Below are positions 1 to 64,000 of a stretch of 64,000 nt of DNA, piece after piece. Position 1 is the first letter of the stretch; each line of letters begins with the position of its first letter. The DNA comes from Daucus carota subsp. sativus (Eukaryota > Streptophyta > Magnoliopsida > Apiales > Apiaceae). The stretch covers positions 9,045,135 to 9,109,134 of the forward strand of contig NC_030385.2 in NCBI RefSeq assembly GCF_001625215.2. The letters run 5' to 3'. The notes beneath the pieces are model-generated. The model saw nothing but the letters and a program-made list of their open reading frames with translations, did not search any database and was not told where the DNA came from. The position numbers and the translations under genes are program-made.

Positions 1-548
1 GCTACCAACAACGAACCAATTTTTAAGTACTACAAAACTAACCAAACAAATTGACTAAAACCGTGCAAGATGAATAAAAAATAACCATAACATCAAAATC
101 AAAAACAGAGCACATAACTAATCTTTTTATTTCCATCTTCCTAAATACATTTAATTTTGTATTGTCGTGATGGAACTGGTTTTATATCGCAAAACTTAAA
201 ACAAATTAAACCATTAATTCGCAAATCATCTCATAAAAACCAGCCCCATCAATCCCTCAAAACATCATAAAATATACTCAGAAAGCTATGCCTGACACAA
301 ACTAGATAGACGCCGGTGTTCGGAGTATAATGAGTTGTCATCTGATTATTCATCTTTGGTACGTTATGTATGAACAATAATAACATAATAAATTAAAATT
401 CAACACGTATTACTCTGGGAAAATTTTGGAAGTTTTAAGGCTCAATATTAAAGTAGTGTATTTCATTATTTAAGACACACATCTACTCCGGGGCATTCCT
501 CCCCTTTCTTGACATCTCCTCCCCAAACAAACAACCTGCAGTCTCACA
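1..548. other. AT-rich upstream region of the first NHL gene
   Basis: No coding region is recognisable here. A TATA-like stretch (tatttaag, about 468-475) lies roughly 75 bases before the NHL start codon and could serve as its core promoter. The open frame on the opposite strand at 483-896 is an antisense shadow of the GC-rich NHL gene. Confidence 0.4.
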
Positions 549-1178
549 ATGTCTACAAAACAATGCAGCCACCACCAAAACAAAGGCCACAAACTCCTCA
601 AGCGCGTCTTCTACACGCTCCTCGCCATCCTCGCCATCCTCCTCCTCACTTTCCTCATCACCTGGGCCATCCTCAAACCCAAAAAGCCCACCTTCGTCCT
701 CCAAGACGCCACCATCTACGCCTTCAACGTCACCCCCGTCCCCAATCTCCTCACCTCCAATTTCCAAGTCACTCTCACTTGCCGAAACCCCAACTCCCGA
801 ATCGGAATTTTCTACGATAAGCTCGACATCTTCGCCACTTACAGGAGCCAGCAAATCACTTACTATACAACCATTCTCCCCACCTACCAGGGCCACAAAG
901 ACACCAACGTCTGGTCTCCGTTCATTTACGGGACCAGCGTCCCCGTCGCGCCCACCAACGGGCCTGCATTGAGCCAGGATCAGGCGAACGGGGACATCTC
1001 GTTGGTGATCAAGATCAATGGGAAGGTTAAATGGAAAGTGGGATCATTCACCTCGGGTCATTACAGTATTCATGTTACGTGTCCAGCGAATATACATTTT
1101 GGAAATGGTTATAGTGGATTTGGTGTGGGTACTGGGGTTAAGTACCAGCTCTCTACCAAGTGCAGAGTTAGTGTCTGA
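549..1178 (+). CDS. NDR1/HIN1-like (NHL) protein, LEA-2 domain
   Basis: Single-exon gene of 209 residues. Residues 1-19 form a basic, His- and Lys-rich cytosolic head, and residues 20-42 a strongly hydrophobic membrane segment. The rest is a LEA-2-type beta-sandwich carrying the family signature NPNSRIGIFYD (residues 80-90) and the GHKD turn near residue 115. NHL proteins are plasma-membrane or cell-wall-associated proteins linked to pathogen responses; NDR1 itself supports resistance signalling by CC-NB-LRR receptors. Length is typical of the family (about 200-230). The start is the first ATG in frame after a stop, just before the basic head. Codon use is GC-rich in the first half compared with the AT-rich surroundings, as is common for intronless NHL genes. 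A second NHL gene lies 11.6 kb downstream. The family assignment is secure; the exact subtype and ligand are not. Confidence 0.9.
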   Translation: MSTKQCSHHQNKGHKLLKRVFYTLLAILAILLLTFLITWAILKPKKPTFVLQDATIYAFNVTPVPNLLTSNFQVTLTCRNPNSRIGIFYDKLDIFATYRSQQITYYTTILPTYQGHKDTNVWSPFIYGTSVPVAPTNGPALSQDQANGDISLVIKINGKVKWKVGSFTSGHYSIHVTCPANIHFGNGYSGFGVGTGVKYQLSTKCRVSV

Positions 1179-2149
1179 ATTTATCAATCCCCATCATTTT
1201 AATCCACGGCGTCAACTGTTTTATCGTTACCAACTTTGAATTTTACTGGTATACATTGCTGGATTGTAAATTTGCAGAATTATGAAAATCGTTATATCAT
1301 TTGTATATTATTACTCCTTATAGTCGTTTGACTTCTTACACGTAACTTTAATTTTAGGTGCTTTGATTTTATAAAAAAATTAATATTTTTGTAATTCTTT
1401 TCTGAATAAAAATATTATAAGATAAATATTTTTATTCAGAAAATAAATTTTAAAATACAGATTTTAGATATATGATAAAATTTTCTAAATTATGTGTAAA
1501 AAATCAAGTAATTTGTATAATGAACCGGCGAGAGTACCATTGTTAAGAAGTTTTAATATTTTTTTCCGATCACTTTCAAAAAGATAAAATATTTTTTTTG
1601 GATCAATAGACTAGTCAAACAAGGGTGTGCATGTGGTGGAGCTTTGGGTCTCATTTACTCAATGTTAAATTTGCTTACTTCTCGTATACCCTACATGCAT
1701 AAATCAAATCTGGCACTTCTGTTTTATTTGAAATGTAAACAACCACCTTAAATTATGGCTTTTCATTTTAATAAAATAATAGTAATTGCAAAACCAAGAA
1801 CTAGGGAAGCAACCAAGAACCGTAAGGGATCTGAGAATCACGACTCAGTGAGCTGTTTTTTCTTTCTTGGTGATGATTGTTTGTTAAGAATTATGTAATG
1901 AGCCGTCGGTGGGAGCTATAGAAAACAAAATAAATAAGAATTCCATGTGGAAATGAAGACATCAGCTAATACAGATGTATGAGATGTAATTACAAATCAG
2001 AAAAGTTTGAATTATTGGGAGTTTTGGATTTAAGGTTTGTTTCCGGGGGAGGGTGAGTATAATTTATCTTTTCTCAATCATTGATATATGTATATATAAT
2101 TGGTGGTCCTTTGTCATGGACTCGTAGCATGGTCACAGTTTATAATTTA
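1179..2149. other. Intergenic, AT-rich
   Basis: Contains the 3' flank of the NHL gene. No gene, RNA or clear transposon terminus is recognised. Confidence 0.5.
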
Positions 2150-2151
2150 TA

Positions 2152-2432
2152 CTCCCTCCGTCTCACCAGGTTGTTTACAGTTTCCTTTTTTGGACGTCCC
2201 ACCCAATTCTTTACATTACAAAACTTTCCCAAAATAGTTAATGGGTCCTACCACTTTATCACTTTTTCTTTCTTTTCACACCACTTTTACTCCACTATCT
2301 CTCTTTTATATATTAAAAATCGATGGGTCCCACCACTTCACCCACTTTTCTTCCTCTTTTTCACTACTTTATACATATTTCTTAACCTCCGTGCCCAAAC
2401 CCAATGTAAACAAATGGGTGGGACGGAGGGAG
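2152..2432. mobile_element. Stowaway-like MITE (281 bp)
   Basis: Begins CTCCCTCCGTCTCACCAGG and ends in its inverted counterpart (right end, reversed: CTCCCTCCGTCCCACCCA). It is bounded by TA on both sides (2150-2151 and 2433-2434). TIRs of this kind with a TA duplication are the hallmark of Tc1/Mariner-derived Stowaway MITEs. It has no coding capacity; the 126-residue frame crossing it is incidental. Confidence 0.85.
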
Positions 2433-2891
2433 TACTTTGGTTACTAGCGACTGACCAGTAATAGCAGCAGCAAGTAGAAAGTGGACTTTTAGTGTTATCT
2501 TATTGTAGAGGTATCGTGGTCCGCTTAAGACCATGTTATTTTGTGCCCAACTTAGATCGGGACATGACTGCAGTCTAGGGAGCATAAAATATCGGATACG
2601 AGATTATCGAATTTCTTTGGGAATCCGATTTAAAATTGAAATATAATTTGCTTTTAAGATCTCCCAATTTTACGGGATGAGCCGGAGTAGAACTAGGATA
2701 AAATTGAATATCTAAATATGACCCTAATTTCTGTTTTAACAAAAAGTAATTTTGTATATGAAATCGGTTTGATTTACCATAATTTTCAAAGATATATTTA
2801 GCGGTCGTTTTTTAAAATCTGCAGTACTAGTAAATTAGCTTTCTTCAGGTTTAGTTCTTAGCTCAGGTCTCAGTATGTTCAAGTTTCGGGG

Positions 2892-3283
2892 TGTAATTCG
2901 AGCCGAGCGAGTCGAGTTTCGAGTCAGACGTAATTCGAGGCGAAGTTAATCGAGCCGAGCCAGCTCATTTAACTAATCGAGCCTAAATCTCTGCACGGAC
3001 TCGACTCGCTTAATTTCACGAGTTGAGTTGAGCCGGCTCGTTTAGCTAAACGAGACGATTTTAGCGAGTCGGGCGAGCCGGCTCGTTTAATTTTACACTT
3101 AATCGAGCCCAAACCTCTACCCGAACTCAGCTCGTTTAATTTCACGAACCAACTCGAGCCAGCTCGTTTAATTAAACGAGTCAGAACCTTTGCCCGAGCT
3201 CAGCTCGTTTAAAATGAGCCGAGTTGAGCCTAATTAAACGAGTTCGAGCCGGGCGAGCTCGCGAGCCGCCCGACTCGAATTAC
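2892..3283. mobile_element. hAT-like non-autonomous element rich in GAGCCGAGC repeats
   Basis: An 11-bp inverted pair (tgtaattcgag at 2892-2902, ctcgaattaca at 3273-3283) encloses about 390 bp made largely of overlapping gagccgag/ctcggctc words in both orientations. Dense subterminal repeats of this kind recur in the elements at 10868 and 14700. A clean target duplication was not found, so the exact limits are approximate. Confidence 0.6.
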
Positions 3284-3423
3284 AGTTCTGTTTAAGTGGA
3301 AATGTTTGTGTTTTTCCTATATTTTGTCTGGCTTTGTTTAGGATCTTTGTGTACTTTTTCCTTATTAATGCTATTTCGATTGAGGAAAAACATAATTTAA
3401 ACTGACTTCAAACTTATTACATA

Positions 3424-3642
3424 GCTGGTTAAAGAGGGGACTTGTATTCTATTGGTCATAAGTTCGACTCCCGAAAAGAGCGATATTTGTGATTATGCCT
3501 CCTGGACTAGAGCCTGTCGCTTAAGTGCGGTTTACCTTGGTTCACGTGGTTTGCAGGCTATTACGTGAGCTCGTGGATTTACCCGGTGCGCATCCAAAGG
3601 GTAGCGGCTGCGGATTCCTACGTTAAAATAAAAAAGAAAAGA
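3424..3642 (+). mobile_element. tRNA-derived SINE (about 219 bp)
   Basis: Starts with a box-A-like segment (gctggttaaagagg) followed by a box-B-like segment (ggtcataagttcgactcc), as in a tRNA-derived RNA polymerase III promoter. It ends in an A-rich tail. Near-identical 14-bp direct repeats flank it: aaacttattacata at 3410-3423 and aaacttactacata at 3643-3656, with one mismatch. The inner sequence (ggtgcgcatccaaagggtag) resembles known plant SINE bodies. Confidence 0.75.
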
Positions 3643-4328
3643 AAACTTACTACATAAACATATAATTATCAGTTTAAAATCGAAAATGACTTAAAATATG
3701 GATTTTAAGCCAGACAAACAAGTTCTTGATGACTATAAATTTGGACCTGTATTTGCATAATCTTATGTTTTCACTTTTTTGTCGGTTCAGGGCAAAGAGT
3801 GAATGGCTATAGGTCGTTGTGTCACTCAATCATTTTAACCTTACAAATTTACGCGACAATATTTTGTAATTGAGCATTTATCTCAATTTATGTATTCTTG
3901 ATATTTCCGGTTATCTTATTTATAACGAAAAATAGCATATCTACTCTACTTATATATATTATAGCAGAACAGGTACATGCCAACCCGAACTCCTGAGCAA
4001 ATAAATTACCTAATTCCTAAGCAAATTATTAAGCATATACTTATGAGAAGCCTATCCGAGCCTCAATTCCAAATCTAACTCTTGAGCAAATACAGTACTC
4101 GAAACCATATTTTCAGTTCGAACCTAAGTTTCAGTCGAATTGCAAATATTTGCTCCAAACAATCTTCCGCTCAATCCTCGTCGCCAACAAATTCACCGAC
4201 GCGGGAGATCTATAAACTACCGCACCACCATAGTTGACAATCTAGGCTTCAAATTGGCATGAACTTAACGCCGATTATATTTTATACACACAAATAATAC
4301 ACAAGGGGGAGTGATCTGTGTTTCAAGT

Positions 4329-5650
4329 ATGGGAGTGAAATATGCATTTCAGTTGATTCTTATGCTCGCTTTGCTTTTCAATGTCGCTCTCTGCAAAACG
4401 ATCAAGCGTGATGGTAATTTCTGTTTCTCTCGATTCGATCTGCTACTCATTTGCTCTCTTTACTTTACACTGCCTGCTTATATTTAAATTATCATCATTA
4501 CTTTTCCCCGGACTGTGTAATTTGTGCTGCTTTGTAATACGAATCGCGTGTTTCTTATTTATAGGCTTAAATTAGGTTTTGCTTTTTTTTTTTTTAAATT
4601 ATTAATACTAGGTTTAATTCTGTGTTTGCAGCTTCTATAGAATTAGTGCTATTTGACTTTTTTCGTAGTTATACGAGTTTAGTTTGCTATAAATTTTGCT
4701 TGATCTGTTTGTAATTGAGCACTACTGGGAGTTGTGCATCATTTGGTATTCGTTTTTGATAGTTAATACATCGCGTGTATATCATAATAGGTGAGTATGG
4801 TTTTATTAGTTTTTTTTGTGCTTTGTTTAATTCGTGCATTTTGTGAATGCAGTGAAAGCTCTTAATGAAATTAAAGCATCTCTTGGGTGGAGGGTGGTGT
4901 ATTCCTGGGTCGGAGATGATCCTTGTGGGGATGGGGGTTTACCTCCTTGGTCTGGTGTCACTTGTACTACTCAGGGTGATTACAGAGTAGTTACTGCATT
5001 GTGAGTGCAATTTTTTACTTTTAATGCTGAATGGAAGCCCATGGATATGTGTTTCTCTATGCGATGAACATGAAGAGATTTTGATATTGAGTTTGTTCAA
5101 TTTTAGGGAAGTTTATGCAGTCTCTATTGTTGGGCCTTTTCCTACTGCAGTCACCAATTTGTTGGATCTTACAAGGCTGTAAGTTCCCCACATTTTTCCC
5201 ATTTTCCTTCGGTCTTTGCTGACTTCTTTCCATATATTCTCTATTGTTTATGAAAAGGGTTTTGCTATATTACTATATTCTGTTTTTGACGCATGGGAAA
5301 ACGTACCACTCACGGCAAAAGCCAATTGATACTTGTATTGCCACTAATATAAAAAGAATCAACACTCGTATATAGTGTAATGGAGGATTATCATCTTCCA
5401 GCTCTTGTAAGTTTGGGTTATGAATTTAATTTTTATGGTTTCGGTTGACAATTTGAAAACCCGATTTAATTGGGTTGGGTCGTTAAATTTCTTTAACCCG
5501 CCCAACCCGAACCGTGTGCACCCCTAGCTTCTGGCAAAATATTATTCAAAATTGTTAGCAATCTCTTTTTTTAATTCCTTCTATGAAACTTGCTGGGATC
5601 TGCATAACAACAAGTTGACAGGACCAATTCCACCTCAAATTGGGCGGTTG
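4329..5650 (+). pseudogene. Truncated leucine-rich-repeat protein gene (first four exons)
   Basis: Exon 1 (4329-4413) encodes a signal peptide beginning MGVKYAFQLI. Exon 2 (4853-5000) encodes the N-terminal LRR cap with the DPCGDG and PPWSGVTC motifs, and exon 3 (5107-5178) the segment EVYAVSIVGPFPTAV. The fourth piece (about 5595-5650) reads DLHNNKLTGPIPPQIGRL, a standard plant LRR. Splice junctions 1-3 have GT-AG ends and keep the frame. Before exon 4 the acceptor AG is replaced (ctgg), and after GRL the homology stops, whereas intact relatives continue for many more repeats. This is best read as a 5' gene fragment, perhaps captured by the surrounding Helitron. Part of intron 3 (about 5400-5530) contains a degenerate hAT-like end. 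Confidence 0.8.
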
Positions 5651-7900
5651 ATTTCAAAACAGAATAACAAGTTCTTAGCTTTCGCTTTATTCTTGAGTTC
5701 AAGGGTTTATACTATACGAGGTAGTCTCTGGTGCTTGTATTAGCACCTAAAATATCAATCCTATCGGATTCTGTTTTTATAGAAAATCCCAATGATGATC
5801 TCTAGGTCTGCGATTGGCGTGTATCAAAACTCTTGAGCCGGTGCTTTGGTTAGGGAGGAAGAGTATTGTCGGTCTGATAATTTTGATCACTATTTCCAAT
5901 TCAGGTTTGTAAGTTTCTACTTTACCTAATTGATGGATTGTATTAATATTGTGCCAAATCAGTTATATCAAGGTCATGGATAACATGTTCAATTTTGGCA
6001 GCCTTTTTTAAGTTTTTAGAGACAAACAAGTATTGGTACATTTATAAAGTAATTTTGTTAATTTGTAATTAAATAGTTGAGTTCATCGTGTCCTCAATCT
6101 TGATGGTCTGTCGGCTACTAAATGATCTCATACAATAGGAAATAGTATGCATGTGAAATCAGTATACATGGTCTCTCGTGAAATAGAGTAATGGACGCCT
6201 ACAAAGAAAATACTCGGTTCCGGTCCTGTGGACCATTGTATATATAATTTAAGTTTATTGTTAATGCTTGAGAATGAGATAACGGAAGCTGTGGTAATAT
6301 TCAGGAATTATAAACTCTCGGAAATAAAAATATGGATATCTTGATGGTGAAGAAGCTGTGCAATGAGGGAAAGTCGAACCGGTCATCACTCTGTATGATA
6401 TAGTTTTAGAATAAAGTATAAACACATCCCAAAAAACAGGGCTCACGGGTTTTTGATGTTGTGCCTTATTGACACCGTATCTTCTTCGGCAACAAATAAC
6501 CACTCTGTAGCAGTGGAGATCTAAATGGCTACATACCTAGAATTTTACTAAGTTTCTTTTCTATAAAAAAGTACAGGTTTTCGATATTCTTTTGCTTGAT
6601 TTGAAAAGATCTCATTTAAGGTTAATCATGATCGTAGTGTGAATTGATAGAGAAGAACCGTAAAATCTTTGTATCGCACAGATTAATGAATGCCTATTTT
6701 AAAATTTAGGTCTTTATCACTTAATTCACAAGAATCAAGGAGCATGATTTGGCTTAATGTTTTCTCTATAAATTGCATGATGTCGACAAATAATTTGTTA
6801 ATCACAGTTTGTCATATTAAAAATAAATAAATTATAATTGGTGAAAACTTTGCTAGATATTATATATTACAAAGTAGCAGACTTTGTGTCTTATTATGCA
6901 ATATTTGTGTGCTTAAACTCCAGCTATGTGCAATTTAGTGGGCAGATCTTTCACTATATATAATTAGATAACTAAATAATTGGCATGAGTGTTTCCCCTT
7001 GGTGTTTTTTTGACTTGCTTTTAGCACTTTGAAAGTTAAGTAGTTAGTTGAAGTGTATATAATACAGGCCAGGAAGTGTGGCTTTCTGGCCCCTCTCGTT
7101 TGTCACCCTTTATTTGTTATAATAAATGCCATATAAATTGTATTTGTGTTTCAATATAACTTATTTCATAAATGATATAATATATGCAATTGTTGATTTT
7201 TTTTATTGATAGGTAACATTGATCAAGGACTCACCGACCTTGCAAATAAATCAGGTGAGCCACTTCTTTAAACTCCATATCACATGATACGATATAAAGT
7301 AGTATAGGAATGAGTTCTTACATATCATGTAATATCACACCATCGTATTTTTTATGGTGATTCGCAACCAATGGATCATTGTTATTTGGTTCACACATGC
7401 AATTGCGAGGTCTAGAAGCTAAAATGTCATTTGCTTAGGATTATGGATTCTGGAGGTTAGGGATCAAGAATGTATTGGAATTCGCAGAGGACTTTTAGTG
7501 GAAGCAGTGATTTGTTTGCGGACCCGTTGACTCTGTCGGGAAATCCGGAAATGCAAGAGGTCAGAGGAGAATGGAGGCGATGATCCGAATAAGTTTAGTC
7601 TGGGTCTTTTAGATGTGCACGCTTTTGATACTGAGCTTATTCATTCCTGAGGTGGTTTGTGTTTTTCGCAGTCACATGCTTGCTGCACTTGGCTTTGTAG
7701 ATGTTATTTTATCATGATTGTCGATTAGAGTCTAGGTCATTATTTCGAATTAAATTTCAGGATGTGGTAGGTAGGTTACAAGTTATGTCCGTTTAATGTA
7801 AGTCTAAGTGCGGTAGTGTATTGCTATGCAGGAAACAACACAGTGTGTAGTTCATATTTTTATCGCTGCACTAGCTCCCTCTTATGGTGTCTATTAATTG
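5651..7900. other. Non-coding interior of the putative Helitron
   Basis: AT-rich sequence without a recognised gene. Short exon-like pieces (for example around 7480-7580) could be captured fragments, but I could not assign them to a family. Confidence 0.35.
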
Positions 7901-8035
7901 ACATATGAATTTGTTCGAGACCATCTTCATCCCGGATGCTTAAAAAGTGGCCAAGAAACCTGCAAAACAATGCTTATGGCAGGAGGTCTTGCTGAGTGGC
8001 AAGCTGGATATGCTGCTACCCTCTAGATGTTCAAA
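7901..8035 (+). pseudogene. Mitochondrial carrier family exon fragment, frameshifted
   Basis: The frame reads TYEFVRDHLHPGCLKSGQE, then KTMLMAGGLA. After a shift of frame near 7993 it continues as VASWICCYPLDV. The second part is the PxD-type signature region (here CCYPLDV) of a mitochondrial solute carrier, of the kind seen in plant basic-amino-acid and related carriers. Only this exon is recognisable. The frameshift and the in-frame stop just beyond show that it is dead. It lies inside the putative Helitron in the same orientation as the LRR fragment. Confidence 0.75.
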
Positions 8036-9147
8036 CCTGGCTTCACGGTCAGTCTCCATCTCTCCACTAATGTAAAGGTTGAAAAGATCTAATCCATCTC
8101 CAAGGAAAAGTTAATTTTGACCTTAAAATTCTGAACTAAAATTTAAAGAGTTCTTTGTCCAGAAAATAAATGTTAGCATTAGCTAAAAAGAGTTGGAAAA
8201 AGAGGTATATTCGGCTATAATTATTGAGCAGTACCAAACAGGCGGACAGGGATGTGAACTACTTTAAGTAACAGACCCATTAGCACCCTTCTTAGTATGT
8301 CTACTTCCTCGGTGATATAATAAAAAAATTGGTTGAATTTTAGACCACCTTTATATTCAACGCCAAGAATCTCGTAGATTCTACACACTCAAGTGCTGTG
8401 CATATTAAATTAGGCGTGCTTGCTTACTTTGTTATGTGAGATAGAATCACAGAGATAGTGTTGTAGCTTATAAGTTCAAGGTAGCTGCATTCAGTGCAAG
8501 ATATGAAGTATCATTACTACTGCTTCTGAGAATTATTACTAAAAACGGACAATATTGCAGGACTATTTAGTTACATTCCACCTGGAAAATGGATAGAGTC
8601 GGAGATCAACAGCAAATGGAATTGTTTAAAGAACGAACATGGCCTGAGTTTAAGGGTATGCGACAAAATGTTACCGGAAATTAGTTCTTACATTACTGTA
8701 ATTATTTAAGAGTACTGGATCCAACATATCACATTAATAGAACAATAGTTTAGTATAAATGGCATTCTAATTCACCCTGTTATTGTTTTTATCAAACATT
8801 TTCTCAGGATAAAACATTTTAAAATGGGGATCTTTAAAAGTTTCTTGTCTTTGAAACAATGTTCTGCTGTATTTTACTAATTTCTTCATATTCTATTAGT
8901 ATTGGTGACCTAATCTAAGATATTTATAATATTGCAAGTTCCTGGTTAACATTGTATGAAAGGCATATTTGATTCTGCTTGCAGTTGGCCATTTATTTCA
9001 TGTTGTCTTAAACTTCAATCGATTTGTGGGGAAAATCAACATACATTTTCGTGAGCCATTGACCTTCAAGTTGAAGTTAAATAGGGTTATGGGTTATCCC
9101 ACTCAACTATTGTACACAACTAATGAAATGAAGAATGTCATAGAGTT

Positions 9148-9253
9148 AGCCAACAAGGTGTTGGTGTGGTGGTAGAGCTCTTGTACCCCCTTGCCGGAGG
9201 TCGGGAGTTCGATTCCCCACGTGTGCGTGTGTAATCAATTAGCAAAAAAAAAA
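9148..9253 (+). mobile_element. Short tRNA-derived SINE with perfect 17-bp target duplication
   Basis: A box-A-like segment (ggtgtggtggtagagctc) and a box-B-like segment (ggtcgggagttcgattccc) are followed by a poly(A) tail. The direct repeat aagaatgtcatagagtt occurs exactly at 9131-9147 and 9254-9270. The perfect duplication implies a recent insertion. It is not a tRNA gene: it lacks an acceptor stem and carries an A tail. Confidence 0.9.
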
Positions 9254-10519
9254 AAGAATGTCATAGAGTTGGATTTGTGCACTCTGAACAAGGCAATGAC
9301 TGTCAAGGTATGAGAAAACACTTTTTTGATGAGCATTTAGGCCTTTCTTTTGCTAATTAGTTGTCCTAATATGTACGGTGTGCACTTATGTTCTTTCTTT
9401 GTGATGTCTTTTACAAGTTGGCTTGGAATCCTCCAAAAAAAGTTTGCAAATAAGTTGTGCAAAATATAGTCACATGGGGTTTAGTTTTTCAGATATAATG
9501 CATGAGCCTGAGAAGTGCTTTGTTTTCCGAAAGATACAGATACACATTAGTCTTTATTTGGCCTATAATTTTTACGTGGGCAGGTACCTCATTTTACATC
9601 AAAGAATTTTTATCAATCTACTCAAGCAGTTGCAATTCAAGATCAGGTACTTTTTTGTGTGAATACAAGATTTTCTGAGGACAGGAAATTAAATTATATT
9701 ATATATTCTTTTGTGGTGTGGTGACAGTGGACACAAAAATTAAAATGTCCAGTCAGGATTTATTTTACACCTATTACTCATCTTGTCTATCAATTTCCCA
9801 TATATTACTTTTGGTTATTTAGTGCACTTTACACTAATTGTTATTAGAATTTTTTCCCAGCTTATTTGAACCTACTAAGGTGATTTGTGCCTCTATGTGG
9901 CAATGGTTTTGTCATAGCTAGCTTTGAAAAGAATCGAGGAGAGTTGTTGCTGAGGGGAAAAAGTCATTTGTTTTAACTTAGTCAATTCTTACGCGGCTTA
10001 AACCTCACACAAGAGCTTCAATCAGTTTGGTATATGGAGGTGATATTAGACCCAATGGAGGCTTCGTAGGGCCGGTACTAGCAGTCAGGCGAAAGGCTCT
10101 TGGCAGTCGGGGAGAAGGTCGATGATGCTTTCAAGGTGCCTGCCAAAACTTTCGGGAATTTAATGGAAGCAAGGAAAGTGAATACCATGGTCTCTACCCT
10201 TGGCTGTAGCTCAAAGACCGAGCTGCTAAAAAAGATGAAACTTAAACTTTGTAATCCACATGTTTTTTGTAAAAACAAGGCATGTGTACAATGGTCTCCT
10301 TCAACTGCAGGCCTCAACCTATATTACATCTTATACTGCATTTTTACATATAATTTTACATGGTTAGAGTATTATGGTGCTGCGTGCTTTGCATGGATTA
10401 CAAAAAATGACAGCTTCTTTAAAATGTATTTATGCATTTAATTATTTTACAACATAGATACGGTTAAGCAAAAGATTTTAAGCGATTTTTTTATTTTTAA
10501 AAATTGAAATCTAGAAATA

Positions 10520-10549
10520 CCCGTGCCTTGCACGGGCTATTATGCTAGT
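10520..10549 (+). repeat. Helitron 3' terminal hairpin and CTAGT end
   Basis: The inverted repeat cccgtgc/gcacggg with a 3-base loop is followed by CTAGT. The same 17-base hairpin recurs at 47472-47488, also upstream of CTAGT, so the two elements belong to one Helitron family. Confidence 0.8.
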
Positions 10550-10867
10550 TTCTAATTTAATTTTGCATCACATAGAATTATCAACAAATACTATATATAA
10601 GCATAAATATAGTTTTTGGATTTTTAAAATTTTCAATATACCGTAATTTTGGAAAATGGACTATTGATAACTTATTGGGACAAATCGTGAATTATTAAGT
10701 AATTCGTTTAGTTGAGTCACATAGTTTAAATTTGGGTGTAGTTTAAAACTGGGCCTCACAGCTCATCTTTTGTAATTCTGTTATGATTTTCAATCGCACA
10801 ATACATTTGCATTTGAGGAACGAATATAAGCGATTGTTAAATGGGCACATCAATCAACCATTCCAAT

Positions 10868-11470
10868 TAGAGCTGTTTAACGAACCGAGCTGTTCGCGAA
10901 CAAGCTCGAGCTCGGCTCGTTAAGAGCTCGTTCGGCTCGGCTCGTTAAGTTAACGAGCTCGAGCTCGAACACAAAAAATTGTTCGTTAAGAAAACGAGCT
11001 CGAGCCGAGCTTTTAGTATGTTCGGCTCGAGCTCGGCTCAAGCTCGTTCGGCTCGAGCTCGGCTCGTTAAAGCTCGATAAAAAGCAATATTTTCATAATA
11101 ATTTCGTAATATATATATGTTATTGAACGCCGAATTCAACATATAATATATCAAATCGATCATGAGAATATCAACTATAATATGGTACCATCAAAACATA
11201 CTAAAAATTTTATTTAGCTTGCTATTTTAAGAGTAATGTAGCGGTTTGGTCTTATTTTTCTCTGGCTCGGCTCGGCTCGGCTCGACTCGACTCGGCTCGT
11301 ATTTGTTCGTGAACAAGCTCGTGTTCGGCTCGTTAGTTATCGAGCTCGAGCTCGAACACACTTTTTTGTTCGATAAGAAAGCTCGGCTCGGCTCGGTTCG
11401 ATAGAAAAAAATTTAAAGCTCGGCTCGACTCGGTCAAAACTCGACTCGGTTCGGTTCGTGAACAGCCCTA
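10868..11470. mobile_element. hAT-type non-autonomous element (603 bp)
   Basis: Ends are TAGAGCTGTT (left) and AACAGCCCTA (right), with the imperfect inverted repeat extending into cgaaccgag. A perfect 8-bp target duplication, attccaat, lies at 10860-10867 and 11471-11478. The interior holds long arrays of gctcgagctcggctcg words near both ends and an AT-rich core. TIR form and 8-bp duplication place it in the hAT superfamily. Confidence 0.88.
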
Positions 11471-11479
11471 ATTCCAATT

Positions 11480-12798
11480 ACTATTTCTTTACAAACTAAT
11501 TGAAAATAAAAGCGTTCTGGTTACTCTTTCTTTAGATTTATACTGCTAGGCGCTAGCCAATGCCACATAAGAATTTTTCGTTACGGGATTAAAGTATTTT
11601 AAAAAATTATAAGTATAGATTATATTCAATTGATCAAATATATAAAAATAAAGGATAAAAAGCTGAAATGAAGATCATTTATAAAATCTGAAATAGTAAT
11701 AAAATTCTTGAATATTCATCTTTTGAGATATATAAATATGTGATGACCGAGAAATATATATAAATATCTTTTGAGATATATAAATATATCAATTATAGAT
11801 CTATCATCTATGTATATTATATAGATATTGTATTAGTTAATATCTATTATATCGGGTCTTAGTCTATACGAGGTTTTGAAATATTAGAAAAAAAATACTA
11901 ACCTTTCTCTTAAAATAAAAGAATACTAACCTCTTTCTTGAAAGATTAATATCAGATTGTGTTTGAAAATATATATTTTATTGAATTTGAAATGACATAA
12001 TATTATGTGTCATTTTAAAATCTCAATTTTATATAATCAGAATTTAATGACGCGTGTGGGAAATGAAGTGTGAAAAAAAATGGCCGGTACACATAATTCA
12101 AGCGGAATGATATGATAGGATATATATTTAATCAATCTGACTGTCAAAAAATTTATGTTAAAAAAATGCTTTGAAAATATGTTTTTTAACATAAATTTTT
12201 TTGGCAGTCAGATTAATTAAATATATATAATATTATCTTTAGAATTCTATTGGAATATTATATAAGTATCCTAGCAAAGATTTGAGAAACTAATAAGATC
12301 TATTGATATTAAATAGTATTCACTTTTCATGAGAATCCTAATTTATTTACCTGTCAATATTCAATCAATATCCAAATATGAGATAAGAAATGAATTACTA
12401 TTCGCATCCATATTTATAATTAAATGTGAGAAAATTGAGATTTTACGAGTCGAATCCGAATGTCAAGCTTATCATATTAACTGACCAATTATTCTACATT
12501 TAGTATTTTAACAAATTTTTTATTAAAGAAAATTTGTTTTCCTGAAAGATCCTACATAAATTTTGTGGTTTTACAGCCCATACCTGTCAGACAGATACTC
12601 AAAGCAATTTTGATTCGGTATTTATCTTGATTCATATTCCTTTATCTATTTTTTATCCCAAGATAAGACAAACGGCACAATTTATTCATTTAGTACAAAT
12701 AAGTATTATGATATATATATATACTGATCCAATCCTTGCATCCAAATTCTACTTTATAACTAGTCACATTGCATTCATAAGCACACAGATCATTTCCA
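11480..12798. other. Intergenic, with a strong hairpin
   Basis: Very AT-rich. The only structure noticed is the inverted repeat at 12121-12228. A TATA-like tttataac near 12750 precedes the NHL gene. Confidence 0.45.
12121..12228. repeat. Fold-back hairpin, arms about 45 bp
   Basis: The left arm (12121 to about 12166, containing atcaatctgactgtcaaaaa) pairs nearly perfectly with the right arm (about 12182-12228, containing ttggcagtcagattaatt). The loop is about 15 bases. It may be a minute MITE or a small-RNA precursor; no target duplication was identified. Confidence 0.6.
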
Positions 12799-13476
12799 AT
12801 GAAAGCAGCACTGCCACAAGCAGCCCCTGAGAGGGCCTTCCATAGTCCAGGCTACAACAACAGCACTGATTCTTGCAGCTTCTTCAACTGCTGTTTCTGC
12901 TGCATTTTCAGCCTCATCTTTCAAATCCTCTGCGCCCTCGTCGTCGTTGTTGGCCTTGCTGTCCTGATCTTCTGGCTCCTTTTTCGACCAAATCCAGTCA
13001 CCTTCCATGTCAATGATGCCTCTCTCACTCGCTTCGATAGGCCATTCACAAATGACACACTCTACTACCACCTTGCATTGAACATGACAATTCGAAACTC
13101 TAACAGACGTATTGGAATTTACTATGATCAGATTGAGGTACAGGCCTTGTATGCAGGGCAGATATTCGGTACGACTAGTGTTCCTGGATTTTATCTTGGA
13201 CATAAAGAGACTGAGTATTTGAATCCGGTTTTTGATGGACAGAGTTTAGTGGTGTTACAAGGGGAAGACTGGTCGAAATTTGATATGGAGAGGCAGCTGG
13301 AGAATTTTTCGATTAATATTAAGCTATATCTTGAAGTTAGATTAAAGATGTTGTTATTTACGACTCCCAAGTATAAGCCTGGAATTGATTGCGATTTGAA
13401 GGTTCCTTTGGATTCTAAGGGGGGAGTTTCTGGCTATTTCGAGAGTCAGAGGTGCGATTTTGTTTGGAAGCGGTGA
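12799..13476 (+). CDS. NDR1/HIN1-like (NHL) protein, LEA-2 domain
   Basis: Single-exon gene of 225 residues. A Cys/Phe-rich juxtamembrane stretch (residues 26-36, CSFFNCCFCCI) could be palmitoylated. A membrane segment follows at about 37-63, then a LEA-2 domain with NSNRRIGIYYD (residues 100-110) and GHKE (134-137). Two NxT/S sites near 85 and 95 are possible glycosylation sites. This arrangement matches the NHL3/NHL10 branch, whose members sit at the plasma membrane and are induced during hypersensitive and senescence responses (known for the family). The start is the first in-frame ATG after the promoter-like AT-rich region. It differs clearly from the NHL at 549 in its head and domain, so the two are not a recent tandem duplicate. 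Confidence 0.92.
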   Translation: MKAALPQAAPERAFHSPGYNNSTDSCSFFNCCFCCIFSLIFQILCALVVVVGLAVLIFWLLFRPNPVTFHVNDASLTRFDRPFTNDTLYYHLALNMTIRNSNRRIGIYYDQIEVQALYAGQIFGTTSVPGFYLGHKETEYLNPVFDGQSLVVLQGEDWSKFDMERQLENFSINIKLYLEVRLKMLLFTTPKYKPGIDCDLKVPLDSKGGVSGYFESQRCDFVWKR

Positions 13477-13954
13477 GTTTTGCCCTGTAGTGGGAGATTT
13501 GTATGACCTGCAATGGGGTTTCGCAGGACAGCCTGCTTAGATATTATGAATCTCATTGTTGGACATTGAATTATTTGTTTAATAAATTCGGAATTAAATA
13601 TTTGTTTCAAGACTCAACCAAATAGATGATACCATAATTGATATCACAAACAAATACAATTTTAACATGTAACACTCCGTGAATCAAATCACCGTGAATC
13701 AAATCACCCTCAATAGATCGTGTTTCAACAAAATTGACTATGATTTTTTAATATGATTCAATAAATAATATTTCACTATTATAAAATAGTGGGAGAGTAT
13801 ACATTTGCATAAAATGAAGAAGTCGTATATATTTTAAGCAGGGGATGATGTGACATATATTGAACTAATCTTATATATCTTAAATTATACCAACTTTTGT
13901 GTTAGTGAATTAACATTTTGAAAATTACTAAATATCATGACAATATAATGTGGG

Positions 13955-14198
13955 TGTTTGTGTACGACTTAAAAGTCCAGCTTCCGAGTTTATAAGTTAG
14001 AAGCACTTATTTGTACCGTTTGTGTAAAAAGTCAAGAATCACTTATAAAAAGCTAGGAATGCTAGCTTTTGTTTCAGGACTTCTACTTATTTCCTAAACA
14101 CTTTAATCACTTATAAGTCTTAATTTGCTTCTAACTTCTACTCCACTTTTTTATTTTAAGCAAAAAGCACTTATTTTAAGCCCACTCAAACGGCCCAA
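13955..14198. mobile_element. Harbinger-like MITE, degenerate
   Basis: The right end, read inward, is gggccgtttgagtgggctta; the left end (gggtgtttgtgtacgactta) is a diverged inverted partner. The middle has facing copies of acttataa and agcactta words. End form resembles PIF/Harbinger MITEs. No clean 3-bp duplication was found. Confidence 0.5.
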
Positions 14199-14335
14199 AG
14201 ATAGCATCACTAGCTATCATAACAATATTATACAGCAGACACATATATTGATGAGTTGCTACATTCACTTGAACGTTATGTTTTAAATTTCCTTCGTTAT
14301 AAATGGTTGTAAACGAATATATTAGAGTCTAAGTT

Positions 14336-14840
14336 TTGGGTCGAGCCAAACTCAATTATTTTATTGATTTTTTTGTTCGAATCTGAGTTCTGAGCTAGTT
14401 ATTTATGAACCAAGTCCAGTCGATATCGAGTCAAGTCAAAACTAAGTAGGTCGATCAATTTAACTCTTTCCTAATATCAATCTTTGATTTTATCTAAATA
14501 GTACACACTTAAAACATAACTAAATTATAAAGTTGAGAATGAAAAAAAGTAAAAAATGAACTCAGAGCTATCACTTGACTGAGCTGTTCTGATTCTTACA
14601 TTAAGTCCTGGTATAACTGGTTACTAATTTTTTATGTTCTCTCTTACCGAGTCCTTTAAAAAGCCGAACATGAGTTCGAGCAGAAAACAAGTTGAGTCAC
14701 ATCGGACAGGTAAAAAGCTCAGTTCGACTCGTTAAGTTTAAAAAGCTGAACCTGACTTGAGTTTGTTAACGAGCCGAGCCGAGCCGAGTTTTTACATAAT
14801 TAAGTCGAATCAACAGCAACTCAATTCGTTAACAGCCCTA
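14336..14840. mobile_element. Degenerate hAT-like element
   Basis: The right end reads gttaacagcccta, matching the right terminus of the element at 10868. Scattered gagccgagc words precede it. The left end near gggtcgagccaaactc is tentative. Confidence 0.4.
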
Positions 14841-15344
14841 GTTATAAAGCAGTTCTCTCACGAGTTCCCTGGGCTGTCGTTTGAACTTTCGATCTTGTGG
14901 GAGAGAGTTTTACTTTGCGGGGAAGCAGGTCTGCCCCGTGTTCCCTCGTTGATGCTTGAACTTCAGATCTATTATTGTGGGGAAGTATCTGTAAGAATGT
15001 AAGCAAGATGTGTTCCAACTTTGCTACACCATGTTACAAGGCTTTGTGGTATAACAGAAAATTTACATTTTATATTAGAAGCCTGAAGTTAATAATGAAT
15101 GAAGACTGCCTTTAACTGCATTTTTTGTCTCAATCCACAAGTACCGGATCCTTAAAATTAGTCAGAATAATCAACACTGTACAGACAAATATAAAATGAG
15201 AACTTGAAAAAACACAGTACTTTGCACAAATTGTAGTTGAAAAGATATAAAAAAAACCGTCAAGAACTAAGCTACCATTAGGTATCGAAAACTTAACTCC
15301 TGCATTTTCAACACTGCACAAATCTCCAACAGCATCAGTGTAAG

Positions 15345-15866
15345 CTAGCTGTGACCGGAGTGTGACGGAGAAGCGAAGGGACTGAAATAGGAAGGTGAGG
15401 CACAAGGTGTTGAAAAGTTATCATCGTTCTCGTCATCAATTGTCAATACCAGCTCTGATAATGTCGCGGTTCCTTCAAAGCCGTTGCTTAGATATTTCCT
15501 TTCACATATGCTGGTAGCAGAAGAAACCGACTTCTGGGATTCCAGGTCTTCCTTCCCCTCCTCTTCCTCCTCCCTGATGGTAAACAAAAGCCTCGACATA
15601 TCTCTTAACTTGAGCGCATCGACAGAATCATCCTGTACCTCGTATGCCTCATCTGAACCGCCAGTGATTGGCTCAACCCTGGACTGAGTTTTCGAGCAAC
15701 AGAATATTGTGCCTCCATGATCATGATCAGAGGCAGTAAGTGACAAGTCTTGCTGATGTGAAACTCTGCGTCGCCATACTACAAAGAGAATCTCAGCTAA
15801 AAGAGCCAACAGCGAGACTAGGAACACCGCTATTAGAGCTTTCGCGAGCATACTTGGTTCAGTCAT
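15345..15866 (-). CDS. Small plant-specific single-pass membrane protein
   Basis: Intact frame of 173 residues. Residues 9-30 form a hydrophobic membrane anchor, followed by WRRR (31-34), so the inside-positive rule predicts a cytosolic C-terminus. The rest is low-complexity: Ser-rich and acidic, with an EEEEE run near 97 and Ser/Pro repeats at the C-terminus (ASPSYFSPFASPSHS). No enzyme motif is visible. It resembles uncharacterised plant transmembrane proteins with one N-terminal helix and an acidic tail; I do not recognise a named gene. Codon structure, the clean start after 5' UTR-like sequence and the isolated position support a real gene. An antisense frame at 15484-15687 is a shadow. 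Confidence 0.75.
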   Translation of the reverse strand: MTEPSMLAKALIAVFLVSLLALLAEILFVVWRRRVSHQQDLSLTASDHDHGGTIFCCSKTQSRVEPITGGSDEAYEVQDDSVDALKLRDMSRLLFTIREEEEEGKEDLESQKSVSSATSICERKYLSNGFEGTATLSELVLTIDDENDDNFSTPCASPSYFSPFASPSHSGHS

Positions 15867-16875
15867 CCTCTACTTAAGTTTAAGAGTCACTAGAGCCGTG
15901 TTACATCGAAGGGGAAATAGAGTATAGAGGTGTAGACTGTAGTTGATAGAGAAGAGACTTGAATGAGACGGTGAGATGTTTGGATGGTAGGTAGCATATA
16001 AATGACATACTAGAGAGGTGAGTTAATTACAAGTTTGCTGGTAGAATTTGTACTACTAACGGATACATTTCTTGGGAATCTGGGGAAAAGAAGAGTGAGT
16101 ATACCAGTGAATTAACTACGTGGGTCTGACTACATCTTTAATGATACTAGTATAGACTAATGGAGCAGGTGAAAAACTTTACTACTATTATTTTTCATAG
16201 ATGCAGGGTCCATAACTCATAAGTTCAGATCATATAGTACTAACTTTAGACAAAAGCTATTTAGGTCTGTTTTATTCAACTTGTCTTTACTCTTTAGTAT
16301 GATAAGCTTTGAAACGTTCTCTGTAAACTTAACTCAGCAATTCATGCTTTGTCATCCATGCCGCACACTAGTTTGGTGATGGTCAATAGAATACCTCAAG
16401 AACGAATTTCTACTGCACAATCCATTTTTTCTGAAATTGAAGTCATATATAACCTCTGAGTTATATTTATTCAATTTCTCCGTTCAAGCATTAAATCTCA
16501 GGTGTAGTACAGTCTAGCTTCCCCGTAATGTTATTCATTAGAGCTTAACTGATAAATCAGGAGTTGCTGCTCTGGCTCCGCGAGAGTCTAGACCCTCTTA
16601 ATGAGTAATGTGGTTGCATCTAACCAATAGTTGCCTAATGAATCAATAGGACTCTTATGATTATGAACAACTAAAAAGCAACAACAAATGCTGTTAATGA
16701 GTGCATATTTAAGTTGTCAAAAAAAATTGAGAGTAAAAAATCTTAAGCTCGGAATTTTATTGGAACAACTTTTTAAGGAGCTCAAAAAGTAGGTCACGAT
16801 ATAAGCTACATGGGAACGTAACGCTCCACAACCTCTATAAACATTGTCATATACCAGCAAAAAGAAGTATTGCCT
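15867..16875. other. Intergenic
   Basis: Holds the 5' flank of the membrane-protein gene and the 3' UTR side of the peroxiredoxin gene. No other feature was seen. Confidence 0.5.
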
Positions 16876-19830
16876 TTATATTGCTGCAAAGAACTCCTTG
16901 CTGAGTTTAGGGTCTGGCTTCATGGTCTTCTCCCCAGGTTTCCATCCAGCTGGGCATACTTCATCAGGGTTCTCTTGGACAAATTGCAATGCCTGAAATG
17001 GCAATCATAATACATCTTATTTAAGATTCAGATGTTACTACTAATTTGTGAGGATGATATGTTGAGGGATTAACTCTAAAACTTCAATTCATAATCTCTT
17101 TGTCAGCTTATTTTAAAAATTTACCTGGAGAGTTCTCAATGTCTCATCAACACTTCGCCCAATAGCAAGATTGTTAATTGTTGAGTGCTGAATGACGCCT
17201 TCCTTGTCAATAATGAAAAGTCCTCTTAAGGCAACTCCCTGCAACAAGGAGACATAAGCCTTGGTTTGTCAAAATATTTGACCAAGGTGTTACAGTATAC
17301 CCAAGTATAAAACAAGAGGTATACCTGATCCGGAATCAACACCCCAAACTTTTTAGAAATGGATTTGGTAACATCAGAAACCAATGGATAGTTCAGATCT
17401 CCCAGTCCGCCAGATTTTCTATCAGTTTGGACCCATGCAAGGTGGGAGAACTACAGAATATATAGCAACTTTTAATTATTTGAAATTTATAAATATATCA
17501 AAAGTTATTAAGCACATAAACAATATATAATACTAAAGACTTGGACTATGGGGTATGAAGCACAAAAAAACTGAAAGTGTAACCACCTAAATCCCTAAAC
17601 AATTATACACCCTCACCCACATATATTTACCGGAAAATATAATAACCTGATATGCAACTAAAAATGATGATCACATCAATATTTGGAACAGCACATCGCA
17701 TACCATATGTGATAGATTATTTAAAATATTACTTTGCCCAACTATACTTAAGATCTCAGACAAATGAATCGAATTAAATAAGCTATTCAGCCAGATATTA
17801 AAGCAACAAGTCAACTTCTTGTACGGTTTTACATTTTCACAATAATATCCCCAAGATAATTAAGAGAAGCTTAAGACCAGGGGCGGATCCAGGATTTTCA
17901 CTTCACCCGGGCTAAAAATAACTCCAGGCCAATATGCTTTAAATTTTGTTGCATAAAATTTTAAACATACATTATGTGTACACTTTTTTTTTCTACTGAT
18001 ATATATAATAACATATTATGAACAATCACCGATATAAATGCTACAAGATTTCATTCTAGTTAACAAAATAATTAATAAAAAATTATATTTAAATTTTATA
18101 CTCAAGTAAATTGTATTTTAAGTTAATTTTGTTCACGTGCTAAAGGTTCAAAGTTTTCTTGTTTTGCAAATGTGCCCAGTGTTTTGTTGTATAATAAAAA
18201 GGATTATCAAATTTACTGGATTATAAAACAAAAGATTTGGACTTGTGGCTTATACGTGTGCAAATATTGGCCCAAATGTTATGAAAAGTCCAAATTGTTA
18301 AGGGCTTTCCTCAAATATAAACAGGGCTAACGTCATCAGAGCAAACATCATTAATGGTAAAAAAACTTGTTTTCAGAATTACACCCGGGCTTCAGCCCAC
18401 CCGAGTCCAGCTGCAGCTCCGCCCCTGCTTAAGACCAGTTGTAGCCATAGAACAGCGGAGCCGAAAAAAATTAAGTATATAAGGTGAAAACGGAAACACG
18501 CACCACACTGTCTACGGAAACACCCAAGATCTCGGTGTTGATCTTGTCAAACTCAGCATGACGGTCACTGAATGCAGTAATCTCTGCAGAGTAAACAACA
18601 AGAACATGAGGATTATTACAAATACAACTATTTCTCAGTATTTATTTTGTGAATGACAATTTAAAGTTACCTGTTGGACAAACAAAGGTAAAGTCCAAGG
18701 GATAGAAAAAGAGAATTACATATTTCTTTCCAATGTAATCAGACAGTTTGACCTGAAAGCACAAGCTCATAATTTCAGTAAATGTGTTAATTCATCCAAG
18801 TTCAACAGAAAACTTCATAACGTTCAAATATTGAATAGAACAAAGGAGGTGGAAAACGTTGCATGAAGTCTTAATTACATATCTATTTTGTGGCCTAGAT
18901 GTTGCATCTCAAAAGTAGTCAAACTCGGATCTAATCAACTAAACATTACTTGCTAATTAATGCAAATAAATCCATAAAGAAAAAGGAAAAGGAATTTCCT
19001 ACATTTATACCCTCTAAACAAATAAACACTTGGGCTATGTTTGATTGCAAGTACTATAATGCTGTCACTGTATATGATTTGAACTCCCGTATCGCAGCCA
19101 ATCACTTCTAAATATCTCTCGAACAAGTCTAAAGTACTTCTTAGTTCATTTTTAGTGATCACAACTACCGCCCACTATTTCATAAATTAGTCTCACGGAA
19201 ATGAATCATATTACCAGTGCAGAGGACAATAGAGTCCTTTTAAATCAGATTGTATACGATTAAACTCAGAAAATTAAAATTCCGCAAAACAACTGTAGCC
19301 TTTAATTAACCAAACGAGTCATAATTCAAAGTTGAATAAAACCAAAAGAGCAACTAAAGCAAGAGAAATGAAACGCAGCAACTACCCACATTGATAAATT
19401 CTTGATCAAACACGGCTTCCGCTTCGAAATCTGGAGCAACATTTCCAACCAAGGGAAGTTCACTCTGGACAAACATAACAAACTGAAATTAGCAAACTGC
19501 AAACATAAGCGACTGAATACTACATAAAATTCAGTCAAAATTTGGTCAATTTGACCCGAAAAAAGTCAAATTAGAAACGGGGGTAGTATTTATTTATCGC
19601 GCTTTAACTGTAAATGAATTGACGGATATACTTACCGCCTTGACGACAAAGCTACGGCGGGACAAGGAAGGAGCTGAGGAAACGGAAAGGGGGTGAAATG
19701 ATGTGTTCAGGCGAGTAAAGGAGGTGTGAGAAAAGGGGGTTAGTTTAGTTTTGGGGGAAATGTTGACAAGGGCTTTAGGGTTTGAACCAGCAGAGACGAT
19801 TGCAGCAGCTGCTATGCAAGAGGAGGCCAT
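16876..19830 (-). CDS. BAS1: Chloroplast 2-Cys peroxiredoxin (BAS1-type)
   Basis: Seven exons, minus strand: 19830-19636, 19464-19390, 18752-18671, 18583-18504, 17450-17325, 17238-17125 and 16992-16876. All junctions are GT-AG and the frame is kept, giving 262 residues. Residues 1 to about 65 are a Ser/Thr-rich chloroplast transit peptide ending near SRRSFVVKA. The mature enzyme shows the peroxidatic site [12 protein letters not shown], the resolving-Cys motif EVCPAGW and a C-terminal extension ending KEFFAAI. It reduces H2O2 and alkyl hydroperoxides in the stroma, being regenerated by NTRC or thioredoxin (family knowledge). Length matches the roughly 266-residue Arabidopsis protein. The donor of exon 2 is GTGGGT, which alone gives [11 protein letters not shown] across the junction. 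Intron 4 is enlarged by a hAT MITE. All catalytic residues are present, so it should be functional. Confidence 0.96.
17878..18427. mobile_element. hAT MITE inside the peroxiredoxin intron (550 bp)
   Basis: The terminal inverted repeat is CAGGGGCGGA (left) and TCCGCCCCTG (right), with the left end continuing TCCAGG. An exact 8-bp duplication, cttaagac, flanks it at 17870-17877 and 18428-18435. The interior is AT-rich and non-coding. These ends are typical of a widespread plant hAT family. It sits within intron 4 and does not touch the splice sites. Confidence 0.93.
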
Positions 19831-20003
19831 GGGATGAGTGTGGGAGTCAAAGGTTGAGATGGAGATTTAGGAGGCTAATGTTTTTGGGTGAATTGCCTGC
19901 GTCTCTCAAGTCTCACCCACCCAATCCCTTTATTTCTCCGCATAAATTATTCACACCCGAGACGTGCGAATTTTATAGCATATTCGACCATGTTAATTAA
20001 AAT

Positions 20004-20194
20004 CGGTTTTTCTATGGTGTGCCCATGGGCACATGCTAAGCGCGGAAATTTTTGTATTTAAATCATTTTGATTGACTCCTACTTCTTAATAATGGTGGAC
20101 CCCCTGCAAATACACCAACCACACCAATCAAAATGATCTAATTGTAAAAATTTCCGCGCTTAGCATGGCCCATGGGCACACACTAGAAAAACCG
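20004..20194. mobile_element. Mutator-like MITE with 9-bp duplication (191 bp)
   Basis: The arms are long: cggtttttctatggtgtgcc on the left and its near-exact inverse ending ctagaaaaaccg on the right. They continue through gggcacatgctaagcgcgg on the left, with a diverged inverse on the right. The 9-bp direct repeat aattaaaat lies at 19995-20003 and 20195-20203. Long TIRs with a 9-bp duplication indicate a Mutator-like non-autonomous element. It lies about 170 bp upstream of the peroxiredoxin start codon, within the promoter region. Confidence 0.88.
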
Positions 20195-20203
20195 AATTAA
20201 AAT

Positions 20204-21083
20204 ATCGGCTAAATCGAACATATGGATAAATTTTTAAAATTGTGTTCCGGGGTTATGATTGATTGTATGAACTTTTGTATGATTTGTTATGTTGTTATAA
20301 AATATATTATTTTAATATAATAGAATAATAAATAATTTGGCATTTCACTGTAGATCTCTGGAGGGAATCCGCATGAATTCTCAAAATCTGACATCTTCAT
20401 AATATCAAGTTTCTTGCCTAGAGCTAATTTACAAAATCAATTACTCAGAAGAGAAATTAGAGCAAAACTTATTGAATTTAAGAACAAAAGAAACAGGAAG
20501 GAAAATGGCACAACTTTTACTATCAAAACTGGAAGGAAAATCCACATAATAAGGCTGAAAATTCTGGAAACCTACCATGTGGAAGTTCTTCTAATCATAT
20601 TAGACGAGCTGGAACGATCACAAATTATAGAAGAAATTGAAGCAAAGATAGATATTTGTGCACATATCAAGAAGTATAAGAGATATAAAATGTATGAGTG
20701 AATTTTCTTATCATGTTTAGACAATTTTTTCATTATAATTTCTCTTATGTAAAATTTAGGATTAGTCTCGTTAACATGCACAAATTTGAAATTTGTGATG
20801 AGCATTCTTACCACCAAATCGAGGAGATTGTTGCATGCTTATACTATTTTTATGGAAAAATATCAGTAGAAGGAAGTCTAAAAGATTACTATTTTACCCT
20901 TGCAACCGTTAATTATAAAAGTTAACTTGACGGAAAATTGTCAAAAGGCATATTGAAGTGTTTTCTAAATTGTAGGGTGCGTATTGACAAGAAATTTTGT
21001 TTGAGACCAAGTCGAAAAAGCACTTAAACTTATGGGGTGCAAAGTGTGAATTACTCTTAAAAAAATATGTATACTAAAAAATA
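20204..21083. other. Intergenic, no assignable gene
   Basis: Contains open frames of 75-95 residues on both strands (for example 20414-20701) with Lys/Ile-rich, compositionally biased translations and no recognised motif. Probably non-coding transposon-derived DNA. Confidence 0.4.
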
Positions 21084-21346
21084 CTCCCTCCGTGCCAAAA
21101 AAAACTTTGCTCGTTTGATGTCGGGACTGTTCATAACATGAGACAAATTACTAATTTACGTCTAATCTAAAAGGTATATTGAAGCGATGTTCATGAATAA
21201 TCTTGTTGGTTTCGTAGTTATGGGTACTTTAATACGGTGAAGTTTATATTTAGTAATAATATGAAATTAAAGATATTAATGATCAAAACTGTGTGTTGGG
21301 AAGCGTGATAAAGAGAGACAGTAAAAGTATTATGGGATGGAGGGAG
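21084..21346. mobile_element. Stowaway-like MITE (263 bp)
   Basis: Left end CTCCCTCCGTGCC, right end ggatggagggag. TA flanks both sides (21082-21083, 21347-21348). Confidence 0.82.
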
Positions 21347-21584
21347 TAGTGAACACCAGAGAGACTATTGGGGAAAGGGGGCAAGTATCCACTGCACCAA
21401 GTGTGGCTCCGTCCCTGCCAACGCCCACCGAGCAGTGCCCTGAACATGTTTCTCAGTTTCTTACTAACCCAGGCTTGTCAATATGTCAAGATTAGATTGA
21501 TAGCCGAGTCCGCTATTATTTTTTCCTGGTTACTTGTACAATAAAGTGTTTAGTTCATATATACAGGTGGTGCGGATGGAATAT

Positions 21585-23191
21585 TCAAATGCCTCTGTTT
21601 TTGCCACTTCGAGACCCCCGGCTGAATGAAAAAATAGTCTGAAGTCGAGGGGCGAGACTTGCTTTAGATCTGTTCCTCTCACGCTTCTGCAATTCACAAT
21701 TTGGAAATAGTCAATTCGGTGCTGAGAAAACGAAGAACTTCTTTTTAATATGCAAAATAAATCTGGCTTAAAGGAACAGCATACTTCCAAACACTATATA
21801 TACCTCTGAACCAGCTTTGCCAAACTTTCCCTGTTTAGAAGCCAGGTGTTCCGTAACTTCGAAAAACATTGTTTGCCCTAGCTCGGAACAGTTATGGTAA
21901 CAATAAATAGCCGAATCCCACATCCTTGATCTCAACTCCTGTAAATTCGAGTCCATGTCTTTTTCATGCTTCATAACAAACGGCCGCAATAAGGTCTCAT
22001 AGACAAACCTGGTCCCCTGAATATGTCGAAACATTTGGCCTAAGACTTGATCATTAGGACTTTATTGAAAGCAAACTTGGTAGATATATGTATGATCAAT
22101 CTATGTATTACCTTTGTTTTCGGATACAGCAAGAAGAGAAATAAAGCTAGTTTCATCTCTGCATACAGGGGCACCCTGAAGCACACAGTAATAGTTAAAT
22201 TCAGTTGTACACTTGAAATTGAGGACTATCTCACTAATAAATCTTAGAAAGGTTGCAAGAGATTGCATACCAAGAGAGAAATATATCGCTGATCCTCTCA
22301 AGAGCTGTCATCAGTGCAACAATTATCCTGAAACATTAAAATTCGTGGCCTAGTCCAAACTGGAAATATTATTTAGCAACAGCAACAACTTACTTTGAAG
22401 GTACATCTAGACTGAAACCATGACCTTTATTTATTATAAAAGTGATCCTTAATTTATGACAGTCGGAGAACAAGAGGACTGTAAATTTGTAAATTCAGTG
22501 GTGAAACCAGGGGAGGAGGAACGATATCTGAATATAAGTGTCTCAAATTTATGCAGACCATTGTTGATGGTGAGAAGTTGATAAATAATTACATTTTAAA
22601 ACTCCAGATAATACAAACATAAAAAAATATTTTAGCACTGGAGTTATAAAATTATAGTCCCCGGCCACCACTGGCTGGACTAAATTGCAGAAGAATTTGT
22701 TTAGATGTCCTGAAGGCACTCATTCTCTGCTCAATGTTAAAACATACTGAAGCTAGGGACTACAACGTGGTTCAGCGGAAAAATTACTCATTCCAGTATT
22801 TTCGCTGTTCTAGATACAAATATTATTCAGGGTCATAGTGCTTAAATTGCTATAACTACCATAATCACAATCCTCCCTAAACTAAACTAAGAGTGTTTAA
22901 GATGGGCTGTGACAAAAACTACTAAAGTTGGCAGAAGAAAAATTACCAATACTGGCACCAAAATCGGAGTTGTTCGATCTTGACTTTGTTCTTCTCAACA
23001 GTTTTAAAACACAGAAAAGCAGGATAAGCATATCCAAGCACCATCCTGCCACCCCAGAACTAATTAGACATGATTATCGACTCGTAAAAAATGTACTCCT
23101 ACTTTAGGCAGAATATAAATCGCTTCGAACAAGAAGAAAATGGGGGATCAGGATCGTACACAAGAAGTTTAAAAATGATTTCTGCCAACAT
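21585..23191 (-). CDS. HVA22-like protein (TB2/DP1/REEP family)
   Basis: Six coding exons, minus strand: 23191-23160, 23045-22947, 22327-22271, 22175-22112, 22016-21804 and 21686-21585. All have GT-AG introns and the frame is continuous, giving 188 residues. The first coding exon is only 32 nt (MLAEIIFKLL). Next come the TB2/DP1 hallmarks GYAYPAFLCFKTVE, then QLRFWCQYWI and WVPLYAEMKLALFLFL. The domain closes with GTRFVYETLLRPF. The tail is basic and ends SRSGKNRGI. TB2/DP1/REEP proteins are hairpin membrane proteins that shape the tubular ER; plant HVA22 members are linked to ABA and stress responses (known for the family). The tail, longer than in barley HVA22, fits the HVA22i/j-type branch. 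A 5' UTR intron is likely, since CAG precedes the leader near 23226. The 88- and 86-residue frames within it are exon read-throughs. Confidence 0.9.
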
Positions 23192-23226
23192 CTCCGATGA
23201 TTAGCAGCCAAGGATCCAAAATTCCT

Positions 23227-24240
23227 GAAACAGAGAATGAGATGGTCACTACAATTGGTAAGAAATCTATATCGTACCACGTTAAATGACCAGCTCTTCT
23301 AGAACTCACCTCAGTTTAACGAAAGAACAGTGGCAAAACACATGCAAAGCAGCAGAAAGAGTATTTTGATTTGAGGTGTTTAGGGAAGGGGAACATGAAA
23401 TATATGAACACACTTGTAGTGACTAGACGTGAGAAAATTATGTGCGACGTACACTCTTTTATGGATCCATCTATATGTTCGTAAATGCATCTATAAATAT
23501 TATTTATATTGGTGTCTGCTTGTTAAAGGAAAAGAGATTAAAGCGTTTGAATAATCGAGAGGGAGGGATCGAGGAGGATGGGATAACGGATTACTCGTAT
23601 ATACTTTTGTTACAATTAACAAGTTAATTTACTCAAATCCATAACAAAACCCAGGCCTTTTTTCTCTGTTCTATCTAGCCGCCTCCCTCTTTTCTCATTC
23701 TGACGGGGCTTACATCGATTTTCTGGTGGAAAACCCTGAATCTTTTCGTTTAATTGTTTGTTTTTTTGGTTATTCTTTCTTGTTTCATTGATTTTCTGAA
23801 TAAAACTCTCTTTTTGGGCAAAGTTATCTTAGATCTTTATCACCGAAACTTTCGATTTTCGTTCTTATTCGCTTCCGGAGGGTTTTTTTGGATTTGTGAG
23901 TAGATCGGTTATCTTCAAGTGTAGGTTCGTGGTGCAGATCTAATCGTTTTAGTTTGCAGTGGATTTTTTCTCTTGTGTTATAATTATAGTTTGATTTGTC
24001 TCTTTGGTGAGAGTGTGTGATTCTTCTCTCTTTTTGTGAGAGTTGATTTAGATTTATCTCTTGTGTTATAATTATAGTTTGATTTCTCTCTTTGGTGAGA
24101 ATGTGTGATTCTTCTCTCTTTTTGTGAGAGTTGATTTAGATTTATCGATAAAAATCTTTCGCGAATTGCATTTGTGATTGATAACTAGCTCAAACGGATT
24201 TTTTGGAAAATATGGTGAACGATAAGGATCTATAAATATA
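23227..24240. promoter_or_regulatory. Pyrimidine-rich leader/promoter-like region upstream of HVA22
   Basis: From about 23640 the + strand is rich in TCT and TTT runs, with features of a plant 5' UTR and leader intron (ctccctcttttctc, gtgagtagatcgg), but no coding exon follows on the + strand. It could be the leader of a lost or unrecognised gene, or the divergent side of the HVA22 promoter. An 88-bp tandem repeat lies within it. Confidence 0.35.
23969..24144. repeat. 88-bp tandem duplication
   Basis: Two adjacent copies, 23969-24056 and 24057-24144, begin tctcttgtgttataattata and differ at only a few positions (for example gatttgtctc against gatttctctc). Confidence 0.85.
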
Positions 24241-24815
24241 CTCATTAATTTCAACATCGTTTATTTGTTTCATTTTGAGTATGAAGACAAGCGTGTTATT
24301 CTATTATATGTTTGTTCGATGCCGTATGTTATTTATTGAATTAATAAAAGTTAATTTACTCAAAATAAAACACAAGTTAATGTAAAAGTTCGAGATTGGT
24401 TAAATAATTCATAAAGCAGTACAACAAAATGGACTGCATAGCTTACTCAGCAAATTTAATTAAGTAATTGCACTGTGCACACCTTTTTTTAGTTTGGATC
24501 AATTTGCATCTATAATTCTATCTAATATCTGCAGACAAAATATTAGATATGTGTAAATTTTTATTTAACACTGTAGGCAAATACATGCATGCGGTAATCC
24601 TTACATTAGATTATAAATCTTGCATTATGTATATAGCATTCTTATGATTAACTGGGCGACAGTGAAAGGAGATTCCTGTTTATGTATTTTTTCCCCTTAA
24701 TTTAGATGAATATCAGCAGGTTCCTTGGTTCAACTTTTAAACTAATTGGTTAGAATAAAATTTAAAGGTACTTTATGTTTAACACTAAAGGACTTTGTAG
24801 TGCGACCCCTTTAGT

Positions 24816-25346
24816 AGGCTGTCAAAAAAATTCGAAATATCCGATATCCGTCCGAAAAATCCGCAACCGTATCCGAGAAAAAGCGGATATTATTCGTATC
24901 CGAAATAAAACGGATATTATCCGTATCCGAATCCGTGATATTCGAATCCGAAATTAAATTCATATATGATATTTAAATTATATGATATATAAGTATATGT
25001 AATTAAAATTTTATTTTATTTAGCTTGTAGTGTGTGTTTATGCATTAAATAATACATTCACATAAATTTTATATAATTGTACAAATACTCAAACACTTTA
25101 TACATATATAAAAATATTATTTGAGCTTAGTCATAAAAAAATTGTTCGAAAATCATCGTTAATACGGTAGAGTCATCAAAAATATCCGACATCCGTCCGA
25201 AATATCCGCATTTGTATTCGAGAAAAAGCGAATATTATCCGTATCCGAAATAAAGCGGATATTATCCGTATCTGAATCCGGCCATTGCGGATACGGATAC
25301 GGATATAGGCATATCCGTATCCGAATTATCCGTTTAACAGCCCTGG
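24816..25346. mobile_element. hAT-type element with ATCCGTATCCG repeats (531 bp)
   Basis: Left end aggctgtc and right end acagccctgg are imperfect inverted partners. An exact 8-bp repeat, cctttagt, lies at 24808-24815 and 25347-25354. Near both ends are arrays of ccgtatccga/cggatacgga words, the counterpart of the gagccgag arrays in other elements here. The core is AT-rich. Short frames inside it are meaningless (arginine/isoleucine repeats). Confidence 0.85.
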
Positions 25347-25354
25347 CCTTTAGT

Positions 25355-26065
25355 TTGGCCAAATATTTGACTAATAAAAATCCTATAAACAATACACACG
25401 AGGTTAGATATTATGACCAATTATTAAATAAAAAACTTTTATTAACTTGTAGTTATGTTATATTTTCAATTTTCTACTGATAATATGTAGATTTTTATAA
25501 TAGAAATATGATTTCAAAATACCAGTAGTATAATTTAGAAAGATATAATAAAACTATTTATTACGAAAATATGTTTGAATTATTTCACAAAACAGTTATA
25601 ATTCATTTCAGGGAGCTGGCTGTTAAGATAACCACACAAAAATTGATATGTGACCTCTGTGGTTTCTCTTTTCCTTTATTATGCTCATGTTTTTGCTTTT
25701 TGTGTGTCATGCCTTATCTTCGTTATCTGAGTACCAACTAAACCATAACCAATAAACTTAAGTTGCAAGTAAAGTGAAGGTGAACTGAAATGTGAAGAAG
25801 AATGTAGTAGTGCAAGGTTGATCTCGATAGACTAATATTACTCCTAATTTGTTATTATGATAACTCTCAGATTGGATTGGAGCTTAATTTTGATTGACCC
25901 GGGCATGGTTTCAAAATTATATATGTCTAAAAAAGTATTTGAAAATCGCACTTTTATAAACAAAACATTATAGAATTCGAACTGATCCCCCATCATAATG
26001 TAATGTTGCAGGCTGCGAGCCCATGGTAAATAAAATTATATGTGCAGCATACAACTAATAACAAC
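25355..26065. other. Intergenic, AT-rich
   Basis: No gene or element terminus is recognised. Confidence 0.5.
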
Positions 26066-26067
26066 TA

Positions 26068-26301
26068 CTCCCTCCGTCCCACCGGGTTGTTAACGTTCAC
26101 TGTTTGCACGCATTTTGAGACTCTTATAAAGTATAGTTATATAATGGTTTTTTAATTTATTTTTTTTCTGAATAAAAGTTTAAACATCAAACTTTTATTC
26201 AGAATTTTTTTTATAAAAAAAACCTCATGCAACTATATTTTATAGAGGTCTTAAAAAGCGTGCCAAAAAGTGATGTTAACAATCCAACGGGACGGAGGGA
26301 G
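26068..26301. mobile_element. Stowaway-like MITE (234 bp)
   Basis: Left end CTCCCTCCGTCCCACCGGG, right end cgggacggagggag, TA on both sides (26066-26067, 26302-26303). A central inner hairpin (ctgaataaaagttt, aaacttttattcag) is shared with the copy at 33327. Confidence 0.88.
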
Positions 26302-26307
26302 TATTTG

Positions 26308-26755
26308 AATAAATGACAAAAGGGTGGTCGGAATTTTTCAAAGTTTATAAAAAATTGACTGGACTTTAAATATAATGAAATAGTTGCTAGGATTTACTTC
26401 CGCTTTTTAATAAGATGGCACCGTCAACCGCAGTTAATATAACTCCGTTAACTCTTAAAGTTAAGAAAAAATGACAAGAGGGTGGTGTAAGTTTTCAAAA
26501 GTTGCAAAATAGTGGCTAGACTTCAAAATTAACAGAATAGTGGCAGCCAATTATTTGCAATTTTTAAAAGCTCGAGCCACACTCTGGTCCTTTATTCTCA
26601 AATTTTTGAGTTAACGGAGCTACGTTGACGGTGTTTGACGGGCGCCACTTTATTAAAACACAGAAGTAAACTTCGACCACTATTCTCCTATTTTTAATGT
26701 CCAGACAATTTTTTACAAATTTTGAGAAATTCCGACCACCCATTTGTCATTTATT
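26308..26755. mobile_element. Fold-back element with about 60-bp inverted ends (448 bp)
   Basis: The left end aataaatgacaaaagggtgg pairs with the reversed right end aataaatgacaaatgggtgg. Pairing continues through tcggaattt and aaaaaattg. A second inner pair (ctccgttaactc, gagttaacggag) extends the fold-back. No convincing target duplication was seen. Probably Mutator-like. Confidence 0.65.
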
Positions 26756-27884
26756 CCAACTATTTTGAACTGCAGAATTTATCGCTTTAAACTACAAATT
26801 TCTAGTATACAAGTACTAAAACAAATGTTATTCAGTCTTCTTCTGGCATAGAACCACCAAAAATAGTTTATTTACAAAATAAACTAATGATAAGCTCTGA
26901 TAATTCGTTTGTTGAGGAAAATTGAGCATGCGGAGCTGCTATAAATTTTTTGGCATACTTTAGAAATGAAGATAGACTTTGCTTTCGCTTTACATGCATA
27001 AATTGCACTATAGCTTAATGGTGGGAACAAAACACAAAAGAGTAAGGGATGCATGTACAACATGGATTGAGACTTGAGAGACATATTAAAATATGAAGAA
27101 ATATTAAACATAAATTTAAGAGTATCAAAATCTAAAATTGCTTGTACTTTGGGGCATTCAATACTACTGATCTGCACTATATTGTACCAGCATTATAGCA
27201 TAGCTCCTCTCCCCAATTCTAAGGAAATTTTAGTCACTCGTCCAGAATTTTTTGGTTTAATATTTTTACAATAATCTTACTATTTTATATTTTTAATTTG
27301 TTAGATTTAATATTGATTTGTGATTTAAAATTATTTATCAAATTACGATATTTAGTTAAGAGTTAATAAAATTTATTTTCAGAATAAAACTTATAATAAA
27401 GAGAAATATAATTTTATTTAATCAATAAAATATTTATATTTCCTCCATCATAATCCAAATAATGTCAGTAAATATTTATATCAACCTCGTATTAACTATT
27501 ATTATCTTCATTTGTTGGATTGAGGTGTTCATCTTTGTTATTGAGTTATTAATAGAAGTAATATGATTATGGGCTTTATTTCAATACAAACAGAGCTTGG
27601 GGTTAGTCATATCCAAAATAATGTTCTTGTTCCAAGTTTACATTAAAATTTACTCAGTGTGGGTTAATTGTTCGAAATGGATATAAATTGAAAATTGATA
27701 TTAATATGTGCAACAAGAAGCATGTGGTAATAACAATTGAAATGAAAAATAAAAATTCTCTCTCAATATGAAATATGTATTAGCTTTGCGAGGGACAACG
27801 TCCATGGTATAAAATACTTGGCCATGTAAATTTTTAAAGTTCGGAGGTTCTTTTTAATCAAAGAATGGTACTACACAGGTTTCA

Positions 27885-29090
27885 TTACATCCAAGAAATA
27901 AAAGGTGTTTGCGAAAGATATGTATTTGGAAAACAACATCGACAATCATTTTCAAAAAAAGTCTCAAGCGGAAGAAACATAAAGTATACAAACTGAAGGT
28001 AACATTGTACGTCTAAAACAAGCACCCATTGCTTGGTACAATGAAATAAATAATTCTTTTTTATAATATCTGGATTTATAAGAAGCAAAAGTGAACCAAC
28101 TTTGTATGTCAAACAAGGTACTGATATACTAATTGTTATTTTTTATCTTGATGATTTATTTCTTATTAGAAATTATAAAAGTATGATTGAATCATTCAAA
28201 AGATGGTATAGCCTAAAAAGATGAGATGAGTCACATGGGTTTGCTACGACATACGAAATTTTCTTGGCATAAAGACTTATCAAGATGAGGATAATGTTTT
28301 AATTTGTCAAAGAAATTATGCAACAAAAATATTAAAAAATTTCGGAATATTTGGACGTAATCCAATTTCTACATCAATAATTATAGTGTAAAAATTTCAT
28401 AAGAAAGATGATGGAAAATTGATGGACTATTTATTATCGAAGTCTCATCGGAAAGCTATTTATATACTTGTACAACAGGACAGATCTTATGTTTGTTGCA
28501 AGTATGCTCTCAAAATTCATGCAAAAATCAAATTACATACATTTTGGAGCTGCAAAATATATTCTTGGTTACATTCAAGAAACACTAGACTAAGATTTTT
28601 GTTATATGAAATAAAGAAGTAAATGTAAAACTGACCGGTTATAGAGATAGTGATCTTGAAGGATGTAAAGATAAATTGTACATCAAGCTATTATTTCTCA
28701 TTTGAATTAGGAGTATTTTCATGACAATCAAGAAATAAGAAAATGTTGTGCAATCTATAGTTAAATATGAACATGTATCAGGCACTTTTCAAGTTATCTG
28801 GCTTTGGCTTAGGAGAATATTAAAAGGTTTTAATTTTGAACAACAAAACTGAATTCCGATTTATTGTGACAAGTCATGATAAATCAGTAATTGAATGGCT
28901 GAAAATCTAGTTGATAACAATAGGAACAAAGATGTTGTACTAAAACATCACTTTTTTAGGATGCCATTGAAGATGGTGAAATAAAGCTTTTGTTATGTCC
29001 ATTTGAAGACCAAATAGTGGACAGATTTATTAAGGCGTTAAGAGAAGTTCTTGAAATGCGTCAATAGACTCAATACGTTAAGAGGGAGAA
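27885..29090 (+). pseudogene. Decayed Ty1/Copia polyprotein remnant
   Basis: Fragments appear in order on the + strand. The integrase zinc-region motif CERYVFGKQHRQSF is at about 27910. Reverse-transcriptase pieces are LKQAPIAWYNEI (about 28012) and the catalytic-box variant YLDD (about 28143). FLGIKTYQDEDNVLICQ is at about 28262. Copia RNase H-region pieces run to about 29030. Stops and frameshifts interrupt all of them. A polypurine tract (aagagggagaa) immediately precedes the 3' LTR-like sequence. The 5' LTR was not found. Confidence 0.8.
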
Positions 29091-29275
29091 TGTTGGAAAT
29101 TAACGTTTTTTCTGTTCATACTGTGGAAAAATCTGTAGAGTTAATCTAAAATTCATTTATTTGTCAAATTCAATGTATTGAGAGTCATTCATATACTATC
29201 TAGTAAATCAATACAAAATATATTCTATAAACACTAGTACTTTCAAGCAGTCTATATGTCAACAAAAATTTAACA
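29091..29275 (+). mobile_element. Probable 3' LTR of the Copia remnant
   Basis: Starts TGTTGGAAATTAACG directly after a polypurine tract and ends aaatttaaca. It therefore has TG..CA ends with short inverted similarity. About 185 bp, short for a Copia LTR. There is no 5' LTR to confirm it. Confidence 0.5.
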
Positions 29276-30339
29276 AGTAGTATCTAGCCAAACAAGTGCA
29301 GCAGTTTACGCTGGTATGTTTTGATGAAATTGCTGCTGCTGAGGTTGCATTTTTCCTTGGCCACTCCATCTATTTGAAACCTTTTTTATGGTCACCATGT
29401 TGTAAGCTGCTTATATTTCAAACCTTTTTAATGTAACATATATATGGTCCTGCTAAATCTAATCTTAAATCAATTTAGAACTTATGTATCAGTCGGGACG
29501 AATCTAATGGTGAAATGAATTGTTTTCATCATCTCTGTTTCCTGGTTTATGATTGGTTTGTATTGTCCATATGAAAGTACTCAGATCTGCTAGTAATCCA
29601 CTGGTAACTTGTTTATTATGTTATACCAAGTTGCAAGTGAGTTGTGTCTTAGCTAGCTAGCAGTTGAGTTGATCTTTGTGTGTGTTGCATATGATACCTG
29701 TTTATTACAGTTACACCAAACTAGCTTCATCTATTCACTCTAGCTACATTTTCACTTTATGTATGTGTTACATCAACATACATGGAATGCCGTTGAACGG
29801 TTAAAGCAAGCCTGTTTAATTTTCTACCCACCACCTGTACACAAACTATAATTCTCCCCTGATACTAGTGATAATATATTACAATGAAAACCAACCAAGG
29901 CTTCATGTTTCAGCTATCCCCTGGCCCTGCCTAACATGATAGCATCACTATCTCTGTTGCTGGGACTAAATCATGTCATATTCGCAATACTTTATACGCC
30001 TCAGGCCCTGCACCATTTGACAGGGCAGTAATGCAGTGTTAAGCTTAATATATGCCAAAAAAGAAAGCTATACGGCATATATCTCCAAATCCAATTCTTT
30101 AACTTCAACTTCTTGAGTCAAGTGTCACACTCATTTCGAAACAATTACACGAATTGAAGACGAGTCTGCATCTGTAGTCTCTAGCACCAGAGACACGAAA
30201 CAACATGACAATTTTGGTTCGTTCATGATTACCTTAATTATGAAATTTGGAAGATTTATACATGAATACATAACTAGAAAATTGTCTTGTCTGGCGAAAC
30301 ATTAAAGGCGGAAAAATGTAATACTAGTAATAAAGCAAG
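29276..30339. other. Intergenic, 3' of the OVATE gene
   Basis: No gene is recognised. It presumably includes the OVATE gene's 3' UTR. Confidence 0.5.
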
Positions 30340-31233
30340 CTAGCTGGTCTCACTAATCTTGTTTGCCTCCTGATCACGAATGAGATGGTGATCAAGTCCT
30401 GCTGCAACTTCCTCGTCGTCTTCTTCTTCAAATAGAGTCAATAAACAAGGATCATTGGACCAATTCGAAGAAAAGGATAAAACAGAAACAGGAGGTTCTG
30501 TTGCGACAGTAGCAGATGACAAATCAGAAGAACTCTTACCCTCATTATCACACGATGAAGTCCCCGAAGATAATAAAGTAGTTGGAGAAGAAAAAGTAGT
30601 ATTGGAAGCCGAAGAGATCTCTAGTGAAACCAACAAGTCAATAAAAGCTCCAACTATATAACCATGGTTGCTTTTGCAGTTGAACTTTAGATACCAGCTC
30701 AAAAGCTGATCAAGTGAATCGCGATCACCTTTCATGTTAAGGCCACTGGCCTCCACCACTTCCTGCATTGATTTCTTGAAATCTTCGAATGGATTCGTCG
30801 AGTCCATTCCCATTACCACTAGTTTAGCATCACTACTGCTGATGTAACTGCTAGTACTTGTAACAGGATTATTTTTGTTAAAATCAGTAGAGTTTTTGTC
30901 AGTCTTTGATAGTTTAAGTTGAGGGCTAGTTGCTTCTGCAATGTGATTATCAAAGAATAGCCTCTCTGATGATAATCTCGCTTGTCGAATGACATTCTCT
31001 ATTGTTTTATCCAAGTCCTCGTCCTCTTGCTGCTCAATTGTATCTGCTGACAGATCGCGAGCCGATGAGTTAAAGAAGCAGGACTCTGTGGCTACATGAA
31101 CCGAGTTGTGCATCGGTTCATCTCGAAAAGACAGAGTCTTGGGGATTCCACAACTAGGCCATGGCCAAGAAGAAGATGGTGCAGGTTCTGTGGGCTTGTG
31201 AAGGAATGGAATGAGCTTCATTTTCTTACCCAT
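30340..31233 (-). CDS. OVATE family protein (transcriptional repressor)
   Basis: Intronless gene of 297 residues. The N-terminus MGKKMKLIPFLHKP and the following WPWPSC are diagnostic of the OFP13/OFP15/OFP16/OFP18-type branch. The OVATE domain is at about 141-203: MDSTNPFEDFKKSM, then LLSWYLKFNC and IVGAFIDLLVSL. Between them lie Ser/Thr-rich and acidic linkers (QQEDEDLDKT at 69-78). OFPs are nuclear, plant-only proteins that repress transcription and bind TALE homeodomain partners and TRM proteins, controlling organ shape and growth (family knowledge). Length is normal and the domain is complete. The start is the only in-frame ATG with the conserved MGKKMK opening. The acidic tail (EEEDDEE) is longer than in some relatives. 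The + strand frame at 30455-30661 is a shadow. Confidence 0.93.
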   Translation of the reverse strand: MGKKMKLIPFLHKPTEPAPSSSWPWPSCGIPKTLSFRDEPMHNSVHVATESCFFNSSARDLSADTIEQQEDEDLDKTIENVIRQARLSSERLFFDNHIAEATSPQLKLSKTDKNSTDFNKNNPVTSTSSYISSSDAKLVVMGMDSTNPFEDFKKSMQEVVEASGLNMKGDRDSLDQLLSWYLKFNCKSNHGYIVGAFIDLLVSLEISSASNTTFSSPTTLLSSGTSSCDNEGKSSSDLSSATVATEPPVSVLSFSSNWSNDPCLLTLFEEEDDEEVAAGLDHHLIRDQEANKISETS

Positions 31234-31955
31234 TCAAATCTAAGGAAGAAATGATAAATGCTGAGTTTTGAACGATGTAGTAGTAGTAGTATGAATTTGT
31301 GTAGGAGTTTTTGATGGTGGGCATTAATGGATGGAGTCAGATGGATTTTAAACCCATTAAATGTGATTTATGAGTCGAATTGTGGGGAGGGTTTTGTTGG
31401 ATGAGGAAGGAATTTAAGAATGCAGGGGGTGGTAGTTGTTGCCTCGGTGGGGTTGAGATTTCATTTTTTATGTGTTTCGTAATCTTTATAGGTCTGGCTA
31501 CTGTGCTCGTGCTGAATTTGATGTATTTAACTTGTTTTGATTGGTGTAGTTTTTATACACTCAAGGAAAACATCATTATTAATAAGTACTTATTAACCAA
31601 TCAAAATGAGTTAAATAAGTGTTTAACATGTGTACATGACACACAATACAAAAAACGAACTTATAAATATCAGAAATAACAAAAAAAAAATTTGTCTTTT
31701 TTTCTATCTCATAATTAAAACTCGAAAGTACAGTGCGAGTGACGTTGTTAAGTCTGTTTTGATTCCAAAGATAGGGCGAGGCTAAACCAACCTCCACATC
31801 AAACAATAATTTTGTCGAGCAAAGCTGTATGATTTTTGGCAGATAATAAGCAAAAGCAACCTCTTTACAGATTGTACAGTTAACCCCACCGCAAAAGAAA
31901 CAAATACTAGGATATTGTATGCATGCAATATAAAATAAGAGCGGTTACTAACTCA
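31234..31955. other. Upstream region of the OVATE gene
   Basis: Includes a short (agt)n microsatellite near 31280 in the leader. No other feature was seen. Confidence 0.45.
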
Positions 31956-31957
31956 TA

Positions 31958-32208
31958 CTCCCTCTGTCCCATTTAATTGTATACGTTTCTTTTCAACTGT
32001 TCGACACGCATTTCAATGCTCTTATAAGACATAGTTCCGTAACTTATTTTTGAGATTTTCTTTTTCTGAATAAAAATATAACATCCAAATTTTAATTCAG
32101 AAAAAGAAAATTTTAAAAATAAATTACACAACTACACTTTACAGGAGCATTAAAGTCCGTGCCGCGTCCCCGTCCCCCAATGTATACTACTCAGGGGGAC
32201 GGAGGGAG
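31958..32208. mobile_element. Stowaway-like MITE, 251-bp family copy 1
   Basis: Left end CTCCCTCTGTCCCATTTAAT, right end gggggacggagggag, TA on both sides. Inner hairpin ctgaataaaaatataacatc, then gattcagaaaaag-like sequence. It shares over 85% of its length by eye with copies at 37795 and 42353 (the latter inverted). Confidence 0.9.
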
Positions 32209-32537
32209 TAACGTTTTGTTATACATACTTGTATCAGTTGCAGAAAAGAAACGTTTGGAGGTCTTTTCGAAAAGACAAATGCTTCATGCATTTTGTCTGA
32301 TTTAATCATATTTTTATTACGCACAGGTTCATGTAATTGTCTAAATATAAATCACTAAAATAAAAATTATGAGAAATTATATCTATATGTCATCACTCAT
32401 CTAGGACTCATTCTTGCCCCCACTCAATTCATCCAGGGCAGTGGGCACGCTAGAGTCTCGCCAAGAGTGCGCACAAGTCCTGGACATGCTCTAGATCGAC
32501 AGTCTTAAGAGCCAGAGCCAAAACTTGACCTCATCCT

Positions 32538-32587
32538 AATCCTACTAGGCCCCATTTACACTAATCCTACTAGGCCCCATTTACACT
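32538..32587. repeat. 25-bp perfect tandem duplication
   Basis: The unit beginning aatcctactaggccccattt occurs twice without a gap (32538-32562, 32563-32587). Confidence 0.9.
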
Positions 32588-33324
32588 TAGATCTCGTTTA
32601 GGCCCATCCCGGGTCCATCCCCCAAACCCTTACCATTTTACTTCATCGCATTTGTTTATTGAAATACGAGTCATAATTTTTTAGTTTAATAAAAATGATA
32701 TCTTGCATTATCCGAATTTATATATAATTTATCATTTATAAGTTGTCTAAATGTAATTATCAATTAATCGATAATATCTTTCAACTTTGACAAGTATTAA
32801 GATTTTTGTTCTGCTTATTATTTATATTGCTGAACATAATGTCCTATGATTTATAAAAATAATTGTTCTACGTTTTGATAACAATGTATATGTTGTAGAA
32901 CATCAGGTTGTCGAATGTTTACAAATATTGTGGAACAAAAAAAAATTAAAATTTAGATGACTGGGTTATATTTTATCCAATTATGTACTCTAATACTCCA
33001 ATATATTTTTGTGTATTTCATGAAACTTAACCATATATGGTTAATGTAATAAGGATATTTCTTAATCTCCGTGAAAAAAAGCCTAAAACGATATCTAAAA
33101 AGAAACGGAGGAAATATATAGCCAGTTTTAAATACAGTGTTGGATCCTGATCATTAGTTTAATCATAGTCTAATGATTATATATGAATTCTAAATTTAAA
33201 AATAATTCTAATTTGAAACTCACTATATTATATATGTGTGTATGCATGTATGCATAATCATAATATCTAATTTATAAATTTATTTATATCTGTATTGATT
33301 AGATTGAGATGATTAATTAATTAA
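32588..33324. other. Intergenic, AT-rich
   Basis: Nothing recognised. Confidence 0.5.
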
Positions 33325-33326
33325 TA

Positions 33327-33469
33327 TTCCCTCCTTCCTACCAGGATGTTTACGTTCACTGTTTGCACGTATTTTGAGGCTCTTATAAAATATAGTTCAA
33401 TAACATTTTTTTTAATTTTTTTTTTTTTGAATAAAAGTTTAAACGTCAAACTTTTTTCAGGATTTTTAA

Positions 33470-33513
<44 letters not shown>

Positions 33514-33586
33514 GTAAGTATACTTTATAGGATCTTTAAAGTTTGTGCCAAAAAGTAACGTAAAGAACCTGGCGGGACGGAGGGAG
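33327..33586. mobile_element. Stowaway-like MITE with internal TA microsatellite
   Basis: Left end TTCCCTCCTTCCTACCAGG, right end ctggcgggacggagggag, TA on both sides. Related to the element at 26068, sharing gtttacgttcactgtttgcacg. A (TA)n run of about 38 bases at roughly 33473-33510 has expanded inside it. Confidence 0.85.
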
Positions 33587-33996
33587 TATTATTTATTTGA
33601 TAAATCACAGTTTTTAATTTATTATAAAAAAGGTTTTTTTATTTTTTGTTGGCCTGCACCGAACTAGATTATTTAGATCCGGCCCGGTCCACAATAGTAC
33701 ATCAGTCTGATTCGGTTTGACAAATGACATGTTAACTGTCTGTCTAGTTCTGGATAGAAGGCTCATCCCTGTAGTACACACCACCAACTTGGTGCTTATA
33801 CTAAGAGCAAGTCAATGGTGATCTTAATAGGTGTAGATATGGTTATAATTTTAAATCAAAAGGTGATTTTTGGTGTTATTTAGAATTTATGATTCAATGA
33901 TAAATGCAAAATAACACCAAACATATCTAAATAAAACTATATTTTAATTACACAATCTTAAAGTACATAATTGTATTTGTCACTGTTACTTTAAAA

Positions 33997-34642
33997 CTTA
34001 TTGCACTTTGTAACCCCAGACTTTGACTCGTTAGCAAATCAGACCCCACTTTAAAACGTGTTAGTTTGTAATCTTAAGTTTCAATTAGCTTTCAGTTTGT
34101 AACTCTAGCTCACACATCAGTTAAAAACAGTCGTTAACTTTAACTGTTTGAGAGGTAACAGTGTGTATATTAGTTTCTAACAACTGATTTACCCCTTATG
34201 ACCCCTCATATTTTATGTATTATATTTTTAAAAAAATTCTGAACACACACAATGATTGTAAAAAATAAATTTTAGAATATGTATTTAGATTTAGAATCTG
34301 AAGATTTATTTTTTTACATAAACGATGTAACTTATTTTAAAATAAATACATATCTTAAAAATTATTTTAAATTTCTTTACATCGTTGTGTGTGTTCAGAA
34401 ATAATTTCAAAATATAATACATAAACTTTAAGGGGTCACAGGTGGTAAAGTAGCTGTTAAAAATTAATATACACACTGATACCTCTCAAACAGTTAAAGT
34501 TAACAGTTGATTTTAACGGATGTGTGGGTCAGGGTTACAAACTGAAAGATAATTGAAATTTAGGGTTACAAACCACCACGTTTTAAAGTGTGGGGTCTGA
34601 TTTGCTAATGGGTCAAAGTCTGGGGTTACAAAGTGCAATAAG
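33997..34642. mobile_element. Large fold-back element (646 bp) with long inverted ends
   Basis: The left end cttattgcactttgtaaccc and right end gggttacaaagtgcaataag pair exactly. Inverted similarity continues with few breaks for roughly 250 bp per side, through ttgagaggta and gtgtgtatatta. No clear target duplication was seen. End form and long TIRs suggest a Mutator-like MITE; the whole element could transcribe into a long hairpin. Confidence 0.78.
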
Positions 34643-35596
34643 CTCATTACTTCATTAATTAATGCATTTTGACACTTACATGTTTATGTGACAATTATAA
34701 CACCATGTATACTTGGTTCTATATATGAAATCAAGTGTAGCATTTTGCTATTTTACATTTAAGTTTAACATCCCATTAGAGTTGAGTTTTTTGGGTTTGG
34801 TGCTATATTATAGCAAGAGCACCTATTTTAGCACCCCGAAAGAACATACCCTCCAGGGTTAAAACAAAACAATAACTTAAAACAATAAAACAAAACAATA
34901 ACTTAAAACAATAATTTATGAGTTGTGATTATGTGATGTAATAAGTTCTTAATTTAAATTGTCTATTTAAATAATTTATATGATAAATGATTTATGAGTT
35001 ATTATAAATATAACAAAAAAAAACAAATTTTGATAGGTTATTTATTTTTAAATTTTGAAATTGACTATTATTAAAAAATTATAAAATAAGAAATGATAAA
35101 AAAAAGTACATCCTACCAATTTGTGATTTTCAACTGATTTCTTATTATTTTAATTCTAGATGAGTTTCAGACTTATTATGGAATGAGAGACTTTTCGATT
35201 TAAAATTGAAAAAGCTTAAAAGCCATTCAAAAACGCGTTAAGTTTGTTTTTGCTGCAGAATGTTTGATATTAATAATAAAAAAAAAAACTATGCAGATTT
35301 GACCAAGAAGAAAAATAAGTTGTTTTTTGCGGGTATACAAACGGAGAACTGGCAAACGGATAGAATAAAATATACAACTGAAAGGACATGGGTAGCAATA
35401 AGTTTATTCTTTTGATATTTATAAGTAAACAAATAGTCCACTTGTGTAAAATTTTACAAACAATTCCGTTGACTCTTGTTAATTAGTACGGGTTTCGAAT
35501 TTAGTAAAATATTCAATTCGGTTGGAAGTTGGAACATCACAATTTGATTATGGATAAACAGAGTACCGGTTTATTCTTCACTATAAAGCGTACTTT
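34643..35596. other. Intergenic, AT-rich
   Basis: Nothing recognised apart from short A-rich runs and a small tandem (aaaacaataact) near 34865-34910. Confidence 0.5.
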
Positions 35597-36042
35597 GGGG
35601 TTCTTTGGTTCGAAGAGTAGTATCGGGTTGGAATGAGGAATCGGGTTAAGCTGGTATGGGTTTGAGGTATCATATCTGATATCATGTATTTGGTTGAGTG
35701 CTGGAATCAATATATGCAATTTTTGTAAAACATAAGTTATTAATTTATATTAATTGAAAAAATTAATAAAATTATTATTGTTATATATTTTTGCATCATT
35801 GATTTAATTTTGTATAAAACATTAATATTTGATTACTTAAATAGAGACAAAAAAATTAAAAATGAATGGATACCCATACCTCCATCTCATACCCACCTCC
35901 TCACCTAGGTATCAAAAACTCATACCTTGGGGGTTTAAGGTATGAGTTTGAGATTATATTTTCACTAACCAAACACCAGGTATGGGTTTGGAATGGACAA
36001 ACTCTATATCTGATTCCACATACCCATGAACCAAACGACCCC
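35597..36042. mobile_element. Harbinger/hAT-like MITE (about 446 bp)
   Basis: The left end ggggttctttggttcgaag and the right end, reversed (ggggtcgtttggttcatggg), form a diverged TIR. Facing ggtatgggtttg/ggtatgag words lie inside. The GGG..TTTGGTT ends are common in plant MITEs. The duplication is unresolved. Confidence 0.6.
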
Positions 36043-36131
36043 TAAACTTGGATGACCGGTGATTTGTGTCCTGCAGTCCTGTTTCAGCTTTCAGGTGAAC
36101 TCCATCAACAATTTAGCACGAGAAGATCATA

Positions 36132-37540
36132 CTCCCTCCGTCTCGGTATAGCACTTTTACTTTTGACTAGTCAAATTTATATTTTGACTAAAATTTATAA
36201 ATATTATATAACTAAAAAAAATTAAAAAAAATATCAACAAAAGTTATATCAAATTTATTTTAATATGTAATTTTTTATTTTGTAAAACAATAAATAAATA
36301 TTTCTTAATAATTGGTCAAATATTAGTCAGTTTTGTTGGGCCGCGCAACACCCGTGAACTCCGCATTAGTATGATATTGTCCGCTCTGGGCCGTGGCCAA
36401 GCCCGCACGGATTTACTTTCGGGCTCCTCCCAAAAGGCCTCATACTAATGGAGTTCTTTGGCTGCTTATATTCAAGATAAATCTTCTTTATCTTTCCGAT
36501 GTGGGACTTGGGTTGAACCCACTCAACAATCTCCCCTCAATCCAAGAACCACCAATCTTGTGACCCTTGTACCGCCGCTCCTCATCTTGCGGGACACGCC
36601 GTCCGACCACCTTTGTCGGAAAGATTTTCGACACAAGCCGTCCAAGACCTCCAATCGCAGTTCTGGAGAGCCTCCCCCACATCACACAACTACAGCCCGC
36701 AAACCCGGGATCAACTTCTGAACCTCGCTCTGATACCACTTGTTAGGATCGCATCCACTATAGATTGACGTTAATCAAACACAATAACAAGCACGAAAGT
36801 AAAGAACACAAACAATTAACGTGGAAACCCCTCAAGGGAGGGTAAAACCACCAATCCACTAAATATGAATGTATTACAAGATTGGAGTCGCTCCCCCACT
36901 CAACACTCTTGAATACAAACCCCTCAACTTGATCACAAAAGTTCTCTCTTGTGTATCTCTCACACAACTCTCTAACTTTTGCAATTCAAGTTGAGGGGTT
37001 TGTATTCAAGAGTGTTGAGTGGGGGAACGACTCCAATCTTGTAATACATTCATATTTAGTGGATTGGTGGTTTTACCCTCCCTTGAGGGGTAATTTCCAC
37101 GTTAATTGTTTGTGTTCTTTACTTTCGTGCTTGTTATTGTGTTTGATTAACGTCAATCTATAGTGGATGCGATCCTAACAAGTGGTATCAGAGCGAGGTT
37201 CAGAAGTTGATCCCGGGGTTGCGGGCTGTAGTTGTGTGATGTGGGGGAGGCTCTCCAGAACTGCGATTGGAGGTCTTGGACGGCTTGTGTCGAAAGTCTT
37301 TCCGACAAAGGTGGTCGGACGGTGTGTCCCGCAAGATGAGGAGCGGCGGTACAAGGGTCACAAGATTGGTGGTTCTTGGATTGAGGGGAGATTGTTGAGT
37401 GGGTTCAACCCACGTCGCACATCGGAAAGATAAATCTTCTTTATCTTTCCGATGTGGGACTTGGGTTGAACCCACTCAACAAGTTTGACTCTTCGAAAAG
37501 CAAAAAAGACTTATGAAATTATGAAATGAGAGAGTCGGAG
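36132..37540. mobile_element. Stowaway-like MITE split by a retroelement insertion
   Basis: The left part (36132-36333) begins CTCCCTCCGTCTCGG after TA. The right part (37487-37540) ends gagagagtcggag before TA. Removing the insertion and one AGTTT copy leaves about 256 bp, the normal MITE size here. The nested order shows that the MITE is older. Confidence 0.75.
36334..37481. mobile_element. Palindromic TRIM/LTR-type retroelement (1148 bp)
   Basis: Bounded by TG (tgttgggccgcgcaac) and CA (acccactcaaca), with an exact 5-bp duplication agttt at 36329-36333 and 37482-37486: a normal LTR-element integration. The left 195 bp (36334-36528) is a complete TG..CA LTR-like unit. Only its last 55 bp reappear at the right edge (37427-37481). 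Between them two arms of about 460 bp (about 36483-36945 and 36970-37440) are inverted copies with a spacer of about 30 bp. Each arm has an initiator-Met-tRNA primer site, tggtatcagagc: + strand 37183-37194, minus strand 36738-36727. No gag/pol is present. The 83-91-residue frames are mirror copies and not genes. Confidence 0.8.
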
Positions 37541-37794
37541 TATTTGTTTCGGTGCTTTGGTCATGTGTGTATATATGTCTAATATCGTCCGTGATTGTCT
37601 AATTTAAGTAAAACTATTTTTGATGTTAAAAAAATATTTTATTGTTTAAGATTGATTCTTTATCTCATTTTGAATTTAATAAAATCTCTCGAATTTCTAG
37701 TTATTTAAATCAAATATATTTTTTAATCTAACTTCATATCAAGTGTCTCATATTTTCACTTTTTGAAAATACAAATATTATAGCTTTATTGTCA

Positions 37795-38045
37795 CTCCCT
37801 CTGTCCCATTTAATTCTATACGTTTCTTTTTCACTGCTCGACACGCACTTCAATACTCTTATAAAATATAGTTCTATAACTTATTTTTAAAATTTTCTTT
37901 TTCTGAATAAAAATATAACATTCAAACTTTTATTCAAAAAAAAACAAAATTAAAAATAAATTATACAACTATACTTTACAAGAGCATTAAAGTCCGTGCC
38001 GCGTCCCCGTCCCCCAATGTATATAACTCAGAGGAACGGAGAGAG
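37795..38045. mobile_element. Stowaway-like MITE, 251-bp family copy 2
   Basis: Same family and orientation as 31958: CTCCCTCTGTCCCATTTAAT at left, ggaacggagagag at right. TA follows at the right; the left dinucleotide is CA, so the flank has mutated. Confidence 0.82.
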
Positions 38046-38953
38046 TATGTATTTAGCATAAATGATCAAAGTGTTATTTTATTTTAGTTGAAGATATTAA
38101 ACACCAATAAAATAGAGAGTATTAGTTTTTATTTTATAATATATTTTTCAAGTTACTCTTGGTGTTCGTAGTTGACAATTTCAAACTAATCATCCAACAC
38201 TCTCCGATTCGGTCTTTTTATATGTTTATTTTGATTTTCAAAAATTCAAGTTAATCAATTTTTAATTTAGTATTAGAAATTATATATTTATTAATTCTAA
38301 AATCTGAAAGTTGCGTATTAAAATAAATTAAATATATTTAACACAAAAAAAATATTAAATATATTTTCTAATAATATAATAATAATTATTATTTTCAATT
38401 ATATGAAATGTGAATTTATGTCAAAGTGCAGCTGGTTAGAAATCAAAATGGGCATGTAAAAACGGAGGGAGTAATATACGGTCATTTAAATTAATATATT
38501 GAGATTTTTGTTGAATTTTCTTTTATTAGAATTTAGGAGGGCGACGACTAATCCAAATTTACAAGATTTTAAGTGTTCAACTTATTTCAAAACTTCAAAA
38601 TTAATTTTGCTCTTTTCTTGTAGCTACACATTACATGTTCTTGTATGTATCTTTACCAAACACAACTTCTATTGCTCATTAAAAAAATGAATGAACAAGT
38701 CAATTTTCCAACAGAACACAAAAAAGATGACATAAAACCCAAAATTGGCACACCACACCAAAGCAGTTTAACTGAAAAGTGAAAATATACATGTACAATG
38801 CTGTTTGCTTCCTAAAAATCTCATGAAATGATCATAATTAAGAAATCCCTATACTGTTATCCTATATATTCCCACTAGAAATTTCAAAAAGAAAATCATG
38901 GAAAGGAAGAAAATAAACCAAAAGGGCAAAAGCCATAAGACAAAAGAAAGAGG
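38046..38953. other. Intergenic, 3' flank of the DUF868 gene
   Basis: AT-rich. A lone MITE-type end (cggagggagta, about 38463-38473) lacks a recognised partner. Confidence 0.45.
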
Positions 38954-39859
38954 CTAGTCAGGATTCTTACAGGCAGATATCAACAAAGTGAAGCCAGCCT
39001 TTTCTTCTTCATTCTGCTCCACCTTGCTTTCCTCTAACCACAACCTACTTTCCATTCCACTCCTTGGCCTAAACATGAATATTGCATACCCAGATTTCGG
39101 ATTGAAGAACCAGTCATGCACATCCCACATCATATCCACTAAACAACCATCGATGAATATTATTTGGTTACCGCGGAAATTCCATTGTAATCTTTTTACT
39201 TGGACCACATTTTTGTCATCAATACTGACTGATAGTATTGAGTTCTTCTGGCCTTTTTCTTGTACAATGCACTTGATCAGAATGTCGTGGCGGGTGCCTG
39301 TAGTGAAGAATTGTGCCTTAGTTGAGCACGCTGCACCCCCTGAAAAATGTTCGCTTCGCGATACAAATGAAAATTTGGACATGGGCACATTGCACATAAG
39401 TTTCTTGACTTCAGGCTCTTGCTCCATGTCTCCTAGGAGTAAACTCAACTCGTAATTGACAAAAACCGCGATATAAAAGCCACGGACAGGCTCAGGGCCA
39501 GCATCATACTTGGCAAAAGAAAGATCCCAGAAAATTTCGACCTTGGAATTTGTTGACTTAAAACTTTTTGTGCCTTTGATGTTATGCAGGTAGAGACGTC
39601 TGGTGTGGAATTTAAAAGGCGACGACGGGTCTTGAACGAGGGTGACCGTGAAGCCTCGGTCCATGAGGCTACTGCACCAGGTGAGGCTGATCAGGAGCTG
39701 GTGTTGGGAACATAGCTTGACTCTGTAGATGCATGTGACTGCGTCTTGAATTGAAGGGATCATATTGGGTGAAAATGTTGCATGATTGGATGGTCCAGAG
39801 CAATATGAATTGGAAACTTTGATGGCATGTTCACTGTAACAAGTTGCTATGCTTCTCAT
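38954..39859 (-). CDS. DUF868 family protein
   Basis: Intronless, 301 residues. It shows the conserved features of plant DUF868 proteins: the N-terminal stretch IQDAVTCIYRVKLCSQ, KFHTRRLYLHNIKGTKSF and VEIFWDLSFAKYDAGPEP, then GFYIAVFVNYELSLLLGD. Later come DGCLVDMMWDVHDWFFN and a C-terminal GYAIFMFRPRSG. The function of the family is unknown; no catalytic motif or membrane segment is visible, and it is probably soluble. Length (about 300) is normal. The start chosen is the most upstream ATG in the frame and fits family length. The leader contains a (GA)n microsatellite on the + strand at about 39923-39961, a common feature of plant 5' UTRs. The + strand frame at 38988-39455 is an antisense shadow. 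Confidence 0.9.
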   Translation of the reverse strand: MRSIATCYSEHAIKVSNSYCSGPSNHATFSPNMIPSIQDAVTCIYRVKLCSQHQLLISLTWCSSLMDRGFTVTLVQDPSSPFKFHTRRLYLHNIKGTKSFKSTNSKVEIFWDLSFAKYDAGPEPVRGFYIAVFVNYELSLLLGDMEQEPEVKKLMCNVPMSKFSFVSRSEHFSGGAACSTKAQFFTTGTRHDILIKCIVQEKGQKNSILSVSIDDKNVVQVKRLQWNFRGNQIIFIDGCLVDMMWDVHDWFFNPKSGYAIFMFRPRSGMESRLWLEESKVEQNEEEKAGFTLLISACKNPD

Positions 39860-40073
39860 CTTTAGACTTGCCTAGAAAACAATAGAACACAAGTTTGCCT
39901 TGGAAGCTGACAAGAAAATGGGAGAAACAGAGAGAGAGAGAGGCAGAGGGAGAGAGAGAGGTTGTTATTTTTATGCTTGGCCTTTGGTAGTAAAAATGGA
40001 GACGTTGAAGATTATAAGAGACTGGTTCAGTGTCCCTGGATTACAATTCCTGAACCGTTTGTCCTTTCATTTA

Positions 40074-40356
40074 CTCCCTCCGTTTCATAATACATGTCCA
40101 CTTTTGAACAAATTACACATATAAAAAAAAACTAACTTTTGTTGAAATTTTTCATTTATTATTGTATTTATTGCATTGACCAAGTATAATATGTGGCATA
40201 TATTTGATGTTAGAAATATAATTTAGTAAGATGTGGTATAAAACTCATCTTGGAAATACAAATATCGACTACACTCCATTAAAAATTGAAATGGACAAGT
40301 AATTTGAAACAATTTTTTGTTCTCAATAGTGGACATGTAATATGAAACAGAGGGAG
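40074..40356. mobile_element. Stowaway-like MITE (283 bp)
   Basis: Left end CTCCCTCCGTTTCATAATAC, right end tatgaaacagagggag, TA on both sides. Distinct from the 251-bp family. Lies about 215 bp upstream of the DUF868 start codon. Confidence 0.88.
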
Positions 40357-41041
40357 TATGAGTTATGCAAATCGCATTTCTTTAGTTTGGTCAATTACAT
40401 TTTTTTTATCTAAATCCTAGATAATTGCATAATACATTTTAAATCTTTTTAATTCATTTTTGTCTATTTTGACTTATCATGATCTAAATCAAAAATATGA
40501 AATATATTTAAAAATTAACTCAATTATAATGCTTTTAAGTCTATTTTGCTAAAACGAAATTGATCCTAGCTAGAGTGATGCATTTTGTTATTAACTTTTC
40601 TTTATTATGTAACTTCTGAACTCATATTTATAGCTAACTAATGTATCAAATACTACATTCCTGGGCAATTAAAACATTACTATTGAGTATTATCAATTGG
40701 TTCAAACAAAAGCTTTACTTCTCTTCTAATATCAATTATGCAAGTGGGTTGGGTGAATACGAAAATATGTTACATGGTTTGGGTCCTCTTATTTCCGAAA
40801 AATAATATGTAAATATGAACATTTTTCATAAAATAAGTTCTTATATTTGTAACCATGGCCAAACATGCCTAATACAAACGAAATAATAATTTCCAGACCC
40901 CTGAAAAACTTGAGAGACAAAATTATTTCTTCTATCATTTCTGTTAACATGAATTATTCTTTTTCATCAAAAAAAACCGGAGAACATGTATAGTAAGTCG
41001 CAATCACAGGAGCGTATTATGAAAAATCTGTAAAGTGTCAG
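40357..41041. other. Intergenic, AT-rich
   Basis: Nothing recognised. Confidence 0.5.
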
Positions 41042-41051
41042 TTAAAAGAAG

Positions 41052-42174
41052 GAGTTATTAACCAAAAAACTCAATCAACTTGTCAATTTTTTGCCAAAAA
41101 ACCTTTAAACTTCTGTTTTTTTTAACAACCCCAATAAACTTTATTAAAAGTATAAAAGTAAATACAAAATAAACCATGGTTAAATCTACCAATCTGATTT
41201 GTCATGTATCTTTCACTGATTTGTATTTTTTTATACACGTGTGTGCCACATAGCGCCTAGTCATTAATAGGAATAATTTATAATATGATATTTGTTAGTT
41301 TAGATTTAAAAAATAAAATGAAAACAAGTGAATATGTGTGATATTGGCATATTATTATAATGGCTGAGGTTGATGTTCGAAATAAATTAATGGGGTTATT
41401 AGAGGGTGTGTGAAAAGATTAGCAGATGGGGTGTTATTTCAGACGTCATTCAACACAAAATTAAAGAGATGGAATAGCTTTTTATGTTTTCCCGAGTTCC
41501 GAGGTTTGGTTGGGGTGTTTTAGTCTAATTTTTATAGAGTTTAGGGGGTGTTTGTTTGGAGTTACTGGGGACTATTGATTGGACAGAGTATATGGTTGAA
41601 TATTTGTTTGTATTTGGTGGATTGTTTGTGCTAATTGGTAAAAATACCTCTTACTGAATTCAGAGTTCCAACTCTGCTGCTTGATGTGCTGCAAGGCTGC
41701 ACCTGAAACTTGGTTAATTGTTTATGCTCGATTAGCTAAGTAAAAATTTCACACATTAATATACACCATAAGATACATATTTTCCACACAGAAAATCAAC
41801 CACGTAGAAACAAGGTAGATGAAATGCCTGTCACGAGCCTTCAGTTGGAATAACTATGACGGCAGAGCAATTCTCAGTCTGTTCATTGTTTGAATGATAG
41901 CATGGTACTTCACTGTCTTAATGAGCGGTTGATCAAACATCTTAAAGCTGATTTTAGTGGTGCTGATATATTTTTCAGTTTTTTTTGATTAATTATAATC
42001 AATTTGCCACATAATATGTGATGATCATGGTTAGTCCACATGAGTTATAAGTAACTCTAGTTAAATCTTTTTCCAAGATTTAATAAAGTTTATTGGGGTT
42101 ATTGGTGAAAAAAAGGTTTAAAGGTTTTTTGGCAAAAAAATGACAAGTTAATTGGGTTTTTTGGTTAATAACTC
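41052..42174. mobile_element. Mutator-like non-autonomous element (1123 bp)
   Basis: Ends gagttattaaccaaaaaact and its inverse (ttttttggttaataactc). Inverted similarity extends about 100 bp through tttaaacctttt and ggggtt. The direct repeat ttaaaagaag is exact at 41042-41051 and 42175-42184 (10 bp; 9-11 is usual for Mutator-like elements). The interior has no recognised gene; a GGGGGTGTTTGTTTGG stretch near 41545 looks like another MITE end nested inside. Confidence 0.85.
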
Positions 42175-42352
42175 TTAAAAGAAGGATGATATAGGTGCAA
42201 CAAACTTGCTGCTACAATTCGACTTTCTGACAGAATTAACTCAAATGGTTTAGAGTTGGTAATGAATTGTGTGCTAATTAAGTCTGAGATTAGTTAGGAT
42301 AAGATAGATGGATATCGCCAAATAAGGAGAATCCATGGGATGCTAGCTTGTA

Positions 42353-42603
42353 CTCCCTCCGTCCCCCTGAATTGTATACATTGGGAGACGGGGACGCGGC
42401 ACGGACTTTAATGCTCCTGTAAAGTGTAGTTGTGTAATTTATTTTTAAAATTTTCTTTTTCTGAATTAAAGTTTGGATGTTATATTTTTATTCAGAAAAA
42501 GAAAATCTCAAAAATAAGTTACAGAACTATATTTTATAAGAGCATTGAAATGCGTGTCGAACAGTTGAAAAGAAGCGTATACAATTAAATGGGACAGAGG
42601 GAG
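42353..42603. mobile_element. Stowaway-like MITE, 251-bp family copy 3 (inverted)
   Basis: Same 251-bp family as 31958 in the opposite orientation: CTCCCTCCGTCCCCCTGAA at left, aaatgggacagagggag at right. TA on both sides. Confidence 0.9.
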
Positions 42604-45193
42604 TATTACTTAACATGTGCACTGAAAGGATGATTCATTGTCAAAGTAATTTGCATTAGGAAGGGATTCCACCAACTGTAACCAAAAACTGCCTATCTGT
42701 TTCCTTGCTCTCATTTTTGTTTCAATTTTTTTTTTTAATTTTTTGCTTCGATATAATCTTATCACTTGGATGGAATGGAATAAAAGAGAATAGAATGAAA
42801 TTTGAATTCTAAATTGGGGTTGATCGAAGAAAATGTATATAATTTTCATTCCTTGTGGACTATTTTAACTAGAACTCTAACCCACGTGTTTCTGAAAGAA
42901 TATCCATTCCACTTTTTAATTATGTTTTCTTACGATCTTTTTAGACTAGCTCCTATTCAGTCACTATATTCTCATACATTCTTCGTCTCTTATGAACTTT
43001 TTTATAATTTTTCATTCCATTCCATCCCAGGCAACACGACCTAATATTATCAGTGCTCGCATCATGGAAAGCGACCGTGTCACGTTTATTAGCTCTCAAA
43101 CCATTATTCATGTGCAATTTAAGTTTAGCCTCCATGAAAACTTGTAGGGTTCTTACTCATGCTAACATACTGAGTGCTCAGGGTCCCTCGTGCTTCCTCC
43201 TCTTAGAAGCTCAGTCCAAAGGCTCTCCTTCCCCACGCACGCCCACACCCACACACAGTTTTATTTTATTGTATAAAATTTGTTTATCGCGATAATAACA
43301 ACTTAAATCACCATCATATGTTTGTTGCAGTTTGATTTTATGTCCCTTCTCAGAAGATATAACACATTTAATGTGAAATGCAACACTAATGTGTGATGTT
43401 TTAGTATACAAAAGTCATCTAAGTAGTGCTTTTGAGTGTGTGGGTGATGGCAGTTGGTTTTTATAGTTAGTCAGTTATAGACTACATTGGAGTTACAAAA
43501 GCATTTAACATATGATAGTTAAAGGAAGATCATAAACCAACATAGAAGCTTCCAATGTCAGCATCAATTTAGATAAAAAGATGTCATTTAATCAGCAAGT
43601 TTCTTTTGTCTGGCGATCGACTCCTTGCTCTGTATCTGCATATAAATCAGTTGCAGTAATAATTTCATATACTTATAGGATGTATAATATATGCAATGCT
43701 AGGAGAAAACAGGTGAACATAGAAAAATTCTGTCACCAATAATGATGACGGCAGAGTGCAACCAAAGCTTGCAGTGGATCTAATAAACAGACCTTGTACA
43801 GAAACAAGTGAGTGGATCATTATTTTTGTCCATGGCCGGGGCAGAATGATAGCAGGGAAGATGGATACAGGATATATAGGAGATCAATTTGGCAACTGGA
43901 CATGTTAAAAAACAGAGGAAATAATAGTATCCGAGTTGCATGATCTTTTTCAGAATTTGTAACATGATTTATTTTTGTTGCAGATGGATGACTATGATTA
44001 GCAGCAAGCGCCAGTAATTAATAATAAGCAATGCGAACTTATGAAACAGCTTCCAGTAGCTTTTAAAGTTCTTCTGTTCATTGAAATCTTTCAGCCTATC
44101 TCGCAAAGTTACAATGCAGCATTAAGAGGCAAGTCTTTCAGCATAAAGTCGTACGCACAGTTTCACCTCCACTCACTGAATAAAATCTTACTCGATTATC
44201 TTTTAACTACCCCTCCAGATTTAGTTTTGTATGTCAATAAGCCAACAAAGATCTTACAGGAGACACGAGAGAATGATAGCGTCTCTCCATCCTTTCAGAA
44301 TACAAGTGCTGAAAACATCACTGAGGAATGAATGAGAAGCAAGCAGGTACTTTTCACTTATAAGTGGAGAGACTACTTAACATCCAGCATATACACATTC
44401 ATAACTAAAAATGTTATATGCTCTCATTGCCTTTAATAGGCAACATACCAAAACTAGAACAAAAAGAACAAATCCACAGACACATATTGCAACCAAAGGA
44501 AATCATGAGGATGCAAGGATTTCTTTAACCAGCTCATCAATTTCTGTCCCATATGTGCGGGGAATATATTCTTCCCCTATATCACAGCAACTTAATGTCG
44601 AAATTCCACCAACTTGCAAGCTTGTAATTATACAGATTTGTAAGTTTTTTGAAACAGGCAGTTTAATAACGTAATGCAGCATGGCAATTGTTTTTGTGTA
44701 AATGACAAAAGGATTATAAAACTTTAGGTACTAACTGAAACATGAATTGAGTAAGAAGATCATTCCATCTAACAATGCAGGGCAAGTGTCATTTTTATGA
44801 TGATCTGGTAGTTGGTTTTGCAACGGTTATATCCAGACTCCTGTGTGATGAGATATCTGAACAACCAAGTATATTCTCCAGCCAACAGACTGCATACCTG
44901 AATTGATTAGCTTAGCTTTCTATTACATTATTTTATGGCATTACTGTAAAACAGAAATTAAGAGGATCTAAATGATGGTGTTTGTTGCATCACTGTAGCT
45001 TGGGCAACTAAGAACTAGGCTCAGATAAATGTGATTTGTATAAATTTAGCTGACTCAAGTCCCAAATCTAAACTCATATAAAATCAGGACAAGCTCCACC
45101 AGCATGCTACAATGTCAATATTATTATTAATTACACACAAATATAATCCAGTTTTCCTCCATTTTATTAAAATTTCACAGTTATTTGCTTAAT
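42604..45193. other. Gene-poor stretch
   Basis: Open frames of 60-96 residues occur on both strands, but none shows a motif, splice context or codon bias that I could support. No element termini were recognised. Confidence 0.4.
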
Positions 45194-45271
45194 ATTTTTT
45201 GAAAGTTGTTAGTTTATGATAATCTAACTTTTATTTTTTGAAAGTTGTTAGTTTATGATAATCTAACTTTG
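45194..45271. repeat. 39-bp tandem duplication
   Basis: The unit containing gaaagttgttagtttatgat occurs twice at a 39-bp spacing. Confidence 0.85.
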
Positions 45272-45491
45272 GAAATAGTATAAATGTGTCCATATTAAAA
45301 TTAGTATAAAAATTGCATTCAACAAAATGTGGACAAATATCATGAAACATTTTATTTTGACAAACAAAACTATTAAAATGAGAACTTAACATCAGACATA
45401 TCCCTCTTCACTTGCATGTCTTGTGTTGGGGTTAGCCCCAAATTTTTGAATAAGTTAAGAATTCTAATTTGAGAATTTATCTTATGTATTA

Positions 45492-45703
45492 CTCCTTTTG
45501 TCCCACCAGGTTCTTTATGTTATTTTTTGGCACGCATTTTGAAACTCCTATAAAATATACTCACATAATATATTTTAAAAAATTCCTAAAAAAGTTTGAC
45601 GTTTTAACTTTATTCAAAAAAATAAATTAAAAATCTGTTATAGAACTATATTTTACCAGAGGCCCAAAATACGTGCGTAAACAATATAGCGGGACAGAAG
45701 TAG
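45492..45703. mobile_element. Stowaway-like MITE, diverged (212 bp)
   Basis: Left end CTCCTTTTGTCCCACCAGG, right end gcgggacagaagtag. TA on both sides. Related to the elements at 26068 and 33327. Confidence 0.75.
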
Positions 45704-45735
45704 TATCTGTCGATTATATATTCTCTATCTATCTA

Positions 45736-47501
45736 TCTACTATTATATTACGACCATCTCCAACCCGAAAAACTCTTAGCTAAAATTGTCTATATGGCAT
45801 ATAGGTGACATCTAGATGACATTTATAGAGATTATCTACAAATTATAAAACTTCAAACCCTCTATCCTTTAGCAAAAAAATATAGTTGATTATATTTGTC
45901 GAACCAAATGAAGCCTTTAGGTATACTGTAATTTTAGACAAGCACAATTATAAATAATCCCGTTGGAGCATATATATGTCACCTTAAAAAAAATTTAGAT
46001 AATTAATTTAGCCAGCCATTATACATATAGATGCTCTACTAAATACTAATAGCCTAACACGGTGCTAGTTGAGCAAGAAAAAGGTTGAGACCTTTTTATC
46101 AACTGAAAAGATTTTTTTGACCCGCTAGATTGAGATGAAAAGAGTGAGAAGTGAAGGTAGCTGAAAACAAATGAACTTTCACTTGTAAATTGCATCCCAC
46201 CTTTGGAATTAAAATTTGAAGTAAAATTATGTTATAATTACATTTTTATTTGCTTTCATGTCTTCGAAAAACTCATAAACAACGACAGTGAAAATTATAT
46301 TATATAATTTTAATTCCTTTTCACTAAAGTGTGGGGAGCAGGACGTCACGGAGTCTCCGGCTGTGTTTCTTTTTTGCCGCGCAAAGACTGGGTCGGCATG
46401 GGTGAATCAATAGCGACCTCCATGATTATGAGACAATTAAATCCACGTTACACGAAATTAGTTGAGATATCTAAATCCAAGTCCGAACTAGCTCAGTTCC
46501 ACGTCGCCCCAGCCGGGTCAAAACTCCAATGTAAGCCTTTACACTGCAGACACTATACAGTCAATACCCAACTCTCACCTTCTCCGACTCTTCGCCTGAT
46601 TTTACAATCGTAACTATCCGACTATCAGAAACAGTCATTTCAATTCGTGAATGTTATGAATCCGATATAGCTTACATATCAAATTCTAAATTTTTGTCAG
46701 AAGTTTGAGAATCAGGTTTCGAGTAGGTGACCCAGAGAAGTTTCGTATATTTATATGTATCAGGATCATTATGGATGAACATATGAATTCCATGATTGTT
46801 CCAGGTAATTGCACGCCCCTTTTCAATTTTTTTCTTTTATTTTGTTTGTTTACCTCCTGGTTTGTGTGTTCTTATCAAAGTCTGGATTTTTGTTTGTCAA
46901 ATTTGTAACCTGTAATATTTTAGGGTTTAATGAATTAATTTAATTAGTGGAAATTGGAAATTTATTAATGTAAATTAGTGTTTAGTGTAATTTTGTTCTT
47001 GGGCGAGTTAGAATTCTCTGTTTTGTAAAAAACAGGTTCGAATTTTGTAATCTTTATACATCTACATAGCCTCCTTCTCTAAAGTTCCTTATAGCTGATT
47101 TTAAATCTTAAAATAAAAAGTGTAAACAATTGACCTTTGCAACTTGGATAGCAATGTATTATTCATATAATAGGTTCATGAATATTAAAATAAAAATTGG
47201 ATATCTCTTTGATCTACATTCGCCTTTCTTAGTATTTGATACCATATACGCATAGCCAGTTGAGCAACATGCATGCGAAACCTAAATACCACCAATTTTT
47301 GTTGTTTTTGGCCTCAAAGTTCTCACAAATATTTCACGTTGCAGAGCTAAACCATAGTATCACTTTACCTTCTTTTTTTCATTTATAAATGATGTATATT
47401 TGTCTAAGCCTATGGATAGCTAACTCCCGAATAGAAATTTAAAAAATTAATTCATAGGACTAGGAACAACACCCGTGCCTTGCACGGGTTTTAGGGCTAG
47501 T
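45736..47501 (+). mobile_element. Putative short non-autonomous Helitron
   Basis: The 3' end has the same hairpin as the element ending at 10549 (cccgtgccttgcacggg, 47472-47488), then CTAGT at 47497-47501 followed by T. The proposed 5' end TCTACTATTATATTACG follows an A inside a short (atct)n run, so its exact base is uncertain. The interior contains an unassigned 94-residue frame (46329-46613) and no known gene. Confidence 0.5.
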
Positions 47502-49585
47502 TATTATAAATATAATGCTGCAACATGAATTTTGGTAAGCCAATTAAATCGTGTCAAATTATAGTCTTATCCTTTCTTATTTATTTATCTTAATCTATAA
47601 ATAGATAAATACTCCTCCCTTTTTAGTTGGATGATTACTATCACTGCCCTTCTTCAGCCTTCTAATTACGTTTCTTGCCATTAAATTTCAATTTTTCTTT
47701 TTCAAGGCGCACGTGTACTGCCATCCAGCACGTGTTTTTGTTTCCAAATCACTGACGCGTGCTACATTTTGCTTTAATATGCTGAGAAATGGCGGGTTGA
47801 ACTGCTGGGTAATGTACACACTGCTGGATAATGCTTATATTCAAATACAAGTCAATGTTATGTCCTTCTAATCTCCCAAAACACTATGTTTGCATTTTGA
47901 ATTTGAATTTGAAAAAGAAAGAGCCCATTTTGCTCTGCATTCTTTCAAGGCGATACAGTGATTATTTACCCTTGAGCTCCACAAATTCATGGACGATGTA
48001 AGTTTCTAATGTTAGTTTTGATTCTGCTCCACATGTTATCTTCCTGGCATGATTTTTTTTTTTGGAATATGCTCTTATACACAAATTTCCCATGTCTATG
48101 TTAAGTATTTCAGATGGAAGAGGGATGTCCTCTACCGTCTGTTGCTGCTTCTTCAAACAGGACTCGAAAGGGTGAGAGATTTATTTTGAATTTTGCTTGA
48201 ATTTCTGATGTCCATCATCTGTTTGATTTAATTACAAAGTTAGCCCAGAGAGATTCACTAATATGGTCTAAGTTTGATGACTAATTATTGTTGTTCGATT
48301 GTTTCAGGTTTATTTTGTTATGATTTGAAGATCTTTAAGTGTTTGGGAAGAAAGTTTGCATATTTGTTGCTTATGAGTGAGATTGGTTTTTTGTCTCAGT
48401 ATTACTCATAAGATGTTTGATAGATAGTCGGAAAGATGTTTAGGTAATATTTGCAGGCTTGTGATATTTTCTTTCTCTAATTTTTGAATTTGTTTCCATA
48501 CTCTCTAATCCTGCATTTTATTTTGATTTTGTTTCTTGATTAAGTTACTAAAAGTTTATGGTTGGGATATGTTTATTCATTCTTAATCTTGAGTCAAAAT
48601 TGCTATGTAGTCATTATGATATTAGGCTAGCCAACATATAGCAAGATGAATGGGATGGTGCATCAGCCTCAAATTATTCTGTATTATGGTTTAAAGAATC
48701 ATAGTTACCATACTTGAAACTTGCCCTTATCAGATACAGTACTTGCTACCTCTACCGAAAGAAGCTTGAATGGTGTAACAATTTTTCTTTACTTGAGGAA
48801 AGCTTCTGACATGATGAAAGTACTTTTCTGGAGAGACAGAAGGTAGTAAACTCCTACTCTCATCACTGTCAATTAAGTTTGCGTCAGATTTGTAGTGTAT
48901 TCCGGGCAGACCACAATCTATGCTCACAAAGCCTGATAGAATTTAAACAATATAAGACATGTAGTTAAGTATATATAAACATGTGTTTGCTAAGTGTTTG
49001 TAGTACATTTTGGAAAGATTTAAGCCTGGTTCTTGTGCATGACAAGCACGACTCGATAAAATGAATATCTGAGAACAAGTGCAAATAGTAATAAAGCTGC
49101 AGTAATTTGATAACATCTCTTTCTCGCTATATAATCAATTTCTGTAAATAAATGAAGTGTTTCATATCCATAATATGGTAGTTCAACACTTAAGCACACA
49201 TGTATTTTTTCCAATTTTTAAGATTAAAAATATAAAATAGATAAAATTTCCGACCCACAATATGGTTAAGTAGTTGAGTAGTTGATATGAAGACTTTGCT
49301 GGGGGGTAAAATGGTGGCTATCCTTTCACATTAAGCATAAGGTGAAATCTGCAGTACTATTGTTGTCCTAATAAAAGCTCTTAATTTATCTTTTTCTTAT
49401 TACATGTGCGTTTCATTTAGCGGGATGCCCAGTAGATTATTACACATGAATTCCGGCCAAATCACTCATTTTTCACTCATTTATTGTGCCAGCTATAACA
49501 GTTTATCAGCATTCACAGATGTAGTACAACTGGCAACTAAACATTTTCTGATGACAAATTTACATATAATTATTACATTTACCAG
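47502..49585. other. Start of the exon-mosaic region, no assignable gene
   Basis: Contains exon-like pieces with plausible splice sites (for example after cag at about 48114) whose product I cannot identify. TCTATAAATAGATAAATAC at 47594 after an A could be a Helitron 5' end or a TATA box. Confidence 0.35.
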
Positions 49586-50110
49586 GGGAGATGATAATTG
49601 GCCCATCAAAGGTTCTCTTCATAAATGAAACCTCCAATGGCTTAGATAGTTCAAGCACCTTTCAGATTGTTAAATGTCTCCAGCAGTTGACACACATAAC
49701 AGAATCAACCACTCTGATTTCACTTCTTCAGCCAGCACCGGAGACATTTGATTTGTTTGACGACATTATCTTGATGTCTGAGGGACCGACTGTATACCAC
49801 AGGCCTCGTGATAATGTTATACAGTTCTTCGAGAAGTGTGGTTTCTGATGTCCAGCAAGGAAAGGCGTTGCTGACTTCCTGCAAGAAGTGTGTTAGTTAT
49901 TACAATTGAGAAATTCGCTTTCATGCTTAAAATTGGTTGTGTCGCAGTAATTATTCTTTTGCCATAATACTTATACTGCAATGTCAACTTCGACAGTCAC
50001 ATCTCTGCAGGTAATATCTGAGAAGGATCAAGCACCATATTGGCACCCTGATAATCAACCTATTTATGTCAGTGTGAAGGAGTTTGCAAGAAAATTAAGG
50101 AATCCAGTTT
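49586..50110 (+). pseudogene. ABCG/PDR-type ABC transporter exon fragment
   Basis: After a splice acceptor (accag) the frame reads [20 protein letters not shown], then [35 protein letters not shown] and FFEKCGF. It stops where CPARKGVADFLQEV should follow, and a later piece reads VISEKDQAPYWHPDNQP. This is the Walker B/D-loop/H-loop part of the first nucleotide-binding domain of a full-size ABCG transporter. The Walker B Asp (normally LFMDE) is Asn here (LFINE) and the frame has a stop (TGA in CGF*CPA), so it is non-functional. The second half is repeated in the tandem duplication at 50253. Confidence 0.88.
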
Positions 50111-50754
50111 AGGACAGAATTTGCACGAAGATCTCTTTCGGAATACTGAAACGGATGTGATCCAGATTCTTTAGTTAATTGCTGACTGTTTTTTGTATAT
50201 TTTTTCCGTTATGTGTATTTATGGACTCTTTCATTCTTTGTGCTTTGATTGAGTTTGACGACATTATCTTGATGTCTGAGGGACCGACTGTATACCACGG
50301 GCCTCGTGATAATGTTATACAGTTCTTCGAGAAGTGTGGTTTCTGATGTCCAGCAAGGAAAGGCATTGCTGACTTCCTGCAAGAAGCGTGTTAGTTATTA
50401 CAACTGAGAAATTCGCTTTCATGCTTAAAATTGGTTGTGTCGCAGTAATTATTCTTTTGCCATAGTACTTATACTGCAATGTCAACTTCGACAGTCACAT
50501 ATCTGCAGGTAATATCTGAGAAGGATCAAGCACAATATTGGCACCCTGATAATCAACCTATTTATGTCAGTGTGAAGGAGTTTGCAAGAAAATTAAGGAA
50601 TCCAGTTTAGGACAGAATTTGCACGAAGATCTCTTTCGGAATATTGAAACGGATGTGATCCAGATTCTTTAGGTAATTGCTGACTGTTTTTTGTATATTT
50701 TTTCCGTTATCTGTATTAATGGACTCTTTCATTCTTTGTGCTTTGATTGAGTTT
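49755..50754 (+). repeat. About 500-bp tandem duplication within the ABC fragment
   Basis: Copies at about 49755-50252 and 50253-50754 (both beginning gtttgacgacattatcttga) are over 97% identical by eye. Differences include ccacaggcc/ccacgggcc and an atctgc/atatgc change. Both share the same in-frame stop, so the duplication happened after gene death. Confidence 0.88.
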
Positions 50755-51181
50755 CTATTTTGATTTTATACTTTCTAGCGAGCAATGTTGATAATGATTT
50801 TATAAACTATATTAGGATGAAAGTAAGGTCCAGACAATGTTGCCGTTGTCAAATAAGTATGCTCTGCATCCATGGCGTCTCACACTCGGATTATTATAAA
50901 GGAAGAAATGCAAAAATAATGATAGTAGGTATACACAAGTACCTGCTAAGCGTAAAGGGTATGATTAGTATAAAGTCCCTGATTTACGAAAGGGTTATAT
51001 TTTATGTTGTGAGATCTGATTTGATTGTTCTGTAATGTGGAATTGTACTTTTCAGGCTTTTGCAAATGTATTGACAACTGTATTGAAGCTGGTGAGCTGA
51101 TCAGCGCTCCTAAACCTGGTAGTATGATAGTATCAACACTTAAGGGGCTGCGATTGTTGAACTCAATGTGGAGGGGATGGT

Positions 51182-51762
51182 GAGGTCATTAAGTTGGCTG
51201 TCGCAAAAGCATGGAAATGTTTTGGCCGCATTGATGCTTAGGTCAATAATGCTAGAATAAGAGGTAATACTACTTGACAGTAGTAATGGTTATGATAAGT
51301 TAATTATGTCAGTAGTATGTATCATATCTGATCAGAATTTCTAAATAAAGTGTGAATTTGTACATTTATCTCTTCAGATTGTATTTTATAAACTCCTGTT
51401 TTGCCCGTGTGTACACAATGTTTGCACATAAAACTACCAAGAGATATATACTTCTAGAAAAAAATAACTAATAAGTGACTAATTTCTACAAATAAGGAAT
51501 GTTAAACACTTATAATATCGTTTTGTAGTTCTTATTTATGATTGTTATTTAATGTATTGATTATATTTGCATAACTCAGGTGGAACGAAATCTTCATTAT
51601 ATTTAAGTGTAGAAGAATGGAACAACGTGGTGAGAACCAACTTAACAGGATCATGGCTGGTGTCCAAGTATGTTGGATTACACATGGTCGAAGTAGTTCA
51701 AGAAGGCTGCATCATTAACATATCTTCTTCTGCTGGAAATGATACATGCCTTGAGGCTGTAC
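51182..51762 (+). pseudogene. Short-chain dehydrogenase/reductase exon fragments
   Basis: The first piece (51182-51262) reads EVIKLAVAKAWKCFGRIDA, then a stop, then VNNARIRG. This is the SDR NNAG region with Gly changed to Arg. After an intron-like gap, 51579 to about 51745 reads SLYLSVEEWNNVVRTNLTGS, then WLVSKYVGLHM and IINISSSAG, the segment up to the catalytic-Ser strand. The Rossmann start and the YxxxK site are missing. It resembles the 3-oxoacyl-ACP-reductase-like SDRs of plants. It joins in frame to the next fragment. Confidence 0.82.
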
Positions 51763-52473
51763 CTATTCCAAAATTAAGTCATGTCGGAGACTCTTCAGAT
51801 CCTCTCGAATTCATAAGGGAACTACACAAAACGATGGACAGAAAAAAGAAATCATCAGCTGTTTATATGACCGCCAGCTTAATAAAGTGTGTCGGAAAAT
51901 TTAGAGGCCCTGAGGTACATACTATTATATTGCAAAGAAACAAAAAATTACATGCTATGAGAAATCACAAGATATATATGAGTTCAGTGTTAAAATTCTG
52001 TGTGTGTTTGTGTGTGCACGTTCCTGATCAGGTTGCAGCTAAGCTCATTCATAGCACAGTGAAGAATTCAAGTATAGCACTTTCGAATCTAATTGGAGCA
52101 GTGGAATACAAAATCATCCTGTTAAAGGCTTCTACCTCACAGTGGCTGGTGTTCCTGTGGTAACTTGCTAACACTCTTCTCTAATGAGTAATAGTGATAA
52201 TAATTCCTGTAAGAATCTAAGCTTGCCAGGAACTTTCCATCCTAAAAGATAAGAAATCTTTAGAAGAATCTGTATATATATTAAGAAATGATAAATACAC
52301 TAAAACCTAAAACATTGATGGGTTTGCAGAGCACTGGCTTTGCGAGTGTTAGTTATATAGGGAAGCTGAGGGTTGCAATTGCTTCAGAGAAAGGCCACAT
52401 CGATGCAGATAAATTCAAGTCTTACATTCTTGAGGCTTTCTATATCATTTGTAAAATTATTGCTGATGTCTAA
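51746..52473 (+). pseudogene. Wax synthase/diacylglycerol acyltransferase (WSD) C-terminal fragment
   Basis: Pieces read DPLEFIRELHKTMDRKKKSS and LIKCVGKFRGPE. After a GT-AG-like gap come VAAKLIHSTVKNSSIALSNL and IGAVE. Further down, 52328-52473 reads SYIGKLRVAIASEKGHIDAD, then KFKSYILEAFYIICKIIADV and a stop. This matches the C-terminal (DUF1298) part of plant WSD bifunctional acyltransferases. The N-terminal HHxxxDG domain is absent. Frameshifts separate the KGFYLTVAGVP-like stretch (about 52125-52155, read in another frame) from the preceding exon. Confidence 0.72.
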
Positions 52474-52500
52474 ATGTGTTTCAGTGAAATTTATATAGAG

Positions 52501-53817
52501 TTAATTGCAAAACGCAACCCCCCCAGGATATCCGAAAAGGCATTTTAGACCAATACTTTAAATAATTGCACTATGCACCCTGTTGGTTAATTTGGCGCCT
52601 CATTTTGCACCCTTTCCGTTAATTTTGACTGTTAAGGTTAAAAGTCTCAGGGGTAGTTTGGGAAATTTAAAAAAATTAATTTTAACCGGATCCTTATTTA
52701 ATTTTTTTGACCCTCTAAATGATATTTTTTGAAAAATCTTAAAGAACGAAAGTTGTAGAGAACGAAAAGATCCTTTTAAAACAATAAAATTCAAAAATAT
52801 TGAAATCCTTTTATCAGTTTGCATTTTTTTTTAATTACAAAATTTTGCACTCACACGAGTAGCCTGGAGTCGGGATATGCTATTCAAATATGGCCTGAAG
52901 GCTGGGTATGCTTTTCAGAGATGATGTTAAGAATTGTTGCTGCCTTTTTTAATGCAGAATGAATTTGGTCAGAGCAATACACAACTAAGCTGCCAATTTT
53001 TTCATCCCATATTGGCTTAACTTTTGATATCTTGCAACAGCAAGTTTACATATGATGGATTCACAAGTGGTCCCCTCCAACACACCGCCACCTCCACCAG
53101 GAAAAAGGAAAGATTTAGGAAGTCAAAGAATTTGTCCAACCCAATCCACAAGTATGTTGATCATTTACTCTCATAGGCTAATGTCCATCTTCTAAGTCTT
53201 GGTTGATTCTCATCTGAAAAAAACAAACATAAAACATTGGGTTATAAACTGGTTTAATGAATCAATCATGTATGTTGCAGGTTATAAACTGGTTTCTCCT
53301 AATAAAAGGGAATGCTCTGTTAATGTTGACTCTGTTATGCGTAATATTTTGTCTAATGAGAATAGTTCTCTTCAAAGTATTGTCATGCCGACGCATCTTG
53401 ATGGTGGTTTGTGTTCCATCCATCAGACTTTTTTATTTGTTTTATATTCTATTTTTTTTGTAATATCATCTAACAATCATTTGTTAACCAAAAGGAGAGA
53501 CTTTGTTCATTGGTACTGAAAGTGAAAGGTAGACGATGACTTCCTACAAGTTGATGGTAAAATTTTAAATGTTCTTTATATATCTGATAATTATTTGTAA
53601 TTGTTTTGGATGACTTATCTACTTTAATAGATTTTTCTTCCAGATTAAATCGAGCTTTTAGAGGATTTCAATATTAAATAAGAAAAAAACCTAAAACCTG
53701 GTATGCATTCAAGAACCTTACATTTTACGAAAATATGTTCTGCAACAACCTAATTTATTATTCAACTTTGCAGCCCCCAAAGCTATGGCTTTCTTGGTCC
53801 TCCTACCGGCAAATGCC
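52501..53817. other. Mosaic region, unassigned pieces
   Basis: 52501-52640 resembles a transposon end (gcaaaacgcaacccccccagg). A Pro-rich exon-like piece at 53053-53150 ([12 protein letters not shown]) and a piece at 53279-53440 (GYKLVSPNKREC) have plausible acceptors but no family I can name. Confidence 0.35.
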
Positions 53818-54310
53818 TGAAATGCCAGGCAATAATGTGGGTAGAGGAAGAAAGAACAGCAGTTACCAGTCCGAGAACTTTATCAACATGATTGGACATG
53901 TAAGTAACAATCTTTCCAATATTCTACACTCAATAGAATAAAGTAATTAATCATGTAGAATTCCCAACTTGTGGCCTTATGTAAAAAATTTCTCCCAGGT
54001 TTGGGATCTTTGGGGAGAATCGAATGTCTTGGAAATAGTTGATCCGGCGCTTGGGAATACACATGAATATGATACTGAAATCCTTAGATGTATCCATATT
54101 GCGGTACTGTGCGTGCAAGAATCTGCTGCTGCAAGACCAAGCATGTCGGAAGTAGTGTTTATGTCATGCAACGAAATGAGTCTTCAACCTCCAGGCCAGG
54201 CTGCATTCCTGTTGAGAACAGCGAATAGAGGTGTCACAAACACGAGTTCTGGTAGTGTTGGAGGTGTTTCTGTTAATGACTATACAATTAGTACAGTTGA
54301 AGGTCACTAA
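53818..54310 (+). pseudogene. S-domain (G-type lectin) receptor kinase C-terminal fragment
   Basis: A short exon ends GRKNSSYQSENFINMIGH (to 53899). The final exon (about 54000-54310) reads VWDLWGESNVLEIVDPALGN, then CIHIAVLCVQESAAARPSMS and EVVFM, and ends VNDYTISTVEGH plus stop. This is the end of kinase subdomain XI and the C-tail of an S-domain receptor-like kinase; the conserved Arg (ARPSMS) is present. The extracellular domain, membrane segment and catalytic lobe are absent nearby. It is therefore a captured 3' end, although its last exon is intact. Confidence 0.85.
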
Positions 54311-54936
54311 ATGATACATATTTTCTGATTTTGCACTAAGAATATGCCTGCTTTTGTAGTCGGCTGCTGGCAGCTGCTGATCTTACTCCTGAACGGCATG
54401 ATATTTATTCTAAAAATTAGAGCTCTTCTCTTTGCTGCACTTCCACAGGTATCCCATAGCACCCCACAGGCTTGATTTTGATTAATTCAACTGTTATTTT
54501 TTTTTCCTGACATATGCATTTTTTGGTTTCAATGGTAATAATAATAATAATGATAATAAGAAATAAGAAATATATCTGCATTAAAATCATACTGTGTATA
54601 GATTGATAATGTGATTTTAATTGCAGGAACTGCTGGTGTGTGGAGAATTTCAGCACTTAATGAGGCAGGAGGATGGAAGGATAGGACTACTGTCGAGGAT
54701 ATGGATTTGGCTGTCCGCGCAACCCTCAAAGGATGGAAATACGTTTTTGTTTGAAAATATTCAGGTACTTATTTTAGATTGTATTCAAATTTCAACAACA
54801 AAGAAATTGAAAAGAGAGATGCTAATTGCATTGAGTTATTGGTAACTCAGGTAAAAAGTGAGCTTCCGAGTACTTTCAAAGTCTTCCGGTATCAACAACA
54901 TAGATGGTCTTGTGGTCCAGCTAATCTCTTAAAAAA

Positions 54937-55002
54937 ATGGCCGTCTGGTAAGGCAACGGGTTTTGGTCCCGGTATTCGGAGGTTCGAATCCTTTCGTCCC
55001 AG
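54937..55002 (+). tRNA. Plastid-like tRNA-Gln(UUG) remnant, 5' end missing
   Basis: The D-arm region (tggccgtctggtaaggcaac), anticodon loop (gggttttggtcccg, TTG anticodon) and T arm (ggaggttcgaatcctttcgt) match the form of chloroplast trnQ-UUG. The 5' half of the acceptor stem is replaced by an A run, and the 3' half (cgtcccag) remains. Without a pairing acceptor stem it is probably inert. It replaces the expected continuation of the CSLA exon after CGPANL. Confidence 0.72.
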
Positions 55003-55440
55003 GTCGAAATTGCAACAAACAAGGTAACATATTCTATGCAGACATGTTATCATTTATTCTTTTTTGAGTTTGTATATTCTAAAAATAGTTGAAAAATCAA
55101 AAAAGCAGGCAGACATTTAGGTACTCTGTAATTCGAAATTTTGTTGTCTGTTACAGAAAGTGACTTTTTGGAAGAAGCTATATCTGCTCTACAATTTCTT
55201 CTTTGTAAGAAAAGTTGTGGCCCATGTTGTCACTTTTACCCTCTACTGCGTCGCTTTGCCACTGACCTGTCTGGTTTCTGAAGTTGAAGTTCCTAAATGG
55301 GCAGTCATTTACATTCCATGTACTATAACTATCCTCAATGCTGTTGGAATTCCAAGGTCTTCTGCTCTCATGATAAAATTTGATCATATTGATGATGATT
55401 AACGATCCATACCATACTTCAATTGTTTGGATCAGTAAAA

Positions 55441-55540
55441 ATGTTATTCTCATTTTGCTTAATTATGTTGCAGATAATAAATATAGGTATGAGAATAATT
55501 ATGTTATTTTCATTTTGCTTAATTATGTTGCAGATAATAG
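55441..55540 (+). repeat. 60-bp tandem duplication with a repeated splice-acceptor-like end
   Basis: The segment beginning atgttatt and containing cattttgcttaattatgttg recurs 60 bases later. Each copy ends in a ttgcag acceptor-like sequence. Confidence 0.75.
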
Positions 55541-55942
55541 TTTTACTTTGGGTTTTGTTGTAAGGAAGAGTCAATGAGTAGGTTGTCACCGAAAATTTAG
55601 GAGATGCTTTGAAGCCTAAAGCTTCTAATACTGTCCCTCTTCTTAGTAGTGCCCCTGTAAAAAAACCTAGCTCAAAAATATGGGGAAGGTACTTTTGTTC
55701 TTTTTCTGATTTATTGCTTAAACTGAACAAGATCTACAATCCAATAAGTCTATAATATAAGCTTTTTGCAAACAAATTATATATATCAAACTATAACAAC
55801 AGTTTTTTTTGTGTTGCAGAGTTAACGGGCTAGAGTTGACTAGACTGAGATCACAGAGAAACTCATGGCTCAAACACTGTAACTAGACTGCGAACACAGA
55901 GAAACTCAGGGCTCAGACGATCCAGAAATTTGTTTGAGCTCC

Positions 55943-56200
55943 GGAGATGCGAAAGCTATGCCAATTATGGGACTGGGATTAGGAGTTCCTGATCTAACTC
56001 CAGAAGTTATGAATAATACGAAGAAGGTTGTGGTTGGAGCGATTGAGCTTGGATACAGGATATCATATCTGTTTGGACAGCAATGTAAGAGTGCCAAAGT
56101 CCCCGGCCTTACAAAATCAATAATTGTCAGTAATTTAAGTTGCAAGGAGATTGCTGATGTTCTGGCATTTGCCAAGATTCCTTCTGCAATCAATCAAGTA
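55943..56200 (+). pseudogene. Aldo-keto reductase fragments
   Basis: The first piece reads AMPIMGLGLGVPDLTPEVMN, then KKVVVGAIELGYR, the N-terminal strand and helix of the AKR barrel. A few dozen bases later comes GLTKSIIVSNLSCKEIADVL, then AFAKIPSAINQV, the mid-barrel GVSNF region (here IVSNL). The Asp-Tyr-Lys-His catalytic section between them is missing, so two distant exons have been fused. Resembles plant NADPH-dependent AKR4-type reductases. Confidence 0.85.
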
Positions 56201-56610
56201 AGCTTGCTTCCATATCATAGTGTAAATTCCATTAAATTCCACTTACACCTTTGGTGATGTATCTTACTTGAGCTATTGATAAGGCTTGCTAAGATCAATT
56301 GAATCAGAATCCTTGCTATAAATAAATTGAAGTTTTCGGAAAAAGTTATCACCGAAATAAATCCCCAATGCAAACAGTGGTCTGAATTCTTAAAGAGTCT
56401 TAGGAACTCCACTTCATACTGTGCTATCGGATTTAGTAATAGTTCAATTCTTTTCATAACTGAAGTTTGTAGGCTGTTGATGTTGAAACATGTTGCTATT
56501 ATTCTCCTCAAAAGAAGTATACAGCTACTGCCAAGACAAATTTATGACTAATAATTTTTTGTTAGGAAATGATCTACAGCCTAAGAGGCCGTGCAAAATC
56601 AATTGTTTAG

Positions 56611-56862
56611 GACAAGGTTCCTAAGGATCCTAACAAGCCTAAGAGGCCTGCAACTGCTTTTTTCATTTTCATGTACTTGAGTTTTCACCATTGCTATCCA
56701 GCTTTCTGTTTACTGTTCTTTTGATGTGTATGGTTCAAGTCAACTTGTGCTTGCTGCAGGGAGACTTTTCGAGCTGAGTTTAAGGAAAATAATCCTGGAA
56801 ATGCAAATGGAAATGCAAACGAGTCTGTTGATTCAAATCCCAGTGTTGTCATTTTAGGTATT
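56611..56862 (+). pseudogene. HMG-box (HMGB-type) fragment
   Basis: Exon 1 (56611 to about 56672) reads DKVPKDPNKPKRPATAFFIF. A GT-AG intron follows, and exon 2 (from 56761) continues METFRAEFKENNPGN. This is the start of an HMG box of plant HMGB chromatin proteins (NKPKRPxxAFFVFMEEFR). The remaining two helices are not found. A near-duplicate of the cctaagaggcc words at 56580-56650 suggests local rearrangement. Confidence 0.85.
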
Positions 56863-58303
56863 TTTAATTCTTTTTGTGGCTATTTTTTTTATTCTTTAAC
56901 TGCAGGCCTTATCTAATTGAGTTGATAGTCTAATGGATTTTATCAATTTAAATGTGACATGTTTTTGAACATCCATCAGTGATGAAGAACCATAAAGTGA
57001 TAGCCTTTTAAAAGAAAAAAAAAACAGAGAAAGCTTGTGCCTTTGATATTTCCACAATGAAGTTTAGATACTGCAGCAAGAATGTAGTGAAATCCCAGAA
57101 AGCTTTCTTTCTGACAGAAGTCGTGTAAGAAAATTTTAAAACTGAATAAGAGGAATTGCTTACCTCCGTTAATTTCTAAAGTTTTATAATAGACAGAGCT
57201 AGCCCAGATGTCCAATGTGATTAAGGATACTTTGAAATTATTATTGGTGTCTTTGTTTGGTACTTTAAGTAATTGATTTCTTATTTGCAGTTTTTAATGG
57301 GAGGAAAAGCTAGACATCATGCATCAGTTTTTGACAAGTACCGGCTCAAATAAACGGTTAGCTTTTGACAGTTTTAGTTGGTGTTGCATTTTGCTCAGAA
57401 GATACAAAAACTTGCATATGCGTATGCGTCATTGTTTTTCTGCCCATGTTTAGTGGTGCTAAATACCAAACTTGATATAATGCCAGTATCTCTTCTTATA
57501 TATAAAGTTTTGACATGGTGATGGTGTTTGTTCGGTCTACAATTTGGGCTCCCAAGTTCCTGCAGCCTTGCAGGTGGTGATGGTATATAGCTAGCATGGG
57601 ATGATTACACCATTTGGGTTCCTCAGATTAAGATGCTAAATTAAGTCCGTCAAGGCATTGTTCAATTCGTCAAGTTTTAGTTCAGTAGTTATATTCTCTA
57701 ATTTATCAGATCTTTTTGTTATTTACTTCAGGCTGTTGCAACAAAAGGCCAAGAGACCAATGTGGTGATAACTAAAAACAACTGAGGAAGTATATATATA
57801 ATAATATACGGTATATATCATCTTAATGATTTTATAATAATTTTTTGAAAAAATGATTTCTTTAATAGTTATCTACTACATCAGTCTATATTTAACGGAT
57901 ATTTAAATTTTTAACACAATAATCGAGTTATGAAAAAATATTAATCATTTTTATTATATAAATTCTTAAATTAAAGAATTTCAATTTTAAAATTTTTACA
58001 TAATAGAATTTAACATATATAGCGTAAATTTATAAAATATCGATTTTTTTTTAAAAGATGTTGGTTGAGAAGCACGAAAAGTTCAGTTTTAGGCTTTTAG
58101 CCAGGTACATATCGCAAAGAGAAATGCATATTTTGAAAACAAATTGGGCTGGGCTGATTGAAAACAAAATGGACAAATTGAACTTGGCTTTCTAAAATAT
58201 TGGTTGGTGATCTATCTTGCTTTTATATGAAAAACAGTAAAGTTATCGGCCACTCGAATCAGGAAGTGCAGATTAAACTTTTTTTCTTATCAATTGTAAC
58301 ATA
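56863..58303. other. Mosaic region 3' part, unassigned
   Basis: Two short exon-like pieces (57290-57350 and 57732-57785, the latter ending in a stop) could not be assigned. The remainder is AT-rich. Confidence 0.35.
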
Positions 58304-58567
58304 CTCCGTCCCATTTATATGACCTTTATTTCTTTTTGGAACGTCCCAAAAAATGAACTTATAATACTTACTCCACTACCTCTATATTTTATACTCTCTT
58401 TTTATTAAGTAATCACTATTACACCCACTACTTTCGTCCATTATCTCCAATCTATTATTAAATATTGATAGGTCCCACCACTTTACCCATTTTTCAACTA
58501 AATTTAATATTTTTTTCTTAATCTCCGTGAATGTTAAACCAGCTCACTCTTCTTGGGACGGAGGAAG
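58304..58567. mobile_element. Stowaway-like MITE (264 bp)
   Basis: Left end CTCCGTCCCATTTATATGA, right end tcttgggacggaggaag. TA on both sides. Confidence 0.82.
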
Positions 58568-58752
58568 TATACTTCTTGATATCAAAATCACCTTGGAATT
58601 TAATTTATATAATTTTACATAATATTATTAAAAAAACAAACTACACGTAATTTATATAAAATCTACAAAATCTAATTTATCCCTAATACTATTAACAATA
58701 ATTTATATATAATATTAAATTATTCGAGAAATAAAATTTTTTAAAAGTTTAA

Positions 58753-58779
58753 GCTCGCGGCAGCGGGCACAATCCTAGT
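58753..58779 (+). repeat. Helitron-type 3' terminus
   Basis: The hairpin gctcgc/gcgggc (one wobble pair) is followed after a short spacer by CTAGT (58775-58779) and T. The stem differs from the one at 10520 and 47472, so this is a different family. It is the natural right edge of the exon mosaic. The left edge is not proven; 47594 is a candidate. Confidence 0.6.
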
Positions 58780-59110
58780 TACATATATTCCTCGATCCCT
58801 GAACCCTTCTTCTTCCCTGTACCATTCACTCTGCAAAATATGGTTTGTGAACCATTTCTTAATGGTCATCCATCATTTTGTGCTTTGCGGGACTCAAAAT
58901 TGTATCCTTCCTCATCTGGCGATTAGCATAGTAAAAGATATTTAATTTCTTTTTTACAAAGCAAGACTGGATTTTGATTGTGAAATTTTATATTGGCTTG
59001 ATTATGAAATTTTATCCGAGTTCTTGGTCTTGAGATGGGCTGCTGGTATTTTTCAACACCTTTTCCTTCTTGGGATTGTAACTTTATGATCTTGTTTTTC
59101 TTGTCCAAAA

Positions 59111-59883
59111 GCTGGTGGATCTGACAGAGTCGGTGTTGAAACAATGTGAAACAAGAGAGAAGCTTCAAAAAAAGCTTACAAAATTATATGATTATCCCAA
59201 GTATGATGCTCCATTTAGGGAAGGTACAAGTTTTTCTATTTCCATAACACTGGTCTTCAAGCTTAAAAAGTCCTCTATATTCAGGTACATCAATTTTTTT
59301 TAATGCTAGCATCTATCTATGCATGTGTGCTCGAAATACACCTAACTAGCTGTTTAACTTGGTACTTAACATCTATCCTGATTTCTGAATGCTATGTAAT
59401 ATTTTGTTAATTGACTATATAGCAATATTTTGTTTAATTGACTATATAGCAATATTTGTGATTCTTAATATATTATTATTTTCAATATTTTTTACTCAAA
59501 ACTAAAAACTTCTTATTGATTATCTATATATGCTCTAGTTCTTTACAGTGTTTTATGCTAGTCTGGATGGACAACTAGAGGTTTTACTTGATCCTAGTGA
59601 ACTCAGCGAGGATGGAAAGTAGCATTAAGTGTATATGCAGTAATCAAAGATGCTAAATAATTGGCATAGGCTCTCATTTTCTGCCATGGGTATGTAGTTT
59701 CATTGAGTGTTCTGTACAAAATAGAAATTGCAATTACCATAGGCATTTGGTACTATTTTGTTAATGATATGTTTGCTTTGTTACAGGTCAAGTTCTCAGA
59801 CATAAACTGGACCGATGAGCAAAGGCTTTTTCTATTGTCGTTTCCCAGCTCCCAAGTAAGCCGAAGATTTAAAATTCACTTTT
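59111..59883 (+). pseudogene. Prolyl oligopeptidase fragment, upstream part
   Basis: Three exon pieces: LVDLTESVLKQCETREKLQK and YPKYDAPFREG (59111 to about 59226), VFYASLDGQLEVLLDPSELS (about 59552-59620), and VKFSDINWTD (from 59787). They match the N-terminal catalytic-cap/beta-propeller start of plant prolyl oligopeptidase (S9A), which cleaves proline-containing peptides in the cytosol. In the third piece two bases are missing compared with the copy at 63421 (gatgagcaaagg against gatgatagcgaagg), which breaks the frame. Confidence 0.85.
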
Positions 59884-60493
59884 GAATGATTTTATGTTAT
59901 AATATCATCATACATCTGTTGTAAGTTGTAACTTGATTGTCATATGGAAAGCAATCCCGCCTCAAATTTTATAAAGAACTTGTCTTTTATATTTTTATTT
60001 TTATTTGATTTTGAAAATGAGCCGAAAAATACATAAATTGTATTCAACCACTCGTATAATCTATCTGTGTGGTTTGGTTGTGAACAACAGTGACCGTGAT
60101 AATAAAATCTGTTAAGTTGGGGACGTTTGAATTGATTCTTCAAAAATGAAAAAGAAATACACATCAATTTATACCATCCAAAAAGATCAGACAATTCTTG
60201 AATACATCATTTAATGTATCTTATATAATCCTAATTGAATATTATAAAATTTTGAAATATAATTATTTTAATTTGATTCAAAATCTCAAGATTTAAAAAA
60301 AATAATTTTAAGTATTATTTAAAATTCAAATTAAATACAGTCAAAATTATAGAATCTTAAATAATCTTTAAAAATTCACATTAATACTTGAAAAACCATT
60401 ATTCAAAAATACATATAACATTCCTAAACTAGAAATGATAGAAAATTTGTAAAAATAGGATCCCTTCAACTATACGTTGCCTTTATTTTTAAT
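59884..60493. other. 3' flank of the NLR gene
   Basis: AT-rich; presumably contains the NLR 3' UTR and terminator. No other feature was seen. Confidence 0.5.
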
Positions 60494-63139
60494 TTAGAAT
60501 AAATATTCTTGGAAATCTGGTACACTAGGAAGAGACTTTAATCGTAGCGGAATCATATCCCTGTCAGCATTCAATAAAAAAACTCTTAAAAAAGGCAGGC
60601 GCTCCAATGTAAAAGCTCTTAAAGAAGGCAGAGCTCCGTCATCAACTTGAAGTTCAAACGGACCACCACTGTCGGGTTGTATTCTTAAGAATTGTAGACA
60701 CGGAAACACATCTGCACTACAAACCATTTTGTCTCCACAGTTCATTAACCAAAGGGATGTAAGATTTGACAAACTCCCCGGAATGGGCATCGGATCTTCT
60801 GTGGAAGTGGTAACTGATAGTGTTAAATCAGTAATTGAATCTGGTAGAAAATTCAGTTCTGCTAGATCTTTTATCTTACACAACAACACCAACTTGTTGA
60901 GATGTTTGCAAGACGAAAGTGGTTGCATTGTTGAAATAACACCACCCACTCCCATTCCCAGTAGGAGGACTAATGTTCTGAGACTTGTTAAATTTGCCAT
61001 AGACTCCAAACTATATTCTTCTTCTTCTTCTTCATCATCACCATATTCTTCTGAAATTACAAGTGTATGGAGATTGGTCCAATTATTGGTTTCAATATGG
61101 CACCATTCCTTATACATTATTTCACTTATGGTTTGGAGCTTTGTCTGGTCGCTGCCAATATTCAAATTCCCTTCAATTTCATTAAAGAATATATGCCTTA
61201 GTTCCTTAAGCTCACATATCTCTTTTGGAAATACGTAACTATTATGCATATAGACTGATCCATGCAAAGTTTGTAACCTTTTCAATTTGCCTATACTTGG
61301 AGGAATCACTAAAGCTTTACCAGAGTAAGGACCACCCATTAAACCCAAGAACTTTAGGAGAACTAAATCTCCTATTTCTTCTGGTATCCCCACTGATTTA
61401 TTCACACTGGTCAAGTCTAGCACTTTGAGATATTGGAATCTTGTGTACATCAACTTTATTTCCTCTACTTGAAGTCTAGCAGTTTTAGTAGTTAGCGCTA
61501 ATGAACGCAAATTTAAATTGCCAGAATTAGGACCAAGTAATTTAAAGTACTCACCAATTCCATTGTAGATTGCATGACGTGTCTGTCCTTGCAACGAACG
61601 TATGGGATTTGGATGATGTTTATTTGAGTCAAAAATTCCCAGTATCTTCTGCTCCCTGGCCTTCTCTATGACAAGATCACGTACAAGATCATGGATCTTG
61701 CACGCCAAAACTTGCCCATCTGCAGTCTGTAATTCTATCTGAATCATATTGCGATTAATAAGCTCATTTACATAATCCTCAGCTACATCCTCCATGTCTA
61801 CTTCATCGTGTTCCTCAACAAATTCCTCTGCAATCCATAACAACTTTAACTTAAAAACTCTGATAGTATGGTCTTCAGGGTATCTTGCAAGGTATAGAAA
61901 ACATTGTCTCATGTTGAAAGACAAGTCATCATAACTCAAATTTAGTAGTTCTTGAATCTCTGAAGACTCACCCTTCAACTTTCTCCAAAGCTGGTCCTTC
62001 ACATCGGACCAAAATTTGTAGGTCCTTTTTTGCAATAATAGCCCACTCAGGATCACGATTGCAAGAGGTAAACCTCCACATTTATCTAACATCTCCTTAC
62101 CTAACATCTCCAGGTTGGGGGTTGGTTTTGCTCTCTTACAGAACAATTGCCAGCTCTCGTCTTTGCTCAAAAAACTTAGTTCATAGACGAAACATGTGTC
62201 TTCTACACCCTCGGCAACTACTTTATTCCGCGTGGTTATAATAATCCTACTTCCGTTTTTCTTGTCAGGAAAAGCATTTTTAATCTTTTTCCAGACCTCT
62301 ACATCCCATATATCATCAATCACCACAAGATAGTGATCACCTTGCAGAAGTATCTTTCGCAGGTGCCGCAACAGCTCTACCTCTTCCATTTTGTTCAACG
62401 AATCTTGTCCATCTACCTCAAAACACTTTATTATCTTCCTCAGAACATGTGTGATGTCATAATCCTCAGAGACACAAACCCAAGCACGACTTTTAAAATG
62501 GCTTAATTCGCTTGAGTGGTACAGCTTACTAGCAAGAGTCGACTTGCCCAGCCCCCCCATTCCGTGAATGGAAATTAATCCAAGGGATGGATCCTCATTA
62601 CCAAGTTTAGCCAACAAAGTCCGAACATCATCCCCAAAACCAACGACATCCTTCTCGTGGTCGAAGGAAGCTGCTCTGAGCAATTTTCTCCTTCTCTTTT
62701 GCACGTTTGGAGTGGCGATGATCATGTCGTTGATATGGTATTCGTCTCGCCTACTCTTGATCCCAATCATTTTTTGCTTCAGGGACTCGATATCCTTACC
62801 GAGATCATAAAGATTGGCTTCTTTCTTGCAGATACAGATAAATCTCCGGATACAGTCCAGAACACCACCTTGCTCATCTGCTGCCTGTTCTTCTCGTTGA
62901 GCGCTAAACCTCTCCAGGATAATAACCGCCTGATTAGCAACATCTTTGACGCTGTCTGTCCATCGACGGATATGATCCTTATCTTGGTGTGCTTCAGCAG
63001 CTCTTACAGAGATAAGCAGGTAGCCTAACTCATCTTTAAGCCACCCTATACCATCTTTCACTCCAATCCTAATGTTTACTTGTTGGGAAACAAATTCATG
63101 AAGTTTTTCGATGGTAAACGATACAGCTGCATCAACCAT
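60494..63139 (-). CDS. CC-NB-ARC-LRR disease resistance-type receptor (CNL)
   Basis: Single uninterrupted exon, 881 residues. Rx-type coiled coil at 1 to about 130. The NB-ARC domain has P-loop GMGGLGKST (193-201), RNBS-A AWVCVSEDYD (219-228), kinase-2 LVVIDDIWD (271-279), RNBS-B GSRIIITTR (296-304) and GLPLA (356-360). RNBS-D is CFLYLARYPED (413-423), and the MHD motif appears as IHD (482-484). LRRs run from about 550 to the end, with an acidic EEEEEE run near 680 encoded by a (TTC)n tract. Cytosolic NLRs of this RPP8/RPP13-like type detect pathogen effectors and trigger hypersensitive defence (family knowledge). The usual EDVID position reads ANQAVIILERF (68-78). All nucleotide-binding motifs are intact. 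Length is normal. Two copies of a prolyl oligopeptidase exon flank it. Frames on the + strand are shadows. Confidence 0.95.
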   Translation of the reverse strand: MVDAAVSFTIEKLHEFVSQQVNIRIGVKDGIGWLKDELGYLLISVRAAEAHQDKDHIRRWTDSVKDVANQAVIILERFSAQREEQAADEQGGVLDCIRRFICICKKEANLYDLGKDIESLKQKMIGIKSRRDEYHINDMIIATPNVQKRRRKLLRAASFDHEKDVVGFGDDVRTLLAKLGNEDPSLGLISIHGMGGLGKSTLASKLYHSSELSHFKSRAWVCVSEDYDITHVLRKIIKCFEVDGQDSLNKMEEVELLRHLRKILLQGDHYLVVIDDIWDVEVWKKIKNAFPDKKNGSRIIITTRNKVVAEGVEDTCFVYELSFLSKDESWQLFCKRAKPTPNLEMLGKEMLDKCGGLPLAIVILSGLLLQKRTYKFWSDVKDQLWRKLKGESSEIQELLNLSYDDLSFNMRQCFLYLARYPEDHTIRVFKLKLLWIAEEFVEEHDEVDMEDVAEDYVNELINRNMIQIELQTADGQVLACKIHDLVRDLVIEKAREQKILGIFDSNKHHPNPIRSLQGQTRHAIYNGIGEYFKLLGPNSGNLNLRSLALTTKTARLQVEEIKLMYTRFQYLKVLDLTSVNKSVGIPEEIGDLVLLKFLGLMGGPYSGKALVIPPSIGKLKRLQTLHGSVYMHNSYVFPKEICELKELRHIFFNEIEGNLNIGSDQTKLQTISEIMYKEWCHIETNNWTNLHTLVISEEYGDDEEEEEEYSLESMANLTSLRTLVLLLGMGVGGVISTMQPLSSCKHLNKLVLLCKIKDLAELNFLPDSITDLTLSVTTSTEDPMPIPGSLSNLTSLWLMNCGDKMVCSADVFPCLQFLRIQPDSGGPFELQVDDGALPSLRAFTLERLPFLRVFLLNADRDMIPLRLKSLPSVPDFQEYLF

Positions 63140-63420
63140 TCTTCCCTGTGGAGTAAAACAACAAACTGTGATTTGTGATATGGCTAAAATGAATTGTGTA
63201 TATAGTAATAAGCTTCCAGGTTAATGGCCCATATATATGATGGTGATGGAGCCTATCTGGAATATAAATGTGACTTGTATTTCACAACTACAGCATTATT
63301 CAATCATAATCCTTGCTTGTAGGCTGTCACTACCTTCTTCTTGTTTAACCTTACAGAATTTATGCTTTACTTCTTTTGTAATGTAACTATTTTATTAATG
63401 ATATGTTTGCTTTGTTACAG

Positions 63421-63778
63421 GTCAAATTCTCAGACATAAACTGGACCGATGATAGCGAAGGCTTTTTCTATTGTCGTTTCCCGGCTCTCAAGCAAGCCGA
63501 AGATTTAAAATTCACTTTTGTAATGATTTTATGCTACAATATCGTCATACATCTGTTGTAAGTCGTAACTTGATTGTCATGAAAGCAATGATCTTGTTTC
63601 AGGGAAGGTGAAAAGTAGATGCTGGGACACCCAATGCTAATCTTGATCATCAGGTGTACTGTCATTTCCTGGGCACATATCAGTCTGACGATATTTTATG
63701 TTGGGAAGATCCTGCCAATCCAAAACATACTTTTGGAGCCCAAGTAACAGATGATGGAAATGTTACGAATTTTACTTA
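63421..63778 (+). pseudogene. Prolyl oligopeptidase fragment, downstream part
   Basis: Reads VKFSDINWTDDSEGFFYCRF, then PALKQAEDL, after an acceptor (ttacag). The next exon (from about 63602) reads EGEK and, after a one-base deletion, DAGTPNANLDHQVYCHFLGT, then YQSDDILCWEDPANPKHTF and GAQVTDDG. This continues the beta-propeller order of the fragment at 59111. The deletion causes an early stop (aagtagatg). The first exon duplicates 59787 onward. Confidence 0.85.
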
Positions 63779-64000
63779 ATGTGGTCTCTCTTTTTCTTTC
63801 TATTGTTCAAACTCAGTAAGGTTCTAAAAGTCATTAAATTTTGAAACTGAAAGAGAAAATCATAGTATTGGTTTTGTTTGTCGGTCTCCTCTCCCTTGAA
63901 CATATGTCGTAGTTGACATATACAATCACCTTAACCTCCCTCATATAAGAATTGTTGTATACTCATGGTAATTGATTTTCTCTATGGTAAGAAGTTTATG
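63779..64000. other. Window end, non-coding
   Basis: AT-rich. No further prolyl oligopeptidase exon is recognised before the window ends. Confidence 0.4.

Follow-up and report, generated by a model that had tools for sequence, protein, structure and literature searches.

The segment from 47594 to 58778 of the window, the 64,000-nucleotide stretch of carrot DNA analysed here (C5:9045135-9109134), is almost certainly one non-autonomous Helitron, presumably mobilised by its family and loaded over several rounds with DNA-level pieces of ~10 host genes. The initial annotation had set the block at 47594-58779, and its 5' TC at 47594 stands, whereas the true end is 58778 and the T at 58779 belongs to the host, as does the A at 47593 on the left. 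The hairpin plus CTAGT reported near 58753-58779 was found in full, with the T following the terminal CTAG. The features of the element are as follows.

47594-58778, plus strand: whole non-autonomous Helitron, 11,185 bp, TC...CTAG, delimited by common termini and empty sites
47594-48315, plus strand: Helitron 5' end and 5' body, from terminus searches and copy alignments
48687-49475, minus strand: malectin-like receptor-kinase piece, antisense; related loci at C6:13.07-13.43 Mb (68-80% identity)
49476-50163, plus strand: ABCG/PDR transporter piece; donor C2:33415736-33416427 (93%)
49747-50754, plus strand: ~498-bp tandem duplication of the ABCG piece, copies 97% alike
51074-51736, plus strand: SDR piece consisting of two partial exons separated by partial intron sequence; donors clustered at C9:10.22-10.26 Mb
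51580-51914, plus strand: chimeric open exon, SDR exon in frame with WSD exon via 21 bp of other sequence
51758-52497, plus strand: 3' part of a WSD (wax ester synthase/DGAT) gene; donor C4:46330697-46331413 (85%)
52489-52847, no strand assigned: one arm of a nested high-copy repeat, from genome matches
52840-53158, minus strand: aromatic/tyrosine decarboxylase piece, antisense, from Pfam, PDB and related loci
53158-53159, no strand assigned: possible composite junction, the left side as in the C7 copy and the right side as in one C1 copy
53678-53841, plus strand: apparent relic of a Helitron RepHel region, from matches near three Helitron_like_N domains
53842-54406, plus strand: 3' part of an S-domain receptor kinase; donor C7:25209017-25209800 (89-93%)
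54503-55842, plus strand: CSLA (cellulose-synthase-like A) exons and introns; donor C5:41097789-41099038 (93% and 84%)
54946-55005, plus strand: 60-bp insert resembling a tRNA, with 3 bp (GTC) duplicated, within one of the captured CSLA exons
55921-56211, plus strand: aldo-keto reductase (AKR) piece; donor cluster C8:32.11-32.17 Mb
56242-56578, plus strand: intron piece of a heat-shock transcription factor (HSF) gene; C2:34798278-34798610 (92%)
56609-56808, plus strand: HMGB exons; nearest gene-like locus C7:40329527-40329757 (80%)
58753-58778, plus strand: 3' hairpin (58753-58768), 6 nt, terminal CTAG (58775-58778)

Searches of the genome (441,086,747 bases, 11 contigs) with both ends, as the initial annotation had proposed, showed that these recur on other contigs. 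The 71 bases around the 3' end were found at 9 places, and the 5' end (47590-47790) gave 16 rows, with 14 candidates scored; both counts include the window. The first 649 bases of the element share 76% identity with C9:25874156-25874800. Paired ends were identified in four sister copies.

C7:29362587-29373341: 10,755 bp, both ends
C3:58234453-58247548, minus strand: 13,096 bp, both ends
C3:36452468-36454098, minus strand: 1,631 bp, both ends
C9 from 43410528: 3' ends at 43418811 and 43419942, 1.1 kb apart

Each of the sisters begins with TC. All five two-ended copies (the window, C7, C9 and two on C3) have an A directly before the TC and a T directly after the 3' end, which is CTAG except for CTAA in the C7 copy and ATAG at the first C9 end.

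The boundaries are further defined by empty sites. When the flanks were joined (73 bases from the left and 102 from the right), 24 rows matched, including the two window halves and partial matches; ten other places were continuous over the junction (at least query 1-130). They exist because the element lies within a dispersed repeat, and the empty sites are thus paralogous rather than allelic. The best four matches span 157-173 bases, and the six further places are weaker or shorter.

C1:26730497-26730669, empty site (87%)
C6:3803530-3803689, empty site (81%)
C4:15803033-15803189, empty site (83%)
C2:12877129-12877298, empty site (81%)

In the three of these four that were aligned, the junction is gap-free and shows no target duplication, so that paralogous copies of the target repeat pass the empty-site check suggested earlier. 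Opposite the A that the window has at 47593, all three have a T, which would be explained equally by a substitution or by a one-base shift of the left limit. Another candidate, beside the copy on C2, was rejected as a complete empty site. Right of the CTAG of this copy, host sequence shares 98.5% identity, for 1.5 kb or more, with a stretch lying 13.8 kb further upstream (C2:42879393 and 42893212), which begins at the same base as the sequence right of the CTAG. The 17.7 kb read contained no 5' end of the C2 element, and therefore this copy supports the 3' boundary only; no left flank matched.

The same evidence bears on whether several nested or abutting Helitrons, each with its own ends, could mimic one mosaic, an alternative that the initial annotation had left standing. 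A hairpin and CTAG end at 47500, which is 93 bp outside the 5' terminus, and the two 3' ends of the C9 sister speak for such an arrangement, but no second 3' end of the scanned form (6-9 bp GC-rich hairpin followed by CTAGT) was found on either strand inside 47594-58778, and the empty sites lack the entire stretch. Nesting is thereby largely refuted and we consider it improbable. With both ends holding, empty sites available and donors on different contigs, the other proposal of the initial annotation, one large transduplicating Helitron, is the one upheld.

The succession of seven gene families on the plus strand is corroborated by Pfam and by donor DNA matches, with a weak donor for HMGB (80% over 200 bp). 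Sense pieces with donor loci comprise all seven families, which span 49476-56808, and the HSF-gene intron. The donor search advised at the outset placed these loci elsewhere in the genome; for the seven families, they are spread over six contigs by genome DNA matches. Among ten window frames, two gave domain matches above the cut-off (SDR, as adh_short, together with WS_DGAT_C; Glyco_trans_2_3), four gave matches below it, each to the expected family (ABC2_membrane_7, WS_DGAT_C, DUF3403 of the S-kinase tail, and Aldo_ket_red), and four gave none, while HMG_box exceeded the cut-off on a 30-aa hand-spliced HMGB piece. Domains were matched in 8 of 10 donor frames and in none of the other two: ABC2_membrane_7, ABC2_membrane, Glycos_transf_2, WS_DGAT_cat and Pkinase, as well as DUF3403 (below cut-off) and HSF_DNA-bind twice, once below cut-off. 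The SDR donor frames were read as well. The ABCG piece carries an in-frame stop, its reading frame ends at 49848, and its tandem duplication has no equivalent of this form in the C7 copy. The SDR-WSD fusion exon keeps an open frame in the window; of its two tandem copies on C7, one is open and the other frameshifted.

Introns of the SDR, CSLA and WSD pieces align to the donors, which on these alignments indicates that capture was from DNA. The AKR segment at 55921-56061 abuts a later exon through an internal deletion that does not fall at splice sites, and together with the kept introns this rules out RNA-mediated capture. A pile of processed pseudogenes (retrocopies) or a patchwork left by non-homologous repair, in either case without a transposon, is accordingly very unlikely: the AKR piece does lack a stretch between two exons, and the tRNA-like insert with its 3-bp duplication does resemble repair filler, but neither explains the donor-aligned introns, the position of the AKR deletion, or a unit with mobile-element ends and sister copies. 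Single junctions may be repair events, though the block as a whole is not. A Pack-MULE or other TIR-type transduplicate can be dismissed with near certainty, for although such elements carry gene pieces in plants too (PMC8903248), the termini here are TC/CTAG with a 3' hairpin, no terminal inverted repeats or target-site duplication were found, and the empty sites show no duplicated target.

The description of the block as a "same-strand mosaic" holds for the seven named families and fails for the element, since eight identified pieces are sense and two are antisense. Both antisense pieces came from a minus-strand control scan, and they rule out strict same-orientation capture. A Malectin_like domain lies in 48733-48942 (minus strand, Pfam E 1.6e-10). 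The decarboxylase piece gave a Pfam match at 52887-53045 (minus strand, E 0.0028, below cut-off), within the very 9 kb to which a single orientation had been ascribed; its PDB matches are tyrosine/aromatic decarboxylases (best E 0.0012), and related loci lie at C9:340449-340740, C1:50026329-50026559 and C2:52900539-52900627. The C7 sister holds the next stretch of the decarboxylase gene, likewise antisense (Pyridoxal_deC, 6.5e-10). In both the malectin-piece scan and that of the C7-sister decarboxylase, the other nine frames were weak (E 0.02 or worse) or without a match. A ratio of 8 to 2 shows no orientation bias (two-sided binomial ~0.11, hand calculation). The estimate of at least seven genes was sound for the seven, and missed the HSF intron and the two antisense pieces. 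This tally covers identified pieces, from 29 of the 123 frames listed in the window and 20 of 81 in the sisters, and therefore further captured pieces may be hidden in the window.

Sister copies carry different parts of this load. The C7 copy aligns to the window from the 5' end through 53158 (main pieces 87-96%, decarboxylase 81%), lacks 47799-48315 and differs at 52498-52810; it is unmatched over 53159-58212, apart from which it matches again near the 3' end (58213-58303 and 58568-58780). A single C1 copy matches 53159-53313 (80%, 155 columns), and both C1 copies match from 55921 onward. The C7 and C1 alignments both end cleanly at 53158/53159, and the decarboxylase gene runs on past 53158 in the C7 copy, which suggests that the state of the window at this junction is derived. 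Sequence upstream of 55921 that by eye resembles the leader of the AKR donors is kept on C1 and lacking in the window. The C2 copy has window 56595-58787 in common (97%), and the HMGB stretch is common to the 13.1-kb C3 and the C9 copies, each with pieces of its own (C9: SEO, 2OG oxygenase, GRAM; C3: a C2 domain). This pattern fits stepwise capture plus the joining of modules, and the element may be composite, the alternative being losses from one fuller ancestor. Against a composite origin, the junction evidence is one 155-column, 80% match to a single C1 copy, and ancestral losses could replace it. It is conceivable, if on balance doubtful, that sister Helitrons exchange multi-gene modules by read-through or template switching, so that mosaics would also grow by the joining of loaded elements. 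Applied to the window, and equally tentative, this would mean that 53158/53159 is where a left module of C7 type, cut within the decarboxylase, met a right module of the C1 kind. If so, one product of the exchange would be the chimeric SDR-WSD exon, still open in two copies.

A genome search for Helitron_like_N (PF14214) gave at least 168 matches (150 of 344 first-look candidates scored). Two of these Rep domains (C9:33025394 and C8:23128817) share their strand with a 5' end of the family and are located 2.96 kb and 3.47 kb inward from it, respectively; these two matches alone tie Rep to the family of the element, in relatives whose 3' ends are unpaired. By hand calculation, ~0.01 Rep/5'-end pairs would be expected by chance within 5 kb downstream of the 14 ends, or ~0.03 if all 344 candidates are real. 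Some members of the family thus probably carry a Rep-helicase, as judged from these positions. Window 53678-53841 has full or partial counterparts (70-81%) located 934-939 bp upstream of three Rep hits, and therefore resembles what remains of a Helitron RepHel region, which we infer to belong to the element's own family.

We infer rolling-circle movement, an order of captures and a joining of two elements along the following lines. Rep-helicase from family members would mobilise the element by rolling-circle ('peel-and-paste') replication, with insertion between A and T and no duplication of the target. Over several rounds, DNA-level pieces of ~10 host genes, exons with introns, would have been gathered. 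Two modules are found in different sisters, one on the left with malectin kinase, ABCG, SDR, WSD and decarboxylase and one on the right with AKR, HSF intron and HMGB; they may have fused at 53158/53159, with the S-kinase/CSLA stretch placed between 53842 and 55842.

The carrot element is of a known type, the gene-capturing Helitron, and is a new, well-documented example of it. Maize offers the best-documented cases of heavy, multi-donor capture by Helitrons; there, according to PMC3288121, helA Helitrons hold 0-12 gene fragments each (mean 3), stepwise capture has been proposed and elements with multiple termini are mentioned. Like helA as portrayed there, the carrot element has several host gene pieces, and homology among same-ended sisters is fragmented; unlike helA, it belongs to another family in another plant, and the joining of two sister modules is suggested. 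Its TC/CTAG ends and 3' hairpin are also those of Helraiser (Helibat), whose hairpin, according to PMC4778049, is a terminator that can be read past, whereupon host DNA lying downstream moves with the element. That read-through was shown with a reconstructed bat element in cell culture. Helitrons of Arabidopsis and rice are of the same class and include some captured genes, with few capture events and averages of 950 and 441 bp vs 4,616 bp in maize (PMC2575219); unlike these, the carrot family resembles that of maize in size and load, the copies read measuring 1.6-13.1 kb. The same 2008 study held that heavy gene capture by Helitrons is possibly uncommon across plants. Helitron gene capture is described in another eudicot, Brassica napus, also (PMC11986588). 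The interest of the carrot element lies in its completeness and in the possible exchange of modules: with matched ends, empty sites, donors traced to several contigs and sisters that differ in load, the family could serve to order captures and to test module recombination between elements.

Further sequences were noted inside and around the element. The repeat at 52489-52847 often occurs elsewhere as adjacent inverted pairs (foldback-like), and is present as a single arm in the window. The 60-bp insert at 54946-55005 is not in the CSLA donor; its Rfam tRNA match scores 28.2 vs a gathering score of 29 (E 0.019), ARAGORN found no tRNA in the window, and we presume a resemblance to plastid trnQ-UUG. 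To the left of the element by 93 bp, window 47471-47500 forms a second Helitron-like plus-strand end, with hairpin ACCCGTGC/GCACGGGT and CTAG, then T; there is an opposite-strand CTAG end at 47460 and a similar plus-strand end at 10548. Just past the 3' end, 59082-59300 contains a prolyl oligopeptidase N-terminal piece (Peptidase_S9_N, 1.1e-06), outside the block as the initial annotation had it, and 1.7 kb to the right of the element lies an open 908-aa gene of the CC-NB-ARC-LRR disease-resistance type (60497-63220, minus strand).
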